From: an uncultured Erysipelotrichaceae bacterium
GTDB taxonomy: Bacteria; Bacillota_I; Bacilli_A; Erysipelotrichales; Erysipelotrichaceae
Assembly: GCA_944326095.1 (NCBI GenBank)
Contig: CALVCO010000009.1
Coordinates: 1 to 40,707 of the forward strand
Direction: 5' to 3'
DNA length: 40,707 bases
Under the pieces are notes generated by a model. It saw nothing but the letters and a program-made list of their open reading frames with translations, was not told where the DNA came from and ran no database searches. Shown here one piece after another: positions 1 to 40,707 of the stretch; positions within the stretch are counted from its first letter, which is position 1; every line of letters begins with the position of its first letter. The translations under genes were made by a program, and so were the position numbers.

Positions 1-291
1 CTGGATGTGTTTTTAGAACTGTTGGATAATATATCAGATGAAACCATAAAAAATTATTTATATGCAGTTGGACAATTTAAACTTCCCTCAAATATTGACA
101 CACCTAATACACAGATTATTTATTTTTATGGTGGAAAGATAAATGAATTTGTTTTTAGAAATGTAGCAAAATATATCAAGAAAAATTATAAAAATTCTAC
201 AACTATTTGTTTAAAAGGAAAGGGACATTGTGAGGACGCATTACTGCACTCAAATGAGTGGATTGAACGACTGGATAAATATATTATCTAG
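1..291 (+). CDS. alpha/beta hydrolase, C-terminal fragment (5' end outside window)
   Basis: The reading frame is open from base 1 and closes with TAG at 289-291, so this is the last ~96 codons of a longer gene. A GTG at position 7 is in frame, but nothing marks it as a start. The tail reads like the last strand and helix of an alpha/beta hydrolase: a strand (IIYFYGG), a helix, a strand (TICLKG), then GKGHCE followed by a helix that ends in ERLDKYI. The His in GHCE is in the usual place for the catalytic His of this fold. The nucleophile and acid would lie upstream and are not seen. The family is inferred from this short tail only, and the substrate is unknown. Confidence 0.55.
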   Translation: MDVFLELLDNISDETIKNYLYAVGQFKLPSNIDTPNTQIIYFYGGKINEFVFRNVAKYIKKNYKNSTTICLKGKGHCEDALLHSNEWIERLDKYII

Positions 292-409
292 TACTACAAA
301 TCCTAATTTGGAAAGAGGTTAAGAAGATGGGATTATTTAAATAGGTTTGTATTTGTCGGTTATTCGTGCCAACACCAATGTTGTTAAATATTATAGATTT
401 ATATAGTTG

Positions 410-457
410 AAATCGTATCAATCAAATCGATAATTCAAAATTAATGTGATACGATTT
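410..457. repeat. 11-bp inverted repeat upstream of the decayed AlbA gene
   Basis: AAATCGTATCA at 410-420 is matched exactly by its reverse complement at 447-457, with 26 nt between. A TTGACA hexamer overlaps and follows the right arm (456-461). A third partial copy (AATACGATT) lies at 479-487. This looks like an operator around a promoter. The rest of 292-499 shows no coding frame. Confidence 0.5.
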
Positions 458-499
458 GACATAGTATGTGTGTAAATCAATACGATTGAAGCCACCATT

Positions 500-1621
500 A
501 TGCTTTTTCACGATAGTGAAACTGTCGAACTAAAAGAAATTATCGCTTTTGCTAACTGTAATGGAGGAAAATTATATATCGGTGTTAAAGATGATGGAAC
601 AATAGTAGGTATAGATGAACCAGACAGCATTTCTTTACAGATAAGTAATATGGTCCGGGATTCTATCAAACAAAATGTAACAATGTTTGTTCATAACGAA
701 ACTATCGAAGAAGATGAAAAAAAATTTTAGCCATAAATATTCAACGAGGAACTAATCGTCTTTATTATCTTGCAAAAAAGGGAATGCGCTAGGAGGGTGT
801 GTTTGACAGACAAGGTTCCTCTTCAGTACCTGCTAGTGATGCTGCAATCCGAGGCATGATCAAAGAAACAGATAAAGATTGCTTTGAAACTAATTAATCA
901 AGACGGTTTTTATAGTAACTTAGGTTTAAATTTTGTCTGATAATGTGTTCATACAATTAAAGTTGCTATTTTTCAAGGAACAGATTAAATTGTATTTAAA
1001 GATTGTCGGGAGTTTAGTGGCTTACTTCTTTGCCAAATGAACGAAGTTTATGACTATATAGATTTTCATAATCAGACTCGCGCAACAATAGATAAACTAT
1101 TGAGAATCGATATTCGCGATTATCCTGAAGTTGCTTTGAGAGAAGCGCTATTAAATATGTTGGTCCATCGTGATTATTCCTTCAGTTCAAGTGCTTTAAT
1201 CAGCCTTTATGCAGATCGGATTGAATTTGTATCTCTTGGGGAATTAATGCCGGGAATTGAAACAACAAAAAATGCCTTTAAGATCATTCTACCTAATATA
1301 AGCACAAAATATGAAACGGGAAATAATAATGAACAAGTCACAGGTTTAGCTAAAAGCAACCAAAATATTACAGATGATGAAGCATTGATTATAGGATATG
1401 CAAAGTCTTATAATTTCATAACAAGAAATGATGTAATTGAATTACTTGACGTAAGTATATCGACAGCATCGCGAATTCTTCAAAGAATGGTAAAAATTGG
1501 CGTATTGAAACAATATGGTAATGCAATAGGTACTCGTTACACTGCAAAAAAAAGTAGAAATCATTTACGGATAATTTTTTTGAGCATGCTAAAAGTAAAG
1601 TATATATTATTTCCAATTTAG
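500..1621 (+). pseudogene. decayed AlbA_2 / RecG-like (Schlafen AlbA_2) DNA-binding protein
   Basis: The pieces of one gene lie in order but in different frames. Positions 500-730 encode an AlbA_2 N-terminus (SETVELKE..., FANCNGGKLYIGVKDDG). At 731-860 the next part of the family, including GTNRLYYLAKKGMR and RQGSSSVPAS, is readable but carries an in-frame TAG at 790-792 and a frame change. At about 940-1020 come remnants such as VAIFQGTDK. An open frame at 1037-1621 encodes the C-terminal HATPase_c_4-like part (YPEVALREALLNMLVHRDYS) and a winged-helix end (ITRNDVIELLDVSISTASRIL). Intact relatives are 400-500 aa regulators often carried by mobile DNA. At least two frameshifts and one stop make this a pseudogene. 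It is possible, but unlikely, that the 194-aa C-terminal piece is still made. Confidence 0.85.
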
Positions 1622-1729
1622 GTTAAATCAAGTAAGAAATATTCAATTTCTTTACTTAAACTTAAAATAAAGTATAAAAATCTAATTTGAGAATGCAATG
1701 TCATAAAAACAATAAAAAGGGGAATAACT

Positions 1730-2080
1730 ATGGAAAATGAAAAAGTATTTAATATGAAATTTGCTAAAATATATCCTTTATTAGTTAATAAAGCTATTAG
1801 AAAAGGTAGAAATGAAGATGAAGTATTAGAAGTAATAAATTGGCTTACAGGTTATACTAAAGCTGATATTGATAAAATGATAAAAGATGATATAACTTAT
1901 AAAAGTTTTTTTGAAAATGCACCTATGTTAAATCCTAATCGTAAATTAATTAAAGGAGTAATTTGTGGGGTTAGAGTTGAAGATATTGAGGATCCTTTGA
2001 TGCAAGAAATAAGATATCTTGATAAACTTATTGATGAACTCGCTAAAGGTAAGTCTATGGATAAAATTCTAAGAAAATAA
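1730..2080 (+). CDS. DUF2200 domain-containing protein
   Basis: This 116-aa soluble protein matches the DUF2200 family (PF09966) over its full length. Family-typical segments are FAKIYPLLVNKAIRKGR near residues 11-27, INWLTGYTK, FFENAPMLNPNR, ICGVRVEDIEDP and the end GKSMDKILRK. No function is established for the family and no catalytic residues stand out. The start is ATG at 1730 behind AAAAAGGGG. It lies alone between the decayed AlbA gene and a separately promoted membrane protein gene. Family assignment is firm from the pattern; function is unknown. Confidence 0.9.
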   Translation: MENEKVFNMKFAKIYPLLVNKAIRKGRNEDEVLEVINWLTGYTKADIDKMIKDDITYKSFFENAPMLNPNRKLIKGVICGVRVEDIEDPLMQEIRYLDKLIDELAKGKSMDKILRK

Positions 2081-2162
2081 GCTATTAATGTTAAATCTTT
2101 GTGTGAAATAGATTATTTTAATTGTATTTTAAATTATATATAAGTATAATTAATCGGTATTT

Positions 2163-2204
2163 TGATATAATACAAAATATATTGAATAGTCGTACCAATA
2201 TATT
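2163..2204 (+). promoter_or_regulatory. extended -10 promoter with a 9-bp dyad at the expected start of transcription
   Basis: TGATATAAT (2163-2171) is a perfect TGN-TATAAT extended -10. No good -35 is visible. AATATATTG (2176-2184) and CAATATATT (2196-2204) form an exact 9-bp inverted repeat beginning about where transcription should start. The leader is therefore either structured or carries an operator. Confidence 0.6.
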
Positions 2205-2257
2205 AAAGATCAATCGACTTAGAAAGAATATTATTTTTAAATAATAAAGGGGAATTT

Positions 2258-2605
2258 ATGAAATCAATAATGAAAACTTCAGGAATCTTAATGATTCTAT
2301 TTGGTATCGTTTATGCAATCGTGGCTATTTTAGCTTATACTGGAACTATTACAGGAATTTTACCAGGACATGAAAGCCAAGAAATCTTAATCGTTATCTT
2401 ATCTGCTGCTGTAGCAATCTTTGCTTTAGTTGGTGGCATTTTAGCTTTAGCTGGTAACAAGGGTGCTGCTCGCATCGTTGGTATCATCTTTGCAGTTGTT
2501 GGTTTAGTATCATTAATTTACTTACAATTTACTGCAAGTACCTTTAACATTGCTGATTGTATTGCAATGGTACTTGGAATAATGTTATTTGTTTCAGCAA
2601 AATAA
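2258..2605 (+). CDS. small four-helix membrane protein (DUF4064-like)
   Basis: This 115-aa integral membrane protein has four predicted helices at about residues 7-28, 43-65, 70-87 and 93-112. The spacing and the Gly/Ala-rich helices (LVGGILALAGNKGAARIVGIIF) resemble DUF4064-type proteins. There is no signal peptide beyond the first helix and no catalytic residue. ATG 2258 follows AAAGGGG. The gene is monocistronic: an extended -10 promoter lies 90 bp upstream and an intrinsic terminator directly downstream. A role in the envelope is only a guess. Confidence 0.7.
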   Translation: MKSIMKTSGILMILFGIVYAIVAILAYTGTITGILPGHESQEILIVILSAAVAIFALVGGILALAGNKGAARIVGIIFAVVGLVSLIYLQFTASTFNIADCIAMVLGIMLFVSAK

Positions 2606-2613
2606 ACATTTAG

Positions 2614-2642
2614 ACAGATCGTTATTTATGATCTGTTTTTTA
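2614..2642 (+). terminator. intrinsic terminator after the small membrane protein gene
   Basis: ACAGATC (2614-2620) pairs with GATCTGT (2630-2636) and is followed by a T-rich run. Confidence 0.85.
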
Positions 2643-2645
2643 TTG

Positions 2646-2651
2646 TATAAT
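2646..2651 (+). promoter_or_regulatory. -10 element for the SRPBCC gene
   Basis: TATAAT sits directly after the terminator T tract and 28 bp before the start codon at 2679. The ribosome site AAGGAAGG lies between them. Confidence 0.55.
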
Positions 2652-2678
2652 ATAGGCATATAAGGAAGGATAAATAAT

Positions 2679-3170
2679 ATGAAATTTAGTACAGTTAAAG
2701 AATTTCCATTTTCTATGGAAACAGCGTGGAATGCTTTACAAGATCCCGCAAAATTAGATTTAGAACCAGGAACAGAATTAAATATTATCTCATCTACTAA
2801 ATGGGAAGCAATTAATGATGAGGCTAAATCAGTATCTACTTATGAGGCAACTTTTGATGAAGAAAATAAAATTGTTAAAGTAGAAAGTAGCAGCAATAAA
2901 AAACATGATCATGATTTCATGTATTTTAAATTAAAAGAAATTGCTGAAGATAAAGTTAGTTTAGAAATTGATGTAGAAATTAATACTGGAGTTCATTTGG
3001 TAGCTAAAGCTTTGGCCAAGTTAATTGAAATTCCAACTAAAAATATTATGTCAAAGCATTTTTATCAAAATTTTGAAGCTATGTGTTTAGGTAAAGAAAC
3101 TAAACATTTGTCTCAAGATGAATTAAAAGAACTTGCTAAACAAGAATATGAAAAACACGAAAATAAGTAA
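2679..3170 (+). CDS. SRPBCC-like (START/Bet v1 fold) protein
   Basis: This 163-aa soluble protein looks like a polyketide-cyclase/DUF2505-type SRPBCC protein. It starts with a short strand (KFSTVKEFPFS), a helix with AWNALQDPAKL, then alternating strands, and ends with a long amphipathic helix (~115-135, LAKLIEIPTKNIMSKHF) followed by a charged Lys/Glu tail. Such folds bind hydrophobic ligands, but no ligand can be named here. ATG 2679 follows AAGGAAGG at good spacing. It has its own -10 element and terminator, so it is monocistronic. Confidence 0.65.
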   Translation: MKFSTVKEFPFSMETAWNALQDPAKLDLEPGTELNIISSTKWEAINDEAKSVSTYEATFDEENKIVKVESSSNKKHDHDFMYFKLKEIAEDKVSLEIDVEINTGVHLVAKALAKLIEIPTKNIMSKHFYQNFEAMCLGKETKHLSQDELKELAKQEYEKHENK

Positions 3171-3191
3171 TTATTTTTATTAAGTATTAAG

Positions 3192-3224
3192 AAAAACCAT
3201 AAGTTTCAAACTTGTGGATTTTTT
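3192..3224 (+). terminator. intrinsic terminator after the SRPBCC gene
   Basis: AAAAACCATAAGTTT pairs with AAACTTGTGGATTTTT around a short loop, and the downstream arm runs into a T tract. Confidence 0.8.
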
Positions 3225-3249
3225 CTTTAATATTAGAAGGGGATAGAGG

Positions 3250-4998
3250 ATGATTGAACGAAAAAAAATCAAAAAGGCAGCAAAGAAAATATTAAAAGCG
3301 CATTATAGTTTTTTAGTTATTGCTTGTATGATATCAGGATTTATTGCTACTGAGTTTTCAAGCTCATTTGATCAATTAAGTGTTCGTAATGATACTAGTG
3401 TTGAAGTACAAGGATCTTTACCATCACAAATTAGTACTAGTCAAGTATTGGAAGATGTTTTACAAGATAATATTGAAAAAGGTAAGGAAGATGCTAATAT
3501 CATTTTAAATGAGGAAATTAGCGAAAATGATAGTCAAATATTAGGTAGAACTAGGGGAGTATTTGCGACAGTTATTAATTCATTGACTTCGGGATCAATA
3601 TTTGTTTCAATCGTTGCCGCTATTAATTCCATGGTTGGTTCAGAAAATTTAGCTATTTTGATTATGATTGGCTTAGGATTATTGTTATTTTTCCTAGTGT
3701 GGTTTTATATTCAAAATACATTTGCGGTTATATTACGAAGAATATTCTTAGAATCTAGAATATATGAAAAAGTTTCTTTTGAACGCTTTATGTTTTTAAG
3801 TAGAGTAAAGCGTTGGAATAGAGCTAGTTTTACTATGTTTGTTTGTTATATTTATCAAACATTATGGTCTTTAACAATAGTAGGTGGCTTTATTAAACAT
3901 TATGCTTATTTTTTAGTTCCATATATAATTGCTGAAAATCCAGATATTAAAGCTAATCAAGCAATAAGCCTTTCTCGTAAGATGATGAAGGGTCATAAAT
4001 GGGAATGCTTTAAGATAGATATTACTTTTATTGGCTGGACAATCCTTTCATCATTTACATTTGGATTATCTGCTATCTTCTTTAGTAATCCATATAAAAT
4101 GGCTACTTTTAGTGAATATTATGTTGGGTTAAGACAAGAAGCTAAAAATAAGAATATTGAAAATATTAACTTATTAAATGATACTTATTTATTTGAAATT
4201 GCTAGTGAGCAAACTTTAAAACTTGCTTATCCAGAAACTAGTAATGCTAATATTGAAGAACCTAGTTTACCAGGAGTTAGAGGATTTTTTGCTAAGTGGT
4301 TTGGTATTCTATTTAAAAAAGAAAAAGATTATGAAGAAAAGATGCATCAGGTTCAATTATATGAAGCAATTGAAGATGTTGTACAAGGCAGACAATATCC
4401 TCGTCGTTTATTTCCAATTAAGGAAGAAAATAGAAGTGCATTGTTATCTAGTTTAAATCCATTAAGAGATTATACGATATGGTCTTTAATCCTTATGTTC
4501 TTTATTTTTTCAGGTATTGGTTGGATTTGGGAAGTTAGTCTTCATTTAATTACTGATGGTGTATTTGTTAATAGAGGAGCATTACATGGACCATGGCTAC
4601 CAATTTATGGTTCTGGTGGTATTTTAATCTTGGTATTATTAAAACGTTTCCGTAATAAACCAATGCTTAATTTCTTTTTGATTTTATTAGTTTGTGGTAT
4701 TTTAGAATATACTACATCTTATGTTATGGAAATGAATACTGGTCTTAAATGGTGGGATTATAGTGGCTATTTCTTGAATTTGAATGGAAGAATATGTGCA
4801 GAAGGTTTATCGGTATTTGGTATAGGCGGTATGGCTTTTGTTTATATATTGGCTCCAGTTTTTGATAATTTAATAGAAAAAATTAAACCAATAATTGCTA
4901 AGATATTATGTATTGTATTACTTATTGTCTTTAGTTTTGATGCCGTTTATTCACATTTTTATCCAAATACTGGTGAAGGTATTACTGACTATCAATAA
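3250..4998 (+). CDS. DUF975 - PF06541 two-part membrane protein
   Basis: This 582-aa integral membrane protein joins two families usually seen as separate proteins. Residues ~1-300 look like DUF975: a first helix at ~20-35, an extracytoplasmic Ser/Asp-rich loop (~40-100), further helices, the pattern NQAISLSRKMMKGHKWE and a PY(K)MATF motif. Residues ~408-575 are a PF06541 (putative ABC-transporter type IV) domain with helices and the motifs GALHGPWLPIYG, KWWDYSG and NGRICAEG. The ~100-aa linker between them is charged and probably cytosolic. Start ATG 3250 follows AGAAGGGGATAGAGG. The gene stands alone between terminators. Both families lack a proven function. A stand-alone PF06541 relative is encoded at 39567-40262. 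Confidence 0.75.
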   Translation: MIERKKIKKAAKKILKAHYSFLVIACMISGFIATEFSSSFDQLSVRNDTSVEVQGSLPSQISTSQVLEDVLQDNIEKGKEDANIILNEEISENDSQILGRTRGVFATVINSLTSGSIFVSIVAAINSMVGSENLAILIMIGLGLLLFFLVWFYIQNTFAVILRRIFLESRIYEKVSFERFMFLSRVKRWNRASFTMFVCYIYQTLWSLTIVGGFIKHYAYFLVPYIIAENPDIKANQAISLSRKMMKGHKWECFKIDITFIGWTILSSFTFGLSAIFFSNPYKMATFSEYYVGLRQEAKNKNIENINLLNDTYLFEIASEQTLKLAYPETSNANIEEPSLPGVRGFFAKWFGILFKKEKDYEEKMHQVQLYEAIEDVVQGRQYPRRLFPIKEENRSALLSSLNPLRDYTIWSLILMFFIFSGIGWIWEVSLHLITDGVFVNRGALHGPWLPIYGSGGILILVLLKRFRNKPMLNFFLILLVCGILEYTTSYVMEMNTGLKWWDYSGYFLNLNGRICAEGLSVFGIGGMAFVYILAPVFDNLIEKIKPIIAKILCIVLLIVFSFDAVYSHFYPNTGEGITDYQ

Positions 4999-5000
4999 AA

Positions 5001-5024
5001 AAGGTCGCTTTATAGCGATCTTTT
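5001..5024. terminator. bidirectional intrinsic terminator
   Basis: GGTCGCT (5003-5009) pairs with AGCGATC (5014-5020) with one wobble. It is flanked by A6 on the left and T4 on the right, so it can end both the plus-strand gene before it and the minus-strand gene that stops at 5025. Confidence 0.8.
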
Positions 5025-5390
5025 CTATTGATAAATAACCATCATAATTAATATTAATATACAGATAATTGCTGAAAATATGCATAGTCCTATACCAAAT
5101 GTACTTAGTCGTATCTTTCTTATTACCCCTTCAGGATTATTATCATAGTGGTCTATGTAGAATTGTAGATTAGAAGTAAATAATTTATAGTAGGAATAAC
5201 CACCTATTATGATGATTAAGTTAAAAAATGATACAGTATTCAAATATGTATTAATGGTTGTGCGATTTAAGTTTAAAAGAATAATGCTTAATATGAATGT
5301 TGTTATAGAAACAATAGTACATATTTGGACTACTTTTTTGGCTTTAATTATTTTTGGTGCCCTTGCTAAGTATTTTTCGATATTATTCAT
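5025..5390 (-). CDS. small three-helix membrane protein of unknown function
   Basis: This 121-aa protein has a basic N-terminus (KIIKAKK) and three hydrophobic segments at about residues 21-40, 52-68 and 98-119. A polar loop (FTSNLQFYIDHYDNNPEGVIRKIRL) lies between the second and third. I recognise no family. The start ATG at 5390 follows GAGGAAAAAC. It is convergent with the DUF975-PF06541 gene and shares its terminator. It lies downstream of pfp in the same direction, but the pfp terminator separates them. Confidence 0.6.
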   Translation of the reverse strand: MNNIEKYLARAPKIIKAKKVVQICTIVSITTFILSIILLNLNRTTINTYLNTVSFFNLIIIIGGYSYYKLFTSNLQFYIDHYDNNPEGVIRKIRLSTFGIGLCIFSAIICILILIMMVIYQ

Positions 5391-5419
5391 AAGTTTTTCC
5401 TCTATATATATTATAAAGA

Positions 5420-5450
5420 AAAAAAGCTATAACGGCTAGTGTTATAGCTT
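5420..5450 (-). terminator. intrinsic terminator of pfp
   Basis: AAGCTATAAC (5424-5433) and GTTATAGCTT (5441-5450) are an exact 10-bp stem. Read on the minus strand the stem is followed by a T-rich run (5420-5426). Confidence 0.85.
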
Positions 5451-5457
5451 AATTTTA

Positions 5458-7116
5458 TTATTCTTGTTCTAATGCTAAGGTCTTAGTTGTGATATCACAT
5501 ACTTCAGCTGGTCCATAGTATTGGATAGCACCTGGATATACATAGCATGTTTCTTGAGCCCATTCATCACGGTGAGCTTCAAAATATTTAAATGGTTTGC
5601 CATCTAATTCAACAAGAGCTTTTTTAATAACTGGTTTATCTTCACCATGTCTTCTTTCGATATTCATCATCTTAGTGATTGGCATACCACCAGCTACCCA
5701 TTCATTTGCAGGTTTAGATAGATTAGAAATCTTTGATAAATAACCATTATAACCATATTGAATTAACATGAAGGCATTATATCCTAATGAATAACAATAA
5801 TCAGAATCGAAGTTTGAAGGGAATGCACATCTTCCTTCATAACCTAAGAAATGGTGTAAGGCATTGAATTTACCATTATATGTACCATTTTTCTTTCTTT
5901 CATCCAAATTAGCTTTTACTAAAGCTGAGAATAATTTTTCAGATTCGATCAATGATACTTGAACATTACCATGAGGATCTCTTTCTAAGAATAATTGTTG
6001 TTGGATAGTTTCAGGAAGAATAGCGAATACTGCCATTGATTCTTTAGTTAAACCATTTTCGATAAATGCATATTTATCTTTCCAAGTAGGTAGAGCATTG
6101 AAAGCATCTGCTTTGCTTCCTGCTAATAATTCATTGATTTCTTGAATTAATACAGAGAATTCTGGAACGAATTCAACTACACCTTCTGGAATGATTGCTA
6201 CACCAAAGTTCATTCCTTTAGCAGCACGATTAGCTACTGAATCAGCAATATAATCAGCGATTTGTGCTAAAGACATTTTCTTAGCTGATACTTCTTCAGA
6301 AATTAAGCAAATATTTGGTTGAGTTTCTAGAGCACATTCTAAAGCAACATGTGATGCTGAACGTCCCATAACTTTAATGAAGTGCCAATATTTTTTAGCT
6401 GAATTAGCATCTCTTTCAATATTTCCAATAATTTCACTATAAGTTTTAGTTGCAGTATCGAAACCAAATGAACATTCGATATCTTCATTCTTTAAGTCGC
6501 CATCGATAGTTTTTGGACAACCGATAACTTGTACGCCAGTATTATGAGCAGCAAAATATTCAGCTAATACAGCAGCATTAGTATTTGAATCATCACCACC
6601 AATAATAACAATAGCAGTAATACCATGTTTTTTACAAACTTCTGCAACAATAGCGAATTGTTCTTGAGTTTCTAATTTAGTACGTCCAGAACCGATGATA
6701 TCGAAACCACCAGTATTACGATATTCATTGATATATTCATCATCAAAGATTAAATAATCATCGTTAATTAAACCAATTGGTCCATTTTTAAAGCCATATA
6801 AAACATTTTCAGGATTAGTAGCTTTTAATGCATCATATAGACCACAAATAACATTGTGACCACCTGGAGCTTGTCCACCAGATAGGATAACACCTACTAC
6901 TTGTTTTTTTGCTACAGAAGTATTTTGTCCTTTAGCAAATGTAATTTCTTTTTTTCCATAAGTATTTGGGAATAAAGCTTTGATCTTTTCTTGATCAGCT
7001 ACACTTTGAGTTTCTTCACCTTCGTTGACACAAATTTCGGCAATACCATTTCTTAACATGCCAGGAAGTTTTGGAGAATACTCATATCTTGCTTTTTGCA
7101 ATGATGAAATTTTCAT
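5458..7116 (-). CDS. pfp: pyrophosphate--fructose 6-phosphate 1-phosphotransferase (long PFP)
   Basis: This cytosolic glycolytic enzyme phosphorylates fructose-6-phosphate with PPi and is reversible. At 552 aa it matches the long (plant beta/spirochete-like) PFP class rather than the ~320-aa ATP-PFK. Visible motifs are GGQAPGGHN (residues 80-88), GGDDSNTN (173-180) and PKTIDGDL (201-208). The second Asp of GGDD marks PPi use: ATP-dependent enzymes have Gly there. MGRSASH follows as part of the fructose-6-phosphate site. The start is ATG at 7116 behind AAAGGAG at good spacing. It is monocistronic, divergent from the small FakA-C-like gene and ended by a strong hairpin. Confidence 0.95.
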
Positions 7117-7200
7117 ATCTAGTCTCCTTTACATACGTTTAAATTTTAAAATATTTCCCATAAAAAGTAAATATTTATTAATTAAGCTAATAAAAGTATT

Positions 7201-7231
7201 TTGCCCTTTTTTATGATAAATAGCGTATAAT
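7201..7231 (+). promoter_or_regulatory. possible promoter for the 83-aa gene and PAP2 gene
   Basis: TATAAT at 7226-7231 is a consensus -10, and TTGCCC at 7201-7206 is the nearest -35 match, with a long 19-bp spacer. It lies about 30 bp before the start at 7262. Confidence 0.5.
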
Positions 7232-7261
7232 TAAGCAAGAAATATCTAGGAGGATTTTAGC

Positions 7262-7513
7262 ATGTTAGATTACCGTTATGATACCCAATTATTAATTGAA
7301 GGAAAAAATTTAAATGAGGATACAATTCATGATTATATTATGGAACATTTTGAAGGAGATTGTTTATTAGCTGTTGGTGATGATGAAATAATAAAAATCC
7401 ATTTTCATACTAATAAACCATGGAAAGTATTAGAATATTGTGCTTCATTAGGTGAAATCTATGATATCGTAGTCGAAGATATGGATCGTCAAGCTAGAGG
7501 GTTGAAGGGTTAA
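7262..7513 (+). CDS. stand-alone FakA/YloV C-terminal-like domain protein
   Basis: This 83-aa cytosolic protein resembles the C-terminal end of FakA/YloV fatty-acid kinase (DAK1_2-like region). It has the pattern YDTQLLIEGKNLNED, then GDCLLAVGDDEIIKIHFHTNKP, then a VLEYCASLGEIYDIVVEDM end. In FakA this pattern is the tail of a ~550-aa protein that also holds DhaL and Mid domains. Here only the tail is present, with its own consensus ribosome site (TAGGAGGA) and start, so it is a complete mini-gene and not a truncation at this spot. It is 3 nt from the PAP2 gene and likely cotranscribed. Its function is unknown. Confidence 0.65.
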   Translation: MLDYRYDTQLLIEGKNLNEDTIHDYIMEHFEGDCLLAVGDDEIIKIHFHTNKPWKVLEYCASLGEIYDIVVEDMDRQARGLKG

Positions 7514-7516
7514 AAT

Positions 7517-8368
7517 TTGTTTAAAGATTTTTTTAAAGATAAAAAATATTTATTTTTATTTTTAATAATTTTTGGTTTAATTATTGGAACTTTCTTTGAT
7601 TTTAAAGTATCTTCAATTTTATATCATAAAAATAATATATTTGGTTTATTTTTTGCAGCTTATGGACAGCTGCCTTTTAATCTTGGATTTGCAATAAGTG
7701 GAACATTGATGTTTTTAATTAGTTTAAAAACAAATAAGCAATCTTGGATAGTTTATGGCATATTACTTAATTTATTAAGCTTAATATTGTGTACTATTTC
7801 CCCTTTACTTTATTTAAAGAATTTATCTTGGATTTTAGCTTTAATTATTAGTTTAATTTTAATAATAATTTCTAATTATTTAATTTATAGATATTTAAAA
7901 GATGTTGAAGTTGATAAATTAATTAAATATCTTAAATTCTTATTATTAGTATTAGTATTGCAGATGATCGCCATAAATATAATTAAATTATGGTGGGGTA
8001 GACCAAGAATGCGCATGATTGTGGCAACAGAGAATGCTTATTTTGTTCCTTGGTATATATTAGATAATGGTCTTAAGGATAGTTTATTACAACAAGGTAT
8101 AGCTTTAGAAGAATTGAAATCCTTTCCTAGTGGACATACAGCGGCAGCTACATGTATATTGGTATATACTATATTACCATTAATAAAAAATAGCCAAAAT
8201 AAAAAAACAGCTAATATATGTTTAGCTGCTAGTTTATGCTATATTTTGATTGTAGCTATATCTAGGATTGTTGCAGGAGCTCATTTTGTTAGTGATGTAA
8301 CTGTTGGCTTTGCAACATGTTTAATCATTATATTACTTGTTTATCATTACTTATATGAAAAAATATAA
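7517..8368 (+). CDS. PAP2-family membrane phosphatase
   Basis: This is an integral membrane phosphatase of the PAP2 superfamily (lipid phosphate or undecaprenyl-PP type). All three signature blocks are present: K157...RP at 162-163 (KLWWGRPRMRM), SFPSGHT at 202-208 with the catalytic His207, and SR(249-250)-x5-H256-xxx-D260. About six helices are seen, the first at ~11-27. The start is TTG at 7517: GAAGGG at 7504-7509 is well spaced and no other start is better. It follows the FakA-C-like gene by 3 nt. The substrate cannot be read from the sequence; the ~283-aa length and internal loop with VPWYILDNG suggest a lipid phosphatase. Confidence 0.88.
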   Translation: MFKDFFKDKKYLFLFLIIFGLIIGTFFDFKVSSILYHKNNIFGLFFAAYGQLPFNLGFAISGTLMFLISLKTNKQSWIVYGILLNLLSLILCTISPLLYLKNLSWILALIISLILIIISNYLIYRYLKDVEVDKLIKYLKFLLLVLVLQMIAINIIKLWWGRPRMRMIVATENAYFVPWYILDNGLKDSLLQQGIALEELKSFPSGHTAAATCILVYTILPLIKNSQNKKTANICLAASLCYILIVAISRIVAGAHFVSDVTVGFATCLIIILLVYHYLYEKI

Positions 8369-9133
8369 TTATTTAATAAAATATTTTGATAAACGATTAT
8401 CTACTTCATTATGATATTTTCTAGATATTGGGACAAATTTTTGATTATGCATCATAACATAATTTTTATGAATTTCTTTTATATGATCTATATTTACGAT
8501 AAATGCGCGATGAGTTTGAATAAAATTATCGGGCAATAATGGTAAATAATAATCAAAAGATGCATAGGTATCTAAAGAATAATCTTTGATATTTTTTATA
8601 TTTTTAATATCTGTAGGTGATAAATATTTAGTTACATCTTTGAAAAAGAATTTGATTTTACGTAAATCTTTTTCCATAAATACAATATCATTAATATTAA
8701 CAATAGTATGTTTACGATTAAAAGAAATTGATAATAGATATGGATTAGTATTGTCTATATCTTTTAAAGCAATGTCTAAGGCATTTTTTAGATGAAAGGC
8801 CATATCTTCTTTTAATACATAATAAATATGGTTATATAAATATGCTTCTTGAAAATATTGAGTATATGAAGTTAAAAAAATAATCTTAATACCTGGTGTA
8901 TCAGATGCGTATTGTCTAGTAAATGCTAAACCTGTTCTAGAATCATTATTGTATCTAATTTCAAGAATTAAAATATTAAAGTTGGTTTTTGCTAGATGCT
9001 TTTCGAGACTAGTTAATTTATCAAAAATATATATCTTGTAATCTATTTTTTTGGAGGATAAATGAGAGTTTACAAATTCTTGAGTAGTATGTAATTGATA
9101 AATGTTGTCATCGCATATTGCAATATTAATCAT
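8369..9133 (-). CDS. LytTR-family response regulator with Glu in place of the phospho-acceptor Asp
   Basis: This 254-aa protein has an N-terminal receiver-like domain (~1-120) and a C-terminal LytTR DNA-binding domain (~150-252, with YLPLLPDNFIQTHRAFIVN and the closing FVPISRKY). In the receiver the acidic pair is present (DD at 8-9). The expected phospho-acceptor at the end of strand 3 is Glu58 (LILEIRY). Thr/Ser in FLTSYTQY and the conserved Lys in YVLKED are kept. Glu at this site often mimics phosphate, so the protein may be constitutively active or read another signal. No histidine kinase is next to it. ATG 9133 follows AGGGGGT. The stop abuts the stop of the convergent PAP2 gene. Confidence 0.88.
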   Translation of the reverse strand: MINIAICDDNIYQLHTTQEFVNSHLSSKKIDYKIYIFDKLTSLEKHLAKTNFNILILEIRYNNDSRTGLAFTRQYASDTPGIKIIFLTSYTQYFQEAYLYNHIYYVLKEDMAFHLKNALDIALKDIDNTNPYLLSISFNRKHTIVNINDIVFMEKDLRKIKFFFKDVTKYLSPTDIKNIKNIKDYSLDTYASFDYYLPLLPDNFIQTHRAFIVNIDHIKEIHKNYVMMHNQKFVPISRKYHNEVDNRLSKYFIK

Positions 9134-9329
9134 ATGAGCTTACCCCCTGAAGCCTGTGCAATCATATTCTAATATAATTTTTGTATAGTTTGGCTAGATG
9201 TGTAATAACTGTATTGATATTTGTAACTAAAAACTTGTGTGTACGTTATAGATAAACAACTATATCAAAATATCCTTTAGAATTTTTTTGGTTTTCATTT
9301 TATAATTATCTAGAAGGAAGATGAATAAT

Positions 9330-10667
9330 ATGACAAATGATAAAACCTATAAAATGATTAATGAACCGGTAGAAAAATTAATTAATCATTTAGCTATACC
9401 TACTATTATGAGTATGCTTATTACTTCTATTTATAATATGGCTGATACTTTCTTTGTGGCGAAGATTAATACTTCTGCTACGGCAGCTGTTGGGGTAGTT
9501 TTTGCGATAATGGCCCTTATTCAAGCTATTGGCTTTTTTTGTGGACATGGTTCAGGTAATTTTATTTCTCGAATGTTAGGGGCTAATAAACATGAAGAAG
9601 CTAAAAAAATGGCAGTTACAGGTTTTATATTAGCTTTTTGCTTTGGTAGTATCTTGATGTTAATAGGGCTTATATTTTTAAAGCCTCTAGCAATCATTTT
9701 GGGCAGTACTTCTACAATGTTACCTTATAGTATGGATTATTTAAAATGGATATTAATTGGTGCACCATTTATGTGTGCTTCTTTGGTTATGAATAATCAG
9801 TTACGCTTTCAAGGTAATGCCTTTTTTGCGATGATAGGAATTACTACTGGGGGTATTTTAAATATTATATTGGATCCTATTTTTATCTTTGTTTTTGAAC
9901 TTGGTATTGCTGGAGCAGCAATAGCTACTATTATTTCTCAAGGTATTTCCTTTATTATTTTATTAATAGGTATATTCAAGAGCGATTCTTTAAATTATCA
10001 ATTATCAGCTATTTCGATAAATAAATATTATTTATCGCAAATGGTAAGAGGAGGATTTCCTAGCTTGTGTCGCCAAGGAATCAGTGGTATTTCTACTGCT
10101 ATATTGAATATTTGTGCGGGACCATTTGGCGATAGTGCAATTGCTGGTGTTTCTATTGTTACAAGATTGATGCAATTTTTCTATTCGGTAGTAATTGGTT
10201 TTGGTCAAGGATTTCAACCGGTATGTGGTTTTAATTATGGAGCTAAAAAATATAAGCGTGTTAAAGATGGTTTTGTTTATGCAATAAAGGTAGGAACAAT
10301 ATTTTGTATCTTTGTTGCGCTTATTGCCTTGATATTTGCGCCACAAATTATTAGCTTTGTTCAAGGGAATGAACCTGAAGTTATTAAAGTAGGTACTGCA
10401 ACTCTTCGCTTTCAAGCTTTAGTCTTCCCTTTAATGGCTTTTGTAACTATGACTAATATGATGTTACAAGTAGCAGGTAAGGCATTACAAGCTTCGATAT
10501 TAGCTTCATCACGTCAAGGATTATTCTTGATACCATCGGTAGTTATCTTACCATTATTATTAGGAATAGTAGGCATTGAAATGGCCCAGATGGTAGCGGA
10601 TATAATATCTTTTGCGATTGCGATACCATTTGCGAAAAGCTTTCTAAAGGAAATTGCAGTTGATTAA
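9330..10667 (+). CDS. MATE-family multidrug/Na+ antiporter
   Basis: This 445-aa membrane protein has twelve predicted helices in two related halves, as in NorM/DinF-type MATE transporters. The N-terminal family pattern is clear: HLAIPTIMSMLITSIYNMADTFFV. The second half repeats the pattern around GGFPSLCRQGISGI. It should export cationic drugs or metabolites using a Na+ or H+ gradient; the substrate is unknown. An in-frame ATG lies at 9321, but the ribosome site AAGGAAG (9314-9320) touches it. The ATG at 9330, 9 nt downstream of that site, is the better start. A TATAAT lies at 9301-9306. The next gene has its own -10, so cotranscription is uncertain. Confidence 0.92.
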   Translation: MTNDKTYKMINEPVEKLINHLAIPTIMSMLITSIYNMADTFFVAKINTSATAAVGVVFAIMALIQAIGFFCGHGSGNFISRMLGANKHEEAKKMAVTGFILAFCFGSILMLIGLIFLKPLAIILGSTSTMLPYSMDYLKWILIGAPFMCASLVMNNQLRFQGNAFFAMIGITTGGILNIILDPIFIFVFELGIAGAAIATIISQGISFIILLIGIFKSDSLNYQLSAISINKYYLSQMVRGGFPSLCRQGISGISTAILNICAGPFGDSAIAGVSIVTRLMQFFYSVVIGFGQGFQPVCGFNYGAKKYKRVKDGFVYAIKVGTIFCIFVALIALIFAPQIISFVQGNEPEVIKVGTATLRFQALVFPLMAFVTMTNMMLQVAGKALQASILASSRQGLFLIPSVVILPLLLGIVGIEMAQMVADIISFAIAIPFAKSFLKEIAVD

Positions 10668-10671
10668 TTTT

Positions 10672-10680
10672 TGATATAAT
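10672..10680 (+). promoter_or_regulatory. extended -10 promoter for the PatB-like gene
   Basis: TGATATAAT is the same nonamer as at 2163-2171 and a perfect extended -10. It lies 25 bp before the start, directly after the MATE stop codon. Confidence 0.5.
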
Positions 10681-10704
10681 ATTAGAAATAGGTGGTGATT
10701 TATT

Positions 10705-11910
10705 ATGCATTATGATTTTACATCTATTATCGATAGAGCTAATATGGATGCCTTAGCTATCGATAGGCCCTTAAATGAAGGATATCTAGGCACTAAAATA
10801 AAAGAAGGTTTTAGTATTATTCCTATGTGGGTTGCGGATATGAATTTTGCAACCTTACCTGATATTTGCGAAGCTATAGTTAAAAGAGCTAAGCATCCGA
10901 CTTTTGGCTATTTTGAATATCGTCAAGCTTATTATGATGCGATTATTAATTGGCATAAATCTCGTTTTAATGTTAATGATTTAAAGAAAGAATATATTGG
11001 TTATGAAAATGGGGTATTAGGGGGAGTAATTAGTGCCCTAAGAGTTCTATGCTCACCAGGTGATAATATTTTGGTGCAATCTCCTACTTATATTGGTTTT
11101 TCTAAATCATGTAGGGATAATGGCTATAATTTAATTGAAAATCCATTGATTAAAGATGATGGTGGTATCTGGCGTCTTGATTATCAAGATATTGAAGAAA
11201 AACTAGTAAAATATAATATTCATACCGCCATTTTATGTTCTCCTCACAATCCTTGTGGAAGAGTATGGGAAAAACAAGAATTGGAACATTTGATGGATAT
11301 TTATAAGAAATATAATGTATATGTTATATCTGATGAAATATGGGCAGATTTAACTATGCCAGGCAAGGTGCATATTCCTACGCATACGATTAGTGAAGAT
11401 GCTAAAATGCGTACTATTTCTTTATATGCGCCAAGTAAGACTTTTAATTTAGCTGGTTTAATTGGTTCATATCATATTATTTATAATGATTATTTGCACA
11501 CAAGAATCTTAAAGGAAAGCCAAAGAACGCATTATAATTCCATGAATGTATTAAGTATGCATGCTTTAATTGCAGCATATTCTAAAAATGGAGAAATATG
11601 GGTAGATGAATTAAAAGAAGTGCTTAAAGCTAATATTGATTATGCATGTAAATTCATCAATGATAATTTTGAAGGGGTAACTGTTAGTAAACCAGAAGGT
11701 ACTTATATGTTATTTATTGATTGTACTAAATATTGTCAAGATCATCATATTTCTATTGATGAATTGCAAAAATTAGGCGTTGAATATGGAGTTATATGGC
11801 AAGATGGTAGACCATTCCATGGTCCTTGTCATATCCGTATGAATCTTGCTTTGCCTCATGCTTTGGTGATCGAAGCTTTTGATAGGCTAAATAGATATGT
11901 CTTTAAATGA
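10705..11910 (+). CDS. patB: PatB/MalY-type PLP aminotransferase (cystathionine beta-lyase)
   Basis: This cytosolic fold-type I PLP enzyme of 401 aa should cleave C-S bonds of cystathionine or cysteine conjugates to give pyruvate, ammonia and a thiol. MalY-type features are the N-terminal MWVADMNFATLP (41-52), SPHNPCGR (179-186), the PLP-binding SDE (209-211) and the Schiff-base Lys245 in APSKTFNLAGL. A C-terminal Arg in HIRMNLALP should bind the substrate carboxylate. ATG 10705 follows GGTGGTGAT. It lies 37 bp after the MATE gene with an extended -10 in the gap. Some members also act as regulators (MalY), but that cannot be judged here. Confidence 0.9.
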   Translation: MHYDFTSIIDRANMDALAIDRPLNEGYLGTKIKEGFSIIPMWVADMNFATLPDICEAIVKRAKHPTFGYFEYRQAYYDAIINWHKSRFNVNDLKKEYIGYENGVLGGVISALRVLCSPGDNILVQSPTYIGFSKSCRDNGYNLIENPLIKDDGGIWRLDYQDIEEKLVKYNIHTAILCSPHNPCGRVWEKQELEHLMDIYKKYNVYVISDEIWADLTMPGKVHIPTHTISEDAKMRTISLYAPSKTFNLAGLIGSYHIIYNDYLHTRILKESQRTHYNSMNVLSMHALIAAYSKNGEIWVDELKEVLKANIDYACKFINDNFEGVTVSKPEGTYMLFIDCTKYCQDHHISIDELQKLGVEYGVIWQDGRPFHGPCHIRMNLALPHALVIEAFDRLNRYVFK

Positions 11911-11931
11911 TTTCTTCAATAAATATGGAAA
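11911..11931 (+). promoter_or_regulatory. putative PRD-activator box 1 (TTTCT-N11-GGAAA)
   Basis: TTTCT (11911-11915), 11 AT-rich bases, then GGAAA (11927-11931). The box shares its layout with boxes at 13500 and 15886 and lies upstream of the first GH1 gene. A weak TTGGAA (11940-11945), 18-bp spacer and TATCTT (11964-11969) follow, as expected for an activator-dependent promoter. Confidence 0.55.
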
Positions 11932-11983
11932 ATATATAGTTGGAATAATAATTATGATGATGTTATCTTGATACCAGAAATGA

Positions 11984-13494
<1,511 letters not shown>

Positions 13495-13499
13495 TAAAT

Positions 13500-13520
13500 T
13501 TTCCAAAATTATTATGGAAA
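13500..13520 (+). promoter_or_regulatory. putative PRD-activator box 2 (TTTCC-N11-GGAAA)
   Basis: TTTCC (13500-13504), 11 A/T bases, then GGAAA (13516-13520), a near-perfect dyad. It lies 59 bp before the regulator start, so autoregulation is likely. Confidence 0.55.
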
Positions 13521-13578
13521 ATATTCATGTGGATTTTTATGTGAGCAGATGATACATTTTATAAGGGAAAGTGTATAT

Positions 13579-15510
13579 ATGAAAGAAGATAGAATAATAA
13601 AGATCATATCAAATTTAAATGATAAAGAATTTGTTACATCTGAAGAATTAGCTGCTGAATTAAATGTTTCAAGCAAAACGATCAGAAATGAAATTAAAAA
13701 CATCAATAGCGACTTGGAGCTTTATGGAGCTCATATCGAGATAAAGCCAAAGCATGGATGTCGCTTGATCATTGAAGATGCTGAAGCGTTTGCTGATTAT
13801 TGGCATGAACTGACAAATAATGAAGATAATAACATACCTAGCAACGCTAAAGAGCGAGTAGAGTATTTAGTAGAACACTTGTTAACGACAAATGAATGGA
13901 CAAAAGTGGAAGAATTGTGCGAGACATTATATATATCACAATCTAGTCTTTCATTGAATCTAAAAGAAGTTAGAAAATACCTTGATGAATATAATATTAC
14001 ATTATTATCAAGACCAGGGTATGGCCTAAAAGTTCAAGGAAGCGAATTTGATATTCGTTTGTGCTTGGCTAATTTAAATTTTGAAAATCGTGAAGAAATG
14101 CCAAGTGCATTTTTAGCAGACAAACAGCAGGTATTATACAATATACGCAGCATCCTATATCGGATATTGCAAAAATATAATTATCATATGGCTGATTTTT
14201 CTTTTGAAAATTTGGTAATTCATATTTTTATAGCGTTATATCGTGCAAAAGAAGGGCGAGAAGCGCAGCTATCAGATAAACAGATGCAATATCTAAAAAA
14301 ACAAGAAGAATATGAAATTGCTTGTGAGATAATCAAAGAATTACAAGATACCTTTCATTTGGGGCTAGCTGAAGATGAAACGGGATATATTGCGATCCAT
14401 TTGGCAGCAAAAAAAATCCTGTCATATCAAGAAACTGCAAGTAATGTCGTTATTTCTGATGAAATTAGTGAAATTGTTACACACATGCTAAATACAGTAT
14501 ATGAAGCATATCAGATAGATTTTTCTGATGATCTTGAATTAAGGATGATGTTAGCGTTGCATCTGGTTCCATTTGGGGTGCGAATGGCATACGATTTAGT
14601 GTTGCATAATCCTTTGCTTGATGATATAAAAACACAATATACCTTAGCATATAGCTTGGCAGTTGCAGCTAGCGATGTGTTGCGTAAGCATTATAATAAA
14701 GTAGTTAAAGAAGATGAAATAGGATATTTTGCCTTGCATTTCAATCTTGCTTTAGAACGTAAAAATCAGCAAACAGAAAAGAAAAATTTATTAGTAGTTT
14801 GTGGTACTGGCAGAGGTACAGCAAAACTGTTATTATATCGTTTTAAAGAAAAATTTGGTAAGTATTTAGACGAGATAACTACTTGTGATGCGCTTGGTAT
14901 CAGCAATGTTGATTTCTCTAAAATTGATTTTATCGTAACGACCATTCCTATCAAATATCCTGTTCCTGTTCCTATCTTAGAAGTAAAGTCGTTGTTAAGC
15001 GATAATGATGTTAAAAACATTCAACGATTTCTAAATGAAGAAACTGCAACATCAATGAATAAATATTTTTCAAAAGAATTATTTTTAACAGATATTGATG
15101 TTAATACCAAAGAAGAAGTGTTAAAATTAATGGTAGATAAGATCGAAGAGGTTCGAAGCGATATCGTTGCAGCTGATTTTTATGATGCAATCATCAAAAG
15201 GGAGCAACAAGCCGTAACTGAATTTGACAACTTAGTTGCTATTCCTCATCCGTTTAAGGCGATGACAATAGATACTTTTGTTTGTGTTGCTATCTTGAAA
15301 AAGCCTATTCTCTGGAATAAGAAAAAAGTTCAGTTTGTTTATTTGATGTCAATGGAAGTTGATCAAAATCGAAATTTGAATAGATTTTATAAAATTACAA
15401 GCAAACTTCTAGTTAATAAAACTTATATAAAAGAAATAATACAGAAAAAAAATTATGATGATATGATGAAATTATTTGCAGCTATTGAGAAAGATCTAGG
15501 GGAGGATTAG
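13579..15510 (+). CDS. LicR/CelR-type PRD transcriptional activator with EIIB and EIIA domains
   Basis: This 643-aa PTS-controlled DNA-binding activator has, in order: an N-terminal HTH_11 (~10-45), a second Mga-type HTH (~107-136), PRD1 with His215 and His274, PRD2 with His328 and His387, an EIIB(Gat)-like domain with Cys408 (VVCGTGRGTA) and an EIIA-type domain with His557 (VAIPHP). All predicted phospho-sites are kept. HPr and EIIB phosphorylation should set its activity. An in-frame ATG exists at 13549, but the ATG at 13579 has AAGGGAAA at the correct distance, so I start there. With HTH domains and no CAT RNA-binding domain it should bind DNA rather than act as an antiterminator. One base separates its stop from the next start. 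Confidence 0.93.
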   Translation: MKEDRIIKIISNLNDKEFVTSEELAAELNVSSKTIRNEIKNINSDLELYGAHIEIKPKHGCRLIIEDAEAFADYWHELTNNEDNNIPSNAKERVEYLVEHLLTTNEWTKVEELCETLYISQSSLSLNLKEVRKYLDEYNITLLSRPGYGLKVQGSEFDIRLCLANLNFENREEMPSAFLADKQQVLYNIRSILYRILQKYNYHMADFSFENLVIHIFIALYRAKEGREAQLSDKQMQYLKKQEEYEIACEIIKELQDTFHLGLAEDETGYIAIHLAAKKILSYQETASNVVISDEISEIVTHMLNTVYEAYQIDFSDDLELRMMLALHLVPFGVRMAYDLVLHNPLLDDIKTQYTLAYSLAVAASDVLRKHYNKVVKEDEIGYFALHFNLALERKNQQTEKKNLLVVCGTGRGTAKLLLYRFKEKFGKYLDEITTCDALGISNVDFSKIDFIVTTIPIKYPVPVPILEVKSLLSDNDVKNIQRFLNEETATSMNKYFSKELFLTDIDVNTKEEVLKLMVDKIEEVRSDIVAADFYDAIIKREQQAVTEFDNLVAIPHPFKAMTIDTFVCVAILKKPILWNKKKVQFVYLMSMEVDQNRNLNRFYKITSKLLVNKTYIKEIIQKKNYDDMMKLFAAIEKDLGED

Positions 15511-15511
15511 C

Positions 15512-15829
15512 ATGAAAATAGTATTGACCTGCTGCATAGGAATGTCGACAAGCATGCTTGCAGAACTGATGTCGCAAGCTAGTAATGCATATGGTTTCAA
15601 TGATGATATAACTTGCATTGATAGTGAAAAATTGGAAGTCATTGACTTAGATGCTGATGTTTTATTACTAGGTCCGCAAATCAAACATATGCATCGCAGG
15701 TTATACCGGAGATATCATACTAAAATGCCGGTTGCCATGATCGATGCTCAAGATTATGGCTGCATGAATGGGGAGAATGTCTTGCTGTTTGCACATGATT
15801 TGTTTAAAAAGCATCAATGTAACCGGTAA
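15512..15829 (+). CDS. PTS EIIB, lactose/cellobiose type (regulator-linked copy)
   Basis: This 105-aa cytosolic phosphotransfer protein has the P-loop TCCIGMSTS with the phospho-acceptor Cys7, then LLLGPQI and a C-terminal helix. It is clearly EIIB of the Lac/Cel family. It starts one base after the activator gene, with GGGGAGGA as ribosome site, so the two are translationally coupled. A second, complete EIIB lies at 16330 inside the PTS operon. Pairing of a spare EIIB with the PRD activator suggests that this copy serves signalling or another EIIC encoded elsewhere. The C-terminal half is basic (RRLYRRYH), unlike the other copy. Confidence 0.9.
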   Translation: MKIVLTCCIGMSTSMLAELMSQASNAYGFNDDITCIDSEKLEVIDLDADVLLLGPQIKHMHRRLYRRYHTKMPVAMIDAQDYGCMNGENVLLFAHDLFKKHQCNR

Positions 15830-15854
15830 TTTTTTGTGAAAATAGAAATTGTCT

Positions 15855-15885
15855 AAAAAACTAATCAATGATTAGTTTTTTATTT
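15855..15885 (+). terminator. intrinsic terminator after the regulator-EIIB unit
   Basis: AAAAAACTAATC pairs with GATTAGTTTTTT around AAT, followed by more T. It separates the regulator unit from the PTS operon. Confidence 0.88.
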
Positions 15886-15906
15886 TTTCCAGAATATTAA
15901 AGGAAA
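15886..15906 (+). promoter_or_regulatory. putative PRD-activator box 3 (TTTCC-N11-GGAAA)
   Basis: TTTCC (15886-15890), 11 bases (AGAATATTAAA), then GGAAA (15902-15906). It lies 37 bp upstream of a TATTAT -10 (15943-15948) that lacks a good -35, as expected for an activator site of the PTS operon. Confidence 0.6.
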
Positions 15907-15995
15907 TTTACGACATGGATAAAAAAAGAAGATTTGATAAGATATTATTGTAAAACATCCTTAAGTGCACGAAAGGGATAGAAATAGGAGGTATT

Positions 15996-16328
15996 ATGGC
16001 TGATATTTTTGAAACTTCTTTTGGACTAATTTTAAATGCAGGAAATTCAAAATCAAAATCTATGATGGCAATTGAAGCAGCAAGAGAATTTGATTTTGAA
16101 GAAGCTAATAAATTAGTAAAAGAAGCTGAAGAAGATCTAAGGCTTGCTCATCAAACCCAAACAGATCTTATTCAAGGGGAAGCTAGAGGAGAGAAAAGCG
16201 AGGTTTCAGTGATTTTGGTACATTCTCAAGATCATTTGACCACGGCAATGATCATGCTTGATCAAGCAAAAGAATTTATCAATGTTTATCAAATGTTAAG
16301 CAAAGTACTGTCTAAGGAGGAAAATTAA
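15996..16328 (+). CDS. PTS EIIA, lactose/cellobiose type
   Basis: This 110-aa all-helical EIIA(Lac/Cel) protein takes phosphate from HPr on His76 (ILVHSQDHLTTAM) and passes it to EIIB; Asp79 is in place for the structural metal of the trimer. Length and helix pattern (LILNAGNSKSKSMMAI) are standard. ATG 15996 follows AATAGGAGGT. It is the first gene of the operon EIIA-EIIB-EIIC-GH1-AEC transporter-GH1. The stop is one base from the next start. Confidence 0.95.
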   Translation: MADIFETSFGLILNAGNSKSKSMMAIEAAREFDFEEANKLVKEAEEDLRLAHQTQTDLIQGEARGEKSEVSVILVHSQDHLTTAMIMLDQAKEFINVYQMLSKVLSKEEN

Positions 16329-16329
16329 T

Positions 16330-16641
16330 ATGCGTATTATGTTAGCGTGTTGTGCAGGAATGTCAACTAGTTTAGTAGTTTCTAAGATGCAAGAAGCTGC
16401 TAAAGCACAAGGCAAAGAAGATTATAAGATCTGGGCTGTTGAACAAGGGGAAATTGAACATGAATTAGGTAATTTTGATGTTTTATTGTTAGGCCCACAA
16501 GTGCGTCACATTTTAAGAAAAGTTAATAAGATCGTTGATGGGAAAGCACCTGTTGATGTTATCGATGCGGTTGCATATGGAAGATGTGATGGTGCTGCTG
16601 TATTAGCTCAAGCTGAGAAATTAGCAGGAGGAGAAAAATAG
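16330..16641 (+). CDS. PTS EIIB, lactose/cellobiose type (operon copy)
   Basis: This 103-aa EIIB has LACCAGMSTS with the phospho-acceptor Cys7, LLLGPQV and a C-terminal helix. It takes phosphate from EIIA and phosphorylates the sugar during transport by EIIC. ATG 16330 follows AAGGAGG and starts one base after the EIIA stop. It is similar to, but distinct from, the EIIB at 15512. Confidence 0.95.
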   Translation: MRIMLACCAGMSTSLVVSKMQEAAKAQGKEDYKIWAVEQGEIEHELGNFDVLLLGPQVRHILRKVNKIVDGKAPVDVIDAVAYGRCDGAAVLAQAEKLAGGEK

Positions 16642-16642
16642 G

Positions 16643-17953
16643 ATGGCAAAATTTACAGAAAAATTTGAAGATGGTTTAATGGTCGTCGCTGAAAAAGTAG
16701 ATGATAATAAATACTTGGGAGCAATCAAAAATGCTTTTACTACCTTCATGCCATTTATCATTGTAGGTTCATTTGCAAGTTTATTTAATACATTGATTTG
16801 TTCTACTTCAACAGGATTAGCAGCGTTTATTCCAAGCTTGGCTAAAATTTCACCAGCATTTACAGCAATCAATTTTGCAACTTTATCAATCATGGCTTTA
16901 CCAATCTGTTTCTTGATTGGTTTAGAAATGGCAAGAAGAAATAAAGTTCCAGAACAAATCTGTGCTATTACTGCATTGGCAGCATATATTTGTGTGGTGC
17001 CTCAATCAGTAAGCATCGTTGTAGAAGGTTTAGAAAGTGCAGTATCTGGAGCAGGTTTACCAAGCGCAGCAATTGGCGCACAAGGCTTATTTATTGCTAT
17101 GATTATTTCAATTGTAGTTTCAGAAATCTTTTCTGCACTAATGAAAGTAGAAAAGATCAAAATAAAGATGCCTCCTTCAGTTCCATCGGCAATTTCTCAA
17201 AGCTTTAATACTTTGATTCCAATCTTGATTTCTTTAGTAATCGTTGGTGTTGCAGGACAATTGTTCTTCTTAGCAACTGGCTCTTATATGAACGATTGGA
17301 TCTATACCGTATTGCAAGCACCGCTAGAAGCTATATTCCAAAGCCCATTAGGCGCTATTGCATTGTTCATGGTTGCGCAAGTATTCTGGTTCTTAGGAAT
17401 TCATGGAAATATGATCATTACGCCTATTCGTAATCCGTTGATTGCAAGTGCAATTGCCGCAAATATTGCAACAGCTGCAGCAGGTGGCATACCTGATCAG
17501 CCTATTACATATGGTTCATTAGTTTCATTTATCGTTGTCGGAGGAGCTGGATTAGTATTATCACTGGTTATTGCTATATTGATATTCTCTAAACGTGACG
17601 ATGAAAGAGCAGTTGCAAAATTAGGATTGGTACCAGCAATTTTCGGTATCTCTGAACCTGTAGTATTTGGATTGCCTTTGGTTTTAAATGTTACATATGT
17701 AATTCCATTCATTTTGAGTGCTGGGGTTGCAACTGGAAGCTTATTATTTGCAACTAGCATCGGTTTTGTTCCATGTAATGTAGTAGATGTTCCTTTTGGT
17801 TTCCCAATTGTGGTAAGTGCATTTATTGGACATGGTTGGCAAGGCGTAGTTCTGCAATTAATAATTATTGCATTAGGCGTACTGCTATATACACCATTTG
17901 TATTATTATCAAATAAACAGTTTAAAAAAGAACAAGAAAAAGCAAACGCTTAA
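16643..17953 (+). CDS. PTS EIIC, cellobiose-type permease
   Basis: This 436-aa integral membrane subunit moves and presents the sugar for phosphorylation. It has about ten helices, the first at ~32-52 (FMPFIIVGSFASLFN). Family motifs are FLGIHGNMIITPI near residues 252-264, where the His and the following loop form the sugar site, and FGISEPVVFGLPLVLN near 330-345 with the conserved Glu. ATG 16643 follows GCAGGAGGAG, two bases after the EIIB stop codon begins to end. The closest description is a beta-diglucoside (cellobiose/chitobiose-like) permease. Substrate is inferred from the neighbouring GH1 genes. Confidence 0.94.
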   Translation: MAKFTEKFEDGLMVVAEKVDDNKYLGAIKNAFTTFMPFIIVGSFASLFNTLICSTSTGLAAFIPSLAKISPAFTAINFATLSIMALPICFLIGLEMARRNKVPEQICAITALAAYICVVPQSVSIVVEGLESAVSGAGLPSAAIGAQGLFIAMIISIVVSEIFSALMKVEKIKIKMPPSVPSAISQSFNTLIPILISLVIVGVAGQLFFLATGSYMNDWIYTVLQAPLEAIFQSPLGAIALFMVAQVFWFLGIHGNMIITPIRNPLIASAIAANIATAAAGGIPDQPITYGSLVSFIVVGGAGLVLSLVIAILIFSKRDDERAVAKLGLVPAIFGISEPVVFGLPLVLNVTYVIPFILSAGVATGSLLFATSIGFVPCNVVDVPFGFPIVVSAFIGHGWQGVVLQLIIIALGVLLYTPFVLLSNKQFKKEQEKANA

Positions 17954-17965
17954 TTGAAATGAAAA

Positions 17966-17994
17966 AGAGGGGGTAGCAATACTCCCTTTATTTG
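17966..17994 (+). terminator. hairpin between EIIC and the second GH1 (leaky terminator)
   Basis: AGAGGGGGTA and TACTCCCTTT form a ~10-bp stem with a GCAA tetraloop (two wobble pairs), followed by a short T-rich stretch. Its position inside an operon suggests partial termination or an mRNA-stabilising stem. Confidence 0.6.
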
Positions 17995-18004
17995 AAAAGA
18001 ATGA

Positions 18005-19492
<1,488 letters not shown>

Positions 19493-19516
19493 TAGAAAAT
19501 AAGGTAGGAATATAAT

Positions 19517-20443
19517 TTGACATTAAGCATTTTGATATTTAAACAAATTATCTCAATGTTTTTGATGATAATGGTAGGTTTTATCTTAATTAAGGCAAAA
19601 GTAATTGAAAAAAATGCCGGTTCTTATCTTGCAAAGGTTGTAATGTATGTTGTATTGCCATGTACGATAATTCATGCGTTTCAAATTGAAAGATCAGAAG
19701 AAACGATAAAAGGTTTATTGTTTGCATTTGGAGTGGCATTGGCTTGTAATATTTGCTTAGTTTGTGGCTCGTATGTATTTAAGAAGATATTTAAGTTAAA
19801 TGCTGTAGAACAAGCATCTATTACATATCCAAATTCTGGGGATATCTTAATTCCATTGGTTGCTAGTGTATTATCGCCAGAAATGACCGTATATTGCTGT
19901 GCCTTCATGGTCGTACAATTATTGTTCATGTTTACACATGGCATGCAATTGTTGGCTAATGAAAAGAGTTTAATTAAAATTGTTAAAAATCCTAATGTGA
20001 TTGCAATAATATTAGGAATACTATTATTGATTTTTAACATTGAAATTCCTGAAATCATTGATAAGACAATGAGCAGTTTTGCTTCTATGGTTGCACCATT
20101 AAGCATGCTTGTTATTGGTTGTTCGATTGCAAATTGTAATATTGTAGGTCAATTAAAAAAAATTAGGATATATTTAGTAGTATTGATTCGTCAGTTTTTG
20201 ATACCTTTATTGTTTTTGATCATTATTTATTTTTTAGGAGCAAAAAATTTAAATGCTTTGTTGCAAAGCATAATTCTTATAATTTATATGGCAATGGCAT
20301 CTTGTCCTGCTGCAACCGTGGTTAATATTGCACAGACTTATGACAAAGATCCTGAATATGCTAGTGTGATAAATGTAATAGGAGTAATAGCATTGATCTT
20401 TACATTGCCTTTAATGGTTTATATATTTCAAAGTATAATTTAA
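19517..20443 (+). CDS. AEC (auxin efflux carrier)-family transporter
   Basis: This 308-aa membrane protein has ten predicted helices in two halves of five. Family-typical segments are VMYVVLPCTIIHAF near 45-58, FPNSGD-like YPNSGDI (~100-106) and the C-terminal half with MASCPAATVVNIA. The AEC family exports organic acids, malate or other anions in bacteria. The start is TTG at 19517: AAGGTAGGA (19501-19509) is well placed, and the first ATG would remove part of helix 1. It lies 24 bp after the second GH1 and 17 bp before the third, so it is part of the operon. A plausible but unproven role is aglycone or acid export. Confidence 0.85.
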   Translation: MTLSILIFKQIISMFLMIMVGFILIKAKVIEKNAGSYLAKVVMYVVLPCTIIHAFQIERSEETIKGLLFAFGVALACNICLVCGSYVFKKIFKLNAVEQASITYPNSGDILIPLVASVLSPEMTVYCCAFMVVQLLFMFTHGMQLLANEKSLIKIVKNPNVIAIILGILLLIFNIEIPEIIDKTMSSFASMVAPLSMLVIGCSIANCNIVGQLKKIRIYLVVLIRQFLIPLLFLIIIYFLGAKNLNALLQSIILIIYMAMASCPAATVVNIAQTYDKDPEYASVINVIGVIALIFTLPLMVYIFQSII

Positions 20444-20448
20444 TTTAA

Positions 20449-21922
<1,474 letters not shown>

Positions 21923-21924
<2 letters not shown>

Positions 21925-21953
21925 AAAAGGGAGTGTAACAACTTCCTTTTTGC
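21923..21953 (+). terminator. intrinsic terminator ending the beta-glucoside operon
   Basis: AAAAAAGGGAGT pairs with ACTTCCTTTTT (one wobble) around GTAACA, followed by T and GC. It overlaps the stop codon of the third GH1. Confidence 0.8.
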
Positions 21954-22092
21954 TATAAAGCTATAAAGTATAGATTGGAGTGGATGTATTAGGATATATG
22001 ATCGATAATTAATAAATATGATATTAAAGGATATAAATATACCTTAGATATTTACTAAAATTATAAGTATTACATTTTTATAATAAAAAATA

Positions 22093-22120
22093 TTTACAAA
22101 TTGCTAAAAATCAGTATAAT
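22093..22120 (+). promoter_or_regulatory. promoter of potD-aguB
   Basis: TTTACA (22093-22098), a 16-bp spacer, and TATAAT (22115-22120). It lies 64 bp before the chosen potD start. The ~230 bp between the GH1 terminator and potD holds no other recognisable feature. Confidence 0.7.
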
Positions 22121-22183
22121 AATTTTTGTTTGGTAAAAAGAAATAAAAAGTTTAATAATACTAAACATAATGGAGGGAAAGCG

Positions 22184-23272
22184 ATGAAAAAGATTGTTTT
22201 ATTATTGAGCGTTTTTGCACTGACTTTAGCGCTTGGGGGATGTCAGTCATCTGAGAAAAGTGATTTTGATCCAGTTGCTGTTTACGGATGTGATACGATA
22301 AACGTGTATAACTGGGGAGAATATATCGGGGAAGATGTTATTTATAACTTTGAAAGAGATTTTAATGCTAAAGTAAATTATTCGTTGTTTGATTCAAATG
22401 AAATAATGTATACAAAACTTATTGGTGGTAACCAATATGATGTTTTGGTGCCTTCTGATTATATGATCGAAAGGTTGATTGCTGAAAATGCCTTACAACC
22501 ATTGGATCAAACTATATTGACCAATTTAAACGTTTTAGATGAAAGAGTTATTTCACTTAGAGATGCATATGATGATGGCGGAGTATATTCTGTTCCTTAT
22601 TTCTGGGGCTCTGTTGGTTTGCTTTATAACAAGAATATCGTTAGTGAAGAAGAGATCGATGAGCTAGGTTGGGATATCTTAAAAGATACAAAGTATGCTG
22701 GACAGATCTTTATGTATGATTCTGAAAGAGATAGTTTCATGGTTGCTTTAAAAGCTTTAGGTTATTCGATGAATACCGAAAATGAAGATGAAATAAATGA
22801 AGCTTATGAATGGCTGATGGCGGTTCAGCAGACAATGGATCCAGCGTATGTTACAGATGAAGTAAATGATGCCATGATCAATGAGGAAAAAGCTATAGCG
22901 GTCGTATATAGCGGGGCAGCAGCTTATATCATGTCAGAAAATGAGAATATGGCATTTGCCATGCCAAAACAAGGAACCAATGTTTGGTCTGATGCAATGG
23001 TAATTCCTGCTGATGCTAAGTGCCCTGGTTTAGCTAACGAATTTATTAATTATATGATAAGTTATGATTCAGCAATGGATAGTTCTGTTACTGTTGGTTA
23101 TACAAGCAGCAATAAGCAAGTTTTGGAAGAATTGACAGCAGAAGATGGATATTATGCAAATAATGGAGCTTATTTGCCTGATATCAGCAATCCAAAAAAT
23201 GAAGTCTTCAAACACAATGAGGTGTTGAAGAAGAAGCTTTCAGAATTATGGATAAAGGTAAAGGTAAGCTAA
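22184..23272 (+). CDS. potD: polyamine ABC-transporter substrate-binding lipoprotein (PotD-like)
   Basis: This 362-aa lipoprotein should bind spermidine or putrescine at the cell surface. The signal peptide ends in the lipobox LGGC with Cys20. The mature part matches PotD/PotF: INVYNWGEYIG near the start, then YDVLVPSDYMIERL, VPYFWGSVGLLYN and a C-terminal AMDSSVTVGYTSSN. A TTG-started reading frame opens at 22130, but the ATG at 22184 has TGGAGGGAAA before it and begins the signal peptide, so the upstream part is leader. No PotA, PotB or PotC gene is next to it, which is unusual for the family. The next gene, aguB, starts 10 bases after it in the same direction. Confidence 0.92.
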   Translation: MKKIVLLLSVFALTLALGGCQSSEKSDFDPVAVYGCDTINVYNWGEYIGEDVIYNFERDFNAKVNYSLFDSNEIMYTKLIGGNQYDVLVPSDYMIERLIAENALQPLDQTILTNLNVLDERVISLRDAYDDGGVYSVPYFWGSVGLLYNKNIVSEEEIDELGWDILKDTKYAGQIFMYDSERDSFMVALKALGYSMNTENEDEINEAYEWLMAVQQTMDPAYVTDEVNDAMINEEKAIAVVYSGAAAYIMSENENMAFAMPKQGTNVWSDAMVIPADAKCPGLANEFINYMISYDSAMDSSVTVGYTSSNKQVLEELTAEDGYYANNGAYLPDISNPKNEVFKHNEVLKKKLSELWIKVKVS

Positions 23273-23282
23273 GGAGCTAGCT

Positions 23283-24155
23283 ATGGTAAAAGTTGCTGCA
23301 ATCCAGATGCAATGTTCAAATGACATTGATGAAAATTTAAGAAAAGCTGAAAATTTTGTGCGTGAAGCAGCTATGAATGGTGCACAGATGATCTTATTGC
23401 CTGAGCTTTTTGCAAATGTTTATTTTTGTCAGGAAAGACGCTATGAATATTATCGATTGGCACATGAAGCTGAAAACGATCCTGCAGTGCAGATGGCAAT
23501 TAGATTAGCTTCAAATTATGATGTGGTTATTCCGGTAAGTTTTTATGAGAAAGATGGCAATAGTTTGTTCAATTCTGTTGCATGCATTGATGCTGGTGGA
23601 AAAAATTTGGGCATTTATCGTAAGACCCATATTCCGGATGATCACTTTTATCAAGAAAAATTCTATTTTTCACCGGGAAATTCTGGGTTTAAAGTTTTTG
23701 ATACCCATTATGGAAGATTAGGCGTTGGCATTTGCTGGGATCAATGGTTTAGCGAAACGGCTAGATGCCTAACCTTAAACGGAGCCCAACTGATAATGTA
23801 TCCTACTGCAATTGGCTCGGAACCGATCTTAGAGTGTGATAGCATGGGACATTGGCAAAGATGTATGCAAGGCCATGCAGCAAGCAATATCATTCCTGTA
23901 ATCGCGGCTAATCGAATCGGTAAAGAGAGCGTTGAACCATGTGAAAGCAATGGATCACAAAAATCATCTTTGGTTTTTTATGGCTCATCTTTCATGAGCG
24001 ATGAAACAGGAGAAATTGTTTGTCAAGCTTCGCGGGATCGTGAAGAGATCTTGTATCATGAATATGATCTGGCGGCCATCGATGAAAAAAGATTGAGCTG
24101 GGGAATATTTCGTGATCGTCGTCCAGAAGCGTATAATGATATCTTAAAAAAATAA
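23283..24155 (+). CDS. aguB: N-carbamoylputrescine amidase
   Basis: This cytosolic nitrilase-superfamily enzyme hydrolyses N-carbamoylputrescine to putrescine, CO2 and ammonia, the last step of the agmatine route. It has 290 aa, the usual length. The catalytic triad is visible: Glu41 (LLPELF), Lys114 (YRKTHIP) and Cys151 (GICWDQW). AguB hallmarks such as KFYFSPGNSGF and MYPTAIGSEP support the substrate. ATG 23283 follows AAGGAGCTAGCT, 10 bases after potD. No agmatine deiminase (aguA) or speA gene is in the window. Potentially the pair imports or recovers polyamines. Confidence 0.93.
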   Translation: MVKVAAIQMQCSNDIDENLRKAENFVREAAMNGAQMILLPELFANVYFCQERRYEYYRLAHEAENDPAVQMAIRLASNYDVVIPVSFYEKDGNSLFNSVACIDAGGKNLGIYRKTHIPDDHFYQEKFYFSPGNSGFKVFDTHYGRLGVGICWDQWFSETARCLTLNGAQLIMYPTAIGSEPILECDSMGHWQRCMQGHAASNIIPVIAANRIGKESVEPCESNGSQKSSLVFYGSSFMSDETGEIVCQASRDREEILYHEYDLAAIDEKRLSWGIFRDRRPEAYNDILKK

Positions 24156-24174
24156 GCTTAGGCTTATTTTTTTT
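24146..24174 (+). terminator. intrinsic terminator after aguB
   Basis: AAAAAATAAGC pairs with GCTTATTTTTTTT around a small loop and ends in eight T. Confidence 0.85.
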
Positions 24175-24176
24175 GA

Positions 24177-24191
24177 TGGAAACGCTTTAAA
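24177..24191 (+). promoter_or_regulatory. cre-like CcpA site upstream of the lactate permease gene
   Basis: TGGAAACGCTTTAAA fits the palindromic CcpA operator TGWAARCGYTTWNCW at all but a couple of positions. It is centred about 55 bp upstream of the predicted transcription start, a position typical of CcpA-activated promoters. Confidence 0.6.
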
Positions 24192-24203
24192 TAAAAATAG
24201 AGA

Positions 24204-24232
24204 TAGACAACAATTATTCATCGTACTAAAAT
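24204..24232 (+). promoter_or_regulatory. promoter of the lactate permease gene
   Basis: TAGACA (24204-24209), a 17-bp spacer, and TAAAAT (24227-24232), each 5 of 6 to consensus. The start codon is at 24259 behind AAAAAGGGG. Confidence 0.6.
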
Positions 24233-24258
24233 ATTGTTCGTAAAAAAAGGGGATAAAT

Positions 24259-25815
24259 ATGTTAGACAATATTTTTGTAATGTTTATTTTAGCTTTATTA
24301 CCAGTTATTTGGTTAGTTATAGCTTTGTGTATATTTAAGATTCAAGCACATATTGCTAGTGTGGGAGCATTTATTGTAGCGGCTATTGAAGCTTTGATCA
24401 TTTGGCAAATGCCTTTAATTAATGTTGCGCAAGCATCTTTAGAAGGATTTGCTATGGCTTTATGGCCAATTGTAATTGTTATTATTGCTGCGGTATTTAC
24501 TTATAATCTAACAGTTTATACTGGTGCAATGGACATTATTAAAAAAATGATTACTTCGGTAAGTGTTGATTCAAGAATATTAGTATTATTGATTGGTTGG
24601 TGTTTTGGGGGCTTTTTGGAAGGTATGGCAGGCTTTGGTGTAGCGATTGCTATTCCTGCTAGCATGTTATATGCTTTGGGTTTTAATCCTATTGTGGCGA
24701 TATTAGCTTGTTTGATTGCTAATGGTTGTCCTACGATGTTTGGTTCTATTGGTATACCAACAACTACTTTGGCTTCAGTTACAGGATTAGATAGTACCTT
24801 TTTAGCTTTTGTTCAAACTATTCAAACGGCACCATTATTATTTATTTCACCATTTTTAATGGTAATGTTAGTAGGTAAGGGTTTTAAAGCTCTTAAGGGA
24901 GTAATACCTTTTGTTTTGGTAGCTAGTTTGAGTTTTATAATTCCTGAAATTATAGCTGCTAGATTTATTGGGGCTGATCTTCCAGTAATAATAGCTAGTG
25001 TTTGTTCTTTGATTTGTTCATTTGCTTATGCAACTCTTAGAAAAAATGCTATAGTTCCTGAAGAATATAAGATGAATATTGTTAAAGATGAGAAAAGCAT
25101 TAGTTTAAAAGATGCTTTAGTGGCTTGGTCACCTTTTATTTTAATTTTTATCTTTTTGTTAGTTACTAGTAAATTGGTTCCTTTTATTAATGAACCATTG
25201 AGTTCTATTAAGACTTCTTTACTGATATATCAAGGAGATGGTGGTACACCTTATACCTTTACATGGATTAATACACCAGGAGTTTTAATTTTAATTGCTG
25301 GTATTATTGGAGGCTTTATTCAAAAATGTAAACTTAAAGATTTGTTTAAAGTTATGATTGATACTATTAAACAAATGTCTAAGACTATATGTACAATGCT
25401 AGGAGTATTGGCTTGTGCTAAGATCATGGGTTATTCAGGTATGATTAGCGATATTAGTACTTTCTTTGTTAGTGTATTAGGTACGCTATTCCCTCTTGCT
25501 TCAGCTTTAATAGGAGCACTTGGTACTTTTGTTACAGGTAGTGGAACTAGTTCAGAAGTATTATTTGGTAATGTTCAATTAGAAGCAGCTAGGGCTATTG
25601 GCGTTAATGAATATTGGTTAGTTGCGGCCAATTCGTTAGGTACTAGTGCTGGTAAAATGTTAGCTCCACAAAGTATTGCAATCGGATGTGCAGCTTGTGG
25701 TTTACAGGGGAAAGATGGAGAAATCTTAGGTAAGATTGCTAAATATGCCTTTGGTTATGTTATAATCATGGCTTTGATTGTTTATTTTGGTCAAGGAATA
25801 ATTAATTTGTTATAA
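24259..25815 (+). CDS. lctP: L-lactate permease (LctP family)
   Basis: This 518-aa membrane protein moves lactate with H+ across the membrane. About 12-14 helices are seen from residue 5 onward. Family patterns are WCFGGFLEGMAGFGVAIAIPA near 113-133 with the conserved Glu, ANGCPTMFGSIGIP, and near the end GTFVTGSGTSSEVLFG and SAGKMLAPQSIAI. It is convergent with ldh and shares its terminator. A cre-like site and its own promoter precede it. In a fermenting cell the likely role is lactate exchange coupled to LDH; direction cannot be told from sequence. Start ATG 24259 has a consensus ribosome site. Confidence 0.93.
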   Translation: MLDNIFVMFILALLPVIWLVIALCIFKIQAHIASVGAFIVAAIEALIIWQMPLINVAQASLEGFAMALWPIVIVIIAAVFTYNLTVYTGAMDIIKKMITSVSVDSRILVLLIGWCFGGFLEGMAGFGVAIAIPASMLYALGFNPIVAILACLIANGCPTMFGSIGIPTTTLASVTGLDSTFLAFVQTIQTAPLLFISPFLMVMLVGKGFKALKGVIPFVLVASLSFIIPEIIAARFIGADLPVIIASVCSLICSFAYATLRKNAIVPEEYKMNIVKDEKSISLKDALVAWSPFILIFIFLLVTSKLVPFINEPLSSIKTSLLIYQGDGGTPYTFTWINTPGVLILIAGIIGGFIQKCKLKDLFKVMIDTIKQMSKTICTMLGVLACAKIMGYSGMISDISTFFVSVLGTLFPLASALIGALGTFVTGSGTSSEVLFGNVQLEAARAIGVNEYWLVAANSLGTSAGKMLAPQSIAIGCAACGLQGKDGEILGKIAKYAFGYVIIMALIVYFGQGIINLL

Positions 25816-25826
25816 AAAGCATTATA

Positions 25827-25853
25827 AAAGGTCGATTGTTGAAATCGACCTTT
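25827..25853. terminator. bidirectional terminator between lctP and ldh
   Basis: GGTCGATT (25830-25837) and AATCGACC (25843-25850) are an exact 8-bp stem with A-rich left and T-rich right flanks, so it works for both convergent genes. Confidence 0.85.
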
Positions 25854-25857
25854 AAGT

Positions 25858-26820
25858 TTATTCAGCTAAGATAGGATCTACTACTTCTTTAATGATATTC
25901 TTTAGATTTTCACAAGAAGCATCGAATTTACCTTGGTCTACTTGATTTAGATGCAAGTGAACAACTTCGCGAATTCCTTCTTTATTAACGATTGCTGGTA
26001 CACCAATATACAAACCAGTTTGTCCATATTCACCATTTTGTGGAGCTGAGATGGTCATGATGGCATTCTCATTATTTAAGATAGCATGAACCAAACGATT
26101 TAAAGAAAGTCCGATACCATAATAAGTAGCTTTTTTCTTTTCGATAATTTCATATGCAGCATTTCTTACACTTTCATAGATAGTTAGTAATTCAGAAAGA
26201 TCTTTATCTTGTTCATCAAGAATTTCTAAAAGGCTCTTACATCCTACATAGGCATGAATCCAAGGAACAAAGCTTGAATCACCATGTTCTCCCATGATAT
26301 AAGCATGGACATTAGTGGAATTGACATTAAAATATTCACTGATTTTAGTACGTAAACGGGCAGTATCTAGTAAAGTACCAGAACCGATTACTTGTTTTTC
26401 TGGTAGACCAGTTACTTTTTGCGCAACATAAGTCATAATATCTACAGGATTACTTGCAACCACTATAACACCATTGAAGCCTGAAGCTTTAATTTGTTCG
26501 CAGATGCTTTTCATAATCTTGGTATTAATACCAGTTAATTCTAGGCGGGTTTGACCTGGTTTTTGAGCAGCTCCAGCAGTTATGACGATGATGGCTGCAT
26601 CTTTACAATCACTATAGTCTCCTGCTTTAATTCTAATTTTACTAGTTGAATATGGTAAACCATGACTTAAGTCTAAAGCTTCTCCTTCAGCTTTTTCTTT
26701 GTTTACATCTACTAATACTAATTCATCAATACCTGGTTGAGATAGAAAAGTATATGCCATACTCATTCCTACAAAACCAGTGCCTACTAAGACAATTTTT
26801 CTGTTTTCTATTATATTCAT
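25858..26820 (-). CDS. ldh: L-lactate dehydrogenase
   Basis: This cytosolic enzyme reduces pyruvate to L-lactate with NADH and regenerates NAD+. It has 320 aa. The Rossmann motif is VGTGFVG (12-18). The specificity loop GQTR has Gln90, which selects pyruvate over oxaloacetate (malate dehydrogenase has Arg), and Arg92. SNPVD (123-127), DTARLR with Arg155, and the active-site His179 in GEHGDS are all in place. ATG 26820 follows AAAGGAGAT. It is monocistronic and convergent with the lactate permease gene. I found no cre-like box in its short upstream region. Confidence 0.96.
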   Translation of the reverse strand: MNIIENRKIVLVGTGFVGMSMAYTFLSQPGIDELVLVDVNKEKAEGEALDLSHGLPYSTSKIRIKAGDYSDCKDAAIIVITAGAAQKPGQTRLELTGINTKIMKSICEQIKASGFNGVIVVASNPVDIMTYVAQKVTGLPEKQVIGSGTLLDTARLRTKISEYFNVNSTNVHAYIMGEHGDSSFVPWIHAYVGCKSLLEILDEQDKDLSELLTIYESVRNAAYEIIEKKKATYYGIGLSLNRLVHAILNNENAIMTISAPQNGEYGQTGLYIGVPAIVNKEGIREVVHLHLNQVDQGKFDASCENLKNIIKEVVDPILAE

Positions 26821-26933
26821 AATCTATCTCCTTTATTTATATTATAATACTTTTATCTTATTTTTGATATTAATACTATTCATTAATATTTGTTTTTCGT
26901 GCTAAAATAACTATGAAAAGGAAGTATGCGATT

Positions 26934-27719
26934 ATGGAAAATATTAGAGTAGGTTTTATCGGATATGGGAATATGGCCCAAGCTATTATTCAAGGCTTGC
27001 TTAGAGTAAAAGCGATGGATAATAGGGCAATTTATGTTAGTAGTGCTCACTATGATCAATTGACAATTAAGACGATTGGTTTAGATATTAATGCTTGTAA
27101 AACTAATCAGGAAGTAGTAGAAAAAAGTGATTTAATTATAATTGCGGTTAAACCTAATGTTGTAGAAACTGTTATTGAAGAAATTAAAGGAGTAGCTACT
27201 AATAAGATTTTTGTTAATGTGGCGGCTGGTTATAATTATGAAAAGATGAAATTAATAGCGAAAAATTTGGATTGTATTTGTACTATTCCTAATTTAGCAG
27301 TTATGGTAAATGAGGGTATAACTATTTGTGAAGATAAGCATTCTTTAGATGTAATTCAATTAGCAACTTTCAAAAAATTATTTTCTAAATTAGGTAGTAT
27401 TGAATTTGTAAATGATAAACAATTAAGCATTGCGGGAACTATTAGTGGATGCTCACCAGCTTTTACGATGATGTATGTTGAAGCTTTAGCTGATGCTGGG
27501 GTGCAATTTGGTTTAACTAGGGAACAAGCGTATCGTTTAGCTTCTCAAATGATTGTTGGCTCTGGTAAAATGCAATTAGAGACAAAACTACATCCTGCGC
27601 AAATAAAAGATATGGTTTGTTCGCCTAATGGTACAACTATTAAAGGTGTTAATTCTTTGGAAAAAGATGGCTTTAAGGGTAGTGTTGTTAAATGTATTGA
27701 AACTATTGAAGGAAGATAA
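26934..27719 (+). CDS. proC: pyrroline-5-carboxylate reductase
   Basis: This cytosolic enzyme makes proline from pyrroline-5-carboxylate with NAD(P)H. The N-terminal Rossmann motif is GFIGYGNMAQAII, followed by IIAVKPNVVE and VNVAAGYNYEKM. The C-terminal dimerisation domain has SGCSPAFTMMYVEALADAG and the motif MVCSPNGTTIKG near the end. A reading frame starts at 26913, but the ATG at 26934 has AAAGGAAG at 9 nt spacing and removes a seven-residue leader (MKRKYAI) that the family lacks. A TAAAAT at 26903-26908 would place the transcript start close to 26913, which also favours the later codon. The HAD gene follows after 5 nt and is probably cotranscribed. Confidence 0.93.
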   Translation: MENIRVGFIGYGNMAQAIIQGLLRVKAMDNRAIYVSSAHYDQLTIKTIGLDINACKTNQEVVEKSDLIIIAVKPNVVETVIEEIKGVATNKIFVNVAAGYNYEKMKLIAKNLDCICTIPNLAVMVNEGITICEDKHSLDVIQLATFKKLFSKLGSIEFVNDKQLSIAGTISGCSPAFTMMYVEALADAGVQFGLTREQAYRLASQMIVGSGKMQLETKLHPAQIKDMVCSPNGTTIKGVNSLEKDGFKGSVVKCIETIEGR

Positions 27720-27724
27720 ATATC

Positions 27725-28564
27725 ATGCTATTTGCGATGGATTTAGATGGTACTTTATTATTGCCTAAATTGCCTCAATTTGATGATTATATCGAGAATA
27801 GTTTAAGAGAGATAATTGCTAAAGGGCATGAAGTTGTATTTGTTACAGGGCGTAATTATTATGAGCTTATTGAAGAAAAAAACTTGTGGGGAATGCCTTG
27901 TTATATAATTGGTTTAAATGGTGAAGTTATCTTAGATAAAAAACGTAATATAATTTATCAAAATAGTTTAGATAAAACCGTTGTTTCAGGCTTGTATGCT
28001 AACTTTTATGATTTTCCTTTTGAATATATAACTTTTGATTCAAAATTGGTTACAGTTGATGAAAATAGCTTTAAAAAGCATTTTATTAGTTCTTTTCCAG
28101 AAAACTTCTTTGAAGATGAAAAGATGAAAGAATATTTAGAAGAAATATTAAAATTAAATAGTTATAATATTTCACAAGAAGATTTATTAAATAAAGATAT
28201 TATTAAAGTTGAATTAATGAATCGTAATAAAGATCTTTGTTTTAAATTGAGCCAAGGTTTATATCAAGAATATCCTAATAAATTAACTTGTTTATATGAT
28301 GGTAATGCTTTAACTATTTGTAATGAATTTATGGATAAAGCTAAAGCTTTACAATTATTATGTTCATATTTAAATATTAATCATGAATTAGTTTATGTAT
28401 TTGGTGATGGAAGCAATGATATAACCATGTTAAAACAGTTTGAAAATTCTTATGCTGTAGAAAATGCTAGTGTTAAAGTTAAAGAGGTTGCTAAAAATAT
28501 TATTGAAGATAATTGTCATTATGGAGTTATTAAAGCCATTATGCAAATATTGGGCCAGGATTAA
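27725..28564 (+). CDS. HAD-superfamily (Cof-type) phosphatase
   Basis: This 279-aa soluble phosphatase of the Cof/YidA type has the nucleophile motif MDLDGTLL at residues 5-12, motif II FVTGRN, a C2-type cap in the middle, a Lys in motif III (~AKALQL) and motif IV GDGSNDITML. Members dephosphorylate sugar phosphates or flavin/PLP phosphates; the natural substrate is unknown. It starts 5 nt after proC with the ribosome site GAAGGA inside the proC end. Its stop overlaps the stop of the minus-strand surface-protein gene by four bases (TTAA at 28561-28564). Confidence 0.9.
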   Translation: MLFAMDLDGTLLLPKLPQFDDYIENSLREIIAKGHEVVFVTGRNYYELIEEKNLWGMPCYIIGLNGEVILDKKRNIIYQNSLDKTVVSGLYANFYDFPFEYITFDSKLVTVDENSFKKHFISSFPENFFEDEKMKEYLEEILKLNSYNISQEDLLNKDIIKVELMNRNKDLCFKLSQGLYQEYPNKLTCLYDGNALTICNEFMDKAKALQLLCSYLNINHELVYVFGDGSNDITMLKQFENSYAVENASVKVKEVAKNIIEDNCHYGVIKAIMQILGQD

Positions 28565-31500
28565 TCCTGACCCATTTTTCTTATACGCACAATTTTCTTT
28601 TTGACGATTAGTTTTTTATTAGTTTTGTAATTTTTAACTAATGAATCATTATCATTTTCAATTTTTATGACTTCACAAGCATCACCAATTATATAACCTA
28701 AAGGTGATTGGATTTCACATATTTTTAATTCAGTTCCATAATCAATATTATTTAGAGTTATAGATCCATGCTTAATGATAAATTCTTCATTTGCATCATG
28801 ATAATGAAGTTTATATTCTCCTTCATTAATGCCATAGATGATAATTTCTCCTTGTTTGTTAGTATAACCTTCTAAAACTTTTTTATCTTGCTTATCGGTT
28901 ACATAGTAGTATTCACCAATAGCTGGAATATCATGATAGGTATAAGTTTGACCATCATATACATAATAATCTTTATTAGTTCTTAAATTTTTGATAGTCA
29001 TACTTAAAATCTTTTCATTAAAGTCTTGGTTAGGATAGAAAGTTTCAATTAAGCCTTCATAGATAATTTCATCATCAATTTGACTACTAGCATTTTGTAG
29101 TTTAATGATTTTATTAACTAAATCATTTTCTACAACTTTATAACTTAAATTATTAAAGTAAATAATATCATTTGTTTTAATTTCTTGAATATTTTCAATA
29201 TCTTCATAACGTATACCACGATAATCACTCATTATTTCTAGAATTTGATAATTATCTTGTATCATTGCTTGAATATAAATATCATTATTTTTATCTTTAT
29301 TTAAAATTAATTTATTTGTTAGATTATCTTTACCGATATAGCTTAATATGGCTTGAGATTTATCCATAGAAATTAAATTAAAATTAACATTATTAAACTT
29401 AAATGAATCATTTATTTTTAGATTTTGATCTATATCATGATATTTTGGGGCTAGGATAGTATCTAGTGTATTTAAAGTAAATTTTTCATTTTCTTTTAAA
29501 TTTGTAATAGCAGATATTATATCATTATAAATAAATGGTTCAATTGCTTGATTAGTGGTAAGTTTTCGATATATACCTCCCGAAACATAGGTTCCAATAT
29601 ATTGTTCACTTATGATTTCGGGAATAATGATATTATCATTTTTTACTTCAATTACTTGTTGATTATTATCATTAGTATTAATTAATTTATAACTTAAAAT
29701 GGAATTAGCGCTAACATCTTCTGTTTCGGTAGGTGACCAAATCGTGGCATCATTAGCATATATGATATCAATTACTTGGTAAGTTTGGATATTGCCTTGT
29801 TGTTTACCATAGGCTTTAAATTGCATTCCAATATCTAAAGTTGAAACATTCTTTAAAATATCTTGATAAGTTAAAGGTACATTGACATTAATTTGCTTTT
29901 TGTCTACATGAAAGGTCATATTATCATCCAAACGTTTTACTTTGATATATTCATCATTTATTTCCATTATTTCATAAGTGTATTGATAATTTAAATCGTC
30001 TTGCCAAATATCGAATTTTTCATTTATCTTGATATTGGTAGGAATATCTTTAAATTTTATCTTATGAATAAATGTAGAAATATCATCTAAAGATGCATCG
30101 TGATTTAAATTAGTTACATCACTAATGGTAAAAATAGCGCCATTTAATAACATACTTTGATTATCATGATCTACTTTAATTACTTCTAAGTCTAATTTTC
30201 TTTTGGTATTTAAAACATTTTCGTAAGTGATATCAATATCATTATCATATTCACTATTAAAGACAAAACAGATATCTTTAGCATTTTCTACATCACTTGA
30301 AGCATAATCATAACCTAAAGGGAGTTTTGTTTCACAAGCCATATATTGCTTGCCCCATTTTAAATTATTGACATTTAGCTGACCATCAATTTGATCATGT
30401 TCAAAGACCACAAATTCTTGCATTATGCGAGTATTTGGTTGATTATAAAAATAAGTTCCAGGTTCTAAATCATCAACTTCAAACATGCCCCAATAATCAC
30501 TAAGTCCACTTTTTACAATTTCCATACCATCAGGATCTTTAGAGATAATTACAGGATAGAAACTTACAGAAGAATTATGATTAAATGGATCACTTATTCT
30601 TAATTGATTTTTACCGGTTTCACCTTTGAATAATGGTAAAGTTTCTACTTTTTTGATATTAGTTAAATTTTCATTAGTAGTAGTGAAATTAAATGCTTGC
30701 ATAATACTATCTTTTCTAATATCTGTTGAAAGTTGTTCATTTGTTAAAAGATAATAATTTTTATTATTATTTTCATCAATAAAACTTACTTTAAAATCTT
30801 TAGTATTATCATCATGCATAATTATTTTTTCAATGGTATAAGTTATACCATTTATGGTAAAAGTATCATGTAAATCACTATGAATTGGAGGAATATCTTT
30901 TTTAGTTATTGGTACAGGTATATCTAGATAATAGGTATTAGTTTTATTTGGATCTAGGATATTAGCTCTAGTTATTACCAAAGATTCCTTAATATCATCG
31001 TTTATTATTATGTCTTTGATGGTATATTTTTTATCATTATGAGTAAAAGTATCATTTATTTGTGGTTCTTTTTGTAAAATTTCTTTAACTATTTCATAGC
31101 TTAAACCATCATCTTGTTTACCATAATGTATTTTAATATCAAAGTTTTTCATACTTTCAACTTTAAAAATATGACCATCAATTAAAATATTTGAATCATC
31201 GCTAGTTAGATAGAAATGTTCATTTTCTTTTGTATATATATCATTAATATCATAAGTTTTATTAATATTAATGAAATATTTATCTAAAGTTAAATGGTCA
31301 TTATTATCTTCATAATTCGCAATTGTGTTTTTAGAAGTGTTAAGATCTTTAAGCGTTAAACTTTTTTCATTTATAGCCATTAATTCATATGTAGTATCAT
31401 TATAGATAAATTTAGTATTTAATGGAGGCAATTTATAAGCAAATATCTTTAAGATATCCTGATAAGTAATATTTGCTGGTTTATATATCCAAAAACTTTG

Positions 31501-34500
31501 ATGTTCGGGTATATTTTCTGCAGTAGAAGCTTGTAAATGATAACGATAATAATGATATTGATGACCATTTTGATCTTGTACAATAGTTACTTCTTCATCA
31601 TTGATATTATCTTTTTTTAGAATATAAGTATTAGTATCTATTTGGATGGTACTATGGGTTTTAAACATATCGAGAATTTGTTGATAGGTAAATGGAGCAT
31701 CATCTTCTAAAGCAAAGCCAAATACATATTCAAAATCATCACTTTTGCTTAATAAGGTATATTTTTTATTGTTGATGGTTATATCATCACCTTTAATTAA
31801 TTCTCGTTGATATGGAAGGGTAAATTTATCATTTATTTTAAAAGGCATTTGATTATTGATTTCTAATTGTTTAACTTTTTCATAGTTGATAATATCATAA
31901 CTACTTATAGCTTGTGGACTTAAGAAAAACATTTTTTCATTTTCATCTTTGATAACGATATTAGAAAGTTCAGGATAGTTAGAACATACTATATAAGTGT
32001 GTTCATTAATAGTGAAAGTATCGTTTACTTTTAAATCTTGGATATTAGGAATATCATCATAAGTAAAATCTAAAGCGTATTGTAAATTTTGATTGGCTTT
32101 AAGATGAAAAACTATATCAGGATGAGTTAAGTGCTCATTGAAGGAAGAAGTGTTCCATTTTACGATATATTCTTTAGAATCAAAATTAGAAATAGTAAAG
32201 GTTTTTGTGATTTGCTCTTTATATTGATAGGTGGTAGTTGGTAAATCTTTATATAGTACTAAATTGATATTTTTATCATTTATCTTAACTTGTATTTTGA
32301 TATATGTAGGGTTTTGCGGATCTAATGGTTCAATAATGGTATATTCAATATCATTGATAGTTATCATCTCATTTGCGCTAACTTGTTCTAAGGAAGTTCC
32401 TTGATTGATAGCGGCTTGATATAAATCGTTAAATTGGGCATATTCATAAGGTTGTTCCATTATTTTTTCATAACTATATGTTCTAGTAGTACCTATTGGA
32501 CAAGCACTTATATCATATGGATCATTACAATAAATATTTTTATCATCATTTAAAATATTAGTTAAATGGGCATAATCAATAATACTATTATCATTAGTTT
32601 TGACATAATTATTTTCATCATTTAAATAATAATTACCTTCTTTGGTTATTTTGTAATTATTATTTTGGTCATCCTTAACATAATATACAGGTTCAATAAT
32701 ATCTAAGATAGTAAATGATTCATTTGCACTAATAGTCTTAGGAATATCTTCTATAGAAATAATTGGGGGAACATCGATGGTTAATGATGTTTCTTGAATT
32801 CTTTGGACTTCTAAGCCGATAATTGAATCATTTTCATATATTTTATTAGTTAATTGATAGTTTATTCCATTAATATTTATTATGGTATCAATGGGAATAT
32901 TTTCTAATGTATATTCATTATTGTCTTGTAACCATTGTTCTATATCTTTTAGCTTTAATTCTTTTGAATCTTCATTGATTAATAGCTTATAGTTTTCATA
33001 AGCTTTTAAATGCATTTTATGTGGATTATAACTAATTACTTCATAATTTATATTATCGATACTAAATTTAGTTTCCTGATGATTTTTAATATTTTCTGGT
33101 AATTGATTATAAGTTAATGAAACATTAGGAATATGATATAAAGTAGCTGGATATACAATATAGCTATCATCATCTATTTTTTCTTTGATGGTATATGCTT
33201 TATTTTCATATTCTAAATGATCTTGAATGATGATTGCTTCGACATTATCTAAAGTTAGTGTAGTACTTAAATCGGTATATTTGATAATAGCTCCATCTTT
33301 AGTATATTGGATTAATTGATATTCTTTAGTATTTTCATTATTTGTTATACTAAATTTATTAAATTCCTTTAAAACTTTAGGTATTTGATCATAGGTAATA
33401 GGTTCAATAGAATTAAAGTCATCATATTTTATTGAAGATAGTAAATAACCATCATTTTCTATTTTTTGAATGGTATATCGATAACCATTTAGGAAAAAGC
33501 TTTGGCCTACTTGTGGATCGTTTAAATTGTTTATTAATTGTTGATAACTTATTTTGGTTGATGGTTCTAAATAATCGGTAGTGATATTTCCTAAAGGAGT
33601 AGGATCTTTTGTTAAATCAAAATCATTTATTTGATATATTTCAAAATTAGCGCCATTTAATTTTAAATAAATATTGTCACTATCTTGTTTAACAATGGAT
33701 AAATCGATATCACGTAACATATTTACAAAATCTTGATGGGTAGTTTCATTTTGATCATTAGTTTTTACTAAGAATGGTCTTTCATCAGTAAGATAAGGAT
33801 TGGTTACTTTCCATTCCTTTATCCACCATGATTTATGGCGTGGTAATAAATCACTAATATGGGCAAGACCATCAGCGCCTATGGTAAATGTGCGAATATT
33901 AGTTCCATCAAGAGTCATAATAGGATAATAAGTTTTATTGCCATTAACATAATTAAAGCTACCATATAAATCAGGATCTATTCCTACATTAAAATTATAT
34001 AAGTCTTGCCAATTTTCATCTTTACCACCATCATAACGATATTGATAAGTAGGATCATCATACCAACCAATTACAAATTGGGTTCCTTCACTAAAATTTT
34101 GACTTTTAAAATATTCATCTAGTTTTTCTATTTCAATATCAGCAGTTTTTAATTTAAATGCTAAAGTATAAGAAGGGGTAGGATTTTCAAAGCTAATGCC
34201 CATTAATTTTTGATTTGAGCCACTAGTATATAACAAGATATTATTTAACCATGATTGATAATCTTGATCCTTACGTTTAAAGGTTAAAGTTTTACCATTA
34301 GCACTATCATAACCTTCATAATATAAATCGTCGATATCTATTTTTAATAAATTACCTTCTTGTTTGATATTAATACCTGAATGGCTTTCTTGGGGAAAGG
34401 GTTCAAACCAATCTAATACGGGGCTTCCTTTATGGAACAGATTTGTAGAACCATCATCAGTTAGAATTAAAGTTTCATCCCAATCTAATTCATAAGTGAT

Positions 34501-35370
34501 AGTGTCATGCCATTGGCTAGCAAAACTTGGTGCAGTATCATAATTTTCTACAAGATTCATGATTTCATTCATCATGTTATTAACATCCACATTACCACTT
34601 ACTGCTGGACATTGTTGATCAGCAGGACTACACCACATTAAACTAGTAATTATTTCTTGATATTCTTGGGGACATATGGTTTGCCATATTAATAATTGAG
34701 TGGCTAAATAACTTTCGTCACTATTACCAATTAAGGGATGTCCATAACCATAGTGAATTATTCTTCCTACTTTATTCAATATTTCTGGATTTAAATCACT
34801 TGGTTGAATGGTATATTGAGGTCCATTACCTTCATTGTCCAGAATTACCATAACATATGGTTCTATACAATAACCTACTTTTCCATTAATCATGAATTTT
34901 GATATATATTCATAACCACCTTGTTTAATATTTTCATATCGGGCAATGCGCTTTTCACGCTTTAAATTAAGACTATCATTACTTAATAAAGAGATAGGTG
35001 ATAAAGCATTTTGATAATCAATAATCGTATATTTCATATCATCATATTCATAAGTTCCAGGAAGTAATTCTTCATCATTATAATCATCGATAATAATCGC
35101 TCCTGAAGATATTTCAGGAATTACTTCTTCCTTATTTTCTATTGGAGCTGAAGTAGTGATAGGTTCATCAGTAGTTACTGGTACTATGGTTTCTAGAGGA
35201 ATTTGTGTTGGTGAAGTCGTTTCTTCAATAACTATTTCTTCACTAGGAACAATCGTTTCTTCTATAATCGGTTCATTAGTTGTTTCAATAGGTGCTTCAG
35301 TTATTTCATTCGCACTAATAATTTGAATATTTAAAAGTAATATTATTAAATATAAAATAAATTTTTTCAT
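28561..35370 (-). CDS. giant thioester-domain surface protein with split SpaA-like domains and repeat arrays
   Basis: This 2269-aa secreted protein probably acts as a surface adhesin. A signal peptide (1-20) is followed by a Pro/Glu/Thr-rich stalk (21-87). A thioester (TQXA) domain follows: Cys168 in GYCIEP and Gln225 in ATQLLIW are placed to form the internal bond used for covalent host binding. A SpaA/Cna-B-like domain begins at ~556 (SIVKQD, LNGANFEI) but resumes only at ~1573-1720 (SGLSDYWGMF, LEPGTY, CETKLPLGY). A second begins at ~1726 (EVIKVD, LLNGAIFTI) and resumes at ~2150-2240 (LEGYTNKQGE, CEIQSPLGY). The gaps hold degenerate repeats. There is no LPXTG-like motif or C-terminal helix: it ends in a basic tail. 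It is the last gene of a three-gene operon, 3 nt after the sortase. Confidence 0.85.
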   Translation of the reverse strand: MKKFILYLIILLLNIQIISANEITEAPIETTNEPIIEETIVPSEEIVIEETTSPTQIPLETIVPVTTDEPITTSAPIENKEEVIPEISSGAIIIDDYNDEELLPGTYEYDDMKYTIIDYQNALSPISLLSNDSLNLKREKRIARYENIKQGGYEYISKFMINGKVGYCIEPYVMVILDNEGNGPQYTIQPSDLNPEILNKVGRIIHYGYGHPLIGNSDESYLATQLLIWQTICPQEYQEIITSLMWCSPADQQCPAVSGNVDVNNMMNEIMNLVENYDTAPSFASQWHDTITYELDWDETLILTDDGSTNLFHKGSPVLDWFEPFPQESHSGINIKQEGNLLKIDIDDLYYEGYDSANGKTLTFKRKDQDYQSWLNNILLYTSGSNQKLMGISFENPTPSYTLAFKLKTADIEIEKLDEYFKSQNFSEGTQFVIGWYDDPTYQYRYDGGKDENWQDLYNFNVGIDPDLYGSFNYVNGNKTYYPIMTLDGTNIRTFTIGADGLAHISDLLPRHKSWWIKEWKVTNPYLTDERPFLVKTNDQNETTHQDFVNMLRDIDLSIVKQDSDNIYLKLNGANFEIYQINDFDLTKDPTPLGNITTDYLEPSTKISYQQLINNLNDPQVGQSFFLNGYRYTIQKIENDGYLLSSIKYDDFNSIEPITYDQIPKVLKEFNKFSITNNENTKEYQLIQYTKDGAIIKYTDLSTTLTLDNVEAIIIQDHLEYENKAYTIKEKIDDDSYIVYPATLYHIPNVSLTYNQLPENIKNHQETKFSIDNINYEVISYNPHKMHLKAYENYKLLINEDSKELKLKDIEQWLQDNNEYTLENIPIDTIININGINYQLTNKIYENDSIIGLEVQRIQETSLTIDVPPIISIEDIPKTISANESFTILDIIEPVYYVKDDQNNNYKITKEGNYYLNDENNYVKTNDNSIIDYAHLTNILNDDKNIYCNDPYDISACPIGTTRTYSYEKIMEQPYEYAQFNDLYQAAINQGTSLEQVSANEMITINDIEYTIIEPLDPQNPTYIKIQVKINDKNINLVLYKDLPTTTYQYKEQITKTFTISNFDSKEYIVKWNTSSFNEHLTHPDIVFHLKANQNLQYALDFTYDDIPNIQDLKVNDTFTINEHTYIVCSNYPELSNIVIKDENEKMFFLSPQAISSYDIINYEKVKQLEINNQMPFKINDKFTLPYQRELIKGDDITINNKKYTLLSKSDDFEYVFGFALEDDAPFTYQQILDMFKTHSTIQIDTNTYILKKDNINDEEVTIVQDQNGHQYHYYRYHLQASTAENIPEHQSFWIYKPANITYQDILKIFAYKLPPLNTKFIYNDTTYELMAINEKSLTLKDLNTSKNTIANYEDNNDHLTLDKYFININKTYDINDIYTKENEHFYLTSDDSNILIDGHIFKVESMKNFDIKIHYGKQDDGLSYEIVKEILQKEPQINDTFTHNDKKYTIKDIIINDDIKESLVITRANILDPNKTNTYYLDIPVPITKKDIPPIHSDLHDTFTINGITYTIEKIIMHDDNTKDFKVSFIDENNNKNYYLLTNEQLSTDIRKDSIMQAFNFTTTNENLTNIKKVETLPLFKGETGKNQLRISDPFNHNSSVSFYPVIISKDPDGMEIVKSGLSDYWGMFEVDDLEPGTYFYNQPNTRIMQEFVVFEHDQIDGQLNVNNLKWGKQYMACETKLPLGYDYASSDVENAKDICFVFNSEYDNDIDITYENVLNTKRKLDLEVIKVDHDNQSMLLNGAIFTISDVTNLNHDASLDDISTFIHKIKFKDIPTNIKINEKFDIWQDDLNYQYTYEIMEINDEYIKVKRLDDNMTFHVDKKQINVNVPLTYQDILKNVSTLDIGMQFKAYGKQQGNIQTYQVIDIIYANDATIWSPTETEDVSANSILSYKLINTNDNNQQVIEVKNDNIIIPEIISEQYIGTYVSGGIYRKLTTNQAIEPFIYNDIISAITNLKENEKFTLNTLDTILAPKYHDIDQNLKINDSFKFNNVNFNLISMDKSQAILSYIGKDNLTNKLILNKDKNNDIYIQAMIQDNYQILEIMSDYRGIRYEDIENIQEIKTNDIIYFNNLSYKVVENDLVNKIIKLQNASSQIDDEIIYEGLIETFYPNQDFNEKILSMTIKNLRTNKDYYVYDGQTYTYHDIPAIGEYYYVTDKQDKKVLEGYTNKQGEIIIYGINEGEYKLHYHDANEEFIIKHGSITLNNIDYGTELKICEIQSPLGYIIGDACEVIKIENDNDSLVKNYKTNKKLIVKKKIVRIRKMGQD
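29056..30078 (-). repeat. protein repeat array 2 (inside second SpaA-like domain)
   Basis: Residues ~1765-2105 hold at least four degenerate repeats that begin IKFKDIP, LTYQDIL, FIYNDII and IRYEDIE and carry a following F-x-(I/L/F)-N and Y-x-(I/V/L) pair. They interrupt a SpaA-like domain whose two ends lie at ~1726-1752 and ~2150-2240. Confidence 0.6.
30721..33564 (-). repeat. protein repeat array 1 (inside first SpaA-like domain)
   Basis: Residues ~603-1550 hold at least nine degenerate units of about 50-70 aa. Unit starts include ISYQQLI (607), ITYDQIP (658), LTYNQLP (752), ISIEDIP (871), FTYDDIP (1102), FTYQQIL (1227), ITYQDIL (1301), LSYEIVK (1423) and ITKKDIP (1488). Each is typically followed by a (N)DTFTIN-like turn and Y-T-I. 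At the DNA level the copies are diverged, so this is an old repeat. Confidence 0.65.
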
Positions 35371-35373
35371 AAT

Positions 35374-36084
35374 TTAAAAAATCCTTTCATAGGCTTGTAA
35401 AACAAAGCGAGCATTATTTTTTTGCATATTGCAGGTAACTAAGGTAATTAATTGTTGGTTGTGATAATAAAAACCATCAATATGATTTATGGCATAATTT
35501 AAAGTATTATCAAACATGGTTTTAACTTGTTCATAATTTGCATAATAATTATTATGCCAATCTAAATAAGTATCAGGATTATCTAAGTCATATTCACAAA
35601 AACTAATTATTTGATAAATATGTTCACCATCTTCGTCAATTAATTTAAATTCTTGATGTTTATCAAAATATGCTTTATCGGCATAATTTTTTAAAAAAGT
35701 AAAGTTCCAATCTTTAGTCTTAGAAGAATGACCATTAATAATATAATTATTGGAAGTTTCTAAAGGTGATAGTTGTTTTTCCATAAAACAAGATCCCATC
35801 GTATCATAATTGCCCCAAGGATCATGAAGCATATAATAATCACCATTATCGGTATATATGATAGGTATTGAAGTTATCTTGTCATCAATGGTAAATTCTA
35901 ATAAGGCAAATATTTCTGGATTAATCTTTTGCCAATCTTTTAAAGTTTTTAAAGTATCTTCTTTTTGATGAATATAAATTTGTTTGGTATCTTTATCATC
36001 TTGTCGATAAATTAGACTAGTTCCTAATGTGAGAATAGAAAGGGCCAAGTATACCTTTACCCTTTTTTTAAGCTTTCTACTCAT
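35374..36084 (-). CDS. srtB: class B sortase
   Basis: This membrane-anchored transpeptidase should cut a sorting motif and link surface proteins to the wall or to each other. It has 236 aa, with an N-terminal basic stretch and helix (~9-25) as a type II anchor. The catalytic residues are His119 (IINGHSS), Cys218 (ITLVTCNM) and Arg226 (NARFVL). The long helix before the Cys strand (~184-200) and the overall length favour class B over classes A and C. It overlaps the upstream membrane protein gene by 8 nt and precedes the giant surface protein by 3 nt. Its ribosome site GAAGGAGT lies within the upstream gene. The best candidate substrate is the giant protein, although that lacks a visible sorting motif. 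Confidence 0.9.
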   Translation of the reverse strand: MSRKLKKRVKVYLALSILTLGTSLIYRQDDKDTKQIYIHQKEDTLKTLKDWQKINPEIFALLEFTIDDKITSIPIIYTDNGDYYMLHDPWGNYDTMGSCFMEKQLSPLETSNNYIINGHSSKTKDWNFTFLKNYADKAYFDKHQEFKLIDEDGEHIYQIISFCEYDLDNPDTYLDWHNNYYANYEQVKTMFDNTLNYAINHIDGFYYHNQQLITLVTCNMQKNNARFVLQAYERIF

Positions 36085-37021
36085 AACTTACTAATACTCC
36101 TTCATCATAGGTTATTTCTTCTTCATAATATTCTTCATATATTTCTTCACTATATGTTGGACTTATTTCTTCTGGCAAAATTATTTGCGCTTGTTCAAAA
36201 GATATAGGCTTATCATTATTAATAGTTTGAATAGGAATCGGTTCATCTTCTTTAATTATCTTTAAAGAAGCATAAGTAATATTGCCTGAAGAATCACTTA
36301 CTTGATAGTTATAATAGGCAATATCATCATTAAAATGAAGATCATTAGAACATATGACCTTATCTTTTAAATCTTTGTCTACATTGTCTATTACTTCATC
36401 AATATAAAAATGACAACTTTGTAAATTATCATCATATGTAATTTCATCATATAAAAGTTTTATAGAAGGATTTTGATTATCAATAATATTAACCATCAAA
36501 GTTTGTTCAATCTGTTTAAAATTATTTTTTGCAATATAAGTTAAAGGATAACTACCAGGACGATCATATTCTAATGTAGGTAAAATAACTTTAGCATTTA
36601 CAACCTCTGATATATAATCATTAGGATTAAAATTATTACCATATATTAAATCAATACTATTAGTAGTTAAGCTAAAATCAATAGTTAATAAGCTCTTTAA
36701 AAACTGAATACTAAAAATAAATATAACTAATATTAAAATAGTTATACTAATAATTATTTCCTTCTTATATTTTTTAATAGTTAAATCATTTTCTAATATA
36801 TCAATACCAAAAATATCATAGGCTTCATTAAAGCTTAAAGATAAAGTTTGTTCTTTAGAATTTTTAAGTATTACTTTATCATTAATATCTAATATTTTTA
36901 CTTTTTCAGAAATATCAATGGAAAATTGTTTTAGTAAATTCTTTAATTTTTCACAGCCATAAATGTGGGTAATTTGAATTTGTTGGCCAACAAGACATTT
37001 GGCTAAAGCTTTAGATTTCAA
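36077..37021 (-). CDS. FeoA-like / transmembrane / Ig-like membrane protein
   Basis: This 314-aa single-pass protein is the first gene of the sortase operon. Residues ~11-78 look like a FeoA-type SH3-like domain: GQQIQITHIYG, a helix, ISEKVKILDIND, then LSLSFNEAYDIFGI. A helix at ~89-108 follows. Outside the cell are two Ig-like (DUF5011-like) segments (~115-175 with RPGSYPLTYIAKN, ~178-250 with DSSGNITYASLKI) that include two Cys, then an acidic, Tyr-rich tail (SEEIYEEYYEEEITYDE). A frame opens at ATG 37087, but the TTG at 37021 has AAGGAAG at 8 nt and begins next to the FeoA-like domain, so I use it. Role unknown; a sensor or scaffold for the surface protein is possible. Confidence 0.65.
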   Translation of the reverse strand: MKSKALAKCLVGQQIQITHIYGCEKLKNLLKQFSIDISEKVKILDINDKVILKNSKEQTLSLSFNEAYDIFGIDILENDLTIKKYKKEIIISITILILVIFIFSIQFLKSLLTIDFSLTTNSIDLIYGNNFNPNDYISEVVNAKVILPTLEYDRPGSYPLTYIAKNNFKQIEQTLMVNIIDNQNPSIKLLYDEITYDDNLQSCHFYIDEVIDNVDKDLKDKVICSNDLHFNDDIAYYNYQVSDSSGNITYASLKIIKEDEPIPIQTINNDKPISFEQAQIILPEEISPTYSEEIYEEYYEEEITYDEGVLVSYE

Positions 37022-37119
37022 AACTATCACTTCCTTTATAGCTATATATGAACTTATTTTGATTATTTTCCTAAAAAAAATATTCATTTTGGTTTAAAAT
37101 AGATTAAAAGGAAGATAAT

Positions 37120-38133
37120 ATGCTAAAGTTAATAAATATTAATAAAACTTATGATAATAAAGTTAAAGCTTTAAAAAATATAAATCTTGAATTAGATAAA
37201 AATGAATTGGCTGTTATAATTGGGCCAAGTGGTTGTGGAAAAACAACCTTACTAAGAACTATTGCTGGTTTAGAAAAACAAGATACAGGAGATATATTGA
37301 TTCAAGATAAGTTAGTGAATGATTTAGCTCCTTATATGCGTGATATTTCTTTTGTATTTCAAGATGCTTCATTATTTGCTCATATGAATGTTTTTCATAA
37401 TATTGCTTATGGGAATCATGGTAATATGGATAAAAAACAATTGCGCCAAAAAGTAGAAAAAATATCAAAGATATTAAAGATAGAAGATTTATTAACGCGA
37501 TATCCTTCTAAATTATCTGGAGGGCAAAGACAAAGAGTGGCAATTGCTAGAGCTATTTGTAAATCTAGTAAATTAATATTGATGGATGAACCTTTTAGTA
37601 ATCTAGATGCGCAATTAAAAGAAGATTTAATTCAAGAAATTAAAATGTTACAAAAGGAATTAGATCTTATGATAATATATGTGACTCATGATCAAAAAGA
37701 AGCCTTTGCTTTAGCAGATAAACTTATTGTGATGGAAGATGGTCGTATATTACAAATAGATAAACCATCAAATGTATATCGTCATCCTATTAATCCTTTT
37801 GTAGCTCGCTTTTTTGGCGATATTAATATCTTTGAAGGAAATATTGAAGATGATTATTTAGGATTTGCAAATTATAAAATTAAATTAAATAAGCATTTTT
37901 CTAATGGAAAAATATTATTTGGTATTAGACCAGAAGATATCATTATTGGTAGTACAATTGAACTACAAGATGTACAAAAAGAAGATCGTGGAAATTATTA
38001 TTTATATATGGCTAAAATAAAAGATTTTCCTATAAGTATTAAGACAAACAATGATGTTTTATTTAATAAGATTGATTTTCCTAAAGAAAAAATAATTGTT
38101 TGGAAAAAAGTACTTGACGAAGAAAACCAATAA
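37120..38133 (+). CDS. ABC-transporter ATPase, CUT1 (MsmK/UgpC/PotA-like)
   Basis: This 337-aa cytosolic ATP-binding subunit has Walker A GPSGCGKTT (35-43), Q-loop Gln81, signature LSGGQRQ (132-138), Walker B LILMDEP (152-158) and the H-loop His190 in VTHD. The C-terminal ~100 aa form a TOBE-like domain (FGIRPEDI). This layout is shared by sugar (MsmK, UgpC), polyamine (PotA) and Fe3+ (FbpC) ATPases. No permease or binding-protein gene lies next to it. MsmK-like multi-client ATPases are often encoded alone, and the orphan PotD at 22184 is a possible client, but no direct link is visible. ATG 37120 follows AAAAGGAAG. The tRNA promoter lies across its stop codon. Confidence 0.88.
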   Translation: MLKLININKTYDNKVKALKNINLELDKNELAVIIGPSGCGKTTLLRTIAGLEKQDTGDILIQDKLVNDLAPYMRDISFVFQDASLFAHMNVFHNIAYGNHGNMDKKQLRQKVEKISKILKIEDLLTRYPSKLSGGQRQRVAIARAICKSSKLILMDEPFSNLDAQLKEDLIQEIKMLQKELDLMIIYVTHDQKEAFALADKLIVMEDGRILQIDKPSNVYRHPINPFVARFFGDINIFEGNIEDDYLGFANYKIKLNKHFSNGKILFGIRPEDIIIGSTIELQDVQKEDRGNYYLYMAKIKDFPISIKTNNDVLFNKIDFPKEKIIVWKKVLDEENQ

Positions 38134-38142
38134 TGGTAATAT
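38114..38142 (+). promoter_or_regulatory. tRNA promoter, first cassette
   Basis: TTGACG (38114-38119), a 17-bp spacer, TAATAT (38137-38142). The -35 lies inside the end of the ABC ATPase gene. The 18 bp after the -10 (AAATAGGCATTCGATGGA) recur exactly in front of the second cassette. Confidence 0.75.
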
Positions 38143-38174
38143 AAATAGGCATTCGATGGAAAATGTTAATAAAT

Positions 38175-38251
<77 letters not shown>

Positions 38252-38268
38252 TCGAATTATAAATACAT

Positions 38269-38344
38269 GGGGTTTTAGCTCAGCTGGGAGAGCGCCTGCT
38301 TTGCACGCAGGAGGTCAGGAGTTCGATCCTCCTAAGCTCCACCA
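38269..38344 (+). tRNA. tRNA-Ala (TGC)
   Basis: Acceptor arm GGGGTTT/AAGCTCC (with G-U pairs), D arm GCTC..GAGC, anticodon stem CCTGC/GCAGG with anticodon TGC at 38302-38304, T loop TTCGATC and encoded CCA. It lies 17 nt after tRNA-Ile in the same transcript. Confidence 0.97.
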
Positions 38345-38354
38345 TTATAAAAAA

Positions 38355-38386
38355 TTAGCCTTAAGTAAATTCTTAAGGTTTTTTTA
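38355..38386 (+). terminator. intrinsic terminator of the first tRNA cassette
   Basis: CCTTAAG (38359-38365) and CTTAAGG (38372-38378) followed by seven T. Confidence 0.9.
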
Positions 38387-38418
38387 TATATTAAAGGAAT
38401 ATATGATAAAATAAATTT

Positions 38419-39558
38419 ATGGAAAAGAAAGATACAACAAATATAGTAGATTATTTATTGTGGCGAGGAGATTTAGACTTTGATAAAGATCCTTTTAATG
38501 AAGTAGATGCTTTAGTATTATCGCGTTTTTCATATATGGATATGAAAAATATATTATGGAATGATAATAATGGTATAACTATTGAACAAGCCTATGAAAA
38601 ATATATTGCTAATATTGATGAAAGGCCAAAGTTTGCTCCACAAGATCCAGAATTATTTCGTTTAATGGCTCAATCTGAACGTTATAGGAATTTAAAACTT
38701 ATTTATCATGATTTTATTTTTAGTAATGATGAAGTAGAACAATTTTCTACGGTTACGATTGAACTACCAGGAAATAGACATTTCTTATCATTTAGGGGAA
38801 CGGATAATACGATTAATGGTTGGAAAGAAGATCTATTAATGACTTTTGATGAAATGGTTCCGTCGCAATTTGATGCCTTAGAATATACTAGTATCGTAGC
38901 CCAAAATACGACAGGAGATTTATTTTTAGGAGGACATTCAAAAGGAGGAAATTTAGCAATTTATGCCGCTTTATTTTGTGATGAAGAAATAGCGAAAAGA
39001 ATCAAAGGAGTATTTTCTTTTGATGGACCAGGTCTTCATAAAAATTTATTAAAGGATATTGATAATAAAATTGTTTTGCCATATATTGCAACTTATATGC
39101 CACAATCTTCCTTTTTTGGCAAGATGTTGTCGCATCGAGAATTACAAGTTACCGTTCATTCCAATGCTTCAGGGGTATTGCAACATGATATTTATACTTG
39201 GAAAGTTGTACGTAATGATTTTGTCTTAAGTGAAGAAGATACGATGATATCACGCGTATTTGATCAAGCTTTTCATGATTATTTAGCTAAATTATCAAAA
39301 GAAGATCGTGAATCAGTAGTTAATATTATTTTTGATGCAGTAGAAAAATGTGATGGGGATACTATGGAAGATCTTACTAAACATTTCGTTGGTAATCTTT
39401 TAACTGTTATGAAACATATGAATCATTTGGGTGAAGAGGATAGCCAATTAGTAAAAGAAGCTATTGGTATTTTAGGAGATTCTATTAAAGAAGGAATTAT
39501 CGAAGAATTTTCTAGTTATATTCCATTTTTAAAAGATAAAACAAAAAAAGAGCAATAG
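38419..39558 (+). CDS. DUF2974 (Mbeg1-like) alpha/beta hydrolase
   Basis: This 379-aa soluble lipase-like hydrolase of the DUF2974/Mbeg1 family has the nucleophile elbow GGHSKGGN with Ser174. The preceding HFLSFRGTDN matches the oxyanion strand and FSFDGPGL follows the elbow strand. No signal peptide or membrane segment is visible, so it is cytosolic. Substrate unknown. There is no Shine-Dalgarno at the right distance from ATG 38419: the nearest (AAAGGA) is about 20 nt away, while TAAAAT (38407-38412) ends 6 nt before the ATG, so the mRNA may be leaderless. It ends at a bidirectional terminator shared with the convergent membrane protein gene. Confidence 0.88.
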   Translation: MEKKDTTNIVDYLLWRGDLDFDKDPFNEVDALVLSRFSYMDMKNILWNDNNGITIEQAYEKYIANIDERPKFAPQDPELFRLMAQSERYRNLKLIYHDFIFSNDEVEQFSTVTIELPGNRHFLSFRGTDNTINGWKEDLLMTFDEMVPSQFDALEYTSIVAQNTTGDLFLGGHSKGGNLAIYAALFCDEEIAKRIKGVFSFDGPGLHKNLLKDIDNKIVLPYIATYMPQSSFFGKMLSHRELQVTVHSNASGVLQHDIYTWKVVRNDFVLSEEDTMISRVFDQAFHDYLAKLSKEDRESVVNIIFDAVEKCDGDTMEDLTKHFVGNLLTVMKHMNHLGEEDSQLVKEAIGILGDSIKEGIIEEFSSYIPFLKDKTKKEQ

Positions 39559-39568
39559 CTCTTTTTTT
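39543..39568. terminator. bidirectional terminator between the DUF2974 and PF06541 genes
   Basis: AAAAAAAGAGC pairs with GCTCTTTTTTT around AATA. It overlaps the DUF2974 stop, and the A-run on the left supplies T for the minus-strand gene. Confidence 0.85.
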
Positions 39569-40262
39569 AATCTGGTTTTTCGCCAATTGCATCATGATGC
39601 ATATTAGCATAAATTTTATTCATGAATTCATCTGGATATATCTTATCATATAATTCGCCTAGTGGTGTTAATGGTGGGTTACCATCAGCTCTTTGACCTT
39701 GACGGAATAATGCTGTATAGGATACAAACATATTTAAGCACATAAATACTACTAGAATAGGTAATAAGATTTTTCCTACTTTATAAGGTATCATTTCAAT
39801 TAATTTGCTTAAAAATGGATATATGTAGCGCATAAATACTAATCCGCCTAATCCCCAGAATAACATGAATGGAATGGTTGTTCGCCCTCCGATGTTAAGT
39901 GGCATATTGGAATAATCCCAAGCATTTCCGCCAAAAAGCATTTCGCCAATCCAACTTAAGCTATATTCTGCTACCCCTCCAATTAATGCGGAATAAATAT
40001 AGGTCTTCCACCATGGTCTTGTATCATTGTGTTTGCCTAATAATAAAGCAAAACCAGCAAAGCCAAATCCGTAGATAGGATTAAAAGGACCGTAGATGAT
40101 ACCTTGTCGAGATTCCCAAACACCATTTCTAACAAAATTTAAAATTTCTTCATAATAAGTTCCGATGATGCAACCAATAAAGAACATAAAGAATATTTTG
40201 GCAAAGCACCATCCCTTAGCAAATACTTGCTTTTCGTCTGTTTTATTTATTGTATTCTCCAT
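39567..40262 (-). CDS. PF06541-family (putative ABC-transporter type IV) membrane protein
   Basis: This 231-aa membrane protein has about five helices. PF06541 motifs are IIYGPFNPIYG (~55-65), NAWDYSNMPLN (~113-123) and GGRTTIPFMLFWGLGG. The same domain forms the C-terminal half of the 3250-4998 protein (compare KWWDYSG and NGRICAEG), so the two are distant paralogues. A soluble tail follows the last helix. No Shine-Dalgarno precedes ATG 40262. Function is not established for the family. It is convergent with the DUF2974 gene and lies between the two tRNA cassettes. Confidence 0.85.
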   Translation of the reverse strand: MENTINKTDEKQVFAKGWCFAKIFFMFFIGCIIGTYYEEILNFVRNGVWESRQGIIYGPFNPIYGFGFAGFALLLGKHNDTRPWWKTYIYSALIGGVAEYSLSWIGEMLFGGNAWDYSNMPLNIGGRTTIPFMLFWGLGGLVFMRYIYPFLSKLIEMIPYKVGKILLPILVVFMCLNMFVSYTALFRQGQRADGNPPLTPLGELYDKIYPDEFMNKIYANMHHDAIGEKPD

Positions 40263-40271
40263 AACGCTAAA

Positions 40272-40299
40272 ATTATAACAAAATTATAATAATATGCAA
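40272..40299 (-). promoter_or_regulatory. promoter of the PF06541 gene, close to its start codon
   Basis: On the minus strand TTGCAT (40294-40299), a 16-bp spacer and TATAAT (40272-40277) end 9 nt before the ATG. The transcript would have almost no leader. Confidence 0.6.
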
Positions 40300-40306
40300 A
40301 TAATAT

Positions 40307-40335
40307 TTGACTTAATAAATCTATAGTGTTATCAT
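40307..40335 (+). promoter_or_regulatory. tRNA promoter, second cassette
   Basis: TTGACT (40307-40312), a 17-bp spacer, TATCAT (40330-40335). The same AAATAGGCATTCGATGGA start-site segment follows as in the first cassette. Confidence 0.75.
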
Positions 40336-40367
40336 AAATAGGCATTCGATGGAGTGGTAATCTAATT

Positions 40368-40444
<77 letters not shown>

Positions 40445-40461
40445 TCGAATTATAAATACAT

Positions 40462-40537
40462 GGGGTTTTAGCTCAGCTGGGAGAGCGCCTGCTTTGCACG
40501 CAGGAGGTCAGGAGTTCGATCCTCCTAAGCTCCACCA
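40462..40537 (+). tRNA. tRNA-Ala (TGC), second copy
   Basis: By eye identical to the copy at 38269-38344, including the 17-nt spacer after tRNA-Ile. The match with the first cassette ends one base after CCA. Confidence 0.97.
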
Positions 40538-40602
40538 TACGGGTATTGGTCGAACACTTACTTCTTCCCGGGAGGGTTTGCAATAAGAGTTGGACTTGAC
40601 AT

Positions 40603-40633
40603 AAAGGATCGCCGATAAGGTGATCTTTTCTTT
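40603..40633 (+). terminator. intrinsic terminator of the second tRNA cassette and insertion target
   Basis: AAAGGATCGCC (40603-40613) pairs with GGTGATCTTTT (40619-40629) through 11 bp with two wobbles, then CTTT. The intron-like sequence starts directly after it. Confidence 0.85.
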
Positions 40634-40707
40634 GTGTGCCAGGCATGGCATATGTCTTACTGGTGAAAGTCCAGTCACAGGTTTCTACTGCTAAGTGTAG
40701 CGAACCA
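40634..40707 (+). mobile_element. group II intron, 5' end (cut by the window edge)
   Basis: The sequence from GTGTG (40634) onward matches the 5' end of bacterial group II introns: the GTGYG boundary, GCCAGGCATGGC near the start and GGTGAAAGTCC at 40672-40682, followed by a short CACAGG turn and CGAACCA. Only 74 nt are visible, so no reverse-transcriptase gene or domain V can be checked. Insertion right after a terminator on the same strand is typical of class C introns. Confidence 0.75.

Follow-up and report, generated by a model that had tools for sequence, protein, structure and literature searches.

Two SpaA/CnaB domains split by long arrays of predicted small barrels in a giant thioester-domain protein of an Erysipelotrichaceae bacterium

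Gene context of a 2269-residue thioester protein

The window analyzed here is a 40,707-nucleotide stretch of DNA (contig CALVCO010000009.1, positions 1 to 40,707; assembly GCA_944326095.1) from the 1.6-Mb genome of an uncultured Erysipelotrichaceae bacterium. An open reading frame on its minus strand (28561-35370) encodes a protein of 2269 amino acids, the features of which are collected in Table 1. A Pfam search identified an N-terminal thioester domain (PF08341; E 1.9e-7, above the cut-off) that contains both YCIEP and TQLLIW, the Cys/TQxxhW motif being part of the published definition of thioester domains (PMC6194298). Its PDB match was SaTIE-TED (E 6.8e-6). The same search recovered SpaA in three stretches (E 1.6e-13), and the long middle parts of the protein gave no Pfam match above cut-off. 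We consider it moderately likely that the protein is a secreted, cell-wall thioester adhesin with a SpaA/CnaB stalk, a grade that applies jointly to the whole explanation developed below.

Table 1. Features of the giant protein and of the two genes upstream of it (window coordinates; residues refer to the 2269-aa protein)
Feature	Residues	Window position	Strand	Evidence
Sec-type signal peptide	1-20	35311..35370	-	sequence MKKFILYLIILLLNIQIISA, by eye
Thioester domain	141-395	34186..34950	-	Cys168 in YCIEP, TQLLIW motif, candidate Gln387
First SpaA/CnaB stalk domain, uninterrupted	396-552	33715..34185	-	Pfam SpaA, best stretch 484-548
Domain 1, first half (Lys561)	553-583	33622..33714	-	start-module HMM, 49 bits
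Array 1, 996-residue insert in B-C loop of domain 1	584-1579	30634..33621	-	about 12-15 KOW/SH3-like units (predicted) plus non-unit islands
Domain 1, second half	1580-1722	30205..30633	-	endA HMM, 152 bits; Pfam SpaA profile positions 41-70
Domain 2, first half (Lys1732)	1723-1754	30109..30204	-	start-module HMM, 49 bits
Array 2a, B-C loop of domain 2, 2 units	1755-1921	29608..30108	-	unit HMM and comparison with relatives
Host strand C of domain 2, IGTYVSGGIYRKLTTN	1922-1937	29560..29607	-	motif common to compact and array-bearing relatives
Array 2b, loop between strand C and nested module of domain 2, 3 units	1938-2151	28918..29559	-	unit HMM
Domain 2, second half	2152-2250	28621..28917	-	endB HMM, 104 bits; VIA-align CnaB/transthyretin, Z about 5
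C-terminal tail, IRKMG motif, no membrane anchor	2251-2269	28564..28620	-	conserved in genus; family pattern
Class B-like sortase, likely adhesin partner		35374..36084	-	Pfam Sortase, E 5.2e-7
336-aa membrane protein, Ig-like outer part		36077..37087	-	sequence; PF16403 below cut-off

Immediately upstream of the adhesin gene, on the same strand, are the genes for a sortase and a 336-aa membrane protein. The sortase matched the Pfam Sortase family and scored 55.3 bits against TIGR03064 (class B), below the cut-off of 153.75 bits, and it is therefore designated class B-like only. The 336-aa protein, whose gene precedes that of the sortase, has one membrane helix and an inner part that appears FeoA-like by eye; a counterpart occurs upstream in the genus relatives, where the ending TYDEGVLVSYE is identical.

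The adhesin terminates in IVRIRKMGQD, a genus-conserved sequence without a membrane anchor. A frameshifted, lost LPXTG anchor was sought 3' of the stop codon in every frame, and none was found. In a comparison that drew on the window and relatives L034-L053 and L119-L158, thioester proteins of the family encoded beside a sortase of the same type with a high score (at least 137 bits) lacked the anchor in 15 of 15 cases, versus 5 of 40 others (Fisher p 1.3e-9), counts that are not independent by descent. The anchorless ends resemble [IV][PR]x[MT]G followed by a short tail (VPNTGV, VPKMGV, IPVMGE and IRKMGQD). A tested precedent exists in AbpA of oral streptococci, which is anchored by SrtB through LPKTSAVK (PMC4974636); it likewise has a sortase-type motif, a very short tail, no hydrophobic anchor and a gene beside that for sortase B. 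By analogy, the neighboring class B-like sortase probably attaches the adhesin via its short anchorless C-terminal motif, although the window protein differs from AbpA in its [IV][PR]x[MT]G-like motif and in being a giant thioester protein rather than an amylase binder. At four loci (L039, L041, L042 and L044), the end of the adhesin gene overlaps the open frame of a downstream sortase by about 30 bases, which suggests translational coupling.

The same protein was found in all five other genomes of the genus (42-82% identity), two of the copies being on contig fragments. The adhesin gene of one genus relative (L003/L054) has a single in-frame TAA near residue 328, and the remainder of its frame is open.

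Two SpaA domains with distant halves

The original prediction had described two SpaA/CnaB-like domains whose start and end signatures are far apart. Using separate profiles for the first and second half of the SpaA domain, we measured 996 and 397 residues between the halves, and the limits agreed with those predicted: domain 1 starts at 553-583, has its end signature at 1580-1691 and extends to about 1722; domain 2 starts at 1724-1754, has its end signature at 2152-2231 and extends to about 2250. The second half of domain 1 contains strand C, a nested prealbumin-like module, Glu1680 and Asn1718, and that of domain 2 contains a nested prealbumin-like module, Glu2219 and Asn2247. As this nested module is also present in compact relatives, it stands outside the history of the arrays.

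Family relatives provided copies of both domains with gaps of very different length. Among domain-1-type copies, the gap is 5 and 19 aa in two compact copies, both from L037, and longer in three others (110 aa in L037, 82 in L040 and 98 in L038). It reaches 735 aa in L035, 888 in L036, 908 in L034, 996 in the window and 1006-1008 in the genus of the window. Domain-2-type copies are compact at seven loci (17 aa, 20 at four loci, 24 and 25), with one more at 60 aa, and in the array carriers their gaps measure 116 (L036), 320-335 and 397-399 aa. As read from these sequences, the series is one of empty sites, filled sites and one intermediate.

When the insert and the nested module were removed and the outer halves joined, the Pfam SpaA profile (PF17802, cut-off 23.1 bits) aligned continuously and above cut-off to both constructs, over positions 3-70 in domain 1 (29.9 bits) and 3-84 of 91 in domain 2 (34.5 bits). 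Alone, the end halves covered profile positions 40-85 only and remained below cut-off, at 17.9 bits (domain 1) and 21.9 bits (domain 2), and the first halves gave no score against Pfam SpaA. A swapped construct (start of domain 1, end of domain 2) scored 32.9 bits; thus the joining test demonstrates that the two ends are complementary and both needed, not which start pairs with which end, and the pairing is taken instead from the order in compact relatives.

The residues for an intramolecular isopeptide bond are likewise divided between the distant ends. The predicted set is Lys561/Glu1680/Asn1718 in domain 1, with Lys and Asn 1157 residues apart, and Lys1732/Glu2219/Asn2247 in domain 2, with 515 residues between Lys and Asn. 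In both split domains the Lys is on the first strand, the Glu precedes PxGY and the Asn is on the last strand. The Lys is present in every listed domain copy, and the Glu and Asn, read from the same lists, have the same positions in relatives. By analogy to the CnaB family (PMC12617251), a Lys-Asn bond would form in each split domain. Together, the empty sites, the continuous joined match and the divided Lys/Glu/Asn set support the proposal, made at sequence level, that the distant halves belong to one SpaA domain.

The gap of about 400 residues in domain 2 had been regarded as a single array. The split itself stands, but the gap is divided mid-way by GTYVSGGIY, a strand of the host domain (about 1922-1937) that follows the pattern G-x-[FYL]-x-[ST]-G-x-[IL]. 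In the most compact relatives, 3-7 aa separate this strand from the first half and 5-8 aa from the nested module; in domain 2 of the window, 171 aa occupy the first loop and 217 aa the second. In domain 2 of L036 the first loop is short, at 25 aa, and the second, of 82 aa, accommodates a single unit. As the conserved host strand separates two inserts, insertion of repeats has affected no fewer than three loops across the two domains. The further proposal that the arrays lie at equivalent places accordingly applies to array 1 and the first half of array 2, which share the same host loop, but not to array 2 as a whole, which consists of two inserts in two loops. The loop that array 1 occupies in the window protein is filled in L037 (residues 815-924) and L038 (residues 1389-1486) by another kind of insert, about 100 aa long and possibly Ig-like. 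Persistence of an original Ig-like (Big_2) domain within array 1 was considered and rejected, the one match being sub-threshold (E 0.081, in L038) and poorly aligned.

AlphaFold modeling of residues 1715-2269 from a four-sequence alignment gave a mean pLDDT of 50 with the host domain unfolded, and a Foldseek search with this whole model returned no useful match for the host domain; the end half of domain 2 alone is a CnaB/transthyretin-like part. Closure of the host domains rests on sequence and comparison and not on the model. The absence of closure in the model can be counted in favor of a rival explanation in which the inserts are spacers, serial barrels that lengthen or stiffen a stalk in which the SpaA halves do not close into one domain. 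The units themselves, for which we found neither a Pfam family nor a recognizable binding motif, are compatible with such a role, and the evidence for side arms presented below would also fit a plain length-extending spacer. However, closure is predicted by the empty-site relatives, by the complementarity of the SpaA halves and by the division of Lys, Glu and Asn between the two ends, and the retention of host strand C inside the domain 2 insert is sensible only if the host folds around it. We therefore regard the spacer explanation as rather improbable, and favor host domains that close.

Sequence, predicted fold and history of the repeat units

Where at least 13 degenerate units had been predicted, an HMM refined on the genus found 17 at a conditional E-value below 0.01, 12 in array 1 and 5 in array 2, with about three weaker ones besides. 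Their core reads [IL]TYxxIP...K-x-x-D-x-F-x-I-N-x-x-x-Y-x-[VI]. The relatedness of the two arrays was confirmed by cross-training: a model built from array 1 only scored 10.9 bits in array 2 and gave no noteworthy match elsewhere in the protein, and a model built from array 2 only scored 13.6 bits in array 1. Neither score was reached in any of 500 shuffles. These results bear on the possibility that the halves are separate truncated domains and that the unit similarity arose by chance in low-complexity sequence rich in Lys, Asn and Asp. The protein is indeed compositionally biased, but shuffles of the same composition never attained the cross-trained scores, and orthologs at 42-82% identity keep the architecture; the explanation as a whole is contradicted by the cross-training, the empty-site gaps and the joined SpaA match. 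It is scarcely credible.

Recognizable units are absent from roughly one-fifth of array 1 (about 910-998, 1045-1100 and 1355-1420). The first of these islands (residues 910-998; window 32377-32643) carries a Cys pair, CNDPYDISACPIGTTR, for which the sequence in the other genus is CLDPYDPKGCPVGLTR. No tandem repeats were detected at the DNA level, which indicates that the units are old and diverged.

The units had been listed as unrecognized, a description that does not hold for their fold. Prediction of a single unit from 45 unit rows gave a five-stranded model (pLDDT 85.4, pTM 0.74), consistent with the expectation that the units share one small beta-rich fold. In the 555-residue model of 1715-2269, two units are well folded (pLDDT about 70-91, with 85-91 for the unit at 1970-2040) and the rest of the model is not. 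The best structure matches of the unit were EF-P domain I, Tudor, Spt5 KOW, and ribosomal and MscS-type SH3-like barrels, with a best Z of 4.7, and Foldseek with the unit model gave no match below E 0.6. Weak matches are expected for 45 residues, and SH3-like accordingly denotes a class rather than a family. On the predicted model, the units read as KOW/SH3-like small barrels.

EF-P also recurred in sequence searches. Off-target matches of the unit HMM in family genomes fell mostly on the N-termini of EF-P (about 12 of 21 loci, as judged from the search hits), with which the units have in common the short pattern 'DLKPGxxFxxxGxxYxV'. An hhalign comparison of the unit with EF-P aligned 25 columns at a probability of 51%; the controls (reversed EF-P, sortase and thioester) reached about 1% or less. 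None of the 45 units matched PF08207 (EFP_N) at E <= 1, and one relative, L034, matched EFP_N at E 0.0024, below the Pfam cut-off. As the pattern is short and the Pfam family is not matched, descent of the units from EF-P is not claimed. The likeness to EF-P domain I, KOW and Tudor barrels is that of a small five-strand barrel, extends over about 25-45 residues and is no proof of descent; the window units differ in being extracellular and in forming a long diverged series.

Strong unit matches in giant proteins were obtained in 3 of 60 sampled genera; when sampling was extended to 295 genomes of the order, the only additions were further members of one of those three. The arrays of the window genus align collinearly with those of a second genus (681 columns, E 4.5e-42; array 2, 216 columns), and thus predate the split of these genera. 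In a tree of thioester domains, the eight proteins of these two genera form one clade (100/100) and L036 falls elsewhere, its array being weakly alignable to the others; with L036 apart from the other array carriers, the tree does not establish a single origin.

The idea that a repeat family grows inside a host domain is borne out across genera, where copies with 0, 1 and several units occur, but not within the genus, where array 1 has gained or lost 0-3 of 996 positions. With the unit number fixed within the genus, growth must date far back, and the arrays at present change through substitutions. Array 1 identity within the genus is 49-57%, versus 79-84% for the thioester domain, which makes the arrays the least conserved folded part of the protein. 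Rapid substitution at constant length is in keeping with a surface that is exposed or involved in binding. The low conservation would also suit a variable or decoy surface, on closed host domains, that shields the stalk from antibodies or proteases and binds no ligand. Against such a shield are the near absence of indels within the genus and the lack of DNA-level repeats that would permit rapid reshuffling, and we judge it unlikely.

Proposed architecture and comparison with known adhesins

We propose that the N-terminal thioester domain is a candidate covalent binder of the target and that the SpaA/CnaB domains would build a stalk. Strings of KOW/SH3-like barrels would fill three surface loops of two stalk domains, the SpaA fold being kept from the distant ends, and a predicted Lys-Asn isopeptide bond with a catalytic Glu would staple the first and last strand of each split domain. 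Pulling force on the stalk would then pass through the staple and bypass the arrays, leaving them as tension-free side arms, and the class B-like sortase would attach the adhesin by its anchorless C-terminal motif. The side arms would most likely add multivalent contacts with glycans or proteins, a role that we rank ahead of those of spacer or shield. As a whole, a sortase-attached thioester adhesin with stapled split domains and tension-free barrel side arms is the best explanation, and one that we hold to be somewhat better than even.

Interruption of a CnaB/SpaA domain between its isopeptide-forming residues is known from the streptococcal pilus adhesin Cpa/Spy0125, and in SpaA (2XID) the residues Lys297/Glu347/Asp595 are split by an insert (PMC12617251, PMC6194298). 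In Cpa/Spy0125, the insert is one adhesive (thioester) domain of a few hundred residues, whereas the window protein carries small barrels in strings, which fill one loop with about 1000 residues and occur in three loops of two successive domains; its thioester domain sits outside the split domains. The TIE proteins (BaTIE, SaTIE and EfmTIE86), in the parts of their published descriptions available to us, resemble the window protein in having CnaB stalk domains behind an N-terminal thioester domain; those parts report no inserted arrays and describe sortase-anchored surface proteins, unlike the window protein with its lack of a membrane-anchored sorting signal.

Domain insertion into CnaB loops is thus already known, the examples consulted being single isopeptide or adhesive domains, and no counterpart to the scale, repeat type and double loop use seen here was found in the literature consulted. 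Isopeptide-stapled CnaB sockets that project tension-free, KOW/SH3-like multivalent arms, combined with an anchorless sortase signal, may perhaps constitute a previously undescribed architecture, a suggestion we offer tentatively. The window adhesin represents a known design, the insertion of domains into adhesin stalks, on an unusually large scale. Its host domain can be traced from an uninterrupted form, through one with a single unit, to one in which defined loops carry about 1000 residues of repeats, a series through which the cargo capacity of a covalently closed domain could be tested directly. Provided that the staple holds, no load would fall on the arms, and a stalk could in this way gain many binding sites without being weakened.
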